Part shown: in pieces, positions 1 through 64,000 of the stretch
Layout of the letters: each line of letters begins with the position of its first letter
Position numbering within the stretch: the stretch's first letter is position 1
Assembly (NCBI GenBank): GCA_027490915.1
Contig: JAIXXG010000013.1
Span: forward strand, 1-64,000
DNA: 64,000 nt
DNA from: Microbacteriaceae bacterium
GTDB lineage: Bacteria > Actinomycetota > Actinomycetes > Actinomycetales > Microbacteriaceae
Direction: 5' to 3'
Position numbers and translations under genes: made by a program
Notes under the pieces: model-generated
The model's database searches: none
What the model saw: the letters and a program-made list of their open reading frames with translations, nothing else
Told to the model about the DNA's origin: nothing

Positions 1-766
1 GGCCGCGATGCAGCAGGTACGCACCAAGCGGGTGCAGCAGCCCACCCGTGATCGCCCGCACCGGGCGGATCGCCGTCGCCCACTCGGCACTGCCCGCGAC
101 CACTCCCCCCATGGCATCGCCGTGGCCACCGAGGTACTTCGTGGCGCTGTGCAGCACGAGCGCCGCACCGTGCGCCAGCGGGTTCTGCAGCACCGGTGTG
201 GCGAAGGTGCTGTCGACCATCACCGGAACGTCGCCCGCGGCCGCGACCACCGCGGCGATGTCGACGAGCTCGAGCGTGGGGTTGCACGGCGTCTCCATCA
301 CGACGAGGCAGGTGTCGGCGCGCACCGCGTCACCCACCTCATCGGGCGCGCAGTACGTTGTCTCCGTGCCGAGCAGGCCCGACGCCAGCAGATGGTCGGT
401 GCCGCCGTACAGCGGGCGCACGGCGACGACATGGCGCCCCCGCCCGCGGTTCATCGCCGCGAGCAGCACCGCGCTCACTGCCGCCATGCCCGTGCCGAAG
501 GCCACGGCCTCCTCTGCGCCCTCCAGCGCGGCGAGAGCGGTCTCGAACCGGGCGACGGTCGGGTTCCAGAGGCGGGCGTAGACGCTGCCGCCCTCGGTCG
601 GATGCCCTCCGGTCGCGATCGCCTCGTACGACCCTCCCCCGACCTCGATGTCGGGCAGCGGATTCGTGGTCGACAGATCGATCGGCAGGGCGTGCACACC
701 GAGCGCCGCGAGGTCGTCCCGCCCCGCGTGCACGGCGCGCGTCTCGAAATCCTCGGCGCTGAGCAT
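1..766 (-). CDS. Cys/Met-metabolism PLP-dependent enzyme (transsulfuration family), C-terminus beyond window
   Basis: Reading leftward from an ATG at 766, the frame stays open to the window edge, giving about 255 residues of a fold-type I PLP enzyme of the cystathionine gamma-synthase/lyase and methionine gamma-lyase family. Visible family marks are an N-terminal ETRAVHAG segment, the PLP-phosphate region GTGMAAVSAVLLA, METPCNPTLELVD, and the Schiff-base lysine in HSATKYLGGHGD near residue 205. The Tyr/Arg site that binds the neighbouring subunit's cofactor shows as VYARLWNPT. The family acts in the cytosol on homocysteine, cystathionine or methionine; which reaction applies cannot be decided from this fragment. 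It is divergent from an Lrp regulator, which may control it. A -10-like TAGCCT on the minus strand (796-801) would give a leader of about 20 nt. Confidence 0.9.
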   Translation of the reverse strand, partial: MLSAEDFETRAVHAGRDDLAALGVHALPIDLSTTNPLPDIEVGGGSYEAIATGGHPTEGGSVYARLWNPTVARFETALAALEGAEEAVAFGTGMAAVSAVLLAAMNRGRGRHVVAVRPLYGGTDHLLASGLLGTETTYCAPDEVGDAVRADTCLVVMETPCNPTLELVDIAAVVAAAGDVPVMVDSTFATPVLQNPLAHGAALVLHSATKYLGGHGDAMGGVVAGSAEWATAIRPVRAITGGLLHPLGAYLLHRG

Positions 767-849
767 GAGCCCATGGTGGCGCGCCCTGCGGCGACAGGCT
801 ACAGACTCCGCAGAACCCGCGGGTATTGACCGCTTTGGCGCGCATGCTT

Positions 850-855
850 CATGCT
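850..855 (+). promoter_or_regulatory. Candidate -10 for the Lrp gene (leaderless)
   Basis: CATGCT lies 6 nt before the ATG at 862, with a good -35-like TTGACC at 826-831 (18-bp spacer). Transcription would begin at or next to the start codon. Confidence 0.4.
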
Positions 856-861
856 GACGGG

Positions 862-1368
862 ATGCCCGCCCCGAGCTCGGCGCAGAACGCGCGCCCCGCA
901 TCCCTCGACGCCGTCGACCTCACGCTGCTCGCCGAGCTGGAGCGCAACGGGCGCCTCACCAACGCTGCGCTCGCCGAGCGCGCCGGCATCGCCGAGTCGA
1001 CCTGCACGCAGCGGCTGCGCACGCTGCGCGACCGCGGCGTAATCCGTGCCTTCCGGGCCGACATCGACCCCGCCGCGCTCGGCCTCGGCCTGCAGGCCCT
1101 CATCACGGTGCGTCTCGGAACCCACGGGCGCGAGCAGGTGCGCAGCTTCGAGCAGCGGGTGCGGTCACTGCCCCCGGTGCTCACCGCGTTCCACGTCGCG
1201 GGCGCCGACGACTACCTGCTGCACGTCGCGGTGCCTGACGCCGCCGCTCTGCGCGAGCTCGTGCTCGAGCACCTCACAACGCAGCCGCACGTGCGGCACG
1301 TCGAGACGCAGCTCGTGTTCGAGGTGATCGACGGGCCGGGGCTCGTCGCCGCCGGTCAGTCGGCGTAG
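862..1368 (+). CDS. Lrp/AsnC family transcriptional regulator
   Basis: A 168-residue cytosolic regulator. An N-terminal winged helix-turn-helix ([20 protein letters not shown], then the recognition helix [16 protein letters not shown]) is followed by the Lrp AsnC_trans_reg effector domain ([25 protein letters not shown]). An in-frame TTG lies at 826, but it sits inside a good -35-like hexamer, so I prefer the ATG at 862, which is probably leaderless. The gene is divergent from the PLP transsulfuration enzyme, an arrangement typical of Lrp-type regulators controlling an adjacent amino-acid catabolic gene; that link is inferred. Its last 13 bp overlap the 3' end of convergent trpD. Confidence 0.88.
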
Positions 1369-2420
1369 CGGCCCGTCGCCGCGGACCACTGCTCGAGCTT
1401 CGCCGCGGCGGCGCCCGAGTCGATCGCGGCCTCCGCGACGGTGAGCTGCTCGGCCAGACGCTCGAGCAGCGGGCGGCGCAGCTGGTCGGGATCTTCGGCC
1501 AAGCGGAACGACACCAGGCCAGCGGCGGCGTTGAGCAGCACGATGTCGCGCACGGGCCCCTTTTCGCCGGCGAGCACCGCGCGGGCCAGGCCGGCATTGT
1601 GGTCGGGCGTCGAGCCGAGGATGTCGTCGATCTGCGCCGTGGGGATGCCCAGCTCGCGCGGGTCGAGATCGTGCTCGGTGACGAATCCGCGCGAGATCTC
1701 CCAGATGTGGCTGTGACCGGTGGTCGTGATCTTGTCGATGCCGTCGTCGCCGCGGTAGACGAGCGCCGTCGCGCCCCGCGTGCGGAAGACGCCCACGACG
1801 AGAGGCACCCGGTCAAGGCTCGAGACCCCGACGGCCGAGGCCTCGGGACGGGCGGGATTGCAGAGCGGGCCGAGGATGTTGAACACGGTCGAGATGCCCA
1901 GCTGGCGGCGCGGAGGGCCGGCGTGGCGGAAGCCCGGGTGGAAGACCGCGGCATTCAGGTAGGTGAGACCGACCTCGTCGAACACGGCCGCGACCTTCTC
2001 GGGCTCGAGATCGATGTCGACGCCCAGGTGCTGCAGCACATCGGAGGCGCCGGACGACGAGCTCGCGGCGCGATTGCCGTGCTTGGCGACCGGGACGCCC
2101 GTCGCCGCCACCACGATCGACGCGATCGAGGAGACGTTGACGACAGCGCCGTACGGGTCTCCCCCGGTGCCGACGATGTCGAGCACCATGGCCGGGATCT
2201 CGAGGGAGCGCGCGTGCCGGAGCGCCGCATCCCGGAAGCCCACGATCTCATCGACCGTCTCGCCCTTCGCCCGCAGCGCGACCAGGAAGGCCCCCAACTG
2301 GGCCTCTGTCGCCTCGCCCGACACCACCTGCTCCATCGCCCAGGTGGCCTCCGCGATCGAGAGATCGTCGCCATCGAGCATGCGGGTGAGGAGGCGGGGC
2401 CACGAGGGAGCGGTCGACAT
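1356..2420 (-). CDS. trpD: Anthranilate phosphoribosyltransferase
   Basis: A 354-residue protein, the usual TrpD length. It transfers phosphoribose from PRPP to anthranilate, the second committed step of tryptophan synthesis, in the cytosol. The glycosyltransferase-3 N-terminal helical domain is followed by the PRPP loop [15 protein letters not shown] (about residue 84), [12 protein letters not shown] (about 112), and the anthranilate-side segment [19 protein letters not shown] (about 168-186). It is not beside other trp genes here. The start is an ATG with a TACCAT hexamer 6 nt upstream and no clear ribosome site, so it is probably leaderless. It is divergent from ctaE, as trpD is in several actinobacteria. 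Confidence 0.96.
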
Positions 2421-2426
2421 GCTCCG

Positions 2427-2432
2427 ATGGTA
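2427..2432 (-). promoter_or_regulatory. Candidate -10 for trpD (leaderless)
   Basis: TACCAT on the minus strand ends 6 nt before the trpD ATG, leaving no room for a 5' leader. Confidence 0.5.
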
Positions 2433-2486
2433 CTTTCTCGCCCGAATCGGGGGTGTCGGCGGGGCCGGACCATCAGTTTCATCGGT

Positions 2487-2492
2487 CATAAT
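2487..2492 (+). promoter_or_regulatory. Candidate -10 for the ctaE-qcrCAB operon (leaderless)
   Basis: CATAAT lies 6 nt before the GTG of ctaE. It is the only promoter-like element in the 78-bp divergent gap with trpD. Confidence 0.5.
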
Positions 2493-2498
2493 GAACGG

Positions 2499-3128
2499 GT
2501 GACCAGTACCTCGCTTTCGAGCTCGCTCAGCGCGCCCACGATCAACAGACCCAACGTCGTCGCCGTCGGCACGATCGTCTGGCTGGGAAGCGAGGTGATG
2601 TTCTTCGCCGGCCTGTTCGCCATCTACTTCACCCTGCGGTCGACCTCGCCGCAGCTGTGGGAGCAGGGCACCGAGCTCTTCAACATCCCGCTCGCGACGG
2701 TCAACACGATCATCCTCGTGCTCTCGAGCGTCACCTGCCAGTTCGGCGTCTTCGCGGCCGAGCGCCTGCAGCCTCGCCGCACGGGCTGGAGCCCCGTCAA
2801 GTGGGGCATGATCGAGTGGTTCTTCGTGACCTACGCGATGGGCGCGGTCTTCGTCGTGGGTCAGATCTACGAGTACGCGATCCTCGTCAGCGAGTACGTC
2901 ACCCTCAACTCCGACGCCTTCGGCTCGGCCTTCTACCTCACTACGGGCTTCCACGGCCTCCACGTCACGGGCGGTCTGATCGCGTTCCTCCTGGTGATCG
3001 GCCGGGCATACGCCGTGAAGACCTTCACCCATCGGGATGCCACCAGCGCCATCGTGGTCTCCTATTACTGGCACTTCGTTGACGTGGTCTGGATCGGCCT
3101 GTTCCTCGTCATCTACGTCCTCCAATGA
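2499..3128 (+). CDS. ctaE: Cytochrome c oxidase subunit III
   Basis: A 209-residue, five-helix membrane protein of the COX3 family, the short actinobacterial form. Landmarks are the first helix [18 protein letters not shown], the ERLQPRR loop, [10 protein letters not shown], and the final [15 protein letters not shown], which are typical of aa3 oxidase subunit III. It stabilises the catalytic subunit I and helps proton uptake. It heads the ctaE-qcrC-qcrA-qcrB operon, the standard actinobacterial order. The GTG at 2499 is chosen because the COX3 homology begins soon after it and a -10-like CATAAT lies 6 nt upstream. Its stop overlaps the qcrC ATG (ATGA). Confidence 0.96.
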
Positions 3129-3952
3129 TCCGCAGAATCGAGACGCACGACACCATGGCTCACACCCCCGCTCCCGCCCGCCGCGCCGGACGCCGTTCGC
3201 CCCTCGCGACCACCGCCCTGCTCGTCGTCGGACTGCTCGCCACCGGCGGCGCCTACGCCCTCGCCACGACGACCGCGACGGCCGAGACCACCGCCGCCAG
3301 CGCCGAGCTGATCGACGAGGGCGGCAAGCTCTTCGCCGCCAACTGCGCGAGCTGCCACGGCCTCGACGCCGAGGGCACGGCTGCCGGCCCCACGCTCATC
3401 GGCGCCGGCGCTCTCGCCGTCGACTTCCAGGTGGGCACCGGACGCATGCCGATGGCCGCATCCGGTCCGCAGGCCGAGAAGAAGCCGGTGCAGTTCACGC
3501 AGGAGCAGATCGACGCCATGGCCGCGTGGGTCGCCGACCTCGCCCCCGGTCCGGCCGTTCCCGCCGACCGCTACATCGCGGGCGACGGCGATGCCGCCAA
3601 CGGTGCGGAGCTCTTCCGCATCAACTGCGCCATGTGCCACAACGTCGCCGGAGCCGGCGGCGCCCTGACCGAGGGCAAGTGGGCTCCCGGTCTCGCCGGC
3701 GTCGACCCCGTGCATGTCTACGGAGCCATGGTCACCGGGCCGCAGAACATGCCGGTCTTCAGCGACCTGAACCTCACCCCCGAGGAGAAGAACGACATCA
3801 TCACGTACCTGATGTATGTCGAGGAGAACCCGTCCGTGGGCGGGTGGGATCTCGGCTCGCTCGGCCCCGTCTCGGAGGGCCTCTTCATCTGGATCTTCGG
3901 CCTCGGCGCGCTGATCGGCGTGACCATCTGGCTCACCGCGAAGTCCAACTAG
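3125..3952 (+). CDS. qcrC: Cytochrome bc1 complex diheme cytochrome c subunit
   Basis: A 275-residue protein with an N-terminal membrane segment (about residues 27-45), two cytochrome c domains with haem sites CASCH (74-78) and CAMCH (168-172), and a C-terminal anchoring helix (about 250-270). QcrC passes electrons from the Rieske protein to the CuA site of the aa3 oxidase, replacing a soluble cytochrome c in actinobacterial supercomplexes. The haem domains face the outside. The start at 3125 overlaps the ctaE stop (ATGA); an alternative ATG at 3155 would shorten the N-terminus by ten residues. Confidence 0.95.
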
Positions 3953-3968
3953 GCCTGAACGACCTCGA

Positions 3969-3977
3969 GGAAAGGAA
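3969..3977 (+). promoter_or_regulatory. Strong ribosome-binding site deciding the TTG start of qcrA
   Basis: AGGAAAGGA precedes the TTG at 3983 by 5-6 nt in a 30-nt qcrC-qcrA gap. The strong site compensates for the weak initiation codon. Confidence 0.6.
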
Positions 3978-3982
3978 CACCA

Positions 3983-5062
3983 TTGGCTGAGGCACACGAC
4001 GGCACGAGCGGCGAGACCGCCGGCAAAGCTGTCGCCCCGCAGCAGGACCACTCCGCGCCGCCCCCTGCGGTCGCCGTGGTCCGGGCCGACCGCATCCCGA
4101 ACCCGGGCTTCCCGCCCGAGCGGCTGCGCGTCACCGACCTCGACCCGAAGAAGGAGAAGCAGGCCGAGCGCACGATCAGCGCCCTGTTCTTCCTCTCGAT
4201 CATCGGCAGCGTGCTCGCCGTCGTCGCCTACATCGTGTTCCCGATCGATGAGCTCGACCCGACGACGATCCGACTGAACAACATGTTCCTCGGCATCGGC
4301 ATCACGCTCGGTCTTCTGGGCGTCGGCATCGGCGCGGTGCACTGGTCGAAGGCCCTCATGCACGGTCACGAGCAGGTCGAGCAGCGTCACCCGACCCGCG
4401 GGTCCGACGAAGCGCGCGAGCGGTCGGTCGAGATCTTCCGCGAGGCGAACGCCGAGTCGGGCTTCACCCGCCGCACGCTCGTGCGCAACTCGCTCATCGG
4501 CGCCGTGGTCGCCACCCCGATCCCGGCCATCGCTCTGTTCCGCGACCTCGCTCCGGCGGAGGACCCGGTCGCCCTGCTCAAGCACACGATGTGGGACACC
4601 GGTGTGCGCCTCACCCGCGACCCGTCGGGAACCCCGATCAAGGCGGCCGACGTCACCATCGGCTCGGCCTTCCACGTCATCCCCGAGGGTCTCGCTGAGC
4701 TCGAGTCGCACCGACTCGAGGAGAAGGCGAAGGCGGCCGTGCTGCTCATGCGCCTGCCCGTCGACGAGCTCAACGAGCGCGAGGACCGCGCAGGGTGGTC
4801 GTACGACGGCATCGTCGCCTACTCGAAGATCTGTACGCACGTCGGGTGCCCCGTCGCGCTGTACGAGCAGCAGACGCACCACCTGCTGTGCCCGTGCCAC
4901 CAGTCGCAGTTCGACGTCGCGAACCACTGCGCCGTCATCTTCGGCCCGGCGGCACGTCCCCTCCCCCAGCTCCCGATCACTGTGGATGAAGAGGGTTACC
5001 TCGTCGCGCAGAGCGACTTCACCGAACCTGTGGGTCCGAGCTTCTGGGAGCGTGCACTGTGA
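3983..5062 (+). CDS. qcrA: Cytochrome bc1 complex Rieske iron-sulfur subunit
   Basis: A 359-residue protein with three N-terminal transmembrane helices (about residues 70-90, 95-115, 165-185), the actinobacterial QcrA layout, and a C-terminal Rieske domain. The 2Fe-2S ligands are in CTHVGC (about 284-289) and CPCHQS (about 302-307). It carries electrons from quinol to QcrC. The start codon is TTG. It is supported by a strong purine-rich site, AGGAAAGGA, about 6 nt upstream, and no better in-frame ATG or GTG exists before the homology. The last codon overlaps the qcrB GTG. Confidence 0.95.
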   Translation: MAEAHDGTSGETAGKAVAPQQDHSAPPPAVAVVRADRIPNPGFPPERLRVTDLDPKKEKQAERTISALFFLSIIGSVLAVVAYIVFPIDELDPTTIRLNNMFLGIGITLGLLGVGIGAVHWSKALMHGHEQVEQRHPTRGSDEARERSVEIFREANAESGFTRRTLVRNSLIGAVVATPIPAIALFRDLAPAEDPVALLKHTMWDTGVRLTRDPSGTPIKAADVTIGSAFHVIPEGLAELESHRLEEKAKAAVLLMRLPVDELNEREDRAGWSYDGIVAYSKICTHVGCPVALYEQQTHHLLCPCHQSQFDVANHCAVIFGPAARPLPQLPITVDEEGYLVAQSDFTEPVGPSFWERAL

Positions 5063-6681
5063 GTACCACCACGACCCCGCCGGCATCGGCGACCGAGACC
5101 GCGCCCGGGCGCGGCATGCGGTTCACGAGCTGGGCGGCCAACTACGTCGACGAGCGCACGAGCGCGTCGACCGCTGTGAAGGCGCTGGGGCGCAAGATCT
5201 TCCCCGACCACTGGTCGTTCATGCTGGGTGAGGTCGCGCTCTACAGCTTCATCGTGATCCTGCTCAGCGGCACCTTCCTCACCTTCTTCTTCGACCCGTC
5301 GATGACCGAGGTCGAGTACGAGGGCTCGTACGTGCCCCTGCAGGGCATCCCGATGTCGGTGGCGTACCACTCGGCCCTCGACATCTCGTTCGAGATCCGC
5401 GGTGGCCTCCTGATGCGTCAGGTGCACCACTGGGCCGCTCTGCTCTTCGTCGCCGCGATCGGCCTGCACATGCTCCGCGTGTTCTTCACCGGCGCGTTCC
5501 GCAAGCCCCGCGAGTTCAACTGGGTGATCGGCTTCCTGCTGTTCGTCATGGCGATGGCTCTGGGCTTCACCGGCTACTCGCTGCCGGACGACCTGCTCTC
5601 GGGCAACGGACTGCGAATCATCGACGGCATGATCAAAGCCGTGCCGGTGGCCGGCGCCTGGATCTCGTACCTGCTCTTCGGCGACGAGTTCCCCGGTACC
5701 GACATCATCCCGCGCCTCTACGTGCTGCACATCATGCTGCTGCCTGCGATCACCATCGCGCTCATCGGCATCCACATGGTGCTGCTGATCGTCAACAAGC
5801 ACACGCAGTTCGCGGCCCCGGGTCGCACCAACGACAACGTCGTGGGCGCGCCCGTGCTGCCGGCCTTCGCGGCCAAGGCGGGGGGCTTCTTCTTCATCGT
5901 GTTCGGCGTGATCGTGCTGATTGCCTCGTTCTTCACGATCAACCCGATCTGGAACTACGGCCCCTACGACCCCTCCCCGGTGTCGGCAGGAACGCAGCCC
6001 GACTGGTACATCGGCTTCGCGGATGGCGCTCTGCGCCTGATCCCGCCGAACCTCGACTGGGTCGACCCGTTCGGCTTCACCTGGCCGTTCGGTGTGCTGA
6101 TCCCGCTCGTCGGCCTGCTCGTGTTCCTCGCTGCCGTCGCGCTGTACCCGTTCTTCGAGGCATGGGTGACGGGCGACAAGCGCGAGCACCACATCGCCGA
6201 GCGTCCGCGCAACGCGCCGGTGCGCACCGCGATCGGTGCGGCGGGTGTCACGTTCTACGCAGCCCTGTGGGCAGCGGCGAGCTCCGACCTCATCGCGACG
6301 CACTTCCGCCTCTCGATCGAGGGCGTGATCCACGCTCTGCAGTTCGCGACGGTCGTGGGCCCGTTCATCGCCTTCTCCATCACGAAGCGCGTCTGCCTGG
6401 CCCTGCAGCGCAAGGATCGCGAGATCGCTCTGCACGGCTTCGAGTCGGGTCGCGTCGTGCGCCTTCCGGGCGGCGAGTACATCGAGGTGCACGAGCAGCT
6501 CGATGACTTCGAGCGGTGGCGTCTCGTCAGCTTCGACGAGTACCAGCCGCTGATGATCCGCCCGAACGACGACGGCAAGATCACCGTCTCGCAGCGGGTG
6601 CGCGCCGGCCTCTCGCGGTGGTTCTTCGAAGACCGCATCGCGCCGGTCACGCAGAACGAGCTGGAGGCGCAGAAGCACTAG
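5059..6681 (+). CDS. qcrB: Cytochrome bc1 complex cytochrome b subunit
   Basis: A 540-residue multi-helix protein, the long actinobacterial QcrB form with a C-terminal extension of about 120 residues after the core. Haem-ligand histidines are visible in RQVHHWAALLFVAAIGLHML (about residues 115-134) and in LYVLHIMLL...IGIHMVLL (about 220-245). It forms the quinol oxidation and reduction sites of the bc1 complex. The GTG start overlaps the qcrA stop (GTGA), so the two are probably translationally coupled. It is the last gene of the operon, followed by a strong hairpin. Confidence 0.96.
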   Translation: MSTTTTPPASATETAPGRGMRFTSWAANYVDERTSASTAVKALGRKIFPDHWSFMLGEVALYSFIVILLSGTFLTFFFDPSMTEVEYEGSYVPLQGIPMSVAYHSALDISFEIRGGLLMRQVHHWAALLFVAAIGLHMLRVFFTGAFRKPREFNWVIGFLLFVMAMALGFTGYSLPDDLLSGNGLRIIDGMIKAVPVAGAWISYLLFGDEFPGTDIIPRLYVLHIMLLPAITIALIGIHMVLLIVNKHTQFAAPGRTNDNVVGAPVLPAFAAKAGGFFFIVFGVIVLIASFFTINPIWNYGPYDPSPVSAGTQPDWYIGFADGALRLIPPNLDWVDPFGFTWPFGVLIPLVGLLVFLAAVALYPFFEAWVTGDKREHHIAERPRNAPVRTAIGAAGVTFYAALWAAASSDLIATHFRLSIEGVIHALQFATVVGPFIAFSITKRVCLALQRKDREIALHGFESGRVVRLPGGEYIEVHEQLDDFERWRLVSFDEYQPLMIRPNDDGKITVSQRVRAGLSRWFFEDRIAPVTQNELEAQKH

Positions 6682-6692
6682 CGGCGTCGAAT

Positions 6693-6737
6693 GCACGAAG
6701 GCCCTGTTCCCCTCGGGGAGCAGGGCCTTCGTCGTGC
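6693..6737. terminator. Strong intrinsic hairpin after qcrB
   Basis: ACGAAGGCCCTG (6695-6706) pairs perfectly with CAGGGCCTTCGT (6721-6732), with a secondary CCCC/GGGG pairing in the loop. It lies 12 nt after the qcrB stop and faces the convergent GNAT gene, so it may serve both directions. Confidence 0.8.
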
Positions 6738-6808
6738 GAACGGCGCGCCCGTTCGCGGGGCCACCGTCACTGCCTCCGTCGCGGAGACCGGTGCGGCAGC
6801 CCGCCGCC

Positions 6809-7372
6809 TCAGCGAGGACGGGCCTCCCACTCACGGCGCAGGAGCGCGAAGCGCTCGAGCGTGGTCCACTCCCCTTTGAACCAGTCGCCCTCGAGCACGC
6901 TGCCCTCGTGCCGCAGCCCGAGCCGCCGCGCGAGCCGCAGCACCGCATCGTTGCGGGCATCGCCCTGCATGACGACCCGGTGGGCGCCCTGCACCCCCAT
7001 CAGCCACGCGATCACCGCGGTGAGCGCCTCCTGGGCGTAGCCCTGCCCCTGGTGCGCGGGGGCGAGAGTCACCCCGAGCTCGTACGTGGCTGGCTGCGCC
7101 GCATCGACCCCGACGGCGACATCTCCGACGAGCAGCTCGCCATCGACCGGCTCGGAGATGAGCAGGGCGAGCTGCATCCAGCCTCCGGGCGTCGGAAGGT
7201 GTGCGCGCGGCTGGTCGGCGAGCAGGGCGTCGGCGTCCGCGGCGGAGTAGTCGGTCGTCCAGGTCTGATAGCGCGCCACGTCCGCGACACGTCGATAGGC
7301 GACGAAGGCGTCGCGCTCGCCCGCGGAGAGCATCCGGATCAGGAGCCGCGAGCTGCGGATGGGTAACGTCAT
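6809..7372 (-). CDS. GNAT-family N-acetyltransferase (RimJ/RimL-like)
   Basis: A 187-residue Acetyltransf_3 type protein: N-terminal RSSRLLIRMLSAGE, central YELGVTLAPAHQGQGYAQEAL containing the acetyl-CoA-binding Q-x-x-G-x-G/A core (QGQGYA), and a C-terminal GLRHEGSVLEGDWFKGEW. The family acetylates ribosomal-protein N-termini or small molecules; the substrate cannot be read here. TACGAT 6 nt before the ATG suggests its own leaderless promoter. It lies downstream of the ctaCDF-GNAT group on the same strand. Confidence 0.87.
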   Translation of the reverse strand: MTLPIRSSRLLIRMLSAGERDAFVAYRRVADVARYQTWTTDYSAADADALLADQPRAHLPTPGGWMQLALLISEPVDGELLVGDVAVGVDAAQPATYELGVTLAPAHQGQGYAQEALTAVIAWLMGVQGAHRVVMQGDARNDAVLRLARRLGLRHEGSVLEGDWFKGEWTTLERFALLRREWEARPR

Positions 7373-7378
7373 GGAGCG

Positions 7379-7384
7379 ATCGTA
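7379..7384 (-). promoter_or_regulatory. Candidate -10 for the 6809-7372 GNAT gene (leaderless)
   Basis: TACGAT on the minus strand, 6 nt before the ATG. Confidence 0.45.
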
Positions 7385-7420
7385 CGGGGCCGCTGAGAGC
7401 CCCGGTGCCGGCAGATGGGG

Positions 7421-7849
7421 TCAGAAGACCCGGCGCATGTACTCCGCGCTCTGGGTGTAGCCCAGACGGTCGTAGAAGCCGCCAGCACGGCGCGCCGCAA
7501 CCGTCAGCTGGCGCACGCCGCGCCGGATGCACTCCGCCTCGACCTCGCGCACGAGAGCCGTTCCGAGATCGAGCCCACGGGCATCCTCATCGACGGCGAT
7601 CTCCTGGAGCTGGGCCGAGAGGCCGTTCGTCGAGAGCAGGCGGGCGATCGTGGTCAGCGCGTAGCCGCGCACCGAGCCGGCGTCGTCCTCGGCGACGAGG
7701 AGGTGCACATCGCTGCCCGCCCCGGCGACGATCTCACCGAAGGCCTCGTCGAACGCCGCGCGCACCGGCACGAAGGCCGCCCCGAGCTGACGGACGAGCT
7801 CGAAGACCGCGTCGGCGTCCTCCGCCCGCGCGGGGCGCACGACGGCCAT
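7421..7849 (-). CDS. GNAT-family N-acetyltransferase coupled to the cytochrome oxidase operon
   Basis: A 142-residue single-domain acetyltransferase: N-terminal VRPARAEDADAVFELVRQL, LLVAEDDAGSVRGYAL, then the acetyl-CoA loop LQEIAVDEDARGLDLGTALV and the C-terminal GGFYDRLGYTQ. Its ATG lies only 2 nt after the ctaF stop, so it should be co-transcribed and perhaps translationally coupled with ctaC-ctaD-ctaF. Whether it acts on an oxidase component is unknown. The substrate is not inferable. Confidence 0.87.
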   Translation of the reverse strand: MAVVRPARAEDADAVFELVRQLGAAFVPVRAAFDEAFGEIVAGAGSDVHLLVAEDDAGSVRGYALTTIARLLSTNGLSAQLQEIAVDEDARGLDLGTALVREVEAECIRRGVRQLTVAARRAGGFYDRLGYTQSAEYMRRVF

Positions 7850-7851
7850 GC

Positions 7852-8268
7852 TCAGCGCCCGAAGTTGCCGCGGTAGTACTCGTAGACCCAGCCCACGAGC
7901 GCCACGAGCACGAGCGGCACCGCGTACGCGACGATCCAGAACGAGATCGACAGGCCCAGGAACGCGATGGCCGCAGCACCCGCGAGGGCCACCGGCCACC
8001 AGCTCCACGGGGAGAAGAAGCCCTGCTCGGCCTCGCCATCATCGATGTCGGCGTCGAGGCGGTCCTCCGCGAGCTCCCCGCCCTGGTTGCGGTACACCAG
8101 GCGCAGGTAGAAGGCGATGAACACCGACAGCACCGAGCAGAGGCCGATGGCGACGGCGCCGACCCACTCGACGCGACCGACCGCGATGATCTCCCATACC
8201 ACGTAGACCGCGGCGAGCAGCGCGAAGAACGCGGCGAGGATCCAGAAGAGGTTGATGTTGGTCTTCAT
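7852..8268 (-). CDS. ctaF: Cytochrome c oxidase subunit IV (actinobacterial type)
   Basis: A 138-residue membrane protein: two N-terminal helices (about residues 7-28 and 36-57), an acidic loop (DRLDADIDDGEAEQ), the conserved FFSPWSWWP segment, and two C-terminal helices. This matches the actinobacterial CtaF accessory subunit of aa3 oxidase. It starts 8 nt after ctaD, in the ctaC-ctaD-ctaF order usual for the phylum. Confidence 0.94.
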   Translation of the reverse strand: MKTNINLFWILAAFFALLAAVYVVWEIIAVGRVEWVGAVAIGLCSVLSVFIAFYLRLVYRNQGGELAEDRLDADIDDGEAEQGFFSPWSWWPVALAGAAAIAFLGLSISFWIVAYAVPLVLVALVGWVYEYYRGNFGR

Positions 8269-8276
8269 GGGTGCGC

Positions 8277-9983
8277 CTACTTCGCGGTCGTCGGAGCGGT
8301 GCCTGCGGGGATGCTCAGGGGCAGGCTCGCCTCGGGGTGGTTGAGGTCGAAGGCGGGCGACTCCGAGCGGATGCGCGGGATCGACGTGAAGTTGTGGCGC
8401 GGGGGCGGGCAGGAGGTGGCCCACTCGAGCGACCGGCCGTAGCCCCACGGGTCATTGACCGTGACGAGCGGCGCACGCCGTGCCGTGATGTACACGTTCA
8501 GCAGGAACGGGATCATCGACGCGGCCAGCAGGATCGATCCGAAGGTCGACAGCTGGTTCATCCAGGTGAAGCCGTCCTCGACGAGGTAGGTGGCGTAGCG
8601 GCGGGGCATGCCGACCACACCGAGCCAGTGCTGCACGAGGAACGTTGCGTGGAAGCCGATGAAGAGCGTCCAGAAGTGGATCATGCCGAGACGCTCGTTG
8701 AGCATCTTGCCCGTCCACTTCGGCCACCAGAAGTAGAAGCCGGCGAACATCGCGAACACGACGGTGCCGAACACCACGTAGTGGAAGTGGGCCACGACGA
8801 AGTACGAGTCGGAGACCGCGAAGTCGAGCGGCGGCGAGGCGAGGATCACGCCCGTGAGGCCACCGAAGACGAAGGTGATGAGGAAGCCCAGGGTGAACAC
8901 CATCGGGGTCTCGAACGTCACCGATCCGCGCCACATCGTGCCGATCCAGTTGAAGATCTTCACGCCGGTCGGAACCGCGATGAGCATCGTCATGAGCGCG
9001 AAGAACGGCAGCAGCACCGAGCCGGTCACGTACATGTGGTGCGCCCACACCGTCATCGAGAGCGCGGCGATGGCGATCGTCGCGTACACGAGGGTCTTGT
9101 AGCCGAAGATCGGCTTGCGGCTGAACACCGGGATGATCTCCGACACGATGCCGAAGAACGGCAGCGCCAGGATGTACACCTCAGGGTGCCCGAAGAACCA
9201 GAACAGGTGCTGCCACAGGATGGCCCCGCCTGTCGCCGCATCGAACACGTGCGAGCCGAACATGCGGTCGGAGCCGAGCGCGAAGAGCGCGGCCGCGAGC
9301 ACCGGGAACGCCATCAGCACGAGCAGCGAGGTCACCAGGGTGTTCCAGGTGAAGATCGGCATGCGCCACATGGTCATGCCGGGCGCGCGCATCGTGATGA
9401 TCGTGGTGATGAAGTTGACGGCGCCGAGGATCGTGCCGAAACCGCTCATCGTGAGGCCGAAGACCCACATGTTGCCGCCGTACCCGGGTGTGAACGTCTG
9501 ACTCGACAGAGGCGCGTACGCGAACCATCCGAACGAGGCCGCGCCCTGCGGGGTGAGGAAGCCGGCGACGGCGATGAGCGAGCCGAAGGAGTAGAGCCAG
9601 TAGGCGAACGCGTTCAGTCGCGGGAAGGCCACGTCGGGAGCGCCGATCTGCAGCGGCATGAGCACGTTCGCGAAGCCCGCGAAGAGCGGCGTCGCGAACA
9701 TCAGCAGCATGATCGTGCCGTGCATCGTGAACAGCTGGTTGTACTGCTCTTTCGTGGCGACGATCTCGAGGCCGGGAGCGAACAGCTGAGCGCGGATGAC
9801 GAGCGCCATGACGCCGCCGATGAGGAAGTACACGAACGACGTGATCAGGTACATGTACCCGATGGTCTTGTGGTCGGTGGTGGTGAGCCAGCCGACGAAG
9901 ACGTTGCCCTTGCGGCGGACCGTCGGGGAGACGTGCTCGGGCGCGGGCCCGGAGACACTCGGACGAGGTGCGGTCGTGGTCAT
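8277..9983 (-). CDS. ctaD: Cytochrome c oxidase subunit I
   Basis: A 568-residue haem-copper oxidase catalytic subunit with 12 helices. Ligands can be placed: H88 in TMHGTIM (low-spin haem a), H266 with Y270 in FFGHPEVY (CuB and the His-Tyr cross-link), H315 and H316 in WAHHMY (CuB), and H399 and H401 in AHFHYVVFG (haem a3 and haem a). It reduces oxygen to water and pumps protons. The C-terminal [18 protein letters not shown] tail is typical of actinobacterial CtaD. Length is normal and no key residue is missing. Confidence 0.98.
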
Positions 9984-9990
9984 GAGCCGC

Positions 9991-10860
9991 CTACTCCTCT
10001 TCGCTCGCGCCGGAGGTGCCCGGCAGGTTCGTGTTCGTGTTGAACTCAGGGCCGAGTCGGCCGACGTTGCCCTCGGCGCGCAGCGACTCGATGTACGCGT
10101 CGTACTCCTCCTGCGAGACGACCTCGACGTTGAAGAGCATGAGCGAGTGGAACTCGCCGCACAGCTCGGCGCACTTGCCGGCGTACGTGCCCTCCTTCTC
10201 GGGGATGAAGTACCAGTAGTTCGTCTCGTTCTCGCCCGGGATCATGTCCTTCTTGTAGAGGAAGTCGACGATCCAGAAGGAGTGGATGACATCGCGCGAC
10301 TCGATGAGGATCTCGACCTTCTGGCCGACCGGCAGGTAGAGGGTCGGGAGGGTATCGACGTCGATCGTGTTGTTCGGGCCCGTCTCCTGGGCCTGGATGC
10401 CCTGGTAGTAGACCCCGTCGGTGACGTAGTTGAAGTCCCACGCCCAGCGCTTGCCGTAGACCTCGATCGTGACGTCGGGATCCTCCAGCGGGGCCTCGAT
10501 GGCCTGCTGGTCGCGGGCGGTGAAGGCGAAGAAGCCGAGCACGAGGATCAGCGGAACGACGGTGTAGAACACCTCGATCGGCATGTTGTAGCGCAGCTGC
10601 ACCGGCAGGCCCGTCTGGCCCTTGCGGCGGCGGTAGACGATGGCCGCCCAGATGATGAGGCCCCAGGTGATGACGCCGACCACGAGCAGCACGATCCACG
10701 ACGTGACCCAGAGACCGATGACGCGGTCGACCTGGTTCGTCGTGCCGGGCTCGGTCGGCAACCAGCCGAGCTGCATCTGCGTCGTGCAGCCCGCGAGGGC
10801 CACAGTGGTGATCAGGGCGAGCGGGATCGCCGTCAATCGAAGGCGTCGGTTGGAGCGCAC
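9991..10860 (-). CDS. ctaC: Cytochrome c oxidase subunit II (CuA-bearing lipoprotein)
   Basis: A 289-residue protein with a lipoprotein signal (basic n-region, hydrophobic core, lipobox ALAGC), two transmembrane helices and an external cupredoxin domain. The CuA ligands are in the [12 protein letters not shown] segment, with an earlier His in [11 protein letters not shown]. It accepts electrons from QcrC. The GTG at 10860 is chosen because AGAGG lies about 7 nt upstream and the signal peptide starts cleanly there. An ATG at 10893 would add 11 residues and sits just after a TAGACT -10-like hexamer, so it could mark the transcript start instead. Confidence 0.95.
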
Positions 10861-10959
10861 CGGAGACCTCTCGTGGGGGTGAGCGGGGAACATCGTCAGT
10901 CTACGTCACCGGCAGGTGGGCGACCGCCGTTCGACGCTCCGAAACAACTCCCAAAACGC

Positions 10960-11000
10960 CGATGAGCGGGGTCGGCCGGAGGGCTCGACCCCGCTCATCG
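10960..11000 (-). terminator. Intrinsic terminator after erpA
   Basis: Perfect 15-bp inverted repeat CGATGAGCGGGGTCG / CGACCCCGCTCATCG with an 11-nt loop. On the minus strand it is followed by a T-rich run (GTTTTGGGAGTTGTTTC). It lies about 20 nt beyond the erpA stop. Confidence 0.88.
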
Positions 11001-11020
11001 CGGGCGGGAGGGGTGACGGC

Positions 11021-11386
11021 TCAGTGGAAGCTGTCGCCGCAGGCGCAACTGCCCTGCGCGTTCGGGTTGTCGATGGTGAACCCCTGCTTCTGGATGCTGT
11101 CTTCGAAGTCGATCGAGGCGCCGTCGAGGTAGGGCACGCTCATCTTGTCGACGACGACCTCGACACCATCGAAGTCTCGGAGGGCATCGCCGTCGAGCAC
11201 GCGCTCGTCGAAGTAGAGCTGGTAGATGAGGCCCGAGCAGCCGCCGGGCTGCACAGCGAGACGGAGGCGCAGGTCGTCGCGGCCCTCCTGCTCGAGCAGC
11301 GACTTCACCTTCGCGGCGGCCGCGTCGGTGAGCACGACGCCGTGCGCGGCGTCGGTGGCCGAGGGGGTGAGAGCGGTGTCGGTCAT
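11021..11386 (-). CDS. erpA: A-type iron-sulfur cluster insertion protein
   Basis: A 121-residue HesB/IscA-family protein with the three conserved cysteines: one in QPGGCSGLIY (about residue 50) and two in GSCACGDSF near the C-terminus. It inserts Fe-S clusters into apo-enzymes in the cytosol. Its position beside the respiratory genes fits delivery to the Rieske and other proteins, as inference. GAGGAG upstream of the ATG is a good ribosome site, and TACACT (11418-11423, minus strand) gives a leader of about 25 nt. It has its own terminator. Confidence 0.92.
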   Translation of the reverse strand: MTDTALTPSATDAAHGVVLTDAAAAKVKSLLEQEGRDDLRLRLAVQPGGCSGLIYQLYFDERVLDGDALRDFDGVEVVVDKMSVPYLDGASIDFEDSIQKQGFTIDNPNAQGSCACGDSFH

Positions 11387-11489
11387 GGGTGCTCCTCGCA
11401 GATGGGTGACTGGTCTCAGTGTACGACGCGCTGCTGGATGCGCGATGGAGGTCGGCCGGGCATCCCCCGCCGCACGGGCCCCTGCCCGA

Positions 11490-12911
11490 TCAGCCCGCGT
11501 CGGGGCGGGCGTTCAGCCGCGCGAGCAGCAGCGCTTCGGTGAGGATGGCCCGCTGCAGCACGCCGAGATGCAGCGACTCGTCGGGGCTGTGCGCGCGGGT
11601 GTGCGGGTCTTCGACCCCGGTGACGAGCACCTGCGCCTCGGGGAACACCTCGGCGAGCTGCGCGATGAACGGGATCGAGCCCCCGACGCCGACGCGCATG
11701 GGCTCTTCCGCCCACGCCTCGCGCATCGAGGCCAGCGCGTCGTCGACGGCCCAGCCGCCCGCGTCAACGAGGAAGGGCTCGCCGAGGTCGATGGCGCCGA
11801 ACTCGAGGTGGGCGCCGAAGGGCGCGTGCTGCCGCAGATGGCGCTCGACGGCGGCGAATGCATCGGCGGCCCGCTGGCCCGGAGCGATGCGCACGCTGAT
11901 CTTGACTCGCACCGACGGGGCGAGCGTGTTCGAGGCGTTCTGCACGCTCGGGGCATCGATGCCGGTGACCGTGATGGCGGGCTGGGCCCAGAGCCGGTGC
12001 AGCAGCTCGCCGCGGCCGATCGGCGTGACGCCCTCGAGCAGACCGGCCTCGTCGCGCAGGCGCTCCTCGGTCATGCCCGGAACCGCCTGATCGTGGCTGG
12101 TCAGCCCCTCGACGGCGACCGAGCCGTCGGCGTCGTGCAGGGTCGAGAGCAGGCGGATGGCCGCGAGCATCGCGTCCGGCACCGCTCCCCCGAGCATGCC
12201 CGAGTGCGAGGCGTGGGCGAGCGTCGAGACCGTCAGCGTGAAGGTCGCGTTGCCGCGCAGGCCGACGGTGAGCGAGGGGGTCGTCGTGCTCCAGTTGTCG
12301 GAGTCGGCCACGACGATGACGTCGGCCGCGAGCCAGGCGCGATGCCGCTCGAGCAGGGCGCCGAACGACCGCGAGCCGAACTCCTCCTCACCCTCTATGA
12401 AGACCGCGATACCGAGGTCGAGATCGTCGACCGCCGACGCGAGAGCACGGATGGCCGCGACGTGCGCGATCACGCCGGCCTTGTCGTCGGCGACCCCGCG
12501 CGCATACAGCCGGTCGCCGCGGAGGGTGGGCTCGAACGGCGGCGAGCTCCAGTCGGAGTCGTTGCCGGGCGGCTGCACATCGTGGTGCGCGTAGAGCAGC
12601 ACCGTGGGCCGCCCCGCGCGCGCCGCCCGCCGGGCCAGCACCGCGGGCTGCCCGAGAGCGCCGTCGGGCGTCGGGGCGCGATCGACGCGCACCTCGTCGA
12701 AGACCCCGAGCTCCGTCAGCAGGGCCGCGGTGCGCTCGGCCGACTGCTGCACGTGCGCCGGATCGAAGCCGTCCCAGGACACCGAGGGGATGCGCACGAG
12801 CTCGCTGAGCTCGGCGATCGCCTGCGGGAGGCCCTGCTGCACGAGAGCCCGCAGTGCCTCGCGCTGCGCGGCGGCGAGGGCGTCAGGAGCGGGGCTGGCG
12901 TCGGGCGTCAT
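11490..12911 (-). CDS. M20-family metallodipeptidase
   Basis: A 473-residue dizinc peptidase of the PepV/CNDP-like M20 group. Metal and catalytic residues appear in order: LYAHHDVQPPG, YARGVADDKAG, IEGEEEFGS with the catalytic Glu pair, VVADSDNW, and the late His in EDPHTRAHSPDE. A dimerisation (lid) domain lies between about residues 200 and 320. It probably hydrolyses dipeptides or N-acylated amino acids in the cytosol; there is no signal peptide. TAAGAT lies 7 nt before the ATG, suggesting a leaderless transcript divergent from the DUF3043 gene. Confidence 0.93.
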   Translation of the reverse strand: MTPDASPAPDALAAAQREALRALVQQGLPQAIAELSELVRIPSVSWDGFDPAHVQQSAERTAALLTELGVFDEVRVDRAPTPDGALGQPAVLARRAARAGRPTVLLYAHHDVQPPGNDSDWSSPPFEPTLRGDRLYARGVADDKAGVIAHVAAIRALASAVDDLDLGIAVFIEGEEEFGSRSFGALLERHRAWLAADVIVVADSDNWSTTTPSLTVGLRGNATFTLTVSTLAHASHSGMLGGAVPDAMLAAIRLLSTLHDADGSVAVEGLTSHDQAVPGMTEERLRDEAGLLEGVTPIGRGELLHRLWAQPAITVTGIDAPSVQNASNTLAPSVRVKISVRIAPGQRAADAFAAVERHLRQHAPFGAHLEFGAIDLGEPFLVDAGGWAVDDALASMREAWAEEPMRVGVGGSIPFIAQLAEVFPEAQVLVTGVEDPHTRAHSPDESLHLGVLQRAILTEALLLARLNARPDAG

Positions 12912-12918
12912 GCCGGTA

Positions 12919-12924
12919 ATCTTA
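12919..12924 (-). promoter_or_regulatory. Candidate -10 for the M20 peptidase gene, overlapping a plus-strand -10
   Basis: TAAGAT on the minus strand lies 7 nt before the M20 ATG. The overlapping plus-strand TAATCT (12917-12922) could serve the DUF3043 gene, making a compact divergent promoter. Confidence 0.4.
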
Positions 12925-12956
12925 AGGCTCTCTCCGACTCGGAAGGATGTGCCGCC

Positions 12957-13550
12957 GTGGCCGCCCGCGACAACGCCAACCCCTCCCCCAGCGCCGCCGA
13001 GCAGGCGACGGCCGATGCGATCGCCGCCGCCGAGGCGATCGGCAAGGGGCGTCCGACCCCGACGCGCAAGGAGCGCGAGGCGGCCCGGAAGCGGCCGCTC
13101 GTGCCCAACGACCGCAAGCAGGCGGCGAAGGAGCACCGCGAGAAGATGAACGCCGCGCGCGAGCGGGCGCGCATCGGCATGGCGAACGGCGAGGAGAAGT
13201 ACCTCCCGCAGCGCGACCGCGGCCCGCAGAAGCGCTGGGTGCGCGACTACGTCGACGCGCGCATCTCGATCGGCGAGTTTCTGATTCCGGTGATGTTCGT
13301 CGTCATCATCCTGACGTTCATCCCCTCGGTCGAGGCGCAGACGATCTCGATCCTCGCGCTGTGGGCCTTCTTCCTCGTCGCCGTGCTCGACTCGACGCTG
13401 CTCGGCTTCATCGTGCACCGCAAGCTCGTCAAGAAGCACGGGGCCGACAAGGTCGAGAAGGTGCGCTGGTACGCGGCCATGCGCTCGCTGCAGCTGCGTG
13501 CTCTGCGCCTGCCGAAGCCGCAGGTCAAGCGCGGGCAGTTCCCCGAGTAG
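12957..13550 (+). CDS. DUF3043 membrane protein
   Basis: A 197-residue actinobacterial protein of unknown function. The N-terminal half is highly charged (RPTPTRKEREAARKRPLVPN, then a Lys/Arg/Glu-rich stretch to YLPQRDRGPQKRWVRDYVD). Two adjacent transmembrane helices follow (about residues 103-120 and 125-145), with a basic tail. This layout is the DUF3043 family pattern. The GTG at 12957 follows an AAGGA site by about 10 nt. The 3' end overlaps convergent pyrD by 26 bp. Function is not known. Confidence 0.88.
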   Translation: MAARDNANPSPSAAEQATADAIAAAEAIGKGRPTPTRKEREAARKRPLVPNDRKQAAKEHREKMNAARERARIGMANGEEKYLPQRDRGPQKRWVRDYVDARISIGEFLIPVMFVVIILTFIPSVEAQTISILALWAFFLVAVLDSTLLGFIVHRKLVKKHGADKVEKVRWYAAMRSLQLRALRLPKPQVKRGQFPE

Positions 13551-14571
13551 CGCGCGCGGCCAGACCCCGCGTCACCTGCCGCGCCCACAGCGGGCCGCGG
13601 TACAGGAACGCGGTGTAGCCCTGCACGAGCGTAGCGCCCGCCGCCAGTCGCTCGGCCGCGTCGTCGGCGGTGTCGATGCCCCCCACCGCGATCACGCAGA
13701 ACCCGCTCGGAACGGCCGCGCGAACCCGGCGCAGCACGGCCAGCGCGCGGTCGCGCAGCGGCGCACCGCTGAGCCCGCCGGCCCCGGCCGCCTCCACGAG
13801 CGCTGGGTCGGACACCAGCCCCTCCCGGCCGATCGTCGTGTTGGTCGCGATGATGCCGGCCAGCCCCAGCTCGACCGCGAGGGCGCACACCGCATCGATC
13901 GCGTCATCGTCGAGGTCGGGGGCGATCTTCACGAGCACCGGGGTCGCACCCGACTCGGCGAGCACGGCGGCGAGCAGCGGGCGCAGCAGCGCCTCGTCCT
14001 GGAGCCCGCGCAGCCCGGGCGTGTTGGGCGAGCTGACATTCACGGCGAGATAGTCGGCGACCGGCGCGAGCAGGCGCGCGGATTCGCGGTAGTCGGCCAC
14101 CGCATCCTCGACCGCCACGACGCGGCTCTTGCCGATGTTCGCGCCGATGATCGCCCGGGTGGCCCGGCGGCGCTCGCGCGCGACGCGCTCGGCGGCCGCC
14201 GCGGCACCGCCGTTGTTGAAGCCCATGCGGTTGATCACCGCGCGGTCGTCGACGAGGCGGAACAGGCGCGGGCGGGGGTTGCCCTCCTGCGGGATGGCGG
14301 TCACCGTGCCGATCTCGACGTGACCGAACCCGAGGGCCCAGAGGCCACGGATGCTCCGCGCATCCTTGTCGAACCCGGCAGCCATGCCGAACGGCGACTC
14401 GAAGCGCAGGCCGAGGGCGTCGACCGCGAGAGCCGGGTCGGGCCGGGTGAACCGACGCACGAGCCCGGTCAGCCCGAGCGCGGGGATCGCGCGGATCACC
14501 GCCACGGCGAGATGGTGCGCGCGCTCGGGGTCGAGACGTCGGAGGACGGTGCGGAAAAGCAGCTCGTACAC
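13525..14571 (-). CDS. pyrD: Dihydroorotate dehydrogenase (quinone), class 2
   Basis: A 348-residue membrane-associated flavoenzyme. An N-terminal amphipathic helix (ERAHHLAVAVIRAIPALG) marks class 2. Then come FGMAAGFDKDARSI, the FMN/substrate segments MGFNNGG and NVSSPNTPGLR (containing the class 2 catalytic Ser), VKIAPDLDD, NTTIGREGL, GGLSGAPL and the phosphate loop GGIDTADDAAERLAAGATLVQ. It oxidises dihydroorotate to orotate in pyrimidine synthesis, feeding the quinone pool. The GTG start lies 8 nt after nrdR, suggesting co-transcription. Confidence 0.96.
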   Translation of the reverse strand: MYELLFRTVLRRLDPERAHHLAVAVIRAIPALGLTGLVRRFTRPDPALAVDALGLRFESPFGMAAGFDKDARSIRGLWALGFGHVEIGTVTAIPQEGNPRPRLFRLVDDRAVINRMGFNNGGAAAAAERVARERRRATRAIIGANIGKSRVVAVEDAVADYRESARLLAPVADYLAVNVSSPNTPGLRGLQDEALLRPLLAAVLAESGATPVLVKIAPDLDDDAIDAVCALAVELGLAGIIATNTTIGREGLVSDPALVEAAGAGGLSGAPLRDRALAVLRRVRAAVPSGFCVIAVGGIDTADDAAERLAAGATLVQGYTAFLYRGPLWARQVTRGLAARATRGTARA

Positions 14572-14579
14572 GGGGCCGC

Positions 14580-15050
14580 TCAGGCCTCGTCGGTCGCGGC
14601 CGCGCCGTGGTCGCGGCGCAGCTGCGCGATGGCGAGCTCGAAGTCGTCGAGGTTCTCGAACGCCTGATAGACGCTGGCGAAGCGCAGGTACGCCACCTCG
14701 TCGAGCTGCCGCAGCTCGGGCAGGATCGCCAGGCCGATGTCGTTCGCGTCGAGCTGCGAGGCTCCCGTGGCCCGCAGGGCCTCCTCGACCTTCTGGGCGA
14801 GCTGCGCCAGGTCGGCGTCGGTGACGGGCCGGCCCTGGCACGCCTTGCGCACGCCCGCGACGATCTTCTCGCGCGAGAACGGCTCGACGACGCCGCTGCG
14901 CTTGATCACCATGAGGCTCGCGGTCTCGGTGGTGCTGAAGCGCCGACCGCACTCGGGGCACTGCCGACGGCGACGGATCGCGAGCCCGTCGTCGCTCGTG
15001 CGCGAGTCGATGACGCGGCTGTCGGGGTACCGGCAGAAGGGGCAGTGCAT
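14580..15050 (-). CDS. nrdR: Transcriptional repressor NrdR
   Basis: A 156-residue regulator of ribonucleotide reductase genes. The N-terminal zinc ribbon has MHCPFC and CPECGRRF (four Cys), followed by an ATP-cone domain ([20 protein letters not shown]) to about residue 140. It senses ATP/dATP and represses nrd operons. It usually sits beside nrdJ; here it lies between hisD and pyrD. No obvious NrdR box is seen nearby. TAGGCT (15060-15065) lies 9 nt before the ATG, so an internal promoter inside the hisD 3' end is possible. Confidence 0.96.
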
Positions 15051-15062
15051 GGTGGGGCCAGC

Positions 15063-16364
15063 CTAGAGGAACCGGGCGCGCACGGCGTCGCCGTGCGCCG
15101 GCAGCTGCTCGGCATCGCTGAGAGCAGCCACGTGGGCGGCGACCGCGGCGAGAGCATCCCGGTCGTACTCGATGATCTGCTGCGGACGCAGGAAGGTGTA
15201 CGCCCCGAGGCCCGCGGCGAACCGCGCCTGGCCGCCCGTGGGCAGAACGTGGTTGGAGCCGGCGACGTAGTCTCCGAGGCTCACCGGGGTGTGGTCGCCG
15301 ACGAAGATCGCGCCGGCGCTGCTGAGGTGCGGCAGCAGCCCGGCGGGGTCGGCCACCTGCACCTCGAGGTGCTCGGGGCCGTACGCATCGCTGAAGCGGG
15401 CGGCCTGCGCGAGGTCGTCGACGAGCACGATCGCCGACTGCGGGCCGCGCAGCGCCGTCTCGACGCGGTCGCGGTGGCGGGTCGCCGCGACTGCGCCCGG
15501 CAGGGCCTGCTCGACGGCGGCCGCGAGAGCGGGATCGTCGGTGACGAGCACGCTGCCGGCGAGCTCGTCGTGCTCGGCCTGGCTGATGAGATCGGCCACG
15601 ACGTAGTCGGGGCGGGCGGTGCCGTCGGCGATCACGAGGATCTCGGTGGGGCCCGCCTCGCTGTCGATGCCGACGACGCCCTTGACCGCTCGTTTGGCGG
15701 TGGCGACGAAGAGGTTGCCGGGGCCGGTGATGACCTGCACCGGCTCCAGGCCGAGGTCGGGCACCCCGTAGGCGAGCGCGCCGATCGCCCCGGCACCGCC
15801 CATCGCGTACACCTCGTCGACGCCGAGCAGGCTCGCCGCGGCAAGGATCGTGGGGTGCACGCCGCCGCCGTGCTCCGCCTGCGGCGGCGAGACGAGGGCG
15901 ATCGACCGCACCCCCGCGACCTGGGCGGCGACGACGTTCATCACCACGCTGGAGGGGTACACGGCCTTGCCCCCGGGCACGTACAGACCCACCCGGTCGA
16001 CGGGCTGCCAGCGCTGCCGGATGCGCGCACCCGGTGCGACCTCGGTGACGCGCTCGTCGGGCACCTGCGCGGCAGTCGTGCGGCGCACCCGGTCGATGGC
16101 CTCCTCGAGGGCGACCTGCACGGCGGGATCGAGCGCGGCCTCGGCCTCACGGAGCAGCTCGGGCGCGACCCGGATGCTGGTCGGGCGCACGCGGTCGAAC
16201 CGCTCCGCCTGGTCGAGCAGAGCGGCGCTCCCCCGCTCGCGCACCTCGGCGATGAGCGCGTCGACGACCTCTACCGCTGATCCGACATCGCTCGTCGCGC
16301 GCGGCACGACGGCCAGCAGCTCGGCGGTGGACAGGGTGCGGCCGCGGAGGTCGAGGGTTCGCAT
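15063..16364 (-). CDS. hisD: Histidinol dehydrogenase
   Basis: A 433-residue zinc enzyme that catalyses the last two steps of histidine synthesis. Markers are GLYVPGGKAVYPSSVVMN, the NAD region AMGGAGAIGALAYG, ITGPGNLFVATAKR, GIDSEAGPTEILV, zinc-site SQAEHDELAGS, the catalytic pair in YGPEHLE, and the C-terminal HG segment. Two adjacent ATGs exist (16367 and 16364). GGAGG lies 7 nt before the second, which I choose. It is not accompanied by other his genes in this window. Confidence 0.96.
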   Translation of the reverse strand: MRTLDLRGRTLSTAELLAVVPRATSDVGSAVEVVDALIAEVRERGSAALLDQAERFDRVRPTSIRVAPELLREAEAALDPAVQVALEEAIDRVRRTTAAQVPDERVTEVAPGARIRQRWQPVDRVGLYVPGGKAVYPSSVVMNVVAAQVAGVRSIALVSPPQAEHGGGVHPTILAAASLLGVDEVYAMGGAGAIGALAYGVPDLGLEPVQVITGPGNLFVATAKRAVKGVVGIDSEAGPTEILVIADGTARPDYVVADLISQAEHDELAGSVLVTDDPALAAAVEQALPGAVAATRHRDRVETALRGPQSAIVLVDDLAQAARFSDAYGPEHLEVQVADPAGLLPHLSSAGAIFVGDHTPVSLGDYVAGSNHVLPTGGQARFAAGLGAYTFLRPQQIIEYDRDALAAVAAHVAALSDAEQLPAHGDAVRARFL

Positions 16365-16367
16365 CAT

Positions 16368-16376
16368 GATTCCTCC
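16368..16376 (-). promoter_or_regulatory. Ribosome-binding site of hisD
   Basis: GGAGGAATC precedes the ATG pair. Spacing favours the second ATG (16364). Confidence 0.55.
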
Positions 16377-16435
16377 AGGGTATCTGCGGCCAGCCTCGGG
16401 AATACCCGGGCCTCGATGCGGTTGCATTGACCGTG

Positions 16436-16936
16436 ATGACCACCGCACCCGATGCCACCGGATTCGACGCGTTCGCGCAGGCCTTCCGCCGGCACGCCGC
16501 CGGCGTCGCCGTGATCACGGCGCTGTCGCCGGACGGGCGGCCCGTCGGCTTCACCGCGACGTCTCTGGCGTCGCTCGCGGCCGCTCCCCCGATGGCGACC
16601 TTCAACATGGCGCGCTCGGCGAGCTCGTGGCCCGCGATCGAGGGCACCGACCGCGTGGCCATCCACATGCTCGGGCTCGACGACCTGGCCGTCGCGAAGA
16701 TCATGGCCGGCGACAACGCCCGACGGTTCGACGGCGACCACTGGGAGCCCGGCCCCCACGGACTGCCCATCCTGAAGGGCGTCACCGCCTGGATGGTCGG
16801 CACCATCGTCGCCCGCACCGCGGTCGCCGACAACGCGATGATCGCCGTGCAGATCGAGGAGGGCGCGCTGGGCGAGCCCGATGAGCCCCTGCTGTACCAC
16901 GAGCGGGCCTTCAGAGCTCTGGGCGAGCACCTCTAG
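16436..16936 (+). CDS. Flavin reductase-like FMN-binding protein
   Basis: A 166-residue protein of the flavin reductase/NADH-FMN oxidoreductase family: FRRHAAGVAVITA, GFTATSLASLAAAPPMATFN (FMN phosphate loop), SWPAIEGTDRVAIHML, and the later LPILKGVTAWM. Members supply reduced flavin to monooxygenases or act as oxidoreductases; the partner is not evident. I chose the ATG at 16436 over an upstream TTG at 16427 because homology begins close after it. It is convergent with dnaE with a 2-nt gap. Confidence 0.88.
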   Translation: MTTAPDATGFDAFAQAFRRHAAGVAVITALSPDGRPVGFTATSLASLAAAPPMATFNMARSASSWPAIEGTDRVAIHMLGLDDLAVAKIMAGDNARRFDGDHWEPGPHGLPILKGVTAWMVGTIVARTAVADNAMIAVQIEEGALGEPDEPLLYHERAFRALGEHL

Positions 16937-16938
16937 CC

Positions 16939-19900
16939 CTAGGCTCGATCCCTCCGCCCCTCCGTGAGCGCGCGGGGGCCGAGCAGGCTCTTGACCTCGC
17001 CGAAGAACCCCGCCGACGGCTCCACTCGGTGCGGCAGCTCGAAGACTCGAGCGACGTCATCGCGCACGAGCCGCAGCCGCACCTCGGTCGAGCCCCGGTG
17101 ACGCGCGAGCACCGCATCCAGCTCGCTGACGACGTCGACCGTGGCGCGGTTATCGCGCACCGTCAGGGTCAGCGGGCCGCTCTCGGTCGTCACGCCCAGA
17201 TCGGGCTGCTGCACGGTCATGGCCTGCAGGGTGATGCCGTCATCGCGGTGGTTCACCCTCCCCCGCACGACGACGATGCTGTCGGCCGTCAATGACGACC
17301 CGAACTCGAGGTAGGTCTTGCCGAGGAACATCACGGTGAGCTCGCCCCCGAAGTCCTCCAGCGTGACCATGCCGTAGGGGTTGCCCGACTGGCGCGCCAC
17401 ACGATGCTGCACGCTCGTGATGAGGCCGGCGACGGTGACCTGCTCGCCGTCGGCGGGCGGATTGTCGTTGAGCTCGGCGATGCCGACGCCGGCGTGCTGG
17501 GCGAGCGCCCGCTCGAGGCCCGCCAAGGGGTGGTCGGAGACGTAGAGGCCGAGCATCTCGCGCTCGAACGCGAGCTTGTCCTTCTTCGTCCACTCGGGAC
17601 GGTCGGGAACGTGCTCGGTGCTCTGCTCCGGCTCGTCGAAGAGGCTGTCGAAGTCGAAGCCGATGTCGCCGACCTCCTCGGCGCGCTTCTCTTTCACCGC
17701 GGCCTCGACGGCGCTCTCGTGGATCTCCATGAGCGCGCGGCGTGTCGCCCCGAGCGAGTCGAACGCCCCCGCCTTGATGAGGGACTCGATGGTGCGCTTG
17801 TTGGCGACCGGTGCCGGAACCTTCTTGAGGAAATCGTGGAAGCCCGTGAAGCGCCCCTTCTCCTCCCGGGCCGCACGGATGTGCTCGACGACCGAGAACC
17901 CGACGTTGCGCACCGCGCCGAGACCGAACCGGATGTCGTCGCCGACGGCGGCGAAGAAGCCGATCGACTCGTTGACGTCGGGAGGCAGCACCGTGATGCC
18001 CATACGGCGGCACTCGTTGAGGTAGACCGCCATCTTGTCCTTCGAGTCGCCCACGCTCGTCAGGAGGGCGGCCATGTACTCGGCCGGGTAGTGCGCCTTG
18101 AGGTAGGCCGTCCAGTACGACACGACGCCGTAGGCGGCGGAGTGCGCCTTGTTGAAGGCGTAGTCGGAGAACGGGAGCAGGATCTCCCAGAGCGTCGTGA
18201 CCGCGTCGACGGAGTAGCCGTTGGCGACCATCCCGGCCGTGAAGTTCTCGAGCTGCTTGTCGAGCTCCTCTTTCTTCTTCTTGCCCATCGCGCGCCGCAG
18301 CAGGTCGGCCTGCGCGAGCGTGTAGCCGGCGAGCTTCTGGGCGATCTCCATCACCTGCTCCTGGTACACGATGAGGCCGTAGGTGCCGCCGAGCACCTCG
18401 CGCAGGGGCTCCTCGAGCTCCGGATGGATCGGCGTGATCTCCTGCCGGCCGTTCTTGCGCAGGGCGTAGTTGGTGTGCGAGTCGGCACCCATCGGGCCGG
18501 GTCGGTAGAGCGCGAGGACGGCCGAGATGTCTTCGAAGTTGTCGGGCTTCATCTGCCGCAGCAGCGAGCGCATCGGCCCGCCATCGAGCTGGAACACGCC
18601 GAGCGTGTCGCCCCGCGCCATGAGCTCGTAGGCCGCCGGGTCATCGAGCGCCAGATCCTCGAGCACGAGCCGCACCCCGCGGTTCGACTCGATGTTGTCG
18701 AGGGCGTCGTCGATGATCGTGAGGTTGCGCAGCCCGAGGAAGTCCATCTTGACGAGGCCGAGGGCCTCCGCCGCCGGGTAGTCGAACTGCGTGACGATCT
18801 GGCCGTCCTGCTCGCGCTTCATGATCGGGATGATGTCGATGAGCGGCTCGCTCGACATGATCACACCGGCGGCGTGCACGCCCCACTGGCGCTTGAGGTT
18901 CTCGAGCCCGAGAGCTGTGTCGAAGACGCGCCGCGCCTCGGCATCGACCTCGATGAGGGCGCGGAAGTCGCCGGCCTCCTTGTAGCGGTCGTGCTGCTTG
19001 TCGAGGATGCCCGTCAGCGGCATGTCCTTGCCCATGACGGCCGGCGGCATCGCCTTGGTGAGCTTCTCGCCCATGCCGAACGGGAACCCCAGCACGCGCG
19101 AGCTGTCCTTGAGGGCCTGCTTGGCCTTGATGGTGCCGTAGGTGACGATCTGGGCGACGCGCTCGTCGCCGTACTTCTCGGTCACGTACCGGATGACCTC
19201 GCCCCGGCGGCGGTCGTCGAAGTCGACGTCGAAGTCGGGCATCGAGACGCGGTCGGGGTTGAGGAATCGCTCGAAGATCAGCCCGTGCTCGAGCGGGTCG
19301 AGGTCGGTGATGCGCATCGCGTAGGCCGCCATCGACCCGGCGCCCGATCCGCGGCCGGGCCCGACGCGGATGCCGTTGTTCTTCGACCAGTTGATGAAGT
19401 CGGCGACGACGAGGAAGTACCCCGAGAAGCCCATCTGGGTGATGACGCCGATCTCGTACTCGGCGCGCTCGCGCACCGCATCCGGAACCCCGCCGGGATA
19501 GCGCACGGCGAGGCCGCGCTCGACCTCCTTGATGAACCAGCTGTCCTCCGTCTCGCCCGCCGGCACGGGGTACCGCGGCATGTAGTTGGCCGAGGTGTTG
19601 AAGGCCACCTCGGCGCGCTCGGCGATGAGGAGGGTGTTGTCGCAGGCCTCGGGGTAGTCGCGGAACAGCTCGCGCATCTGCGCCGGCGTCTTCAGGTAGA
19701 ACTCATCGGAGTCGAACTTGAAGCGGTTCGGATCGTCGAGGGTCGAGCCCGACTGCACGCACAGCAGGGCGGCGTGGGAGCCGGCGTCGGCAGCGTGCGT
19801 GTAATGCAGGTCGTTGGTGGCGACGAGCGGCAGCCCCAGATCTTTCGCCAGGCGGATCAGGTCGGTCATCGTGCGGCGCTCGATGGGCAGCCCGTGGTCC

Positions 19901-20475
19901 ATGATCTCGACGAAGTAGTTCTCTGCCCCGAAGATGTCGCGGAACTCGGCGGCGGCCTCCCGCGCCTTCTCGTAGTCGCCGAGCCGCAGCCGGGTCTGCA
20001 CCTCGCCGCTGACGCAGCCCGTCGTGGCGATGATGCCCGAGCCGTAGCGCGCGAGCAGCTCGCGATCCATGCGCGGCTTGAAGTAGTAGCCCTCGATCGA
20101 GGCGAGGGAGGAGAGCCGGAAGAGGTTGTGCATGCCCTCGGTCGAGGCCGCGAGCATCGTGAGGTGGGTGTAGGCGCCCGCGCCCGAGACGTCGTCCTCG
20201 CCGCCGACGCCCCACTTGACGCGGGTCTTGTCGGTGCGGTGCGTGCCCGGCGTGAGGTAGGCCTCGATGCCGATGATGGGCTTGATGCCGGCCTCGGTGG
20301 CCGTCTTCCAGAAGTCGAACGCCCCGAACATGCTGCCGTGGTCGGTGATCGCGATCGCCGGCATCCCCTGCGCGACTGCCTCGCTGATCAGGGGTTTCAC
20401 ACGCGCTGCCCCGTCGAGCATGGAGTACTCGCTGTGCACGTGGAGGTGGACGAACGAGTCTGCTCGAGTGGTCAC
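16939..20475 (-). CDS. dnaE: DNA polymerase III subunit alpha
   Basis: A 1178-residue replicative polymerase of the DnaE1 type. In order: a PHP domain (HLHVHSEYSMLDG, with further metal residues around ITDHGSMFGA), the Pol3 palm with GPGRGSGAGSM and catalytic PDFDVDFDDRRRGEV, fingers (GVFQLDG, LALYRPGPM, VYQEQVM), helix-hairpin-helix/tandem domains, and an OB-fold (QVTVAGLITSVQHRV) before a short C-terminal domain. Length and motifs are intact. It starts with GTG after GGAGG, 4 nt away. It lies next to rluD in the opposite position to the GNAT gene, as in many actinobacteria. Confidence 0.98.
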   Translation of the reverse strand: MTTRADSFVHLHVHSEYSMLDGAARVKPLISEAVAQGMPAIAITDHGSMFGAFDFWKTATEAGIKPIIGIEAYLTPGTHRTDKTRVKWGVGGEDDVSGAGAYTHLTMLAASTEGMHNLFRLSSLASIEGYYFKPRMDRELLARYGSGIIATTGCVSGEVQTRLRLGDYEKAREAAAEFRDIFGAENYFVEIMDHGLPIERRTMTDLIRLAKDLGLPLVATNDLHYTHAADAGSHAALLCVQSGSTLDDPNRFKFDSDEFYLKTPAQMRELFRDYPEACDNTLLIAERAEVAFNTSANYMPRYPVPAGETEDSWFIKEVERGLAVRYPGGVPDAVRERAEYEIGVITQMGFSGYFLVVADFINWSKNNGIRVGPGRGSGAGSMAAYAMRITDLDPLEHGLIFERFLNPDRVSMPDFDVDFDDRRRGEVIRYVTEKYGDERVAQIVTYGTIKAKQALKDSSRVLGFPFGMGEKLTKAMPPAVMGKDMPLTGILDKQHDRYKEAGDFRALIEVDAEARRVFDTALGLENLKRQWGVHAAGVIMSSEPLIDIIPIMKREQDGQIVTQFDYPAAEALGLVKMDFLGLRNLTIIDDALDNIESNRGVRLVLEDLALDDPAAYELMARGDTLGVFQLDGGPMRSLLRQMKPDNFEDISAVLALYRPGPMGADSHTNYALRKNGRQEITPIHPELEEPLREVLGGTYGLIVYQEQVMEIAQKLAGYTLAQADLLRRAMGKKKKEELDKQLENFTAGMVANGYSVDAVTTLWEILLPFSDYAFNKAHSAAYGVVSYWTAYLKAHYPAEYMAALLTSVGDSKDKMAVYLNECRRMGITVLPPDVNESIGFFAAVGDDIRFGLGAVRNVGFSVVEHIRAAREEKGRFTGFHDFLKKVPAPVANKRTIESLIKAGAFDSLGATRRALMEIHESAVEAAVKEKRAEEVGDIGFDFDSLFDEPEQSTEHVPDRPEWTKKDKLAFEREMLGLYVSDHPLAGLERALAQHAGVGIAELNDNPPADGEQVTVAGLITSVQHRVARQSGNPYGMVTLEDFGGELTVMFLGKTYLEFGSSLTADSIVVVRGRVNHRDDGITLQAMTVQQPDLGVTTESGPLTLTVRDNRATVDVVSELDAVLARHRGSTEVRLRLVRDDVARVFELPHRVEPSAGFFGEVKSLLGPRALTEGRRDRA

Positions 20476-20552
20476 GGCGCCTCCGGGTGCGGTCTGCGGG
20501 CCGGTCTCAACGCTCGGCCGGACTGGTGCGGGGTCACCAGTCTAGGTCGCGC

Positions 20553-20558
20553 TAGCAT
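20553..20558 (+). promoter_or_regulatory. Candidate -10 for the 20565 GNAT gene (leaderless)
   Basis: TAGCAT, 6 nt before the ATG. The identical hexamer recurs at the same distance before 60103 and 62835. Confidence 0.55.
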
Positions 20559-20564
20559 CCGAGC

Positions 20565-21065
20565 ATGGCGGGATCGCGGGTCACTCTCGGGCGGCTCACG
20601 ACGGTGCCCGCCGAGGCGATCGCGGCTCTGCTCAACGAGCCCCGGAACGCGCGGCACCTGCCCCTCGCACGCGGGCCCGTGACGGTCGAGGAGGCGGCCG
20701 CGTGGGCGGCGGGCAAGGACGCGCAGTGGGCGGCGCACGGCTACGGGCCCTGGGCCGTCATGGTCGACGGGGCCTTCGTCGGCTGGGGAGGATTCCAGCG
20801 CGAGGACGACGGCCTGCCCGACCTGGGACTGGTGCTGCTCCCCTCCGCCTGGGGGCGCGGGGCGATGATCGCCGACGAGATGCTGCGGGTCGGCTTCACC
20901 GAACTGGGCTTCGCGTCCGTGCAGGTCGCACTGCCGTACTCGCGCACCGCGACCGACGCCGTGCTCGCGCGCTGGGGTTTCGTGCCCGCGGGCGAGACAG
21001 CCTTCGAGGGAGTGCGGTTTCGCCGGTACCTGCTCTCGGCGGACGCCTGGAGGGCTCGGGCCTGA
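20565..21065 (+). CDS. GNAT-family N-acetyltransferase
   Basis: A 166-residue acetyltransferase: EAIAALLNEPRNARHLPL, WAVMVDGAFVGWGGF, LGLVLLPSAWGRGAMIADEM (acetyl-CoA loop with G-R-G), then SRTATDAVLARWGFVPAG. Substrate unknown. It is divergent from dnaE and convergent with rluD (12-nt gap). Confidence 0.86.
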   Translation: MAGSRVTLGRLTTVPAEAIAALLNEPRNARHLPLARGPVTVEEAAAWAAGKDAQWAAHGYGPWAVMVDGAFVGWGGFQREDDGLPDLGLVLLPSAWGRGAMIADEMLRVGFTELGFASVQVALPYSRTATDAVLARWGFVPAGETAFEGVRFRRYLLSADAWRARA

Positions 21066-21077
21066 CCGCCCGAGCGA

Positions 21078-22001
21078 TCAGGAGGCGCGCAGGTCGTCGA
21101 GCGCGTGCTGCAGGTCGGCCGGATAGACCGACTCGTGGGCGCTCCACTCACCGGTCGCGGGATGCCGGAATGCGAGCCGCATGGCGTGCAGCCACTGCCG
21201 CTCGAGGCCCAGGCGCTCGCTCAGGCGCGGGTCGGCGCCGTACATCGCATCGCCGACGCACGGATGCCGCTGAGCGGCCATGTGCACCCGGATCTGATGG
21301 GTGCGGCCCGTCTCGAGGTGGATCTCGAGCAGCGTCGCCGCGGGGAAGGCCTCGAGCGTGTCGTAGTGCGTGACCGACGGCTTACCGCCGGCCACGACCG
21401 CGAACTTCCAGGCGCTGCCCGGGTGGCGGCCGATCGGCGCGTCGATGGTGCCCGAGAACGGGTCGGGATGCCCCTGCACGACCGCGTGGTACACCTTCTC
21501 GACCTCACGGTCGTGGAACTGCCGCTTGAGCTCGCGGTAGGCGCCCTCCGACTTCGCGACCACCATGAGGCCGCTCGTGCCGGCGTCGAGCCGGTGCACG
21601 ATGCCCGCCCGCTCGGCCGGGCCAGACGTGGCGATGCGGAAGCCGGCAGCCGCGAGCGCGCCGACCACGGTCGGGCCCTCCCAGCCGACGGAGGGATGCG
21701 CCGCGACGCCCACCGGCTTGTCGACGACGACGAGGTCGTCGTCGTCGTGCACGACGCGGAGGTCGGCCACGGGGATCGGCTCGACCTGCGCGGCGCGGCG
21801 CGGCTGCCAGGTCACCTCGAGCCACGCATCCGCGCGCACCCGATCGGACCGGCTCGCCGGTCGCCCGTCGAGCTGGACGCCGCCCGCATCGGCGATCTCG
21901 GCGGCCTGAGTGCGCGAGAAGCCGAGGAGCGCCGCGAGCGCGACATCGACCCTCTCGCCGTCACGCCCCGGGGGAACGGGAAGGGAGCGCGACTCAGTCA
22001 C
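21078..22001 (-). CDS. RluA/RluD-family pseudouridine synthase
   Basis: A 307-residue enzyme: N-terminal S4 domain ([20 protein letters not shown] to about residue 70), then the pseudouridine synthase core with [13 protein letters not shown], the catalytic-Asp motif [16 protein letters not shown] (about residue 140), and [12 protein letters not shown]. It converts uridines to pseudouridine in rRNA (RluD type) or another structured RNA. It usually follows lspA in actinobacteria, but here only 37 bp separate it from divIVA and no lspA is present. Confidence 0.94.
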
Positions 22002-22038
22002 CGTCGCGCTCCCCTGGCCGTTGTGGTCGGCGACCCGC

Positions 22039-22845
22039 TCAGGAGCCGTAGCCCGGGAACTGCCCAGGGGGCGGGGTCTGCGGGGCGGGGTACGCCTGCG
22101 CCGGAGCAGCCGGGTAGCTCGGGGCCGAGCCGGGGTAGGCCGGCGAGGCCGCGGCGTACGGGTCGACCGCGGGCGCCTCGGTCACCGGAGCGGACCCCAT
22201 GGGGGCCGAGCCGTAGGCGGGCGCGCTCGCGGGCGCGGCGGCCGGCTGCGACGAGCCGTCGAGCTCGGCGAGCTGGCCCTGGATGTACGTGCGCAGCTGC
22301 TGGCGGTACTCGCGCTCGAAGGTGCGCAACTCGTCGACGCGCTGCTGCAGGGCGACACGCTCCTGCTCGAGCGCCTGCAGCTGGCCCTGCTGGGCGCTCG
22401 CCGCCTCGGCGACGATGCGGGCGGCCTCGGCCTGACCCTCGGCGATAAGGGCCTCCTTCTTGGCCATGCCCTCGCGCACGTGCTCCTCGTGGAGGCGGCG
22501 CGCGAGCTGGAGGAGGTTGTTGGTGTCGGCCGAGGGCTCGGCACCGGGCGCCGCTCCGAACGGCTCGGGCATGACCGGCGCCGGCGCGGCCGGAGCGGGC
22601 ACGACGGGAGGCGCGACGGCCTCGGCCGGGGCGGCGGGCGCCGCCGCGGCCCCGCGCTGCAGCTCGGCGATGCGGGCGTCGGCGGCGACCAGGCGCTGCC
22701 GGAGCTCGTCGTTCTCCTGGTTCAGGCGACGCAGCTCGACGACGATCTCGTCGAGGAAGTCATCGACCTCGTCCTGGTCATAGCCCTCGCGGAACTTCGT
22801 CGACTGGAAGCGCTTGTTGACGACATCTTCGGGCGTGAGGGCCAT
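22039..22845 (-). CDS. divIVA: DivIVA/Wag31 polar growth scaffold
   Basis: A 268-residue coiled-coil protein. The N-terminal DivIVA domain ([34 protein letters not shown]) binds curved membrane. An Ala/Pro-rich linker (about residues 65-105) follows, then a second coiled coil (about 110-200) and a Pro/Ala/Tyr-rich tail with [11 protein letters not shown]-like repeats. It recruits wall synthesis to poles and septum. It is typically a Ser/Thr kinase target, though the site cannot be assigned here. GAGGTG precedes the ATG. It ends the division cluster. Confidence 0.95.
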
Positions 22846-22878
22846 GCGCGTCACCTCGGAACTTTCTGGAGCGGTCGA

Positions 22879-22897
22879 ATAACGGTGGGATAACGGT
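22879..22897. repeat. Direct repeat upstream of divIVA
   Basis: ATAACGGT occurs at 22879-22886 and again at 22890-22897 (11-bp period), about 35 bp upstream of the divIVA start. It is AT-richer than its surroundings and could be part of a promoter or operator. Confidence 0.35.
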
Positions 22898-22984
22898 AGC
22901 AACACAGCGCCACATCCGTCACATCAGCATCCGCCAGCGTACCCCTGCTACGGGAGCGGGGCGAGAGCGGGGTGCGGGGCGGCG

Positions 22985-23281
22985 TCAGCGCCCGCCGGTG
23001 AGCGACATGAGGATCAGCAGAACGATCAGCACGATCGTCCAGGCCAGATCGAGCCGTACCGCGCCGAGCTGGAGGGGCGGGATGACCCGTCGCACCGCGC
23101 GGATCGGCGGGTCGGTGATCGTGTAGCTCGCCTCGGCCAGCACGAGCACGGGCCCGCGCGGACGGAACGCCGGGTTGAGCACCTGCACCCAGTCGAAGAC
23201 GAACCGCACCCACATCGCGATGAACACGACGAGGAGCGCGAGGTAGATGACGGTCAGGATGACCGAGAACACGAAAGCCAC
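22985..23281 (-). CDS. YggT-family membrane protein
   Basis: A 98-residue protein with an N-terminal helix (about residues 2-25), an amphipathic segment with FDWVQVLNP and TDPPIRAVRRVIPP (the YggT signature), and a C-terminal helix. The family lies in the sepF-divIVA interval in most Gram-positive genomes. It is thought to support division or membrane organisation, with no defined activity. Its position here is canonical. Confidence 0.92.
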   Translation of the reverse strand: MAFVFSVILTVIYLALLVVFIAMWVRFVFDWVQVLNPAFRPRGPVLVLAEASYTITDPPIRAVRRVIPPLQLGAVRLDLAWTIVLIVLLILMSLTGGR

Positions 23282-23335
23282 GGCAGAAGTCTCTCAGGTC
23301 AGGCTGTCAGCGCGCCGCGCGAGCGGCAGTCGGCG

Positions 23336-23794
23336 TCAGTCGCGGGCGAGGAACGCGGCGTCGACGTCGGGCTCGAGCTCGGCGGCATCGCCGGACGTCG
23401 CGACGTGCGCGGGCGACAGCAGGAACACCTTGCTCGTCACCCGCTCGATCCGGCCCTCGAGCCCCTGCGAGAGCCCCGAGGCGAAGTCGACCAGGCGACG
23501 GGCCTCGCTCTCGGACATCTGCGACAGGTTCATGATCACCGGAACGCCCTCGCGGAACGCCTCGGCGATCGCCGGGGCCTCCTTGTAGGCGCGCGGGTGC
23601 ACGGTGAGGATCTCGTTCAGGTCGCCGACGGGCGCGGGACGCGCAGCGGCACGGCGCAGCGGCGTGACCGCGGCGCGCTGGGGAGCGGCGGGAGCAGGCG
23701 CGGTCGCGTGCGGCGCGGCGTGCGGCTGCTCGTACTCGACCTCCTCGTCGGCGAGGCCGAGGTACACCATCGTCTTGCGCAGCGGGTTGCTCAT
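23336..23794 (-). CDS. sepF: Cell division protein SepF
   Basis: A 152-residue protein: N-terminal amphipathic membrane-binding helix ([18 protein letters not shown]), an Ala/Pro linker, and the SepF beta-domain ([57 protein letters not shown]). It tethers FtsZ to the membrane, replacing FtsA/ZipA in actinobacteria. It lies two genes downstream of ftsZ. Confidence 0.96.
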
Positions 23795-23828
23795 GATTCG
23801 TCGTCCTAACCGTCGGGGCGTGCCCAGA

Positions 23829-24509
23829 TTAAGGCCGGGGCGGTCGTTCTCCGGTGATTGCGGTGCCGATGCGGAGGTGTGTCGCGCCCTCGGCGATCGC
23901 CTCCGCGAAGTCGTTGGACATGCCCGCCGAGATGTCCGTCGCTGCGGGAGCGACCGCGCGCAGCCGTTCCGAGACGCCGCGGAGGCGGGCGAATGCGGCG
24001 CGCGGCTGCTCGTCGAGCGGGGCGACGGCCATCACTCCGCGCAGCCGCAGCTGGGGGTGCGCGAGCACCTGCTCGGCGAGCGGCAGCACCGCGCCCGGCG
24101 CGACTCCCCCGCGGCCGGGATCGTCGGTCAGGTTGACCTCGAGGAAGACGTCGAGCGGGCGCTCCGCGCGCGCGAGGGCCGAGACCAGGGATGCGCGGTC
24201 GACGGAGTGGATGACGCGGGCGTACTCGGCCACCGCGCGAGCCTTGTTCGACTGCAGCTGCCCGACGAAGTGCCAGGTGAGCGGGAGGTCGGTGAGCTGC
24301 TCGGCCTTCGGCGCCGCGTCCTGATGCCGGTTCTCGCCGACATCCCGTACCCCGAGGGCCGCGAGGTCGCGGATGAGGCTCGCGGGGTGGAACTTCGTCA
24401 CGACGATGAGGGTCACCTCGTCGCGAGCCCGGCCCGCGGCGCGGCAGGCCTCGACCACCGCCGCCTCGACGCGGGCGTGGCGGGCGGTGAGCGCAGCATC
24501 CGGTGCCAT
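23829..24509 (-). CDS. YggS/PLPBP-family pyridoxal phosphate homeostasis protein
   Basis: A 226-residue fold-type III PLP-binding protein. The PLP lysine is in [11 protein letters not shown] (about residue 42). [31 protein letters not shown] and [22 protein letters not shown] follow the family pattern. It buffers PLP and has no known catalytic reaction. It sits 12 nt after ftsZ; the pgeF (laccase-domain) gene that often separates the two is absent. Confidence 0.94.
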
Positions 24510-24521
24510 GGGCGCCCCGCG

Positions 24522-25679
24522 TCAGCGCAGGAAGTCGGGGATGTCGAGGTCGCCCTCGTCGTCGACGTCGAGCGGATCGATGGGCGCGGTCGCAGCGAGT
24601 CCGTCGGCGTCGGCCCAGCCCTGACCCACGGCGGCGAGGTCGGGCTGGGCGGCAGGAGCGGTGACGCCCATGGCCGCGGCCGCGTCGGCGGCCTGGAAGC
24701 TCGACCGGCGGTCGCGGTGCACGGTGGTGGGCTCGCCGCCGTCGAAGCCCGCGGCGATCACCGTGACGCGCACCTCGTCGCCGAGGGTGTCGTCGATGAC
24801 CGCCCCGAAGATGATGTTCGCCTCGGGGTGCACGGCCTCCTGCACGAGCTTCGCAGCGTCGTTGATCTCGAAGATGCCGAGGTTCGAGCCGCCCTGGATC
24901 GACAGCAGCACGCCGTGCGCGCCGTCGATGCTCGCCTCGAGCAGCGGGCTCGCGACCGCGAGCTCGGCGGCCTTGATGGCGCGATCGGCGCCGCGCGCCG
25001 AGCCGATGCCCATGAGCGCCGAGCCGGCGCCCTGCATGACGCTCTTGACGTCGGCGAAGTCGAGGTTGATGAGGCCGGGCGTGGTGATCAGATCGGTGAT
25101 GCCCTGCACGCCCGCGAGCAGCACCTGGTCGGCCGTGGCGAACGCCTCGAGCATCGAGATGCCGCGGTCGCTGATCTCGAGCAGCCGGTCGTTCGGCACG
25201 ACGATGAGCGTGTCGACCTCGTTCTTGAGGGCCGCGACGCCCGCGTCGGCCTGGGCCTGGCGCCGCTTGCCCTCGAAGCCGAAGGGCTTGGTGACGACAC
25301 CGATGGTGAGGGCCCCGATCGACTTCGCGATGCGGGCGACGACGGGCGCGCCTCCGGTACCGGTGCCGCCGCCCTCGCCCGCGGTGACGAAGACCATGTC
25401 GGCGCCGGCGAGGGCCTCCTCGATCTCCTCGGCGTGGTCCTCCGCTGCACGGCGTCCGACCTCCGGGTCGGCGCCCGCGCCGAGCCCGCGGGTGAGCTCA
25501 CGGCCCACGTCGAGCTTCACGTCGGCGTCGCTCATGAGCAGCGCCTGCGCGTCGGTGTTGATGGCGATGAACTCGACGCCCCGCAGGCCCAGCTCGATCA
25601 TCCGGTTGACGGCGTTGACGCCGCCGCCGCCGATGCCGACGACCTTGATCACGGCGAGGTAGTTCTGGTTCGAGGTCAC
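24522..25679 (-). CDS. ftsZ: Cell division GTPase FtsZ
   Basis: A 385-residue tubulin homologue that polymerises into the Z-ring. GTP-binding [13 protein letters not shown] (about 15-27), tubulin signature GGGTGTG (103-109), the T7 catalytic-loop region [11 protein letters not shown] (about 205), and the C-terminal partner-binding peptide [13 protein letters not shown] are all present. The GTG start is the only plausible one before the conserved N-terminus. A 180-bp non-coding leader with a dyad precedes it, suggesting a dedicated promoter. Confidence 0.98.
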
Positions 25680-25694
25680 GTCGAGGCCTTCCGC

Positions 25695-25716
25695 TCAACC
25701 TTAACCCTCAGGTTGA
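25695..25716. promoter_or_regulatory. Dyad in the ftsZ leader
   Basis: TCAACCT (25695-25701) and AGGTTGA (25710-25716) form a perfect 7-bp dyad with an 8-bp spacer, 16 bp upstream of the ftsZ GTG. It lies in the AT-richest part of the 180-bp ftsQ-ftsZ gap. On the minus strand a -10-like CATAAC/TAACTT precedes it (about 25721-25730). It could be an operator or a leader hairpin. The rest of the gap (25740-25859) shows nothing recognisable. Confidence 0.4.
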
Positions 25717-25859
25717 AGGCTAAAGTTATGCTCAGTATGTACTGGTGATGTCGACGGTAGGGCGCGGCCGGCATGCGCGGCCCGAGGCTCCCCGCGTGTC
25801 GCGAATACCCGTGCACGCACCGGCGGGCCCCGGCACGCGCCGGTCGAGTGCCGTCGTGG

Positions 25860-26897
25860 TCAGAGGCCGCGCACCACGAGGGTCTCGGGGGCCGACACGT
25901 CGTACTCCCACGCCCGCGACTGGCTCGTCGTGCCCAGCGCCGCCGCGAGCACGCGCGCCTTGAAGGCCGAGCGCTCGGCGCTCCCCCACACGACCCGATG
26001 CCCGGCGCCGATCATGGTGAAGGTCACGTCGTCCCGCGTCGAGGCGGTGATGACATCCACCTGCGCGCGCAGCTCGGCCGGCAGGGCCGAGAGCACGGCG
26101 GTCGCGCTCTCGAAGGCGAGCGACTCGATGTCGGCGCTCTCGGGCGCGATCAGCGGGATGCCCGCCGGCCGCTCGGCCGACCGCTCGACCACCACGCCCG
26201 CGGCGTCGACGAGCTCGACCGACCCTCCCCGATCGATCGCCGCGAGCGGCACGCGCTCGACGATGCGCACGACCAGGGTGTGCGGCGGCACGATCTCGGT
26301 CGTGTACGAGCGGATGAGCGGGAAGGCCGCGAGGCTCTCGCGCACGGCGCCCTCGTCGAGCAGAGCGAGCGGCGTGCCGAGCTGATCGTCGAGCGCGGCC
26401 GAGACCTGTGCCGGGTCGAGGCGCTGCGCCCCCGCGACCGACACGGTCTGCAGCGCCATGAGCGGCGAGAGCGTCACGACCGCCACCGAGAGCAGCAGGA
26501 GGGCCGTGGAGCCGAGCGCGGCCACTGCGACGATGCGACGGCGGCGCGATCGGCGGGTGAACCGCCGCACCTCCAGCCGCTCCGCGCGCCGACGGGCCTG
26601 CGTGGCCGCGCGCTGGGCCGATCGTGCCGACCGCTCGGGTGAGGGAGCGGCCGGACCGGTCGGCGGGGGCGGTGCCGCGGGGGCCGAGCCCCTGCTCGCC
26701 CGGGATGGCGCCGGGAGGCGCGGATTCGCGGTGGGCGGTGTCGAGGCGCGCGGTGCCGAGGAGCGCGGTATCGAGCGTCGTGACGCGCGCTCGTCGCTGG
26801 GCGCGGCCGGGGCCGCGGGCGAGGGCGGTGGCGGAGCGCCCCGCGACGGCGGCGCGGCCGCCCGCGGCGTGCCTCCGAATCCCTCGGGTCGCTTCAC
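25860..26897 (-). CDS. ftsQ: Cell division protein FtsQ (POTRA domain)
   Basis: A 345-residue bitopic protein. A long cytoplasmic Pro/Ala/Arg/Ser-rich tail (about residues 1-115) is followed by one transmembrane helix (about 118-140), a POTRA domain ([20 protein letters not shown] to [11 protein letters not shown]) and the FtsQ domain. It links FtsL/FtsB-type proteins to septal synthases. The GTG overlaps the murC stop (GTGA). The disordered tail is unusually long compared with the short basic tails of many FtsQ proteins. Confidence 0.93.
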
Positions 26898-28318
26898 GGC
26901 GCGGTCGACTCCGGTTCGCGCGCCTCCAGGGCCGCGCGCACCTGCGGCAGGATGCGGTACACATCCCCGCAGCTCAGGGTCATCACGATGTCGCCGGGCC
27001 GGGCGATCTCGGCGATGCGCAGCGCGGCCTCCTGCCAGTCGGGCCGGTAGTCGACCCGCGATCCGTCAGCGAAGCGGTCGACCACCAGGCGTCCGGTGAC
27101 CCCGGGGATCGGATCCTCCCGAGCGCCGTACACGTCGAGCACGACCGTGTGGTCGGCCGCCCGCTCGTAGACCGCGGCGAACTCGCCCGCCATCGCCTGC
27201 GTGCGGCTGTACAGGTGCGGCTGGTGGATCGCGATGACGCGCCCCTCCCCCGCGACCGAGCGCGCCGTCTGGAGGGCGGCGGCCACCTCGGCCGGATGAT
27301 GGGCGTAGTCGTCGTAGAGGCGCACCCCGTCGGCGAGGCCGTGCGACTCGAAGCGCCGCTGGGTGCCGGCGAAGCCGTCCAGCGCCCGCACGGCGGCGTC
27401 GGCGCCGATGCCGAGACCCGTGAGCACCGCGATGGCCCCGGCGGCGTTGAGGGCGTTGTGGCGGCCCGGGACACCCAGCAGACCATCGACCTCGACACCG
27501 TCGACGGCGACGCGGAACGACACCGGGCCCTCCTCGCCGATCGCCACGAGTCGCACGTCGGCATCGGCGGCCTCGCCGAAGGTGCGCACGCGAGGCCCCT
27601 CCTCGACGGCCCGCAGCCGGTCGCCAACCCGCCGTGTCGCGGGGTCGTCGGCCGACACGACGACGAGCTCGCGGGCGCCCGCCGCGAAGCGGTCGAACGC
27701 GCCCTCCAGCGCCGCCGCGTCACCGTAGTGGTCGAGGTGATCGGTATCGATGTTGGTGATGAGCGCGATGCTCACGTCGTAGAGCAGGAACGACCCGTCG
27801 GACTCGTCGGCCTCCACCACGAAGAGATCCCCCGTACCCCAGGCGGCGCTCGTGCCCGCCCCCTGGATCACGGCCCCGTTGACGAAGGAGGGGTCGAGGT
27901 CGAGGGCGCGCAGGGCCGTGACCAGCATCCCCGTCGACGTGGACTTGCCGTGGGCGCCGGCGACCGCCAGCACCCGCTCGCCCCGCATCAGCCAGGCGAG
28001 CGCCTGGGAGCGATGCAGCACGGGGATGCCGGTGCGGAGCGCCGTCTGGTACTCGGGGTTGTCGACCCAGAGCGCGCCGGTGACGACGAGCGTGTCGGCG
28101 TCGCCGACGTGCGCCGCATCGTGCCCGATGTGCACCGTGATGCCCAGGTCGCGCAGCGCCTGCACCGTGCCCGAGTCGGAGCGGTCGCTGCCCGTGACGC
28201 GATACCCGCGCTCGTGGAACATGCGGGCGATGCCGCTCATGCCGCTGCCGCCGATTCCGACGAAGTGCAGGGCGCCGAGCGTGTCGGGAAGGACGAGGTC
28301 GGGGTCGGGCTTGATCAT
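26894..28318 (-). CDS. murC: UDP-N-acetylmuramate--L-alanine ligase
   Basis: A 474-residue Mur ligase. The N-terminal UDP-binding domain has [14 protein letters not shown]. The ATP P-loop is [12 protein letters not shown] (about residue 112). The central DESDGSF and [11 protein letters not shown] follow, then [13 protein letters not shown], and the C-terminal [13 protein letters not shown]. It adds L-Ala to UDP-MurNAc. All hallmark residues are present, in contrast to the murF position. It lies 11 nt after murG. Confidence 0.97.
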
Positions 28319-28329
28319 CGCCGACCAGC

Positions 28330-29412
28330 CTAGGCGGCCCGCTCGGCCAGCGCGGCGCGCACGAGGGCGAGCAGCGCCTCCGCCCCGTCGCGTCGCCCGA
28401 CGGATGCCGCCGCCGCCGCCATGCGGGCGATCTCGTCGCGCCGCTCGAGCAGCGGCACGAGCCGCCCGGCGACCCACTGCTCGCTCAGCTCGCTGTCGGC
28501 GACCAGGATCGCTCCCCCGGCCGCGACGAGCTCACGGGCATTCAGCCGCTGCTCGCCGTTGCCCGCGGCATAGGGCACGAGCACGGCTGGCAGCCCGATC
28601 GCGGCGAGCTCGCTGACGGTCGCCGAGCCGGCCCGGCAGAGCGCCAGATCGGCCGCCGCGAATGCGAGGTCCATGCGGTCGCAGTACGTCATCGTGCGGT
28701 AGCCCGCGAGCCCGGGGTCGTCGCCGCCGCGACCAGTGCCGGTGAGATGCAGCACCTGCCAGCCCGCCCCCAGCACGCGGGCGGCGCTCGCCGTCAGGGT
28801 GGTGTTGAGGCGCAGCGCGCCCGTCGACCCCCCGGTCACGAGCAGGAGCGGCCGATGCGGGTCGAGGTCGAGCTGCGCCCGCGCCTCGGCGCGCAGCGCC
28901 GTGCGGTCGAGCGTGACGATCTCGCGCCGCAGCGGCATGCCGACGACGTGCGCCCCGCGCAGGGGTGTGCCGGCGAAGGTGACGGCGATGGTGCCGCCGA
29001 GCCAGCGGGCCAGCCGGTTGGCGATGCCCGGGCGCGCGTTGGCCTCGTGCGCCACGATCGGCACGCCCTCGCGCCGCGCCGCCACGTAGGCCGGGGCAGC
29101 CGCGTAGCCGCCGAAGCCGACGACCACCTCGACCCCGCGCTCGCGGATGATCGTGCGAGTGCGGTCGACGGCCTCGCCGAACCGCCGCGGAAACCCGAGC
29201 GCCGCGCGCCCGAGCCGCCGCGGGAAGGGCACGCGCGGGATCGTGAGCAGCTCGTAGCCCCGCGCGGGAACGAGCCGGGCCTCGAGGCCCTCGGCCGTTC
29301 CGAGCACGAGCAGCTGCGCCTCCGGCTCGACCGATCGCCAGTGGTCGGCGAGCGCGAGCAGGGGGTTGACGTGACCGGCCGTGCCGCCGCCGGCCAGCAG
29401 GGCCGTGGTCAT
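28330..29412 (-). CDS. murG: Lipid II-forming N-acetylglucosaminyltransferase MurG
   Basis: A 360-residue GT-B glycosyltransferase at the inner membrane face. The N-terminal glycine loop [42 protein letters not shown], the second-domain loop [12 protein letters not shown], and the donor-site [23 protein letters not shown] are all intact. It turns lipid I into lipid II. The start overlaps the ftsW stop (ATGA). Confidence 0.97.
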
Positions 29413-30683
29413 CGCGACGTCCTCCGCGGCGCGGGGGCCAGGCCCGGCTGCGCGCTCGGGGCCCCCGGCGCTGCCGTCGGCAGGCCCCGCGCGAGCGACA
29501 GCACGACGCCCACGGCGAGCAGCGAGGAGAGCAGCGCCGATCCGCCCGCCGAGATGAACGGCAGCGGCAGCCCGAGCACGGGGAGCATGCCGAGCACGAC
29601 GGCGATGTTGACGAACGCCTGACCGATGAGCCAGACCATGATCGCGCCCGTCGCGATGCGCGCGAAGGGGTCGACGTGCCGCCGCACGATGCGCATGAGC
29701 GCAACGGCGAGCACCGCGAACAGCACGAGCACCACGATGGCCCCGATGAGCCCGAGCTCCTCGCCGATGATCGCGAAGATGAAGTCGCTCTCGGCGTGGG
29801 GCAGCCAGCGCCACTTGGTGGCCGAATTGCCGAGCCCGACGCCGAGCACCCCGCCCGAGCCGAGGGCCCACAGCGCGTGCACCGACTGCCAGCAGGTGAA
29901 CTCGTAGTCCTCGGGCGCGCATCCGTTGAGCCAGACGCTGATGCGGCTCGTGCGCGAGGTCGAGGTGAGGGCGAAGATCACCGCGAGCGCGGCGATGCCG
30001 GCGACGAGCAGGCCGAGGTGCCGCAGCGGGGCTCCCGCGAAGAACAGCGCGGCGAGCACGATGGCGATCATGATGGAGGCGGTGCCGAGGTCCTGCCCCA
30101 GCAGCACCATGCCCACCGCGACCCCGGAGACCGGCAGGGCCGGGATGGCCACGCTGCGCAGGTCGGTGAAGGCGTTGGCCCGATCGGCCAGCACGGTGGC
30201 GAGCCACACGACGAGCGCGAGCTTGAGGAACTCGGAGGGCTGCATCGTGAAGCCGAACAGCTCGATCCAGTTGCGGTTTCCGCCGTAGTCGTAGCCGAGG
30301 CCCGTGAAGACCAGCAGTTGCAGGGCGAGCCCGACCATGACGGCGACGCGCGCCCAGCGCCGCCAGAAGACCGCCGGCAGCCGCCCGACCGTGAGCATGA
30401 GCGGGATGCCGATGAGGGCGAACAGGCCCTGCCGCAGGAAGACGGCGAAGAAGTCGCCCTCGTTGTTCTGCGCCGAGGTGACCGCGGACGACGACAGCAC
30501 CATCACGAGCCCGAACAGCACGAGGAACATGACCGTGCCGACCGCGAGCATCGCGTCGGGATCGGTCACGCCGAACAGCCGCCGCACGGCGACGACCGCG
30601 GGAGCGCTCGCGCGGCGACCGGGAGCGGGCGGACCCGGCGGCTCAGCTGCCGCGCGACCCCGCGGTGGGCGGACCGTCGTCAT
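29409..30683 (-). CDS. ftsW: SEDS-family peptidoglycan glycosyltransferase FtsW
   Basis: A 424-residue polytopic protein with ten predicted helices. The SEDS hallmarks are MVLSSSAVTS near helix 1, NRNWIELFGFTMQPSEFLKL, LGQDLGTASIMI, the conserved loop ATKWRWLPHAESDFIFAIIGEE carrying the catalytic-Asp region, and LPLPFISAGGSAL. It polymerises septal glycan with FtsI. The chosen ATG lies inside the murD 3' end (41-nt overlap). The first 40 residues are a Pro/Arg-rich cytosolic tail. Confidence 0.96.
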   Translation of the reverse strand: MTTVRPPRGRAAAEPPGPPAPGRRASAPAVVAVRRLFGVTDPDAMLAVGTVMFLVLFGLVMVLSSSAVTSAQNNEGDFFAVFLRQGLFALIGIPLMLTVGRLPAVFWRRWARVAVMVGLALQLLVFTGLGYDYGGNRNWIELFGFTMQPSEFLKLALVVWLATVLADRANAFTDLRSVAIPALPVSGVAVGMVLLGQDLGTASIMIAIVLAALFFAGAPLRHLGLLVAGIAALAVIFALTSTSRTSRISVWLNGCAPEDYEFTCWQSVHALWALGSGGVLGVGLGNSATKWRWLPHAESDFIFAIIGEELGLIGAIVVLVLFAVLAVALMRIVRRHVDPFARIATGAIMVWLIGQAFVNIAVVLGMLPVLGLPLPFISAGGSALLSSLLAVGVVLSLARGLPTAAPGAPSAQPGLAPAPRRTSR

Positions 30684-32169
30684 GGGCCTCCCCCTCCAGG
30701 TGCTCCCGCACCGCCTGGCTGAACCGGCGGCCGCGGTCGGCGTAGTCGACGAACTGATCCATGGATGCCGCTGCCGGGGCCAGCAGCACGGTGTCGCCGC
30801 TCTCGGCGACACCGGCGGCCAAGCGCACCGCGCGGGGCATCACCTCCCCAGTGTCGTCGTGGTCGACCTCGAACAGAGGGATGAGCGGCGCGTGTCGCTC
30901 GAACGCCGCGCGCACGGCCGCGCGGTCGGTGCCGATGATGACGGCGGCCCGCAGGCGGTCGCGGTGCGTCTCGACGAGGGGTGCGAGGTCGACGCCCTTG
31001 AGCAGCCCCCCGACGATCCACACCACCGAGCGGTAGGCGCTCAGCGCTGAGGCCGCCGCGTGCGGGTTGGTGGCCTTCGAGTCGTCGACCCAGGCGATGT
31101 CGGCACTGATGGCGATGAGCTCGGTGCGGTGGTGGTCGACGTGGAACCGGCGGAGGGCATCCCGGATCGACACGGGGGCCACGTCGAGGGCCCGCGCGAG
31201 GGCGCAGGCGGCAAGCGTGTTCGCGAGGCCGTGCGGCGTGGCGAGACCGGCCGCCGCGACGTCGGCGAGCTCGGCGAGCTCGAGGGCGCTCGTGCGACGG
31301 TCGTCGAGGAAGGCGCGGTCGACGAGCAGGTCGTCGACGACCCCGATGTCGCTCATGCCCGGCGTGTCGGCGCCGAAGCCGATCGCCCGGCAGCCCTCCT
31401 GCACCTCGGCGTTCTCGACCATGCGGATCGTCGCCGGGTCGGTGCGGTTGAACACCGCGGCGATCCGCGTGTTCTCGTAGACCTTCGCCTTCGCGGCCGC
31501 GTAGGCCTCGGCCGAGCCGTGCCAGTCGTAGTGGTCCTCCGCGAGGTTGAGGCAGACGCTCGCGGCGGGGTGCGGCGCGCCGGGCCCCGCGGTCGGCAGC
31601 CAGTGCAGCTGGAAGCTCGAGATCTCGACGACGAGTACGTCGAAGCCGCCCGGATCACGCACCGCGTCGAGCACGGGGATGCCGATGTTGCCGCAGGGCG
31701 CGACGCGCCGACCGTCCTGCTGCAGCATCGTGGCCGTCAGCTGGGTCGTAGTGGTCTTGCCGTTCGTGCCCGTGATGAGCACCCAGTCGGCGGGCGGCGC
31801 GACCTTGTCGCGCACGCGCCAGGCGAGCTCGATGTCTCCCCACAGCGGCAGGTCGCGCTCGCGCGCCCACGCCACGTGGGGGTGGTCGGGGAGGAAGCCC
31901 GGCGAGACGATGACGAGGTCGAGCGCGAGCGCGTCGAACGCCGGAGGCACCGCATCGGGAGCGGTCAGCTCGATCAGCTCGACGCCGATCACCGGCAGGA
32001 TGCGGGCGCGGTCCTCATCCGGTCGGTGCGCTGCGACATGCACGCGGCAGCCGAGCTCGGCGAGGGTGTCGGCGACCGCGAAGCCCGTCACGCCGAGCCC
32101 GAGCACGAGCACCCGCAGCCCCGACCAGTCGTCGTGCCAGCTCGTCAGGTCATCCGGTCGGGCCACCAC
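30643..32169 (-). CDS. murD: UDP-N-acetylmuramoylalanine--D-glutamate ligase
   Basis: A 508-residue Mur ligase. The N-terminal domain has VLVLGLGVTGFAVADTL, the P-loop is TGTNGKTTTTQL (about residue 135), then CGNIGIPVLDAV, EISSFQLHW, NLAEDHYDWHGS and the C-terminal DDSKATNPHAAASAL with LAPAAASMDQF. It adds D-Glu. Two adjacent GTGs (32169, 32166) are possible; the first overlaps the mraY stop, TAGTG. It is fully intact. Confidence 0.97.
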   Translation of the reverse strand: MVARPDDLTSWHDDWSGLRVLVLGLGVTGFAVADTLAELGCRVHVAAHRPDEDRARILPVIGVELIELTAPDAVPPAFDALALDLVIVSPGFLPDHPHVAWARERDLPLWGDIELAWRVRDKVAPPADWVLITGTNGKTTTTQLTATMLQQDGRRVAPCGNIGIPVLDAVRDPGGFDVLVVEISSFQLHWLPTAGPGAPHPAASVCLNLAEDHYDWHGSAEAYAAAKAKVYENTRIAAVFNRTDPATIRMVENAEVQEGCRAIGFGADTPGMSDIGVVDDLLVDRAFLDDRRTSALELAELADVAAAGLATPHGLANTLAACALARALDVAPVSIRDALRRFHVDHHRTELIAISADIAWVDDSKATNPHAAASALSAYRSVVWIVGGLLKGVDLAPLVETHRDRLRAAVIIGTDRAAVRAAFERHAPLIPLFEVDHDDTGEVMPRAVRLAAGVAESGDTVLLAPAAASMDQFVDYADRGRRFSQAVREHLEGEAHDDGPPTAGSRGS

Positions 32170-33266
32170 TACTGGCTGACCCACTCGAGATAGAAGAGCC
32201 CGACGCCGACCGCCACGAAGAGCCCGCCGATGAGCCAGAAGCGCACGACGACGGTGACCTCCGCCCACCCCTTCAGCTCGAAGTGGTGGTGCAGGGGGCT
32301 CATGAGGAAGATGCGCTTGCCCTTCGTGATCTTGAAGTACGCCCGCTGCAGGATGACCGAGCCGGTGACGATGAGGAACAGGCCGCCGATGAGCACGAGC
32401 AGCAGCTCGGTGCGGGTCAGGATCGCGAGGGCGGCGAGGGCACCGCCGATCGCGAGCGACCCCGTGTCGCCCATGAAGATCTGGGCAGGCGAGGTGTTCC
32501 ACCACAGGAAGCCGATGAGGCTCGCGGCGATCGCGGCGGCGACGATCGCCAAGTCGAGCGAGTCGCGCACCTCGTAGCAGCGGTAGGCATTGGCCGGGTC
32601 GAGAGCCGGGTTCTCGCACGACTGGTTGAACTGCCAGAACGCGATGAAGATGTAGGCCGCGACCGAGAGGATCGACGCACCGGTGGCGAGGCCGTCGAGC
32701 CCGTCGGCGACGTTGACCGCGTTGGACGTGCTGATCACGATGATGTTGACCCAGATCGCGAAGGCGATGACCGCACCGATCGAACCCAGCACGGCGAAGT
32801 CGAGCCAGTGGATGTCGCGCACCGCCGAGATCATCGTCGAGGCCGGCGTCTGCCCGTTCTCGTCCGGGAACGACAGCGCGAGGAGGGCGAAGACCGTCGC
32901 GACGATCGCCTGACCGGCCACCTTCGCCCAGCCGCCGAGACCGAGACTGCGCTGCTTGCGGGTCTTCGTGAAGTCGTCGACGAAGCCGACCACACCCAGC
33001 CCCACCATCAGCAGCAGCACCAGCAGGCCGCTCGCGGTGATGCGCTCGCCGACGACGAGGTGCCCGAAGAAGTAGCCGAGCACCGAGCCGAGGATGAAGA
33101 CGATGCCGCCCATCGTCGGCGTGCCCCGCTTGGTGTGATGCGACTGCGGGCCGTCGTCGCGGATGAACTGGCCCCAGCCGATGCGCTCGAACAGCCGGAT
33201 GAACAGCGGCGTCATGAGCAGCGTGAACGAGAGCGAGAACGCGCCCGCCAGCAGGAGTGCGATCAC
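32169..33266 (-). CDS. mraY: Phospho-MurNAc-pentapeptide transferase
   Basis: A 365-residue, ten-helix transferase that makes lipid I. Characteristic segments are [16 protein letters not shown], the Asp pair in [39 protein letters not shown], and the C-terminal [14 protein letters not shown]. The GTG start overlaps the stop of the murF-like gene (GTGA). An insertion between helices ([18 protein letters not shown]) carries two cysteines. Confidence 0.97.
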
Positions 33267-33919
33267 GAGGCGCCCCCGGAGAGCCGCTCGACGAGCGGGG
33301 TCAGGTCGAGGCCGGCGCCGCCGGTCACGAGGATCACGGTGTCCGGTCCGCTCGTTGCACGCACGAAATCGTACGCGGTGTCGGGGTCGTCCATGAGCAC
33401 GGACTCGCCGTCCCACGAACCCTCGAGCCCGGCCGCCATGTGCAGGTGCCGGGCCTCCTGCCCCACCACGACCAGCTGCCGGATGTCGAGCCGCACGACG
33501 ATGCGCCCGAGAGCATCGTGGGCATCGAGCCGGTCGACCGGCTCCACCGCGAGCGGACCCACGACCGCGAGGGTGCGGAATCCGGAACGACCGAGATCGG
33601 CGAGCACGCGCAGCGACGCGCGCACCTCGTCGGGCTCGAGAGCGGCGGTGTCGTCGAGCAGCAGGGCACCGGCGGCCGTGCGGCGGCGCTGCATGCGGCG
33701 GGGCAGGTCGTCGGTGGGCAGCGCGCTGAGCGCCGCATCCAGCCCCGATCCGGCGGCCAGCGCGGCCTCGAGTGCGCCGATCGCGCGGCGCACGGCCTCC
33801 GACCCGAGCTGCGGGATGCGCACCGTGCGCCGCTCGTCCCCGATCAGCAGCTCGAGCACCGTGCCGGAGGGCTCGGAGCGCGCGTCGTCGATGCGCACCG
33901 CGGTCACGAGCTCGGCCAT
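33263..33919 (-). CDS. Truncated MurF-like protein lacking the UDP- and ATP-binding domains
   Basis: This ORF occupies the exact murF slot between murE and mraY but encodes only 218 residues, where MurF is usually about 450-500. What remains aligns by eye with the end of the central domain ([20 protein letters not shown], where MurF has L-G-x-H-N-x-x-N) and the C-terminal domain ([17 protein letters not shown], then [19 protein letters not shown] and [16 protein letters not shown]). There is no GTNGKT P-loop. The C-terminal DDxYNANP motif reads DDTAALEP (89-96), and the central HN/N residues are lost. The frame is clean and overlaps both neighbours (15 nt into murE, GTGA with mraY), with GAGGCGGG before the ATG, so it looks translated. 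It could be a decayed MurF, a repurposed scaffold, or one half of a split enzyme. Confidence 0.75.
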
Positions 33920-35451
33920 CCCGCCTCGCGCAGGGCCTCGCGAGCGAGAGCGCGCGCGTCGAACGGAACCTTCACGCCGCCGACGTCGCGGTAGTCGAGG
34001 TGGCCCGGGCCCGCCCAGAGCACGGTGTCACCCGGTGCCGCCATCGCCACCGCGACGCGGATCGCCTCCTCGGGCGGCACGACCTCGTGCACCTCGACCG
34101 GGGAGGAGGCCGCGCGCACGCCCTCGAGCAGGGCCGCGCGGATCACCGCCGGGTCCTCCAGCCGCGGGTGGTGGTCGGTCACGATGACGACGTCGCTGCC
34201 CTCGGCCGCGACCCTGCCCATGTCGAAGCGCTTCGTCGCGTCGCGGTTGCCGTTGGCGGCGCACAGCACGATGAGCCGCCCCGGGGTGAACGGCCGCAGG
34301 GCGGCGAGCGTCGTCGCGTAGGCGTCGGCGCTGTGCCCGAAGTCGACGAAGACCGCGGGGCCGCCCTCGCCCGAGACCCGCTCGGCCCGACCGGGAAGGT
34401 AGACGTCGATCGGCGCGTCGCCGAGGGCCGCCTGGATGCTCGCCAGACTGTGCCCGGCCCGCACCAGCATGACGATCGCGAGGCCGGCGTTGGCCGCCAT
34501 ATGCGCTCCGACCACCGGCACGGCGCTCGTGAGCACGGCGCCCTCCGGGCCGTGCAGGGCGAAAGCGGTGCGGTCGGGCTCCTGCGCGGTGATCGTGAGC
34601 CGCCAGTCGGCATCGACCTCCGGCCGCGAGCTGATGGTCGTGACCGGCACATCGGCGAGGGCGGCGACGCGGTCGCCGTAGGCCGAGTCGAGCGAGATGA
34701 CGGCCTGCCGCGTGCGCTCGGCCGTGAACAGCTGGGCCTTGGCCGCGAGGTACGCGTCCATCGTGCCGTAGTCGTCGAGGTGGTCGTGGCTGAGGTTGGT
34801 GAACCCCGTGACGTCGAAGAGCACGCCGTCGACGCGGTGCCGGGTGAGCGCCTGGGCGCTGACCTCGAGCGTCGCCACGTCGATGCCCCGCTCGGCGAGC
34901 AGCGCGATCATCGCGTGCACCTCCGGGGCCTCGGGCGTCGTGAGCCGGCTCGCGGAGCGCTCGCCGTCGATCACCCGCTCGGCCGTCGTGCTGAGGCCGG
35001 TGCGCAGCGCCAGCTGCCGCGCAACGGCGTCGAGCAGGTAGGCCGTCGAGGTCTTGCCGTTGGTGCCTGTCACGCCGAACAGGGTGACCGCAGCATCCGC
35101 GGTGCCGTAGACCCACGCCGACACCGCTCCGAGCATGGCCCGCGGGTGCTCGGCGACCAGCGCGGTCAGCCCTGCGGCGCGCACGCGGTCGAGGCCCGCA
35201 GGGTCGGTGAGCACGGCGACCGCGCCGCGCTCGTGCGCCTCGTCGACGAAGGCGGCACCGTGGGTGTGCGCCCCCTGCAGAGCGACGTAGAGGTCGCCGG
35301 GGTGCACGTGCGAGGCCGCGACGGCGACACCCGTGACGCCCGCCTGAGCGGTATCGCCGTGCACGGCGAGACCGAACGCCTCGGCGAGCTCGGCGAGCGG
35401 GCGCGGTGCCCGGTGCTCGGGTCGCAGCACCGTCAGGGGGGATGGGGGCAC
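33904..35451 (-). CDS. murE: MurE-family UDP-MurNAc-tripeptide synthetase with atypical C-terminal motifs
   Basis: A 515-residue Mur ligase that should add the third stem-peptide residue. The N-terminal domain is followed by an intact P-loop GTNGKT (129-134), [38 protein letters not shown] and the carbamate-Lys region YLAAKAQLF (about 234-242). C-terminal motifs deviate: DYAHTPD reads DFGHSAD (370-376), the GxGGDRD loop reads ANGNRD (399-404) although TKR follows, and the DNPR specificity motif reads DHHPR (426-430). Loss of DNPR argues against meso-DAP as substrate, as inference. GAGG lies 5 nt before the GTG. Confidence 0.92.
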
Positions 35452-35524
35452 CGGAACCTCAGCTCTGCTCTCGTCCGCTCAGCGTCACTCGGGGGCTGAC
35501 GCAGACTGCTGCGCTCAGCGGCGC

Positions 35525-37300
35525 CTACCAGGCGAGCGGCAGGCGGGGTGCCGGCTCGCTCGACGGGGCGACCCGGAACGTTGTGAGCACCTGGGTCATG
35601 ATCGCCCGGAAGGTGGGCGCCGCGGTAGCCGACGTCCTCATCGTATCGGGCTTGCCGTAGGTGACGACAACGACGTACTGCGGGTCGTCCGCCGGCGCGA
35701 CACCCGCGACCGAGATGATTCGCTGGTCGGTGTAGCGGCCGTTCTCGGCGACCTCGGCGGTGCCGGTCTTGGCGGCGACGCGGTACCCCGGAATGTCGAT
35801 CGTGCGGGCGATCGCGCTGTCGGTGGCGACACCCTGCATCATCGCGAGGGTCGTCTCGGCGGCCGCCTCCGAGACCGCGCGCACGCCCTCCCCCGACGGC
35901 AGGTGCGTCATGGTGCCATCGGGATGCTCGCACCCCGCGACGAGCGTGAGCGGCAGGCGCACCCCGCCGTTGGCGAGCGCCTGGTACGCGCTCGCGATCT
36001 GCGCGCTCGTTGCCGACATGCCCTGGCCGAACATCTGCGTCAGAGCGGTGTGCCCGTCGATGGTCTCCGGGTCGGGCAGGCGCCCGCTGGATTCGCCGAG
36101 GAAGTCGACGGCGGTCTCCTGCCCGATCCCGAAGGCGGCGAGGTAGTCGTGGCGCTGCTGCACGCTCAGGCGCTCGCTCAGCACGGAGGTGCCGGTGTTC
36201 GACGAGCGCACGAGCACACCCGCGGCGGTCAGCCGCAGGTCGTCGTGCGCCCAAGCATCCGTGATGGAGTAGCCATCGATGGTCGGCAGCCGGCCCGGGG
36301 CGACGACCTGCTCGCCGGGGGACGTGAGCCCCGCATCCAGCAGGGCGGCGAAGGTCAGCGACTTGATGACCGAGCCGGGCTCGAACGGGGCGCTGAAGCT
36401 GCGCGAGCCGAGGTTGTCGACGGCGGTGCCATCGACGTCGTTGGGGTCGACCGTGGGCCAGTCGGCGGCGGCGATCACGTGCGCGTCGTCGACGCGCACG
36501 ACCCAGGCCGTCGCCCAGTCGGCGCCGATCGCGATGGCCTGCTCGGCGATCGTCTGCTGCGCGAACCACTGCAGGTCGGCGTCGATGGTCAGGTGCAGCG
36601 TGCCGCCGTCGACGGCCTCCTGCTGCACGACCGTCGTGCCGGGCAGCCGCACCCCGTCGGCGCCCCGCTCGTAGGTCGAGGTGCCGTTCGTCGCTGCGAG
36701 GCAGTCGTCGAGCCGCCGCTCCAGCCCCGTCTGCGGCCCATCGGTGCCGAGGAAGCCGACGAGGTTGCCGGCGATCTGGCCGTTGGGGTACGTGCGGCTC
36801 GGCAGACGCTCCCAGTAGACCCAGGGGATGTCGAGCTCGCGCACGGCCTGGAACTGCTCGGTCGTGACGCGCCGGGCGAGGTAGGCGTGATCGTCTTCGG
36901 GATTCTCGGCGAGCTGCGCCTCGATCTCGGCGCGCATCGCGATCGGATCACCCTCGACGATCGCGGCGACCGCGGCGAGGGCGTCGGCCACCGTGGTCGT
37001 GACCTTCGCCCCCGTCTCCTCATCGGTGCGGGTGTAGTCACGCACGAATCGGGGCGAAACGGTGATGTCGTAGCGGTACACCGAGTCGGCGAGCGGCACC
37101 CCGTTGGCGTCGACGATGTCGCCGCGAGCGCCGTACACGGTGACGGGGATCGACCGGCGCGCCTCCGACTCCTCCGCCAGCTCGGCGGCGCGCACGACCT
37201 GGATGTCGATGAGCCGCACGACGAACGAGCCGAGCACGATCGCGATGAGCAGCGTCCAGGCGGCGAGGCGGCGTCGGGTGCGACGGTCGGCGGTCACCAC
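35525..37300 (-). CDS. ftsI: Septal peptidoglycan transpeptidase (class B PBP, FtsI)
   Basis: A 591-residue protein: short cytosolic tail, one transmembrane helix (about residues 12-30), a PBP dimerisation domain (IPVTVYGARGDIVDANG), and a transpeptidase domain with active-site SxxK in PGSVIKS, SxN in SSNTG, and KTGTA. It cross-links septal wall with FtsW. Two consecutive GTGs begin the ORF. A 73-bp gap to murE follows, with a weak GCGTCA/TGACGC inverted repeat. Confidence 0.96.
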   Translation of the reverse strand: MVTADRRTRRRLAAWTLLIAIVLGSFVVRLIDIQVVRAAELAEESEARRSIPVTVYGARGDIVDANGVPLADSVYRYDITVSPRFVRDYTRTDEETGAKVTTTVADALAAVAAIVEGDPIAMRAEIEAQLAENPEDDHAYLARRVTTEQFQAVRELDIPWVYWERLPSRTYPNGQIAGNLVGFLGTDGPQTGLERRLDDCLAATNGTSTYERGADGVRLPGTTVVQQEAVDGGTLHLTIDADLQWFAQQTIAEQAIAIGADWATAWVVRVDDAHVIAAADWPTVDPNDVDGTAVDNLGSRSFSAPFEPGSVIKSLTFAALLDAGLTSPGEQVVAPGRLPTIDGYSITDAWAHDDLRLTAAGVLVRSSNTGTSVLSERLSVQQRHDYLAAFGIGQETAVDFLGESSGRLPDPETIDGHTALTQMFGQGMSATSAQIASAYQALANGGVRLPLTLVAGCEHPDGTMTHLPSGEGVRAVSEAAAETTLAMMQGVATDSAIARTIDIPGYRVAAKTGTAEVAENGRYTDQRIISVAGVAPADDPQYVVVVTYGKPDTMRTSATAAPTFRAIMTQVLTTFRVAPSSEPAPRLPLAW

Positions 37301-37322
37301 GATGGCGTCTCCTCCCGTGCTC

Positions 37323-37925
37323 TCAGCGCGTCACCGGCGAAGGCAGAGCCCCGGGCGGGCTCGCGCTCGGTGCCGACGGTAGCGACCCCGACGACGACGG
37401 CGTCGGAGGCGCGCTCACGCCCGCCGCCGATGCACCCCCCGTCGCCGCCGGGGTCACGAGGGGCACGTCGGTCAGCAGCACGTTTCCGACGAGATCGCCC
37501 CGTCCGTCGAGCACCCCGGAGCCGGCCCCCGCCGGCGTCGGGGCGCCCTGCACGGCGCCAGTGGAGAGAAGGAGGAATGCGGGGCTCACCGTGCTCACGA
37601 CCATGCCGAGCGACTCGGCGTTCGCCGCGACGTTCTGGGCGGAGTCGTACACGTTGAGCCGCTCGGTGAGCACCTGGGCGGTGCGGTCGAGCTCGACACG
37701 CTGCGCCTCGAGCGCGGTGATGCGGTAGGCGCCGTCGGAGAGCACGATGCTCAGCAGCAGCTGCGCCAGCAGGATCGCGAAGACTCCCGCGACGGTCGCG
37801 ACGGCGTACAGCGCACGGGGCCGGGCACTTCGCTGCGCGCGCGTGGGAACGACCTCGAGCGGCGGACGCGCGGGGCTCTGTAGCGGCGCGCGGCGCGGCG
37901 CGGCCGTGATCGGAACGGCGCTCAT
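37323..37925 (-). CDS. FtsL-like bitopic division protein
   Basis: A 200-residue protein in the ftsL slot between rsmH and ftsI. A basic cytosolic tail (to about residue 37), one transmembrane helix (about 40-62) and a short coiled coil (YRITALEAQRVELDRTAQVL) with LNVYDSAQNVAANAESLGM are FtsL-like. After about residue 125 comes a long Pro/Ser/Ala/Gly-rich extracytoplasmic tail that FtsL homologues elsewhere lack. Assignment rests mainly on position and topology. The ATG overlaps the rsmH stop (ATGA). Confidence 0.8.
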   Translation of the reverse strand: MSAVPITAAPRRAPLQSPARPPLEVVPTRAQRSARPRALYAVATVAGVFAILLAQLLLSIVLSDGAYRITALEAQRVELDRTAQVLTERLNVYDSAQNVAANAESLGMVVSTVSPAFLLLSTGAVQGAPTPAGAGSGVLDGRGDLVGNVLLTDVPLVTPAATGGASAAGVSAPPTPSSSGSLPSAPSASPPGALPSPVTR

Positions 37926-38875
37926 GCGGCCTCCCGCACACGCTCGGCGGCGCGCAGCCGCACGGGGATCGCTCGCGGGTTGCGCGCGCGCTCGGCGTCA
38001 TCGGCGAGCTCCGCTCCCCGCACCAGGAGGGCGAACTCCGGGCGGTGCTCGGGCAGCTCGATCGGCAGTCCGCTCGGCGCGGTCGAACGCGTGCGCGCGG
38101 CGAGCTCGCGCTTGACGATGCGGTCTTCGAGCGACTGGTACGCGAGCACGACGATGCGTCCGCCGAGCGCGAGAGCGTCGAGGGCCGCCGGGAGCGCCGC
38201 CTCGAGCGCCTCGAGCTCGCCGTTCACCTCGATGCGCAGGGCCTGGAAGACGCGCTTCGCCGGGTGCCCTGCCCGCTGCACGGCACGAGGGGTCGCCTGG
38301 GCGATCAGGTCGACCAGCTGCGACGACCGCTCGATGGGATGCTCGGCGCGGGCCTGCACGATGCGGCGCGCGTACCGCGGCGCCAGCTTCTCCTCCCCGT
38401 AGGCGTAGAAGATTCGGCGCAGCTCGTCCTCCGGGTAGTCCGCGAGGATGCTCGCCGCCGTCACGCCGCGCGTGCGATCCATGCGCATGTCCAGCGGCGC
38501 GTCCTGCGCGTAGGCGAATCCCCGCTCGGCCTGGTCGAGCTGCATCGACGAGACGCCGAGGTCGAACAGCACGGCGCTGACGCTCTCGATGCCGAGGCCG
38601 TCGAGCGCGGTCCGCAGTCCGCTGTACACGGTGTGCACCAGGTGCACCCGGTCGCCGAAGCGCGCGAGCCGCTCGCCAGCACGGGCGAGCGCGTCGGTGT
38701 CGCGGTCGAGGCCGACGAGCGTGAGGCCCGCGTGGCGCTCGAGCGCCGCCTCCGCGTGGCCCCCGAGACCGAGGGTGGCGTCGACGAGCACCGCCCCCTC
38801 GCGCTCGAGAGCAGGGGCCAGCAGCTCGAGGGTGCGCTCGAGCATGACGGGGATGTGCACGGGAGTCTCTGCCAT
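37922..38875 (-). CDS. rsmH: 16S rRNA (cytosine(1402)-N(4))-methyltransferase
   Basis: A 317-residue SAM-dependent methyltransferase: HIPVMLERTLELL, SAM loop VDATLGLGGHAEAAL, VGLDRDTDAL, FDLGVSSMQLDQAERGF, the inserted helical domain (YGEEKLAPRYARRIV), RVFQALRIEVNGELEALE and AYQSLEDRIVK. It methylates C1402 of 16S rRNA. Its position after mraZ is canonical. An alternative GTG lies one codon upstream. Confidence 0.97.
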   Translation of the reverse strand: MAETPVHIPVMLERTLELLAPALEREGAVLVDATLGLGGHAEAALERHAGLTLVGLDRDTDALARAGERLARFGDRVHLVHTVYSGLRTALDGLGIESVSAVLFDLGVSSMQLDQAERGFAYAQDAPLDMRMDRTRGVTAASILADYPEDELRRIFYAYGEEKLAPRYARRIVQARAEHPIERSSQLVDLIAQATPRAVQRAGHPAKRVFQALRIEVNGELEALEAALPAALDALALGGRIVVLAYQSLEDRIVKRELAARTRSTAPSGLPIELPEHRPEFALLVRGAELADDAERARNPRAIPVRLRAAERVREAA

Positions 38876-38979
38876 GACGCTGCCGGTTCGGGCCGCGGGT
38901 TCCTGATCCCCATCCGTGGCGACCTGGCACCGGGGAAGGTGCGCCAGGGCGGGCGACGGCTGGGAGTCAGGGCCCACGG

Positions 38980-39411
38980 TCAGAAGAGTCCGGGGATCAC
39001 CTCCTCCTCCGTCGCGGCGAAGGCTTCCTCGCGCTCCGCGTAATAGGTGTTCCAGGCCTCGGTCGACCAGATCTCGGCCCGATCGCCGGCGCCGATGACG
39101 GTCAGCTCGCGGTCGAGGCCCGCGTAGTCGCGCAGCACGGCCGGGATCGTCACGCGGTGCTGCGAGTCGGGCTCCTGCTCGCTCGCGCCGGAGAGGAAGA
39201 ACCGCTGGAACTCACGTCCCTGCTTGCTCGTCAGGGGCGCGGTGCGCAGCTTGTCGAGCTGCTGCTGGAAGGTCGCGGCGCTGAAGACGTAGATGCAGTG
39301 CTCCTGGCCGCGCGTCAGCACGACGCCGCCGGCGAGCTCGGCCCGGAACTTGGCCGGGAGGATGATGCGCCCCTTCTCGTCGAGCTTGGGGGTGTGCGTG
39401 CCGAGAAGCAT
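38980..39411 (-). CDS. mraZ: Transcriptional regulator MraZ
   Basis: A 143-residue protein with two AbrB-like swapped-hairpin domains: [23 protein letters not shown] style N-terminal half with DEKGR, and the second half with [18 protein letters not shown]. MraZ forms a ring and binds TGGGN-type direct repeats upstream of its own operon to control division genes. Three evenly spaced TGGAG repeats lie 45-70 bp upstream here. It is the first gene of the dcw cluster. Confidence 0.96.
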
Positions 39412-39454
39412 CGACCTGGCCCCCTCTCATCTCCGGCCCGAGATCAGGTATGTT

Positions 39455-39481
39455 CCTCCACTTTACTCCACATTCCTCCAC
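39455..39481 (-). promoter_or_regulatory. MraZ-box-like array upstream of the dcw cluster
   Basis: On the minus strand GTGGAG occurs three times with an exact 10-bp period (plus-strand CTCCA at 39456-39460, 39466-39470, 39476-39480). Short direct repeats at one-helical-turn spacing upstream of mraZ match the known MraZ operator layout, with TGGAG in place of TGGGN. Confidence 0.65.
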
Positions 39482-39500
39482 AAATGGAAGCATCGTGGGC

Positions 39501-39506
39501 ATTCTA
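39501..39506 (-). promoter_or_regulatory. Candidate -10 of the mraZ/dcw promoter
   Basis: TAGAAT on the minus strand, about 90 bp upstream of mraZ. If used, the MraZ-box-like repeats lie just downstream of the transcription start, suited to repression. Confidence 0.35.
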
Positions 39507-39546
39507 CGCACACATGACCGGCTCCTCCACTCGCGCGGAATGCAGA

Positions 39547-39568
39547 AAGGCCCGGAAATCCGGGCCTT
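39547..39568 (-). terminator. Hairpin between DUF3040 and mraZ
   Basis: AAGGCCCGGA pairs perfectly with TCCGGGCCTT around a 2-nt loop (39547-39568). It insulates the dcw promoter from the upstream DUF3040 gene. The surrounding 39570-39655 is purine-rich, with several TGGAGG copies on the plus strand and no gene. Confidence 0.7.
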
Positions 39569-39656
39569 CTCGCGGTGGAGGAAAGGGGAGCTGAGGTGGA
39601 GGGCTGGTGGAGGGCGAGGGGGTCGGCGACCGCTGCCGAGTCCCCCGCAGGGCGGC

Positions 39657-39677
39657 GGATGCGCGCAATGCGCATCC
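39657..39677. repeat. Small perfect hairpin in the DUF3040-mraZ gap
   Basis: GGATGCGC / GCGCATCC with a 5-nt loop, one of three hairpins in this 350-bp gap. Role unclear. Confidence 0.4.
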
Positions 39678-39710
39678 CGCAGGGCGCGAGCTCACACCCC
39701 CGGACGCCGA

Positions 39711-39740
39711 AACGGGGCCGACCGCGTGGTCGACCCCGTT
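39711..39740 (-). terminator. Terminator just after the DUF3040 gene
   Basis: AACGGGGCCGACC pairs with GGTCGACCCCGTT (one mismatch) around GCGT, 23 bp beyond the DUF3040 stop on the minus strand. Confidence 0.75.
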
Positions 39741-39762
39741 CGGAAGGGAGGGATGTGGAGGG

Positions 39763-40140
39763 CTACTCGCCGCGCTCGTCCTGGCGGCGCTCCCAGCGCT
39801 CGTTCATGGTGGTCATCCACGACGACCGAGGGGCCCGACGGGCGCCCGCGCTCGCGCTCGGGGCGCCGGACTCGGCCGCCGAGCGGCCGGGCGACAGCAC
39901 CATGAGCACACCGCCGAGCATGAGGCCGAAACCGACCACACCGACGAGCGGCTGCTGCACGATCACGCCGGCGACGAGGGCGGCCACACCGGCGACCGCG
40001 AGAAGAGCGCCGATGACGATCAGACGGTAGTTCGGCTTGCCGCGGCGCCCGGCGACGGTCGCGACGAAGTCGGCGTCGTTCTGGTAGAGATTGCGCTCCA
40101 TCTCTTCCAGGAGGCGCTGCTCGTGCTCAGACAGCGGCAT
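39763..40140 (-). CDS. DUF3040 membrane protein
   Basis: A 125-residue actinobacterial protein: N-terminal MPLSEHEQRLLEEMERNLYQ (the DUF3040 signature), then two close transmembrane helices (about residues 40-60 and 63-82), and an Arg/Trp-rich cytosolic tail. Function unknown. The equivalent gene sits near mraZ in mycobacteria as well (Rv2169c position). AAGGGG precedes the ATG; TAGAAT upstream (plus-strand ATTCTA near 40189) is a candidate -10. Confidence 0.9.
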   Translation of the reverse strand: MPLSEHEQRLLEEMERNLYQNDADFVATVAGRRGKPNYRLIVIGALLAVAGVAALVAGVIVQQPLVGVVGFGLMLGGVLMVLSPGRSAAESGAPSASAGARRAPRSSWMTTMNERWERRQDERGE

Positions 40141-40208
40141 GATGACCCCTTCGACGGACGGCAGTGCGGGCGGGACCCGCTCCACCATTCTAGGCTCGCG
40201 ACGCTGGA

Positions 40209-40214
40209 TAGGCT
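40209..40214 (+). promoter_or_regulatory. Candidate -10 for the polyprenyl synthase gene (leaderless)
   Basis: TAGGCT, 6 nt before the GTG at 40221. Confidence 0.5.
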
Positions 40215-40220
40215 AGGCGG

Positions 40221-41342
40221 GTGCCTGAGAGAACGCGGTTAGTCGACCTGGTCAATGCCCGACTCGAGGCGTTCCTCGATGAGCGCGCGGGCCAGCTCGA
40301 GGCGGTCGCCCCCGACCTGGAGGTCTTCACCGACGCCGCCCGCGACCTGCTGCGCGGAGGCAAGCGCTTCCGCGCTCTGTTCTGCTACTGGGGGTGGCAT
40401 GCCGTGGCCGGCACGGTGCGGGCGGACGACCTGCTCGCCGAGCTCGACACCCACACCGACCTGCCGAGCGTCATCGAGGCGGCGGCCGCGCTCGAGATCT
40501 TCCACGCCGCGGCGCTCGTGCACGACGACATCATGGACAACTCCGACACCCGCCGCGGCATGCCGGCCGCCCACCGTCGCTTCGAGGCCGATCACGCCCG
40601 CCGCGAGTGGACGGGCAGCGCGCGCACCTACGGCACGGCGACGGCCCTCCTGCTCGGCGACCTCCTGCTGGGATGGAGCGACGAGCTGCTCGATGCCGGG
40701 CTCTCGCGGCTGAGCGACCCGCGCAGCGCCCGGGCCGCCCGGGGCGAGTTCCAGACGATGCGCACCGAGGTCACTGTCGGGCAGTACCTCGACATCCTCG
40801 AGGAGGTCGCCTGGCGCGACGCCGACGAGGCCGACCTGCTGCCGCGCGCCCACCGCGTCGTGACCTACAAGTCGGCGAAGTACTCCATCGAGGCGCCCCT
40901 CGCGCTCGGCGGGCTCATGGCGGGCGGCTCGCTCGAGCAGGTCGCGGCGCTGCGCGCGTTCGGCCTGCCGCTCGGCGTCGCGTTCCAGTTGCGGGACGAC
41001 CTGCTCGGCGTCTTCGGCGACCCCGCGATCACGGGCAAGCCGGCCGGCGACGACCTGCGGGAGGGCAAGCGCACCGTCATCATCGCCCTCGCCCGCGCGG
41101 CGCTGCCCGCCGGGGCCGTGGCACTCATCGACGAGCTGCTCGGCGACCCCGACCTCTCGGAGCATCAGATCGCGACGCTGCAGGCGACGATCCGCGACAG
41201 CGGCGCCGTCGAGACCACCGAGCGCATCATCGAGCGATCGGTGCAGGAGGCGCTCGCGGCCCTCGAGGATGCCCCGCTGAGCCGATCGGCCCGCGCCGAG
41301 CTCGTCGGCCTCAGTGACCTGGTCACCCGCCGCGCGCACTGA
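40221..41342 (+). CDS. Trans-isoprenyl diphosphate synthase
   Basis: A 373-residue prenyltransferase with both aspartate-rich motifs: first HDDIMDNSD (FARM, about residues 100-108) and second QLRDDLLGVFGD (SARM, about 255-266), plus GGKRFRALF, TYKSAKYSIEAPL and the late GKRT. It condenses IPP with allylic diphosphates; chain length (C15-C20 or longer) cannot be told by eye. Order with the Rv2175c-like and kinase genes matches mycobacterial idsA2-Rv2175c-pknL. The GTG start is apparently leaderless. Confidence 0.94.
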   Translation: MPERTRLVDLVNARLEAFLDERAGQLEAVAPDLEVFTDAARDLLRGGKRFRALFCYWGWHAVAGTVRADDLLAELDTHTDLPSVIEAAAALEIFHAAALVHDDIMDNSDTRRGMPAAHRRFEADHARREWTGSARTYGTATALLLGDLLLGWSDELLDAGLSRLSDPRSARAARGEFQTMRTEVTVGQYLDILEEVAWRDADEADLLPRAHRVVTYKSAKYSIEAPLALGGLMAGGSLEQVAALRAFGLPLGVAFQLRDDLLGVFGDPAITGKPAGDDLREGKRTVIIALARAALPAGAVALIDELLGDPDLSEHQIATLQATIRDSGAVETTERIIERSVQEALAALEDAPLSRSARAELVGLSDLVTRRAH

Positions 41343-41363
41343 CGGCAGCGCGGGTCAGCGAGG

Positions 41364-41729
41364 CTAGAAGGCGAGGGCCTGGGCCACGCGGCGCACCTCG
41401 GCCTTGCGGCCGGCTCGCAGCGCCTCGATCGGGCTCGCGCCGAGCAGCTCGTTCGGGCTGAGCATCCACTCCATCGCCTCGTCGTCGGTGAACCCGTCGT
41501 CGGCCAGCAGGATGAGCGTGCCCCGCAGATCCTTCACCGGGGCCCCGTCGAGCAGGAACTCCTCGGGAACGACGAGCACCTTGTCGCGGCGCACGGCGAG
41601 CAGCTGGCGCTCCTCAAGCAACCGGTGCACCCGCCCGGGGCTGAGCGACAGGATGTCGACGAGGTCAGGAACGGTCAACCAGCGAGCGGATTCAGCAGGC
41701 ACGGTTCCAGGGTGCCATGACGAGACCAT
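41364..41729 (-). CDS. Rv2175c-like DNA-binding protein
   Basis: A 121-residue protein: N-terminal winged-helix-like segment (WLTVPDLVDILSLSPGRVHRLLEERQLLAVRRD) and C-terminal domain with LRGTLILLADDGFTDDEAMEWML. This matches the Rv2175c family, whose mycobacterial member binds DNA and is a substrate of the adjacent kinase PknL. Here the kinase lies two genes away, so regulation by phosphorylation is plausible. Threonines near the N-terminus (in PGTVPAES) could be sites, as inference. Confidence 0.87.
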   Translation of the reverse strand: MVSSWHPGTVPAESARWLTVPDLVDILSLSPGRVHRLLEERQLLAVRRDKVLVVPEEFLLDGAPVKDLRGTLILLADDGFTDDEAMEWMLSPNELLGASPIEALRAGRKAEVRRVAQALAF

Positions 41730-41750
41730 CCCCTCGCACCGCCGCGCATG

Positions 41751-41805
41751 TTACGAACATGTAAACCCGTGTCACTTCTGTCACTTCCGATGACACGCGT
41801 AGTAC
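41751..41805 (+). promoter_or_regulatory. AT-rich divergent promoter region with stacked repeats
   Basis: The only AT-rich patch of the Rv2175c/LysM gap. It holds a dyad TTAC-6-GTAA (41751-41764), a 9-bp-period direct repeat GTCACTTC (41771-41778, 41780-41787), an enclosing dyad GTGTCA/TGACAC (41769-41774, 41791-41796) and a -10-like TAGTAC (41800-41805) facing the LysM gene. It reads as an operator-rich promoter. Confidence 0.5.
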
Positions 41806-41812
41806 TCTGTCA

Positions 41813-41849
41813 CCGCAGACCGCCGTCTGCGGGCGCGACGAACGCGCCC
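41813..41849 (+). other. Two overlapping stem-loops in the LysM-gene leader
   Basis: CCGCAGAC/GTCTGCGG (41813-41820, 41825-41832) and GGGCGCG/CGCGCCC (41831-41837, 41843-41849) are perfect stems that share two bases, so extended forms compete. They lie in the predicted leader of about 63 nt before the ATG at 41875. It is too short for a ydaO-type riboswitch. Confidence 0.45.
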
Positions 41850-41874
41850 GGGAAGCGATCGGGGGCCGACCGAG

Positions 41875-43224
41875 ATGACCGACGTGCAGCACGCTGCGCC
41901 ATCCCGTCTCGACGCGCGCGGTGCCGAGGCCGTCATCGACGAGCGGGCCCGCGCCGTGTTCGCGGGGCTCGCGCCCCGTGTGACCGCCGCCACTGCCGCA
42001 CCCGAGGCGGGCATCCTGCAGCAGCGCCTGCGCGCCGCCGCGCTGTCGACCATGCCCGTCGTGCTGACGGGAGCGATCGCGCTCGGAGTCGGCGTCGCCG
42101 CACCCGCCGACGCCGCGCCGACCCGCAAGCCGGCGCCGCCGCGCCCCGAGCAGGCTCCCGAACCCGTCTCGCTGCGGTCGGCCATCGCGGCGATCGGCTC
42201 GGCCGTCATGCCGGGTGCCCTCGCCGCGCAGACGGTCACGACCCTGGCCGCACCGGCCGCCTACACCGTGCAGCCGGGCGACACCGTCAGCAGCATCGCC
42301 CAGCGCTACGGTCTGGCGACGGCGGGCGTGCTGGCGCTCAACGGGCTCTCGTGGTCGTCGTCGATCTTCCCGGGCCAGGTGCTGCGCCTCACCACCGCCC
42401 CGGTCAAGGCCACCGGGCTCCCGGCCCCGACAACGGTGAACGGGCGCTACACGATCGTCAAGGGCGACACCCTCTCGGCACTGGCCGCGCGCTTCGGCGT
42501 CACGACGCAGTCGATCCTCGACAGCAACGGCCTGACCTGGTCGAGCATCGTGTACCCCGGGCAGACCATCGTCATCCCGGGCCGGGTCGCCGCTCCGACG
42601 CCCGCGCCGGCTCCGATCGTCGGCACCGCCGCCGACGTGCCCCAGGCGCTCGGCAACGAGGTCGAGCAGCAGGATGCGGCGCCTGCCAGCGCCGGGCTCG
42701 CGGCCGCCGTCGCCGCGATGCCCGTGCTCGACCGACCTGCCCTCCCCGTGAGCCCGCGACGTCCGGCCGCGTCGCCCTCGACCGGAAACGGGTCGTCGCC
42801 CCGACCGCCGAGCAGCGGCAGCGTCACCCCGATGTCGGCCGAGATGCGCCAGAACGCAGCGATCATCGTGCGGGTCGGCCGCGAGCTCGGCGTGCCCGAG
42901 TACGGCATCGTCATCGCACTGGCCACGGCCATGCAGGAGTCGTCGCTGCGCAACATCTCGTGGGGCGATCGAGACTCGGTCGGTCTGTTCCAGCAGCGCC
43001 CGAGCTCCGGCTGGGGCACGGTCGCCCAGATCATGGATCCGGCCCACGCCGCCAAGCTCTTCTACGTCGGGCGCAGCGGCTACACCCGCGGTCTGCTCGA
43101 CATCCCCGGGTGGCAGAGCATGACCCTCACGCGGGCGGCGCAGGCCGTGCAGATCTCCGCCTACCCCGACGCCTACGCCAAGTGGGAGGCGAGCGCGTGG
43201 GCGTGGTACTACGAGCTGACCTGA
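41875..43224 (+). CDS. LysM-repeat protein with C-terminal lysozyme-like domain
   Basis: A 449-residue secreted or membrane-anchored wall protein. A long basic/Ala-rich N-terminus precedes a hydrophobic segment (about residues 60-78) ending in APADAAP. Two LysM domains follow, YTVQPGDTVSSIAQRYGL (about 130-175) and YTIVKGDTLSALAARFGV (about 192-235), then a Pro/Ala linker. A C-terminal domain (about 320-449) contains ALATAMQESSLRNI and GDRDSVGLFQQRPSSGWGT, resembling the transglycosylase-like domain seen in actinobacterial LysM proteins; the Glu of MQES is a candidate acid. It probably binds or remodels peptidoglycan. It lies directly upstream of the PASTA kinase. Confidence 0.88.
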   Translation: MTDVQHAAPSRLDARGAEAVIDERARAVFAGLAPRVTAATAAPEAGILQQRLRAAALSTMPVVLTGAIALGVGVAAPADAAPTRKPAPPRPEQAPEPVSLRSAIAAIGSAVMPGALAAQTVTTLAAPAAYTVQPGDTVSSIAQRYGLATAGVLALNGLSWSSSIFPGQVLRLTTAPVKATGLPAPTTVNGRYTIVKGDTLSALAARFGVTTQSILDSNGLTWSSIVYPGQTIVIPGRVAAPTPAPAPIVGTAADVPQALGNEVEQQDAAPASAGLAAAVAAMPVLDRPALPVSPRRPAASPSTGNGSSPRPPSSGSVTPMSAEMRQNAAIIVRVGRELGVPEYGIVIALATAMQESSLRNISWGDRDSVGLFQQRPSSGWGTVAQIMDPAHAAKLFYVGRSGYTRGLLDIPGWQSMTLTRAAQAVQISAYPDAYAKWEASAWAWYYELT

Positions 43225-43296
43225 GCACGCGCATCCGCGTCATCGCAGCGGTGCGCCGCACGGGTGTGGCGCCCGGGGCCCACGGGCCCCGCGACC

Positions 43297-43302
43297 TAGA
43301 CT
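43297..43302 (+). promoter_or_regulatory. Candidate -10 for the PASTA kinase gene (leaderless)
   Basis: TAGACT, 6 nt before the GTG at 43309. The same hexamer and spacing precede pgsA. Confidence 0.5.
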
Positions 43303-43308
43303 GAACCG

Positions 43309-45233
<1,925 letters not shown>

Positions 45234-45237
<4 letters not shown>

Positions 45238-46604
45238 CTGCGCCCGAGCTCCTCGGCCACGAGGAAGGCGAGCTCGAGCGACTGCATGTGGTTGAGGCGC
45301 GGATCGCAGAGCGACTCGTAGCGGGTCGCGAGCGTCTCCTCGTCGATCTGCTCCGAGCCGCCGAGGCACTCGGTGACATCGTCGCCCGTGAGCTCGACGT
45401 GGATGCCGCCGGGGTGCGTGCCCGCCGCGCGGTGCGCCTCGAAGAAGCCCTTGACCTCGTCGACGACGTCGTCGAAGCGGCGCGTCTTGTAGCCCGTGGG
45501 GGTCGTGAGTCCGTTGCCGTGCATCGGGTCGGTCACCCACAGCGGGTTGGCGTCGAGGCCCTTGACGGCCTCGAGCAGCGGCGGCAGGGCATCCCGGATG
45601 GTGCCCGCGCCCATGCGCGTGATGAAGGTAAGACGACCGGGCTCGCGCTCGGGGTCGAGCACGTCGATGAGCCGCTCCATCACCTCGGGCGTGGTGGAGG
45701 GACCGAGCTTGACGCCGATCGGGTTGCGGATGCGCCGGAAGAAATCGACGTGAGCGCCGTCGAGATCGCGGGTGCGCTCGCCGATCCAGAGGAAGTGCGC
45801 GCTCGTGTTGTAGGGGGTGCCGGTGCGGGAGTCGATGCGCGTCATGGGGCGCTCGTAGTCCATCAGCAGGCCCTCGTGGCTCGAGTAGAACTCGACGCGC
45901 TTGAGCTCGTCGAAGTCGGCACCCGCCGCCTCCATGAACTTGACGGCGCGGTCGATCTCCTTCGCGAGGCCCTCGTAGCGCTGGTTCGCGGGGTTCGCGG
46001 CGAAGCCCTTGTTCCAGCTGTGCACCATGCGCAGGTCGGCGAAACCACCCTGCGTGAAGGCGCGGATGAGGTTCAGGGTTGAGGCGCTGGTGTGGTACCC
46101 CTTCACCAGGCGGGCCGGGTCGGCCTGGCGCGACTCGGGCGTGAAGTCGTAGCCGTTGACGATGTCGCCGCGGTAGGCGGGCAGCGTGACATCGCCGCGG
46201 GTCTCGGTGTCGCTCGAGCGGGGCTTCGCGAACTGCCCGGCCATGCGGCCCATCTTGATCACGGGCATGGAGGCGCCGTAGGTGAGCACGACCGCCATCT
46301 GGAGGATCGTCTTGACGCGGTTGCGGATCTGGTCGGCGGTCGCCCCCGCGAACGTCTCGGCGCAGTCACCGCCCTGCAGCAGGAACGCCTCACCGCGGGC
46401 GGCGCGCGCCAGGCGGTCGCGCAGCATGTCGACCTCGCCCGCGAAGACGAGCGGGGGCAGCGTGGCCAGCTCGGCAGAGGCTGCCGCGACCGCGGCGCGG
46501 TCGGGCCACTCGGGCTGCTGCTTGATCGGGAGGGTGCGCCAGTGGTCGAGCCCGGCGACGACGGCGGGGTCAGCATGAACGACGGGCTCGAAGGGGTCGA
46601 CCAC
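45234..46604 (-). CDS. aroG: Class II 3-deoxy-7-phosphoheptulonate synthase
   Basis: A 456-residue enzyme condensing PEP and erythrose-4-phosphate at the head of the shikimate pathway. Class II markers: WRTLPIKQQPEWPD near the start, LLQGGDCAETFAG (metal Cys), MPVIKMGRMAGQFAKPRSS, ADLRMVHSWNKGF, SSHEGLLMDYERP, GVKLGPSTTPEV, ITRMGAGTIRDALPP, DPMHGNG and HVELTGDDVTECLGG. Length matches the mycobacterial AroG. The GTG at 46604 opens the conserved N-terminus. The last bases overlap the kinase stop (CTAG). Confidence 0.97.
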
Positions 46605-46642
46605 GGGGGGAATCCTCACAGCTGGTGGGGTGTCACGGCGGA

Positions 46643-46662
46643 CGGGCCCCGCAGAGGGCCCG
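46643..46662 (-). terminator. Hairpin between plsC and aroG
   Basis: CGGGCCC / GGGCCCG with a 6-nt loop just past the plsC stop. With no U-run it may be a weak plsC terminator or a leader structure of aroG. Confidence 0.4.
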
Positions 46663-46672
46663 GCTTTCCAGC

Positions 46673-47362
46673 CTACCGGGCGTTCGCGGGGCGCTTGTCC
46701 TTGACGGTCGTGGCGTAGACGTCGCGGTACTCCTGGCCGCTCAGGCGGCCGAGCTCGTACATGATCTCGTCGGTGATCGACCGCAGCACGAAACGGTCGC
46801 CCTCCATGCCCTGGAACCGCGAGAAGTCGAGCGGCTCGCCGAAGACGACACCGGGGCGCACGACCTTCGGCAGCTTCGAGCCGATCGGCATGACCTTCTC
46901 GGTGTCGATCATCGCGACCGGTACGACCGGGGCCCCCGACTCGAGGATCATGCGGGCCACCCCGGTGCGGCCGCGGTACATGATGCCGTCGGGGCTGCGC
47001 GTGCCCTCGGGGTAGATGCCGAGCGCGTAGCCCTCCGCGAGCACCTTCAGCCCGGTGTTGAGCGAGGCCTCGCTCGCCTTGCCGCCCGACCGGTCGATCG
47101 GAAGCTGCCCGCTCGCCTCGAAGAACATGCGGATCAGCCAGCCCTTGATGCCGCGGCCGGTGAAGTAGTCGCTCTTGGCGAGGAACACCACGCGCCGATC
47201 GAGCACGAGCGGCAGGAAGACGGAGTCGGTGAACGAGAGGTGGTTGCTGGCGAGGATCACGGCGCCCGTGCGGGGAACGTTCTCGACGCCGCGCACCCAC
47301 GGCCGGAAGGCGGTGAGCAGGATCGGCCCGATCACGAGGTTCTTCATCAGCCAGTAGAACAC
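46673..47362 (-). CDS. plsC: 1-acylglycerol-3-phosphate O-acyltransferase family protein
   Basis: A 229-residue membrane-associated acyltransferase with the PlsC motifs NHLSFTD (NHx4D, about residue 40), FFEASGQLPIDRSGG, and EGTRSPDG (about 119), plus VVPVAMI. It acylates lysophosphatidate or a related acceptor. Mycobacterial genomes carry a plsC-like gene at the same place relative to aroG. The GTG start follows GGAAGGGG. Confidence 0.93.
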   Translation of the reverse strand: MFYWLMKNLVIGPILLTAFRPWVRGVENVPRTGAVILASNHLSFTDSVFLPLVLDRRVVFLAKSDYFTGRGIKGWLIRMFFEASGQLPIDRSGGKASEASLNTGLKVLAEGYALGIYPEGTRSPDGIMYRGRTGVARMILESGAPVVPVAMIDTEKVMPIGSKLPKVVRPGVVFGEPLDFSRFQGMEGDRFVLRSITDEIMYELGRLSGQEYRDVYATTVKDKRPANAR

Positions 47363-47428
47363 CCGGAATCCCCTTCCTCGACAGCGCGCATCAGCCTAGC
47401 CCCTCCGCGACGGACGGCGGAGGCCCGA

Positions 47429-48379
47429 TCAGGCGCCGGCGGTCGCGTGGATGCGGGCGAGGTCGGCCGCGCCGACCACACCGGCATCGTTCACGAGCTC
47501 GGCCACGACGAACCGGGGCTCGGGGTGGTAGCCCCGTGCCGGCAGATGTGCGAGGTAGGCCTCGCGCACCGGACCGAGCAGCTCGTCGCCCGCGACCGAG
47601 ACACCGCCGCCGAACACGAAGAGCTCGGGATCGAGCACGGCGCTCAGGCTCGCGCAGGCCTGCCCCAGCCACGTGCCGAGCTGCCGCAGGGCGTGCAGGG
47701 CGCCGGCGTCGCCCGCGCGCAGGTGCTCGGCCAGGATCTCACCGGTCAATCCCCCGGCCTCCTGGCGGGCGAGCGCGAGCTGCAGCCCGATGCCTCCTGC
47801 ATCCGCGATCTCGTTGGCCATCCGCAGCAGGGCGCGGCCCGAGCCGTACTGCTCGATGCAGCCCCGCGCGCCGCAACCGCAGGGCAGACCGTCGGGCACC
47901 ACCCGCAGGTGGCCGAGCTCGCCCGCGGTGCCGAAGCCGCCGCGCAGCAGGCGGTCGCCGACGACGATCGCTCCCCCGACACCCGTTCCGATGGTGAGCA
48001 TGGTCATGTCGTGCGCGTCGCGCCCCGCTCCGAAGCGGAACTCCGCCCACCCCGCGGCATTGGCATCGTTGTCGATGGTGATGTCGAGGTCGATGCGGGC
48101 GCGGAGGCGATCGCGGAAGGGCTCGTTGCGCCAGTTGATGTTCGGGGCGTAGTACACGGTCGACTGGGCCGCGTCGATGAAGCCGGCCGCCGCGACGCCG
48201 GCCGCGATCACGTCGTGGCCCTCGCGCAGCTGCTCGATCATCCGGACGACGAGCTCGGTGATCGCCGAGGGATCGCCGGCGGGCGTCGGCTCCCGCCGCT
48301 CCGCGATGATCTCGCCCTGCTCGGTCACGAGCGCGCCCGCGATCTTCGTTCCGCCGATGTCGATTCCGATGGCATGCAC
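47429..48379 (-). CDS. glk: ROK-family glucokinase
   Basis: A 316-residue sugar kinase. The N-terminal phosphate loop GIDIGGTKIAGALV, catalytic-Asp segment NDANAAGWAEFRFG, GTGVGGAIV, the zinc/sugar region GELGHLRV and CGCGARGCIEQYGSG (ROK cysteines), and a C-terminal GGGVSVAGDELL mark ROK glucokinases. It phosphorylates glucose with ATP; polyphosphate use cannot be excluded. TAGACT lies 8 nt before the GTG. Confidence 0.92.
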   Translation of the reverse strand: MHAIGIDIGGTKIAGALVTEQGEIIAERREPTPAGDPSAITELVVRMIEQLREGHDVIAAGVAAAGFIDAAQSTVYYAPNINWRNEPFRDRLRARIDLDITIDNDANAAGWAEFRFGAGRDAHDMTMLTIGTGVGGAIVVGDRLLRGGFGTAGELGHLRVVPDGLPCGCGARGCIEQYGSGRALLRMANEIADAGGIGLQLALARQEAGGLTGEILAEHLRAGDAGALHALRQLGTWLGQACASLSAVLDPELFVFGGGVSVAGDELLGPVREAYLAHLPARGYHPEPRFVVAELVNDAGVVGAADLARIHATAGA

Positions 48380-48387
48380 GAGCGACG

Positions 48388-48393
48388 AGTCTA
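48388..48393 (-). promoter_or_regulatory. Candidate -10 for the ROK kinase gene (leaderless)
   Basis: TAGACT on the minus strand, 8 nt before the GTG at 48379. Confidence 0.4.
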
Positions 48394-48479
48394 GTGACGC
48401 TCACGACGTCGGCTCGGCCCGCGGGCCACGGGGTTAGAGTGGAGGCGATCATCCGCCCCTCGGTACCGAAGGAGTTGCC

Positions 48480-50303
48480 GTGAAAGAGTTTGTCGTCCCG
48501 GCCGTCGTCACGCCCGACCCGGAGGCGAACGCCACCGATCTGCTGCTCGATCGCGTGCGACTGACGCCCAACGACCCGCTCTTCGCGCTGCCGACCGCCG
48601 ATGGCGGGTGGTCGGACGTCAGCACGGCAGAGTTCCACCGCCAGGTGGTCGAGCTCGCCAAGGGCTTCATCGCGGCGGGCGTGAAGCCCGGCGACAAGAT
48701 CGGCTTCATGTGCAAGACGCGCTACGAGTGGACGCTCGTCGACTTCGCGACCTGGTTCGCCGGGGCGGCGCTCGTGCCGATCTACGAGACGAGCGCCCCC
48801 GCCCAGGTGCAGTACATCCTCGATGACTCCGAAGCGCACCACATGATCGTCGAGACCGCCGATCACTTCGCGCGGTTCGACGAGGTCGCGGGCGACCTGC
48901 CGAACATCGGGCACGTCTGGCAGATGCACCTCGGCGACCTCGAGAAGCTCGCCTCCTCCGGAACGGGCGTCTCCGACGACGAGCTCGAGGCCCGACGCAG
49001 TGCCGCGCGCGGCAGCGACCTGGCCACGCTCATCTACACCTCCGGCTCGACCGGTGTGCCGAAGGGCTGCATCCTCACCCACTCCAACTTCGTCGAGCTC
49101 GCCCGCAACGCCGCGGTGGCGATGAAGGAGGTCGTCGAGCCCGGCTCGTCGACGCTGCTCTTCATCACCACCGCCCACGTGTTCGCGCGCTTCATCTCGA
49201 TCCTCGGCGTGCACGCGGGCGTGAAGGTCGGGCACCAGGCCGACACAAAGCAGCTGCTGCCCGCCCTGGGCTCGTTCAAGCCGACCTTCCTGCTCGCGGT
49301 TCCCCGCGTGTTCGAGAAGGTCTACAACTCGGCCGAGCAGAAGGCCGAGGCCGGCGGCAAGGGCAAGATCTTCCGCACCGCCGCCGATACCGCCGTCGCG
49401 TACTCGAAGGCGCTGGATGCGGGCACCGTGCCGCTCGGACTCAAGCTGCGCTTCGCCCTCTTCGATCGGCTGGTCTACTCCAAGCTCAAGACCGCCATGG
49501 GCGGCCGGGTGGTCTACGCGGTGTCGGGCTCGGCTCCGCTCGGACTGCGCCTCGGCCACTTCTTCCGCGCGCTCGGCATCCGCATCCTGGAGGGCTACGG
49601 CCTGACCGAGACGACGGCGCCTGCCACCGTGAACCTGGTCGGTCGGTTCAAGATCGGCACGACCGGTCCGGCTCTGCCGGGCGTGGGCATCAAGATCGCC
49701 GAGGACGGCGAGATTCTCGTGCGCGGCATCAACGTCTTCGCCGGCTACTGGAGGAAGCCCGACGCGACGGCGGAGGTGATGGAGGGCGAGTGGTTCCGCA
49801 CGGGCGACATCGGCGCGCTCGACGACGAGGGCTACCTCACGATCACGGGCCGCAAGAAGGAGATCCTCGTCACCGCCGGCGGCAAGAACGTCGCGCCCGC
49901 CGCGCTGGAGGACCCGATCCGCTCGAACCCCATCGTGGGGCAGGTGGTCGTCGTGGGCGATCAGAAGCCCTTCGTCTCGGCGCTCGTGACGCTCGACACC
50001 GAGATGCTGCCCGTGTGGCTCAACAACAACGACCTCGACCCGCAGATGACCCTCACCGAGGCGTCGTCGCACCCGAAGGTCGTGGCCGAGGTGCAGCGGG
50101 CGATCGACGCGGCCAACTCCCGGGTGTCGCGGGCCGAGTCGATCCGCAAGTTCACCATCCTCGCGACCGAGTTCACCGAGTCGAGCGGCCACCTCACGCC
50201 CAAGATGAGCATCAAGCGGCACGTGATCACCGCCGACTTCGCCGACGTGATCGAGGGCATGTACCGCGGGGCTCCCGAGACGCAGGGCATCTCACTGCAG
50301 TAG
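48480..50303 (+). CDS. Long-chain acyl-CoA synthetase (FadD15-like)
   Basis: A 607-residue AMP-forming ligase: ATP loop YTSGSTGVPKGCILTH (about residues 183-198), LAVPRVFEKVYN, VSGSAPLG, the motif GYGLTETTAPATVN, WFRTGDIGALDDEGYLTITGRKKE and the catalytic Lys region KNVAPAALED, with a late SGHLTPKMSIKR. It activates fatty acids as CoA esters at the membrane. Position matches mycobacterial fadD15 downstream of plsC. AAGGAG precedes the GTG; a TAGAGT -10 lies near 48435. Confidence 0.95.
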   Translation: MKEFVVPAVVTPDPEANATDLLLDRVRLTPNDPLFALPTADGGWSDVSTAEFHRQVVELAKGFIAAGVKPGDKIGFMCKTRYEWTLVDFATWFAGAALVPIYETSAPAQVQYILDDSEAHHMIVETADHFARFDEVAGDLPNIGHVWQMHLGDLEKLASSGTGVSDDELEARRSAARGSDLATLIYTSGSTGVPKGCILTHSNFVELARNAAVAMKEVVEPGSSTLLFITTAHVFARFISILGVHAGVKVGHQADTKQLLPALGSFKPTFLLAVPRVFEKVYNSAEQKAEAGGKGKIFRTAADTAVAYSKALDAGTVPLGLKLRFALFDRLVYSKLKTAMGGRVVYAVSGSAPLGLRLGHFFRALGIRILEGYGLTETTAPATVNLVGRFKIGTTGPALPGVGIKIAEDGEILVRGINVFAGYWRKPDATAEVMEGEWFRTGDIGALDDEGYLTITGRKKEILVTAGGKNVAPAALEDPIRSNPIVGQVVVVGDQKPFVSALVTLDTEMLPVWLNNNDLDPQMTLTEASSHPKVVAEVQRAIDAANSRVSRAESIRKFTILATEFTESSGHLTPKMSIKRHVITADFADVIEGMYRGAPETQGISLQ

Positions 50304-50319
50304 CAGCGGGCCCGCACGA

Positions 50320-50361
50320 CGACGAGGGCGCCGCACCCCCAGGGGTGCGGCGCCCTCGTCG
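50320..50361. terminator. Bidirectional terminator between fadD and def
   Basis: A 20-bp perfect inverted repeat (50320-50339 with 50342-50361; arms begin CGACGAGGGC and end GCCCTCGTCG), the strongest hairpin in the window. It is placed midway between two convergent genes. Confidence 0.9.
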
Positions 50362-50381
50362 CAGCACGGGGATGCGAGGCG

Positions 50382-50882
50382 TCAGGGCCGTGCGAACCAG
50401 TCGGCCTGGCGCACCGCGCGCATGGCCTCGCGCTTGATCTCCGGATCGAGGCCCTCGATGTAGAGGCGGCCATCGAGATGGTCGCACTCGTGCTGCAGAG
50501 CCTGCGCCAGCAGTCCGTCGCCGCTCAGGTCGATGCGGCGACCCTCGAGGTCGGTGCCGACGACGCGCGCCCAGGGGTGGCGCCGGCGCGGGAACCCGAC
50601 GCCCGGCACGCTCAGGCAGCCCTCATCGACGGGCTCGGCCTCCCCGCGCACCTCGACGAGCTCGGGGTTCAGCACGTAGCCCACGACCCCGTCGACGTTG
50701 TAGCTAAAGGCGCGCAGGCCGACGCCGATCTGGGGGGCGGCGACACCCGCCCGCCCCGGCACCTGCACCGTGTCGATGAGGTCGGTCACCAGAGCGCGCA
50801 CAGCGTCATCGACGCGCACGATCGGGTCGGCGGCGCTGCGGAGAACGGGATCGCCGAAGAGGCGGATGGGGCGGACCGTCAT
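50382..50882 (-). CDS. def: Peptide deformylase
   Basis: A 166-residue metalloenzyme with all three motifs: AGVAAPQIGVG (motif 1), EGCLSVPG with the metal Cys (motif 2), and QALQHECDHLDG with HExxH (motif 3). It removes the formyl group from nascent proteins. The ATG is 7 nt after the ATPase gene stop, so the two are probably co-transcribed. Confidence 0.97.
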   Translation of the reverse strand: MTVRPIRLFGDPVLRSAADPIVRVDDAVRALVTDLIDTVQVPGRAGVAAPQIGVGLRAFSYNVDGVVGYVLNPELVEVRGEAEPVDEGCLSVPGVGFPRRRHPWARVVGTDLEGRRIDLSGDGLLAQALQHECDHLDGRLYIEGLDPEIKREAMRAVRQADWFARP

Positions 50883-50889
50883 CGGCGGG

Positions 50890-52218
50890 TCAGACCCCGC
50901 GCCGCACGGGCATGCCCTCGGCCACGAGGGCCGCGAGCTCGCGGGCCGCCTGGCGGGTGAGCGGCCGGAGGTCGCGCCACGAGATGACCGAGCCCGCCGC
51001 GAGCAGCTCGTCGTACGGGATGCGCACGATCTCGCGCACGCGCGAGGCGAAGTGCGCCTCGATCTCCTCGAGCTTGACGAGGTTGGTGCCCTGCGTGGCG
51101 GTGTTGATGGCGACGATCGCATCGCGCACCAGCTCGCCGTAGCCGTTCGCCTCGAGCCAGGTCAAGGTCTCGCTCGCCAGCCGTGCCTCGTCGACACTGC
51201 CGCCCGACACGATGACGAGCGAGTCAGCCCGCTGCAGCGTCGCCCGCATGACCGAGTGCACGATGCCCGTGCCGCAGTCGGTGAGCACGACCGAGTAGTA
51301 GCGGGCGGCCAGGTCGGCGACCACGTTGTAGTCGTTCTCGTCGAAGGCCTCCGACAGCATCGGATCGGTGTCGGAGGCGAGGATGTCGAGCCGCGTCTCA
51401 TCGCGCGAGACGAGGGTCGAGAAGTCGGTGAAGCCCTGGATGCTGGCCGCACGGTTCACGACATCCCGAACGGTCGCGCGTGTCTGCCGCGCGACCCGCT
51501 CGGACAGCGTGCCGCGGTCAGGGTTCGCGTCGATCGCGATGACGCGGTCGTCGCGCACGGAGGCGAGAGCCATGCCGAGCAGAGTCGTGATGGTCGTCTT
51601 GCCCACTCCGCCCTTGCGGGTGAGCACCGGGACGAACCGGGCCCCGCCCTCGAACGGCGTCGCGATGCGGGCGTCGAGAGCCTTGCGCTCGCGCACACGC
51701 CGCGAGTCACCGAGGTTGACGAGGTGGAAGGTCGCGCCGTACACGAGGGCGGGCCAGAAGCCCTCCGGAGCGGTGCGGGAGCGGCGCTTGGGCTCGATCA
51801 GTCGATCGGCGGTGAGCATCGCGGCCGACTCCGGACCCTGGTTCACGCCATCGAGCATGTCGCGGCGCGTGTAGACGCCCTCGGCGACGGGCAGGGGCGG
51901 CACGGGCTCGGGCTCGTCGAGCTCTTCCTCCGGCTGCACGGCGACCGCGTGCAGCTCATCGTGATCGAGCTCGATCACGGTCGTCACGCCGTCTCCGACG
52001 ACGCCGGGGGCGAGGACGACAGCCGGGTCGACCGCCGTCTCGACGAGGGCGACGGCCTGCTCGTCCTCCGGCTGCTCGCGCACCGGGGCGGGCAGCTCGA
52101 CGTCGACCGTGATCGACGGCGGGATCGCGCTCGCCAGATCGGCGCCGCCGGCGGGCTCGACACCGTCGACCACGGCGGCCGCGGGCTCGCTGCTCGGCTT
52201 CTGGCGCTTCTGGACCAC
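50890..52218 (-). CDS. MinD/ParA-like deviant Walker A ATPase with acidic N-terminal extension
   Basis: A 442-residue protein. The first 150 or so residues are Val/Glu/Pro/Ala-rich and acidic (LPAPVREQPEDEQAVALVE, EELDEPEPVPPLP), followed by TRRDMLDGVNQGPE and a basic linker. The ATPase domain (about 210-442) has the deviant Walker A RKGGVGKTTITTLLG, IDANPDRGTLSERV, and TDCGTGIVHSVM (Walker B). Similar actinobacterial proteins are linked to chromosome or pole organisation or to secretion; its role is not clear here. The GTG at 52218 is preferred because AGAAGG lies 9 nt upstream; a GTG at 52227 is too close to it. Confidence 0.83.
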   Translation of the reverse strand: MVQKRQKPSSEPAAAVVDGVEPAGGADLASAIPPSITVDVELPAPVREQPEDEQAVALVETAVDPAVVLAPGVVGDGVTTVIELDHDELHAVAVQPEEELDEPEPVPPLPVAEGVYTRRDMLDGVNQGPESAAMLTADRLIEPKRRSRTAPEGFWPALVYGATFHLVNLGDSRRVRERKALDARIATPFEGGARFVPVLTRKGGVGKTTITTLLGMALASVRDDRVIAIDANPDRGTLSERVARQTRATVRDVVNRAASIQGFTDFSTLVSRDETRLDILASDTDPMLSEAFDENDYNVVADLAARYYSVVLTDCGTGIVHSVMRATLQRADSLVIVSGGSVDEARLASETLTWLEANGYGELVRDAIVAINTATQGTNLVKLEEIEAHFASRVREIVRIPYDELLAAGSVISWRDLRPLTRQAARELAALVAEGMPVRRGV

Positions 52219-52300
52219 GGAGGGCACCCTTCTCGGTTGCGGACGACTTCTCAGTCTACCGGCCGCACCGACAGTCGCCCTGCGACGAGGGATGCCCCGC

Positions 52301-55300
52301 TCAGGCGATGACGACGAGCAGGTCTCCGGCCTCGCACTGCTGCGTGGTCGGGATCGCCCGCCGCTGCACGACACCGGCGATCGGGCTCGTGATGGCCGCC
52401 TCCATCTTCATGGCCTCGATCGTGGCGACCGGCTGCCCGACCTCGACCCGGTCGCCCTCCGCGACCTGCAGCGTGACGACGCCCATGAAGGGCGCGGCGA
52501 TGTGGCCGGCCTGCGTCGGGTCGGCCTTCTCGGCGCTCGCGGCGTCGACCGCCACCCGGCGATCGCGCACGGTCACCGGCCGCAGCTGGCCGTTCAGCGT
52601 CGCCATCACGCTGCGCATGCCCTTCTCGTCGGGCTCGCCGATCGCCTCGAGCATCACCAGCAGGCTGACCCCCTGCTCGATCTCGACGGAGTGCTCGACG
52701 CCGGGCTTGAGACCGTACAGGTAGTCGGGGGTCGACAGCACCGAGACATCGCCGTACTGCTCGCGCGTCTGCAGGAACTGCTGCGTCGGCTGCGGGAACA
52801 GCAGCTGGTTGAGCAGCAGGCGCCGGTCGTCGGTCGAGCCCGCGAGCTTCGCCCGCTGATCGTCGGTGAGCGGCGTGACGCCCACCTTGACGGTGCGCCC
52901 GGCCAGCACCTTGGTACGGAAGGGCTCGGGCCAGCCGCCCGGCAGGTCGCCGAGCTCGCCCGCCATGAAGCCGATGACCGACTCGGGGATGTCGTAGTTC
53001 TGGGGGTTCGCCTCGAAGTCGGCGGGGTCGGCCCCCGCCGCGGCCATCTGCAGCGCGAGGTCGCCGACGACCTTCGACGACGGCGTCACCTTGGTCGGCC
53101 GGCCGAGGATGCGGTTCGCCGCGGCGTACCAGTCTTCGATGAGCTCGAAGCGGTCGCCGAGACCGAGGGCGATGGCCTGCTGCCGGAGGTTCGACAGCTG
53201 CCCGCCGGGGATCTCGTGGGTGTAGACGCGGCCAGTGGGCCCGGGAAGACCCGACTCGAAGGGGGCATAGGCGCGACGCACGGCCTCCCAGTACGGCTCG
53301 AGGTCGGCGACGCGCGCCAGGCCGAGCCCCGTGTCGCGCTCGGTGTGCTCGAGCGCGGCGACGAGAGCCGACAGCGACGGCTGCGACGTCGTGCCCGCCA
53401 TCGGAGCGCTCGCCGCGTCGACCGCGTCGGCGCCCGCGCGCGCGGCGGCCAGCAGCGTGGCCAGCTGCCCGCCCGCGGTATCGTGCGTGTGCACGTGCAC
53501 GGGCAGGTCGAAGCGCTCGCGCAGAGCCGCGACGAGCTTCTCGGCGGCGCCCGCCCGCAGCAGGCCCGCCATATCCTTGACCGCGATGATGTGGGCCCCC
53601 GCGGCGACGATCTCCTCGGCGAGACGCAGGTAGTAGTCGAGGGTGTAGAGCGACTCGGCAGGGTCGAGCAGGTCGCCCGTGTAGCACATGCCCACCTCGG
53701 CGATCGTCGTGCCCGTGCCGAGCACGGCGTCGATCGCCGGGCGCATCTGGTCGACATCGTTCAGCGCGTCGAAGATGCGGAAGATGTCGACGCCGGTCGC
53801 GGCAGCCTCGGCGACGAACGCATCGGTCACCTCCGTCGGGTACGGCGTATAGCCCACGGTGTTGCGGCCGCGCAGCAGCATCTGGATCGCCACGTTCGGC
53901 AGGGCCTCGCGCATCGCGGCGAGCCGCTGCCACGGGTCCTCTCCGAGGAATCGGAGGGCGACGTCGTAGGTGGCTCCGCCCCAGGCCTCGACGCTGAGCA
54001 GACCCGGCGTCAGCCGGGCGACGTGCGGCATCACGCGCACGAGGTCGGCCGTGCGCACCCGGGTGGCGAGCAGCGACTGGTGGGCATCCCGGAACGTCGT
54101 GTCGGTGACGGCGAGAGCCGTCTGCTGCCGCAGGGCGCTCGCGAAGCCCTCCGGACCGAGGGCGAGCAGCCGCTGCCGCGACCCTTCGGGGGCGGGCACC
54201 GACAGGTCGACCTCCGGCAGCTTGAGCGCCGGGTCGATGACGCCATCTCCGGGGCCATTCGGCTGGTTCACCGTCACATCGGCGAGCCAGCTGAGCAGCT
54301 TCGTGCCGCGGTCTTTCGAGGGGTTCGTGCGCACCAGCTCGGGGCGCTCGTCGATGAAGGAGGTGCTGAGATCGCCCGCCTGGAACGCGGGGTCGTCGAG
54401 CACCGCCTGCAGGAACGGGATGTTCGTGGTGACGCCGCGGATGCGGAACTCCGCGAGCCCGCGGCGGGCGCGCGCCACTGCGGCCGGGAAGTCGCGGCCA
54501 CGGCAGGTCATCTTCGCGAGCATCGAGTCGAAGTGGGGGCTCACCTGCGCGCCGGAGGCGATCGTGCCGCCGTCGAGCCGCACGCCCGCGCCGCCCGGGG
54601 AGCGGTAGGTGGTGATCTTGCCGGTGTCGGGGCGGAATCCGGCGGCCGGATCCTCCGTCGTGATGCGGCACTGCAGAGCGGCGCCGCGCAGCTGCAGCTG
54701 CTCCTGCCGGAGCCCCAGCTCGGCGAGCGTCTGCCCGTAGGCGATGCGCATCTGCGACTGCACGAGGTCGACGTCGGTGACCTCCTCGGTCACGGTGTGC
54801 TCGACCTGGATGCGCGGGTTCATCTCGATGAACACGTGCTTGCCGGCGCGCTCCCCCGCCGTGTCGAGCAGGAACTCGACCGTGCCCGCGTTCACGTAGC
54901 CGATCGAGCGGGCGAAGGCCACCGCATCCCGATACATCGCCTGCCGGATGCTGTCGTCGAGGTTCGGCGCCGGCGCGATCTCGACCACCTTCTGGTGGCG
55001 GCGCTGCACGGAGCAGTCGCGCTCGAACAGGTGCACCGTCTCGCCCGTGGCGTCGGCGAGGATCTGCACCTCGATGTGCCGCGGCCGGACGACGGCCTGC
55101 TCCACGAACATGGTCGGGTCGCCGAACGCACTGTCGGCCTCGCGCATCGCGGCCTCGAGGGCGGCACGGAGATCCTCGCGACGCTCCACCCGGCGCATGC
55201 CACGGCCACCGCCGCCCGCCACCGCCTTGGCGAAGACCGGGAAGCCGATCTCGTCAGCGGCGGCGAGCAGAACCTCGATGTCGGTCGTGGCCGGGCTCGA

Positions 55301-55699
55301 GGCCAGAACGGGAACGCCCGCAGCGATCGCGTGCTCCTTCGCGGTGACCTTGTTGCCGGCCATCTCGAGCACGGCGCGCGGGGGCCCGATGAAGGCGATG
55401 CCGGCGTCAGCCGCGGCCTGGGCGAGATCGGGGTTCTCGCTCAGGAAGCCATAACCGGGGTAGATCGCGTCGGCGCCCGAGAGCTTCGCGACGCGGATGA
55501 TCTCGTCGACATCGAGGTAGGCGCGCACAGGGTGCCCGGGCTCGCCGATCTGGTACGCCTCGTCCGCCTTGAGGCGGTGCATCGAGTTGCGGTCCTCGTA
55601 CGGGAACACCGCGACGGTCTTCGCGCCCAGCTCGTAGGCGGCGCGGAAAGCGCGGATCGCGATCTCTCCGCGGTTGGCGACAAGGATCTTCCGAAACAT
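52301..55699 (-). CDS. pyc: Pyruvate carboxylase
   Basis: An 1132-residue single-chain biotin enzyme. Biotin carboxylase (about 1-460): ILVANRGEIAIRAFRA, AGGGGRGMRRV, FIEMNPRIQVEHTVTEEVT. Carboxyltransferase (about 500-1010): DTTFRDAHQSLLATRVRT with the metal-site Asp, KDMAGLLRAGAAEKLV, HTHDTAGGQLA. Tetramerisation segment, then biotinyl domain with the modified Lys in EAMKMEA (about 1098). It makes oxaloacetate for anaplerosis. The frame is intact. It sits between two ParA-like ATPase genes. Confidence 0.98.
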   Translation of the reverse strand: MFRKILVANRGEIAIRAFRAAYELGAKTVAVFPYEDRNSMHRLKADEAYQIGEPGHPVRAYLDVDEIIRVAKLSGADAIYPGYGFLSENPDLAQAAADAGIAFIGPPRAVLEMAGNKVTAKEHAIAAGVPVLASSPATTDIEVLLAAADEIGFPVFAKAVAGGGGRGMRRVERREDLRAALEAAMREADSAFGDPTMFVEQAVVRPRHIEVQILADATGETVHLFERDCSVQRRHQKVVEIAPAPNLDDSIRQAMYRDAVAFARSIGYVNAGTVEFLLDTAGERAGKHVFIEMNPRIQVEHTVTEEVTDVDLVQSQMRIAYGQTLAELGLRQEQLQLRGAALQCRITTEDPAAGFRPDTGKITTYRSPGGAGVRLDGGTIASGAQVSPHFDSMLAKMTCRGRDFPAAVARARRGLAEFRIRGVTTNIPFLQAVLDDPAFQAGDLSTSFIDERPELVRTNPSKDRGTKLLSWLADVTVNQPNGPGDGVIDPALKLPEVDLSVPAPEGSRQRLLALGPEGFASALRQQTALAVTDTTFRDAHQSLLATRVRTADLVRVMPHVARLTPGLLSVEAWGGATYDVALRFLGEDPWQRLAAMREALPNVAIQMLLRGRNTVGYTPYPTEVTDAFVAEAAATGVDIFRIFDALNDVDQMRPAIDAVLGTGTTIAEVGMCYTGDLLDPAESLYTLDYYLRLAEEIVAAGAHIIAVKDMAGLLRAGAAEKLVAALRERFDLPVHVHTHDTAGGQLATLLAAARAGADAVDAASAPMAGTTSQPSLSALVAALEHTERDTGLGLARVADLEPYWEAVRRAYAPFESGLPGPTGRVYTHEIPGGQLSNLRQQAIALGLGDRFELIEDWYAAANRILGRPTKVTPSSKVVGDLALQMAAAGADPADFEANPQNYDIPESVIGFMAGELGDLPGGWPEPFRTKVLAGRTVKVGVTPLTDDQRAKLAGSTDDRRLLLNQLLFPQPTQQFLQTREQYGDVSVLSTPDYLYGLKPGVEHSVEIEQGVSLLVMLEAIGEPDEKGMRSVMATLNGQLRPVTVRDRRVAVDAASAEKADPTQAGHIAAPFMGVVTLQVAEGDRVEVGQPVATIEAMKMEAAITSPIAGVVQRRAIPTTQQCEAGDLLVVIA

Positions 55700-55812
55700 C
55701 GTGTCCTCTCGGAAATCGGCCCGGGTGGGGGTCGACAGGGCTCCGGTGGTGGCGGGCCGAGGTCGGTGCGCGTGCGCGCTTCTCCACCCTAGTGAAGGTA
55801 AGGTCGGTACTC

Positions 55813-56616
55813 GTGCACGTACTGAGCATCAGCTCTCTGAAGGGGGGCGTCGGCAAGACCACAGTCACTCTGGGTCTGGCGTCGGCCGCGTTCTCGCGCG
55901 GGCTGCGCACGCTCGTGGTCGACCTCGACCCGCAGTCCGATGCCTCGACGGGCCTCGACGTGCAGGTCGCCGGGCATCTCACGATCGCCGATGTTCTGGG
56001 CGCGCCGAAGGAGCGCACGGTGCGTCAGGCGATCGCCCCGAGCGGCTGGACGCGCGGGCGCCCCGGCACGGTCGACGTGCTGATCGGCAGCCCGAGCGCG
56101 ATCAATTTCGACGGCCCGCACCCGAGCATCCGGGAGATCTGGAAGCTCGAGGAGGCGCTCGCCCACGTCGAGGCCGACTACGACCTCGTGCTCGTCGACT
56201 GCGCCCCGTCGCTCAACGCCCTCACCCGCACCGCCTGGGCGGCGAGCGACCGCGTCGTCGTCGTCACCGAGCCCGGACTGTTCTCGGTGGCCGCCGCCGA
56301 CCGTGCGCTGCGGGCCATCGAGGAGATCAGGCGCGGGCTCTCGCCGCGCCTGCAGCCGCTCGGCATCATCGTGAACCGAGCGCGGGTGCAGTCGCTCGAG
56401 CACCAGTTCCGCATCAAGGAGCTGCGCGACATGTTCGGCCCGCTCGTGCTGAGCCCGCAACTGCCCGAGCGCACATCGCTGCAGCAGGCGCAGGGCGCCG
56501 CGAAGCCCCTGCACGTGTGGCCGGGCGACAGCGCCCAGGAGATGGCGCGCAACTTCGATCAGCTGCTCGAGCGCGTCATGCGCGCCGCCCGCATGGGTGA
56601 GTTCGCGGGCCAGTAG
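55813..56616 (+). CDS. ParA/Soj-like chromosome-partitioning ATPase
   Basis: A 267-residue ATPase: deviant Walker A SLKGGVGKTTVTLGLAS, VVDLDPQSDASTGLD, VLVDCAPSLNALTRTAW (Walker B), and IIVNRARVQSLEHQFRI. No parB follows, so it is an orphan ParA of the actinobacterial type that sits beside the MerR-FHA locus. I chose the GTG at 55813; TAAGGT lies 8 nt upstream. A further in-frame GTG at 55792 would add seven residues. The 3' end is partly duplicated in the following repeats. Confidence 0.9.
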   Translation: MHVLSISSLKGGVGKTTVTLGLASAAFSRGLRTLVVDLDPQSDASTGLDVQVAGHLTIADVLGAPKERTVRQAIAPSGWTRGRPGTVDVLIGSPSAINFDGPHPSIREIWKLEEALAHVEADYDLVLVDCAPSLNALTRTAWAASDRVVVVTEPGLFSVAAADRALRAIEEIRRGLSPRLQPLGIIVNRARVQSLEHQFRIKELRDMFGPLVLSPQLPERTSLQQAQGAAKPLHVWPGDSAQEMARNFDQLLERVMRAARMGEFAGQ

Positions 56617-56698
56617 GACCGCGAACCGACGAGCACTGTGCCGGCCAGTAGGCCCGTGAACCGACGGGCACTGTTAGGCCCGCGAACAGACGGCGCAG
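56608..56698. repeat. Imperfect tandem repeats at the parA 3' end
   Basis: GGCCAGTAGGACCGCGAACC (56608 on) recurs at 56643 as GGCCAGTAGGCCCGTGAACC, followed in each case by GACGAGCACTGT or GACGGGCACTGT. A third partial copy TAGGCCCGCGAACAGACGG starts at 56675. The first copy covers the parA stop codon. It fills the parA-MerR gap between convergent genes. Confidence 0.75.
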
Positions 56699-56707
56699 CG
56701 CCGCAGG

Positions 56708-57253
56708 CTAGGACGCGCGCGACGCGCGACGCGCAGCGAGCTCGTCCGCCGGGTCGGCGGTCGGGCTCGCATCGAGCTCGACGAGCGAGCTCTCGACCTC
56801 GCGCAGCACCTTGCCGACGGCGATGCCGAACACGCCCTGGCCCCGGCTGACGAGGTCGATGACCTCGTCGTCGCTCGTGCACAGGTAGACGCTCGCCCCG
56901 TCGCTCATGAGGGTCGTCTGGGCGAGGTCGTTGACGCCGGCCTCTCGGAGCTGGTTGACGGCGGTGCGGATCTGCTGGAGGGAGATGCCGGTGTCGAGCA
57001 GGCGCTTGACGAGCTTGAGCACCAGGATGTCGCGGAAGCCGTAGAGGCGCTGGGTGCCCGACCCGGCGGCACCGCGCACGGTCGGCTCAACGAGCTCGGT
57101 GCGCGCCCAATAGTCGAGCTGGCGGTAGGAGATGCCGGCCGCGCGGGCCGCGACGGCGCCGCGGTAGCCGGCCTGGTCGTCGAGCTCGGGAAGGCCGTCG
57201 GTGAAGAGCAGGCCGAGGTCGTAGCGCTCGTCGCGCACCTCAGAGTCGGTCAT
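56708..57253 (-). CDS. MerR-family regulator (Rv1830-like)
   Basis: A 181-residue regulator: SYRQLDYWARTELVEPTVRG and RLYGFRDILVLKLVKRLLDTGISLQQIRTAV (MerR winged helix and coiled coil), then a C-terminal domain (LCTSDDEVIDLVSRGQGVFGIAV). The order with a second MerR gene and a GarA-type FHA gene matches Rv1830/Rv1828/Rv1827. In mycobacteria the Rv1830 group affects growth and division; the role here is inferred. A perfect dyad lies 21 bp upstream of its ATG, which follows an AGGGG site. Confidence 0.9.
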   Translation of the reverse strand: MTDSEVRDERYDLGLLFTDGLPELDDQAGYRGAVAARAAGISYRQLDYWARTELVEPTVRGAAGSGTQRLYGFRDILVLKLVKRLLDTGISLQQIRTAVNQLREAGVNDLAQTTLMSDGASVYLCTSDDEVIDLVSRGQGVFGIAVGKVLREVESSLVELDASPTADPADELAARRASRAS

Positions 57254-57273
57254 GTCCCCTACCTAACCTTCAT

Positions 57274-57293
57274 CATTAACGTGACAGTTAATG
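57274..57293. promoter_or_regulatory. Dyad operator upstream of the 57253 MerR gene
   Basis: CATTAAC-GTGACA-GTTAATG, 7-bp perfect arms and a 6-bp centre, AT-rich against a GC-rich background. It is a likely autoregulatory site. The rest of the 117-bp gap holds no gene. Confidence 0.55.
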
Positions 57294-57370
57294 CCACGCC
57301 GTTCAGAGTAGCGAGCCGTCTCGCGCAGACGGGAGACATCCGCTCGAACACGTCGGCGTGTCGGGCCCAG

Positions 57371-58075
57371 CTACGACTGTAGCCTGCCGAGCGCCGATCG
57401 GATCAGGCTCGAGCGCACGATCTCGAGCTGCCCGGCGATCTCGCGCGCCAGCTCAGCCGCTTTCGCCCGGCTCGAGGCGTCATTGCGGCGGGAGACGGGG
57501 ATCAGCGCGCTCTCGATGAGCCCGAGCTCGCGCTCGGCCGCGGCACGGAAACCGCGCAGGTGCCGGGGCTCGATGCCCGAGCGCTGCAGCTCGACCAGTG
57601 CCCGGAGCACCTGGAGGGCGTCATCGCCGAAGGTCTCGCCCGGGGCGATGAGCGATGCCGTGATCGCATCGGCGAGCAGGCTGGGCGAGGCGCCGGCCTC
57701 GCGGACGATCTCCGCCCGGGTGTATCGCCGCTCGGTGACGAGCATCGACGTCGGCCACGCACCGGTCGCGAGCAGGGCGGGGGTGCGCCCCGCCTCGAGC
57801 TCGTCGAGGTACTGCTTGATGACCTTCAACCGCAGGGAGTGATCGCGCTGCAGGGTCAGGATGATGCGCAGCCGGTCGACATCGGCGGAGGAGAACTTGC
57901 GATAGCCCGACTCGGTGCGCGTCGGAGCGACGAGCCCCTGCTCTTCGAGGAACCGCAGCTTGGAGGGGGTGAGATCGGGGAACTCGGGGCTCAACCGCGC
58001 GAGCACCTGGCCGATGCTCAGCAGAGCGCCGGTGGCGACCGGTCGTGCCGCCGCGGCCGACGACCGCGCCGCCAT
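57371..58075 (-). CDS. MerR-family regulator (Rv1828-like)
   Basis: A 234-residue regulator: LSIGQVLARLSPEFPDLTPSKLRFLEEQGLVAPTRT and YRKFSSADVDRLRIILTLQRD (MerR DNA-binding domain, near residues 18-85), LKVIKQYLDELEAG (dimer helix), then a large helical C-terminal domain. It is the partner of GarA-type FHA genes across actinobacteria. The start and the FHA-gene stop share one base (TGATG), so translation is coupled. Confidence 0.93.
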   Translation of the reverse strand: MAARSSAAAARPVATGALLSIGQVLARLSPEFPDLTPSKLRFLEEQGLVAPTRTESGYRKFSSADVDRLRIILTLQRDHSLRLKVIKQYLDELEAGRTPALLATGAWPTSMLVTERRYTRAEIVREAGASPSLLADAITASLIAPGETFGDDALQVLRALVELQRSGIEPRHLRGFRAAAERELGLIESALIPVSRRNDASSRAKAAELAREIAGQLEIVRSSLIRSALGRLQS

Positions 58076-58542
58076 CAGGCGCCCGCGGCGAGGTCGGCGC
58101 GGGATGCGTAGAAGGTCAGGTGGTACTTGCCCACCTGCACCTCGCAGCCATCGACGAGCGGCACGGTCTCGTCGATGCGCTCACCGCCCATGAAGGTGCC
58201 GTTGAGCGACCCGAGGTCGCGCACCGCGAACTGGCGAGCGGTGCGCAGGAAGGCGGCGTGCTTGCGCGACACCGTGACGTCATCGAGGAAGATGTCGGCC
58301 TCCGGGTGACGCCCCGCGACAGTGACGTCGGCGTCGAGCAGGAAACGGGCTCCGGTATTGGGGCCGCGCCGCACGATCAGCAGGGCCGAGCCCGAGGGGA
58401 GGGCTGCGATGACATCCTGCTCCTCCGGGCTCACGCCCGCCTCGAGGGCGGCGAGCTGCGCGGCGAACTCCGGCCCGAAGTGGGCCGTCGTCTCGTGCGG
58501 ACGGTAGGTGCCGTCGCTCGTGCCGGGCGTGCTCTCAGTCAT
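58075..58542 (-). CDS. garA: GarA/OdhI-like FHA-domain regulator
   Basis: A 155-residue protein: N-terminal phospho-threonine motif ETTAHF (about residues 18-23; ETTSxF in GarA and OdhI) and a C-terminal FHA domain (AGRHPEADIFLDDVTVSRKHA, DLGSLNGTF with the phosphopeptide-binding Arg, Ser, His and Asn). The unphosphorylated form inhibits 2-oxoglutarate dehydrogenase; phosphorylation of the ETT motif by Ser/Thr kinases makes the FHA domain bind its own tail. That role is family knowledge. The ATG at 58542 is fixed by AGGAGG 7 nt upstream. Confidence 0.94.
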   Translation of the reverse strand: MTESTPGTSDGTYRPHETTAHFGPEFAAQLAALEAGVSPEEQDVIAALPSGSALLIVRRGPNTGARFLLDADVTVAGRHPEADIFLDDVTVSRKHAAFLRTARQFAVRDLGSLNGTFMGGERIDETVPLVDGCEVQVGKYHLTFYASRADLAAGA

Positions 58543-58549
58543 CCATCGA

Positions 58550-58555
58550 CCTCCT
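58550..58555 (-). promoter_or_regulatory. Shine-Dalgarno of the garA-like gene
   Basis: A canonical AGGAGG, 7 nt before the ATG and one of the few perfect sites in the window. It lies immediately after the pgsA stop, showing operon-internal initiation. Confidence 0.7.
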
Positions 58556-59191
58556 CTAGGCGCCCAGCGTATCCGATGCGTCGGAACGCTCGGCACGCGA
58601 TCTCGAGATCACCTCACGGGTCTGACGCACATACAGGATGCCCGCCCACCAGTACAGGAAGGCCCCCCAGATCGTGAACGCCCACCCCAGGGGGTCGCTC
58701 ACCGGCTGCAGCGCCGGGAATGCCTGACCGAGCACGAGGAGCGGCAGCGCGTAGAACAGGGCGAAGGTCGCGACCTTGCCCAGGTGGTGCACCGGCAGCG
58801 GGCCGTAGCCGTGGCGCGCGAGCGCGACACCGAGCCCGGCGAGCAGCACGTCGCGGCCCACGATGACGGCGACGATCCACCACGGCACGACCTCGCGCAC
58901 GGCGAGCGCGATGACCGCCGCGAAGATGAACAGCCGATCGGCGGCCGGATCGAGCAGCTGGCCGAGCCGCGTGATCTGCCCGAAGCGCCGGGCGATGATG
59001 CCGTCGAGGAAGTCGCTGACGCTCGACACGACGATGACGATGAGCGCCGCGAGATCGAGTTCGAGCAGCACCAGCACGAGGAACACCGGCACGAGCAGGA
59101 TGCGCAGGGCGCTCAGTGCGTTGGGCACCGTCCAGACGCGGTCGCTGATGGTCGGCCCGGGCGGACCGGAGGGGCGCTCAGGCTCCGACAC
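58556..59191 (-). CDS. pgsA: CDP-alcohol phosphatidyltransferase (PgsA-like)
   Basis: A 211-residue integral membrane enzyme with the full signature DG-x2-AR-x8-G-x3-D-x3-D in SDFLDGIIARRFGQ and RLGQLLDPAADR (about residues 60-88), and about six helices. It transfers a phosphatidyl group from CDP-diacylglycerol, most likely to glycerol-3-phosphate; the acceptor is inferred from similarity to pgsA genes at the same locus. The GTG has TAGACT 6 nt upstream. Confidence 0.9.
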   Translation of the reverse strand: MSEPERPSGPPGPTISDRVWTVPNALSALRILLVPVFLVLVLLELDLAALIVIVVSSVSDFLDGIIARRFGQITRLGQLLDPAADRLFIFAAVIALAVREVVPWWIVAVIVGRDVLLAGLGVALARHGYGPLPVHHLGKVATFALFYALPLLVLGQAFPALQPVSDPLGWAFTIWGAFLYWWAGILYVRQTREVISRSRAERSDASDTLGA

Positions 59192-59197
59192 GGGGCC

Positions 59198-59203
59198 AGT
59201 CTA
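59198..59203 (-). promoter_or_regulatory. Candidate -10 for the pgsA-garA-MerR operon (leaderless)
   Basis: TAGACT on the minus strand, 6 nt before the GTG at 59191. Confidence 0.5.
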
Positions 59204-59254
59204 CTGAGGCGCCCGGGCGACGCGGGAGGGCATCCGGGGATACCATGCGTTGCT

Positions 59255-60088
59255 ATGGACATCGTCGTCATCGTGGTCGGCATCGCCGCCGGCGTCAGCC
59301 TCGTCACCTGGATCGCCTCGCTCGCCACCGGCGACCACTCGTGGGTCGACCGCATCTGGTCGATCGTGCCGATCGTCTACGTCGGCGCCTTCTGGGCCGC
59401 GACCGGGTTCACCGACCCGCGACTGATGATCATGAGTGTGCTGGTGCTGCTGTGGGGCGCGCGCCTGACCTTCAACTTCGCCCGCAAGGGCGGCTACACG
59501 GGGGTCGAAGACTACCGCTGGCCCATCCTGCGCGATCGCATGAGCCCCGCCCAGTTCCAGGTGTTCAACCTGCTCTTCATCGTGATCTTCCAGAACGCGC
59601 TGCTGCTGCTCATCGCGCTTCCGGCGCTCGTGGCGTACGAGAACCAGGCCGCCCCGATCGGCCCCGTCGATCTGCTGCTGGCCGCGCTGTTCCTCGCGCT
59701 GCTCGTCGGCGAGTTCGTCGCCGACCAGCAGCAGTGGGACTTCCAGAAGGCGAAGGCCGCGGCCATCGCCGCCGGCCAGGAGCCCGAGCAGCGCTTCGTG
59801 ACGAGCGGCCTCTGGCGCTTCAGCCGCCACCCGAACTTCTTCTTCGAGCAGGCGCAGTGGTGGGTGCTCTACCTCATGGGCGCGGTGGCGCTCGGAGCAC
59901 CGCTGCACTGGACGATCATCGGGCCCGTGCTGCTGACCGCGCTGTTCATCGGCTCGACGCGGTTCACCGAGGAGATCACGGCGGCGAAGTACCCCGAGTA
60001 CGCCGAGTACCAGCGGCGCACCTCGATGCTGATCCCGTGGATTCCCCGTGAGCCCCGTGCCGCTGCCGCCGACGCCGCCGCCTCGTAG
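59255..60088 (+). CDS. DUF1295 / steroid 5-alpha-reductase-like membrane protein
   Basis: A 277-residue polytopic protein with seven or so helices: DHSWVDRIWSIVPIVYV near the start, LLWGARLTFNFARKGGYTGVEDYRW (conserved DUF1295 loop), and SGLWRFSRHPNFFFEQAQWW with EEITAAKYPEYAEYQRRTS, typical of the NADPH-binding C-terminal part of steroid-reductase and methyltransferase-like families. Substrate unknown. TACCAT lies 8 nt before the ATG. Confidence 0.9.
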   Translation: MDIVVIVVGIAAGVSLVTWIASLATGDHSWVDRIWSIVPIVYVGAFWAATGFTDPRLMIMSVLVLLWGARLTFNFARKGGYTGVEDYRWPILRDRMSPAQFQVFNLLFIVIFQNALLLLIALPALVAYENQAAPIGPVDLLLAALFLALLVGEFVADQQQWDFQKAKAAAIAAGQEPEQRFVTSGLWRFSRHPNFFFEQAQWWVLYLMGAVALGAPLHWTIIGPVLLTALFIGSTRFTEEITAAKYPEYAEYQRRTSMLIPWIPREPRAAAADAAAS

Positions 60089-60089
60089 C

Positions 60090-60095
60090 TAGCAT
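60090..60095 (+). promoter_or_regulatory. Candidate -10 for the 60103 gene (leaderless)
   Basis: TAGCAT directly after the DUF1295 stop and 7 nt before the ATG, despite a gap of only 14 bp. Confidence 0.5.
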
Positions 60096-60102
60096 CGCGC
60101 GC

Positions 60103-60558
60103 ATGTCGTGCATCCGGTTCAACACCCCCGCCCAGCGTCGACAGCTGGCCGAGAGCGCGCCGACCAGGGTCGGCGAGTCGGCGGCCGTCGCGCAGTTTCT
60201 CTCGCCCGCGGTCACCGCGTCGAAGGTCGCCCGCATCCGCCGTCTCGCCGCCGACCCCAACCCGAAGATCCGCGAGAGCGCCGCGCTGTCGTACCACGCG
60301 CCGGTGGAGGTCTACGAGGCCCTGTCGCGCGATCCCGACCCGGGGGTGCGGGCGTGCATCGCGAAGAACGAGCATGTTCCGTGCGACATCCTGAGCCGCC
60401 TCGCCGACGACCCCGACGAGCGCGTCCGCGGCTTCGTGGCCGTCAACTTCTTCGTGCCCGCTGACGCGATGGAGCGCCTCGCCGACGACCCCAGCCCGGT
60501 CGTGCGCGGGCTCGTCGACTGGAAGGCCTCGCTGCGCGAGGAACCCGTCGCGGTCTAG
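60103..60558 (+). CDS. HEAT/leucine-rich-variant repeat protein
   Basis: A 151-residue helical-repeat protein. About four repeats of a D-P-x-x-x-V/I-R pattern are visible: ADPNPKIRESAALSYHAPVE, RDPDPGVRACIAKNEHVPCD, DDPDERVRGFVAVNFFVPAD, DDPSPVVRGLVDWKAS. Such folds mediate protein or nucleic-acid contacts; no catalytic residue is apparent and no function is assigned. Its 3' end overlaps the convergent SDR gene by 4 nt. Confidence 0.83.
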   Translation: MSCIRFNTPAQRRQLAESAPTRVGESAAVAQFLSPAVTASKVARIRRLAADPNPKIRESAALSYHAPVEVYEALSRDPDPGVRACIAKNEHVPCDILSRLADDPDERVRGFVAVNFFVPADAMERLADDPSPVVRGLVDWKASLREEPVAV

Positions 60559-61328
60559 CCCTCGCCGGGCCGGGAGGCGGAGGCGAACGAGAACCGCCCG
60601 AGCAGGCTGTCGGGCACGAGGCCCGAGAGCGCCACGATGAGGCGGTAGCGCAGGGTCGGCACCACCACAGCCCGCCCCCTGTCGATGCCGCGCAGGGCGA
60701 GGCGGACCAGCCTCGGCGCCTCGAGCCAGAGCATCGCGGGGATGCCGCGGGTGGAGACCCGCATCCGGTCATGGAACTCGGTGCGAGTGAAGCCCGGGCA
60801 GACCGCGGTGACGGTGACGCCGTGGGCGCGGGTCACCAGGTTCGCCCCCCGGGCGAAGGAGACACCCCATGCCTTGGCGGCCGAGTAGGTGCCGAGCGGG
60901 GTGTAGGCGGCGACGCTCGAGATCATCACCACCCGCCCGCGACCGCGCTGCACCATGCCACCGAGGGCGGTGTGCGCGAGCCGCAGGGGCACGGTGACGT
61001 GGATCGCCAGGTGATCGAGCTCGTCGTCGAGAGCGGTCGAGAGCACATCACCCCGCAGCCCGTAGCCCGCATTGTTGATGAGCAGATCGATCGGTCGGTT
61101 GGCCTCGGTGAGGCGTCGCTCGACCACCGCGACACCGTCATCGGTCAGCAGGTCGGCCGGCAGCGCCTCGACGTGCACCCCGTGCGCGTGCTGCAGCTCG
61201 GCGGCGGTGCGGGCGAGGCGATCGGCGTCTCGGGCGACGATGACGAGGTCGTCGCCGCGGGCGGCGAGCTGGCGGGCGAACTCGGCGCCGATGCCGGCGG
61301 TCGCTCCGGTGATGAGGGCGGTGGGCAT
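60555..61328 (-). CDS. Short-chain dehydrogenase/reductase
   Basis: A 257-residue classical SDR: cofactor loop TGATAGIGAEFA (TGxxxGIG), LLINNAGYG (NNAG), Ser in MISSVAAYTPLG, and the Tyr-x3-Lys pair in TYSAAKAW. Arg in VARDADR after the second strand favours NADP(H). Substrate unknown. TACCGT lies 6 nt before the ATG. Confidence 0.92.
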   Translation of the reverse strand: MPTALITGATAGIGAEFARQLAARGDDLVIVARDADRLARTAAELQHAHGVHVEALPADLLTDDGVAVVERRLTEANRPIDLLINNAGYGLRGDVLSTALDDELDHLAIHVTVPLRLAHTALGGMVQRGRGRVVMISSVAAYTPLGTYSAAKAWGVSFARGANLVTRAHGVTVTAVCPGFTRTEFHDRMRVSTRGIPAMLWLEAPRLVRLALRGIDRGRAVVVPTLRYRLIVALSGLVPDSLLGRFSFASASRPGEG

Positions 61329-61334
61329 GGCTCC

Positions 61335-61340
61335 ACGGTA
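61335..61340 (-). promoter_or_regulatory. Candidate -10 for the SDR gene (leaderless)
   Basis: TACCGT on the minus strand, 6 nt before the ATG, in a 47-bp divergent gap. Confidence 0.45.
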
Positions 61341-61363
61341 GCCCGGCGGCGGGCGCGGGCTCG

Positions 61364-61369
61364 TACGCT
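61364..61369 (+). promoter_or_regulatory. Candidate -10 for the S4-domain gene (leaderless)
   Basis: TACGCT, 6 nt before the ATG at 61376. Confidence 0.45.
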
Positions 61370-61375
61370 GGGATC

Positions 61376-61762
61376 ATGACGAGCGCACGGGTCGACGCCT
61401 GGACGTGGGCGATCCGCCTGTACCCGACCCGGTCAGCGGCGACGGCGGCCTGCAAAGCGGGGCACGTCAAGGTCAACGGCGCGTCTGCCAAGCCCGCCCA
61501 GGTCGTGCGCGTCGGCGACCACGTGCGGGCGCTCACCCCGGGTGGCGAGAAGCTCGTCATCGTCACGGGCATCATCACCAAGCGCACGAGTGCTGCGCTC
61601 GCGGCCGGCAACTATGACGACCTCACTCCCCCGCCGCCGCCCAAGGAGGAGCGCCCGGCGACCGTGCTGCGCGAGCGCGGTGCCGGTCGGCCCACCAAGC
61701 GCGACCGACGGCTCATCGAACGGCTGCGCGGCCGCGACGGCGAGCCGGGCGCGCTTGGCTGA
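61376..61762 (+). CDS. S4-domain RNA-binding protein (Hsp15/HslR-like)
   Basis: A 128-residue protein: an S4 domain (VDAWTWAIRLYPTRSAATAA, GHVKVNGASAKPAQVVRVGD, residues 5-60) and a basic, Pro-rich C-terminal tail (TPPPPPKEERPATVLRERG, RPTKRDRRLIERLRGRDG). Hsp15-type proteins bind stalled 50S subunits carrying peptidyl-tRNA. The family match is good; the exact target is inferred. Confidence 0.9.
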   Translation: MTSARVDAWTWAIRLYPTRSAATAACKAGHVKVNGASAKPAQVVRVGDHVRALTPGGEKLVIVTGIITKRTSAALAAGNYDDLTPPPPPKEERPATVLRERGAGRPTKRDRRLIERLRGRDGEPGALG

Positions 61763-61768
61763 CGCGGG

Positions 61769-61795
61769 CCCGCGGCGGGCATCCGGGGCCGCGGG
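61769..61795. terminator. Possible weak terminator between the S4 gene and ldh
   Basis: CCCGCGG / CCGCGGG, 7-bp arms with a 13-nt loop, between two convergent genes. No U-run. Confidence 0.3.
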
Positions 61796-61806
61796 GGCGG
61801 CAGGCC

Positions 61807-62763
61807 CTAGGCGAGGTCGAGCGCGGCGAGCGAAGCCCGGATGGTGTCGGCCGAGGCGTGCAGCGCGCGCTCCTCATCGGCCGAGAAGGGCACGTCGATG
61901 ACGCGCGAGACGCCCCCGGCGTCGACGACGCTCGGCACCGACAGCGCCACGCCGCTCACGCCGCGGTAGTCGTCGAGCACCGAGCTGACGGGCAGCACGG
62001 CGCCCTCGTCGTTGAGCACTGCCTCGACGATGCGCGCACCCGAGAGCCCGATCGCGTAGTTGGTCGCCCCCTTGCCGGCGATGACGGTGTAGGCCGCTGT
62101 CTTGACCTCGTAGGCGATGCGGTCGAGCTCCTCGACACTCAGCGTCTCCCCCGCGTCGTCGACCCACTCGCGGATCGGGATCGGCCCGATGCGGCTCTGC
62201 GACCACAGCGGAAACTCGCTGTCGCCGTGCTCGCCGACGATCATCGCGTGGATGCTCGAGGCCGAGACCCCCAGACGCTCGGCCAGGCGCCACCGCAGCC
62301 GGGAGCTGTCGAGAACCGTGCCGCTCGAGAACACGCGCCCGGCGGGCAGACCGCTGAAGCGCTGCGCGGCGACCGCGAGCACGTCGCAGGGGTTCGTCAC
62401 GAGCACGTACACGGCGTTCGGGGCGCGCTCGACGAGCTGGGGCATCAGCGAGCGCAGGATGCCCACGTTCACCCCCGCGAGGTCGAGCCGGCTCTGGCCC
62501 GGGTGCTGCTTGGCGCCGGCGGTGATGACGACGACGTTTGCCCCCGCGACGAGGTCGAGGTCGGCCCCGCCCGTGATGGTGCTCGCACCCGTGAACGGCG
62601 TGCCGTGCGCCAGGTCGAGCACCTCGGCCTCGGCGCGCGGTGCGTCGATGTCGTAGAGCACGACCTCGCGCGCGGAGCCGCGGATCAGGGAGGCGTAGGC
62701 GAGGGAGGAGCCGACGGCCCCGGCGCCGATGATGGCCAGGCGGGAGTTCTCGATGACGGTCAT
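61807..62763 (-). CDS. ldh: L-lactate dehydrogenase
   Basis: A 318-residue NAD enzyme: AIIGAGAVGSSLAYASL (dinucleotide loop), VLYDID with the NAD-selective Asp, the substrate-loop Arg in QSRLDLAGVN, TNPCDVLAV, the LDSSRLRWRLAE Arg, and the catalytic His in GEHGDSEFPLWS. It interconverts pyruvate and lactate. Residues after the loop (GAKQHPGQSR) favour LDH over malate dehydrogenase. CAGACT lies 7 nt before the ATG. Confidence 0.94.
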   Translation of the reverse strand: MTVIENSRLAIIGAGAVGSSLAYASLIRGSAREVVLYDIDAPRAEAEVLDLAHGTPFTGASTITGGADLDLVAGANVVVITAGAKQHPGQSRLDLAGVNVGILRSLMPQLVERAPNAVYVLVTNPCDVLAVAAQRFSGLPAGRVFSSGTVLDSSRLRWRLAERLGVSASSIHAMIVGEHGDSEFPLWSQSRIGPIPIREWVDDAGETLSVEELDRIAYEVKTAAYTVIAGKGATNYAIGLSGARIVEAVLNDEGAVLPVSSVLDDYRGVSGVALSVPSVVDAGGVSRVIDVPFSADEERALHASADTIRASLAALDLA

Positions 62764-62822
62764 GAGCAGAAGTCTGGTCGACCCGGGGCGACCGCACCAG
62801 GGCCCTTGGACCCTCCGTGACC

Positions 62823-62828
62823 TAGCAT
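62823..62828 (+). promoter_or_regulatory. Candidate -10 for the 62835 membrane-protein gene (leaderless)
   Basis: TAGCAT, 6 nt before the ATG. Confidence 0.5.
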
Positions 62829-62834
62829 CGCCTC

Positions 62835-63521
62835 ATGAGCGACGACGCCCCCACCCCAGCCGTGCCCGTCGGCGGCATGCCCACCCGTTCGGGCTCGGTC
62901 GCCCGCGTGCTGCTGCTGACCACGCTCGTGAGCACCGCGCTCATGGGCCTCGCCTACCAGCTGGGGATCGGCGACGCCGTGATCTCCCGGCCCGGCGAGC
63001 TCGTTCTGCTGTTCATCGACATCGCGCCGGTGCTCTGGTTCGCCGCCGCCGCGGTGCTGCTCTCGGCGCTGCGCTGGCAGTCGATCGATCAGCGCTTCCG
63101 GTGGGTGCTGCTCGCCGCCGTGGTCGCCGTCGCGGTGTCGATTGTCGTGCGACTGACGCTCCTGGGCCAGACCCCCACCGTGGCGCTGCTCGAGCCGTTC
63201 ACCCTCGGGTTTCTCGTGGTGGTCGGTGCGGGCATCCTGTTCACCCGCTCGCGGGTGCGCCGGCTCGCGAACGGCACCGACGCGGGCATCACGCTGATCG
63301 GCCTGGCGCTCGGATTCGCCGTCGTCGGCATCGGAGTCGCCCTCGGCGCGCTGCGGCTGGGCATCGCGGGGCCGCCGGTGCCGCCCGGAGCGGTCTCGCG
63401 GTACATCGAGACCTCCCCCACCACGGGCCTGCTGATCGGGGCCACGCTGCTGATGGTGGGCGGGCTGTTCTGGCTCACCGACCGCACCCGCAACCCCGGC
63501 GTCGAGCGGCCCCGCGCGTGA
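62835..63521 (+). CDS. Uncharacterised six-helix membrane protein
   Basis: A 228-residue protein I do not recognise. Hydrophobic segments lie at about residues 22-43, 55-80, 90-108, 118-136, 150-172 and 198-215, with short charged loops (RWQSIDQRFRW, RSRVRRLANGTD) and a GPPVPPGAVSRYIETSPTTG loop before the last helix. No catalytic motif is seen. Its stop overlaps the GTG of the nucleoside hydrolase (GTGA), so the two are probably co-expressed; a transport or accessory role is speculative. Confidence 0.82.
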   Translation: MSDDAPTPAVPVGGMPTRSGSVARVLLLTTLVSTALMGLAYQLGIGDAVISRPGELVLLFIDIAPVLWFAAAAVLLSALRWQSIDQRFRWVLLAAVVAVAVSIVVRLTLLGQTPTVALLEPFTLGFLVVVGAGILFTRSRVRRLANGTDAGITLIGLALGFAVVGIGVALGALRLGIAGPPVPPGAVSRYIETSPTTGLLIGATLLMVGGLFWLTDRTRNPGVERPRA

Positions 63522-64000
63522 CCGCGCCGCAGCCCGTCATCCTCGACGTCGACACGGGCGTCGACGATGCCCTCGCCCTGCTGCTGGCCGTGCGGCATCC
63601 GGCTCTCGACGTGCGGGCGGTCACCTGCACCGGCGGCAACGCCCCGCTCGCGCAGGTGGTGCAGAACACCCTGCGGGTTCTGGATGCGGCCGGCGCCGGC
63701 CCGATCCCGGTCGCCGCCGGGGCGCACCGCCCCCTGCTCGAGGCGCCGCAGCACGCGGCCGCCATCCATGGCGCCGACGGCCTGGCCGACTTGGGGCTGC
63801 CGGAGTCGGCGCGCACGCCCGAGCCCGTGCACGCCGTCGAGCTGCTGCGCCGCACGCTGCTCGAGAGCGCCGAGCCCGTGACGCTCATCAGCCTCGCCCC
63901 GCTCACCAACATCGCCCTGCTGCTGCGCACGCATCCCGCGGTGCGCGACCGCATCGCGCGCGTCGTCATGATGGGCGGTGCGGTGGGCACGGGCAACGCC
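63518..64000 (+). CDS. Inosine-uridine preferring nucleoside hydrolase, 3' end beyond window
   Basis: The first 161 residues of a nucleoside hydrolase: the calcium/ribose loop ILDVDTGVDDALALLLAV (DxDxGxDD at about residues 10-17), the conserved TCTGGNAPLAQVVQNTL with the substrate Asn, HGADGLADLGLP, and LAPLTNIALLL, ending at VVMMGGAVGTGNA. The enzyme splits ribonucleosides to base and ribose. The GTG at 63518 overlaps the upstream stop. The open frame runs off the window. Confidence 0.93.
   Translation, partial: MTAPQPVILDVDTGVDDALALLLAVRHPALDVRAVTCTGGNAPLAQVVQNTLRVLDAAGAGPIPVAAGAHRPLLEAPQHAAAIHGADGLADLGLPESARTPEPVHAVELLRRTLLESAEPVTLISLAPLTNIALLLRTHPAVRDRIARVVMMGGAVGTGNA

Follow-up and report, generated by a model that had tools for sequence, protein, structure and literature searches.

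A family-wide change in the MurE substrate pocket of Microbacteriaceae, and a MurF reduced to its C-terminal domain in genomes encoding a predicted membrane MurF

In MurE enzymes that add meso-DAP to the stem peptide, the Asn and Arg of the DNPR motif bind the DAP carboxyl, and the distal amine is held by the Asp of the same motif together with a glutamate, E468 in E. coli (PMC3829189, excerpts). The L-Lys-adding enzyme of S. aureus binds its substrate through few contacts, and its selectivity is ascribed largely to the lysine pool rather than to the pocket. Changing its DNPA to DNPR conferred no DAP activity in the work excerpted there, so specificity depends on more than this motif (PMC3829189). 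L-homoserine is listed among the known third residues (PMC3681970), and, as far as the available excerpts of these sources go, type-B peptidoglycan with Dab, Hse, Orn or Lys occurs in Microbacteriaceae (PMC4156110, PMC5945732, PMC10757982). The reports include B2gamma peptidoglycan with Dab in Subtercola and L-Dab in Agreia (PMC5945732), Hse, Gly and Dab in Rhodoluna (PMC4156110), and D-Orn, L-Lys or Dab in Microbacterium (PMC10757982). A search of the open-licence PMC literature, which gives weak evidence of absence, yielded nothing that we recognised as work on MurE specificity in Microbacteriaceae or as a membrane MurF displacing MurF.

The window, by which we mean the whole 64,000-nucleotide stretch of Microbacteriaceae DNA analysed here, contains a dcw cluster whose open reading frames run rsmH, ftsI, murE, short murF, mraY, murD, ftsW, murG and murC; the last two names were assigned from reading the frames. 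Coordinates are collected in Table 1. The MurE product has all three Mur ligase Pfam domains, exceeds the cut-off of the TIGR01085 murE profile (350.8 against 257.3 bits), and is 53-58% identical to MurE of named Microbacteriaceae, the identity by which we assign the window to this family. When it was aligned with other MurE, its Walker sequence TGTNGKT proved intact and the middle-domain lysine of KAxLF was present (YLAAKAQLF). A sequence-only reading of this DNA had called the ATPase half canonical, and the analysis confirmed that it is intact. The protein scored below the cut-off of every DAP equivalog profile listed, the best being NF001124 (423.4 against 476), and far below that of the Lys equivalog NF010628 (209.1 against 536 bits).

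Table 1. Positions of the genes and motifs discussed; coordinates refer to the window unless a locus of the same genome is named.
Feature	Position	Strand	Remarks
murE, 515 aa, GTG start	33904..35451	minus	dcw cluster; from ORF, domain and profile searches, alignments
DFGHSAD (aa 370-376), MurE	34324..34344	minus	from alignment
NGNRD (aa 400-404), MurE	34240..34254	minus	Asn for Asp, as also in DAP MurE 8g6p; not diagnostic
HHPR (aa 427-430), MurE	34162..34173	minus	DNPR position of DAP-type MurE; Arg430 kept
Leu485, MurE	33997..33999	minus	position of the distal-amine Glu (E. coli E468); role of Glu from PMC3829189 (excerpts)
MurF C-terminal-domain relic, 218 aa	33263..33919	minus	overlaps murE stop; no Walker, no YNANP; mean pLDDT 95, pTM 0.90
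mraY, 365 aa from family start	32169..33266	minus	directly after MurF relic; matches in three other genomes, 47-70% identity
ftsI (PBP)	35525..37300	minus	upstream of murE; as query, matches in dcw loci
rsmH (mraW)	37922..38977	minus	head of dcw cluster; matches in dcw loci
TM-MurF, 549 aa	L058 9436..7787 (window's genome)		between alpha/beta hydrolase and ddl
alpha/beta hydrolase	L058 9433-10182	minus	precedes TM-murF
GatD	L059 2880-3629 (G000:C126, window's genome)	minus	no catalytic Cys

The C-terminal motifs were altered, as the same reading had claimed: DFGHSAD, NGNRD, TDHHPR and AGPGHLDY are all present. Its comparison of DHHPR with DNPR identified a real change in the wrong register. 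TDHHPR aligns with TDDNPR of the DAP-type structures 8g6p and 2wtz, the leading D being the conserved Asp that precedes the motif, and the true counterpart is HHPR, in which Asp and Asn have both become His while Pro and Arg stay. A further change, absent from that reading, is the loss of the E468-equivalent Glu, which is Leu485 here because AGKGHE has become AGPGHL. Neither the DNPR motif nor the glutamate that hold meso-DAP is thus found in this enzyme. The departure from GxGGDRD is also present, as NGNRD, but its value for specificity did not survive comparison: the DAP MurE of M. thermoresistibile, a solved structure (8g6p), likewise reads GNRD. We therefore treat NGNRD as weaker evidence and rejected ANGNRD as a specificity signature; the longer form AANGNRD was seen, among the aligned MurE, only in the window's subclade.

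These changes were placed in an alignment of 86 MurE rows (83 distinct), 74 of them from the window's family and named Microbacteriaceae and 12 from an outgroup. DNPR occurs in none of the 74 family rows; 59 have HH at its first two positions, and all 74 keep its Arg. The glutamate is retained in only five (four Plantibacter and one Subtercola) and is replaced by Leu in eight, the window's own subclade among them, and two congeners have FDSR at the DNPR position. Outgroup rows, in contrast, have DN in 11 of 12 cases and Glu in 12 of 12, and these counts indicate that the pocket change is old and family-wide. The motif pattern is a clade-wide signature rather than chance and is ordinary for Microbacteriaceae. 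We accordingly rejected the idea that the rewriting is unique to this organism, and the suggestion that stem-peptide assembly here looks unusual does not hold for the MurE motifs, although it does for the short MurF described below.

Some rows in this survey differed in other ways. In a small-genome lineage (g43; seven rows, L142-L148) MurE reads DDPR, DAGRSAD or DAGRSPD, GTSGNRD and GPGSQ, with Gln in the last, and at the level of sequence this is a second pocket variant within the family. One genome (G171; L124, L149) contains two murE genes, the second 48% identical to that of the window, with HHSR and a Tyr at the Glu position; this second copy is either a genuine paralogue or the result of contamination. 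A Microbacteriaceae-like MurE is also encoded on a contig (L050) that bears the label Stenotrophomonas maltophilia, probably a contamination in the public record.

Because DNPR is missing from every family row and the glutamate survives in only five, a residue other than DAP at position 3 is very likely. That part of the earlier claim stands. We propose that MurE activates the UDP-MurNAc-dipeptide with ATP as usual and that its pocket, stripped of the meso-DAP contacts and of the acidic pair for the distal amine, would accept another amino acid, most likely L-homoserine. The choice of homoserine is a guess, made because both acids that serve the distal amine are gone and an amine-free residue is the most economical explanation. 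With the DNPR Arg retained, a carboxylate-bearing substrate would be compatible with that position.

Addition of a diamino acid (L-Lys, L-Orn or L-Dab) instead of homoserine is quite possible, if somewhat short of an even chance. The His and Leu could fit a side chain that is shorter or sits differently in the pocket; Lys, Orn or Dab is found in the walls of family members, including L-Dab in Agreia and Dab in Subtercola, as cited above; and the S. aureus enzyme manages with few contacts to its lysine. The pocket itself speaks for homoserine over this proposal, in that both distal-amine acids of the E. coli and S. aureus enzymes are replaced in the window's MurE, whereas MurE of Subtercola, with its reported Dab wall, retains the Glu. 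Of 28 genomes, 3 scored above the cut-off of the canonical Dab aminotransferase profile TIGR00709; neither the window's genome nor any of its 11 sampled congeners was among them. This counts only weakly against a diamino acid, since Plantibacter lacks the match as well, and Dab biosynthesis was dropped as an uninformative discriminator for that reason.

The gene that follows murE encodes a MurF with only its C-terminal domain (PF02875, Mur_ligase_C; 37.9 bits). It scored 53.4 bits against the TIGR01143 murF cut-off of 288.6, and neither a Walker nor a YNANP motif was found in it. Fold prediction gave a well-folded domain, and the eight best Foldseek matches of the model were all MurF (TM-score by query 0.61-0.78). 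A short murF that starts where murE stops was present in 22 of 24 congeners, the loci of the other two (L017, L020) ending soon after murE, and this recurrence led us to reject an assembly or annotation error. The suspicion first raised by the short MurF neighbour, of an unusual stem-peptide assembly, was thus well founded, the C-terminal domain alone being common to the congeners. Relics of 139-142 aa in a neighbouring lineage start at the C domain itself. In two Microbacterium loci (L043, L044) no MurF match was found and murE is not followed by murF; the downstream frames look plsC-like and asparaginase-like from reading their sequences.

A Mur_ligase_M search of the window's genome returned MurE, MurD, MurC, MurT, one protein on contig C114 that appears FolC-like by eye, and a predicted membrane-anchored MurF (TM-MurF). 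The Pfam domains of TM-MurF are PF08245 and PF02875 only; the UDP-binding domain PF01225 was absent from the domain search, predicted helices take its place, and the TIGR01143 score (174.3 bits) lies below the cut-off of 288.6. Its model (pLDDT 90.5) has predicted membrane helices, four by our reading of the helix list, then a long connecting helix and intact middle and C domains, over which it matches MurF structures. The motifs GS[YF]GKT and D..[YF]N[AS]NP were present in TM-MurF of 41 of 41 loci. Within and beyond the family the gene sits in an operon, preceded by an alpha/beta hydrolase gene in 40 of the 41 loci and accompanied by ddl in 39; the exceptions (L160, L099, L155) are short loci. 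Since the hydrolase precedes TM-murF so regularly, and in several families, it may be involved in the step that TM-MurF would carry out.

TM-MurF was found in 31 of 299 family genomes at E < 1e-120, and in the other 268 the best E was weaker than 1e-31. By group, carriers made up 7/7 of g1, 5/5 of g77, 5/5 of g89, 4/4 of g50, 7/7 of g43, 2/3 of g54 and 1/5 of g92. Among these 299 genomes the dcw murF was read in the 31 carriers and in five sister genomes without TM-MurF (one g54, four g92). In every carrier MurF is reduced to 141-337 aa and has no ATPase core or Walker motif; all five sisters have an intact MurF of 467-468 aa with GSNGKT. Plantibacter and Subtercola loci encode a full-length MurF, and TM-MurF was absent from the four genomes of these genera that were searched. 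In one relic-bearing MAG (L047, G629, 1.2 Mb) the search gave no TM-MurF, and incompleteness is the likely cause. When 296 genomes sampled across the phylum were searched, 25 gave a match at E <= 1e-35, some of these matches being partial. Eight carriers outside the family were read at the dcw locus, and in all eight murE is followed directly by mraY, with neither murF nor relic between them. Outside the family, too, TM-murF occurs together with the hydrolase gene and ddl, and some of these outside carriers have a DNPR-type MurE.

Carriers that lack murF altogether, and an operon shared with ddl and the hydrolase, make TM-MurF the likely D-Ala-D-Ala adder wherever it is present. Sequence, fold prediction, operon structure and exclusive co-occurrence together suggest that this step has probably passed from the dcw MurF to TM-MurF, whose gene adjoins ddl at a different place in the genome. 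After such a displacement the old MurF would have lost its catalytic domains repeatedly and kept its C-terminal domain, which among the lineages read is retained only in Microbacteriaceae. The three elements combined, a non-DAP MurE, takeover of the D-Ala-D-Ala step by TM-MurF and retention of the old C-terminal domain, form the account that we consider likely. The family thus offers a repeated natural experiment: where TM-MurF is present, the old MurF loses its catalytic domains and keeps its C-terminal domain, a pattern that points to a second, non-catalytic job of the domain.

A relic that is simply a decaying pseudogene without function would account for the reductive length series, from 337 down to 139-142 aa and devoid of the catalytic motifs, and for the complete loss of murF in outgroup carriers of TM-MurF. 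We regard this as unlikely. The frame is open in every locus read, and its start codon lies a few bases at most from the end of murE; pairwise dN/dS lies between 0.09 and 0.49 in 11 of 11 pairs, which indicates constraint; a near-invariant EGSW-GES stretch runs through the relics; and the fold is predicted with confidence. Mapped onto a MurE tree, the relic label requires five changes, and also five by the starred branches alone, thus at least five label changes, with the same domain retained each time; this was a quick tree of 70 of the 86 rows, with SH-aLRT support only and long branches flagged by the tool. Left out of it were the duplicates L127, L131 and L141, the rows L149, L056, L052 and L050, the outgroup rows L182-L187, and L017, L018 and L020. 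The relic probably persists as a partner, itself without catalytic activity, of MurE or a different enzyme in stem-peptide assembly. A partnership with MurE would suit the overlapping or abutting genes, and MurE-MurF complexes exist, to go by the title of PDB 8f5d. The domain is not generally needed, since the eight outside carriers dispense with it.

It is distinctly unlikely that TM-MurF is an amide ligase of a different kind, such as a type-B branch ligase, with another protein doing the work of MurF. The missing PF01225 domain and the score under the murF cut-off would be natural on that account. Yet the best matches of TM-MurF are MurF both by profile and by fold, ddl adjoins its gene in nearly all loci, the Mur_ligase_M search of the window's genome yielded no other MurF candidate, and carriers outside the family have TM-MurF beside a DNPR-type MurE.

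Less probable again is an arrangement in which the relic supplies its C-terminal domain in trans, the two proteins forming one active ligase: their strict co-occurrence within the family (31/31) would be expected from it, but TM-MurF has a complete C domain of its own with the catalytic motif, and outside the family it does without any relic between murE and mraY (8/8 loci). Finally, that MurE is still a meso-DAP enzyme with a drifted pocket is scarcely credible, the DNPR Arg in every family row and the GNRD of 8g6p notwithstanding, since the Asn and Asp contacts, and in 69 of 74 rows the Glu, are lost family-wide, type-B walls without DAP are reported for the family members covered by the source excerpts, and the window's MurE falls under all the DAP equivalog cut-offs listed.

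The MurT/GatD pair offers a view of the bridge. GatD of the window's genome reads GVGAGF where the S. aureus protein reads ICGGY, and the catalytic Cys was absent from 30 of 30 family loci read (L190-L218 included), these being the best 30 of 93 genomes with a match among 120 searched, with the control Cys taken from S. aureus only. Because the C94S and C94G substitutions of GatD abolish amidation (PMC6113224, excerpts), the family MurT/GatD probably does not use ammonia from glutamine to amidate D-Glu. Such a loss fits type-B walls, where the bridge is attached to the D-Glu carboxyl, and MurT/GatD thereby becomes a candidate bridge (type-B branch) ligase; having given up glutamine, the Cys-less pair would join the bridging amino acid to the alpha-carboxyl of D-Glu. 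Together the MurE pocket, the Cys-less GatD and the reports on named family members suggest indirectly that the window's organism makes a type-B wall, and the Cys-less GatD and TM-MurF make type-B cross-bridge attachment directly testable.

Two tandem alanine-racemase-like genes lie near murT/gatD (L059 1157-1843 and 1759-2883, plus strand) and recur in L230-L236; another racemase match is at G000:C4 in the window's genome. A Tyr stretch, SYGxT[YW], is present in the short upstream gene in 6 of 8 loci, and a PLP Lys was not found there. In the downstream gene all 8 loci show the Lys stretch, and none shows the Tyr stretch. On the usual roles of Lys and Tyr in such racemases, the two genes look complementary and possibly encode an obligate heterodimeric racemase, which would perhaps serve the bridge diamino acid.

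In the textbook order of stem-peptide assembly the MurF step comes before MraY. The lack of a UDP-binding domain in MurT has been explained by its substrate, lipid II, since such a domain would clash with the membrane (PMC6113224, excerpts); by the same logic TM-MurF may act on a lipid-linked tripeptide, in which case MurF and MraY would act in reverse order. We sketch, by analogy and tentatively, a scheme that as a whole remains doubtful: TM-MurF would add D-Ala-D-Ala to the tripeptide of lipid I or II after MraY, the relic would scaffold MurE, and the Cys-less MurT/GatD would be the type-B branch enzyme. TM-MurF suggests, at any rate, that the last stem-peptide step need not be cytosolic.

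Compared with the DAP-type actinobacterial MurE of M. tuberculosis (2wtz) and M. thermoresistibile (8g6p), the window's enzyme shares the whole fold, the ATPase motifs and the DNPR Arg, and differs in DN to HH, in Glu (E468) to Leu and in YAH to FGH. Like the L-Lys-adding MurE of S. aureus (4c12), it is not a DNPR enzyme, but the latter has DNPA and an acidic Glu460 for the amine where the window's MurE has HHPR and Leu. Set against the MurF structures of E. coli (1gg4), A. baumannii (4qf5) and P. aeruginosa (4cvk), the relic matches the C-terminal part and is without the N-terminal and ATPase domains, whereas TM-MurF matches the middle and C-terminal domains and has predicted transmembrane helices instead of the UDP-binding domain. 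In the MurE-MurF complex or fusion of PDB 8f5d, so far as its title tells, the two proteins are physically joined; here the genes are separate and MurF is cut to its C domain. MurT of the S. aureus MurT/GatD complex is likewise a Mur ligase without a UDP-binding domain and acts on lipid II (PMC6113224, excerpts), but TM-MurF is predicted to span the membrane, is a MurF by sequence and is encoded beside ddl.
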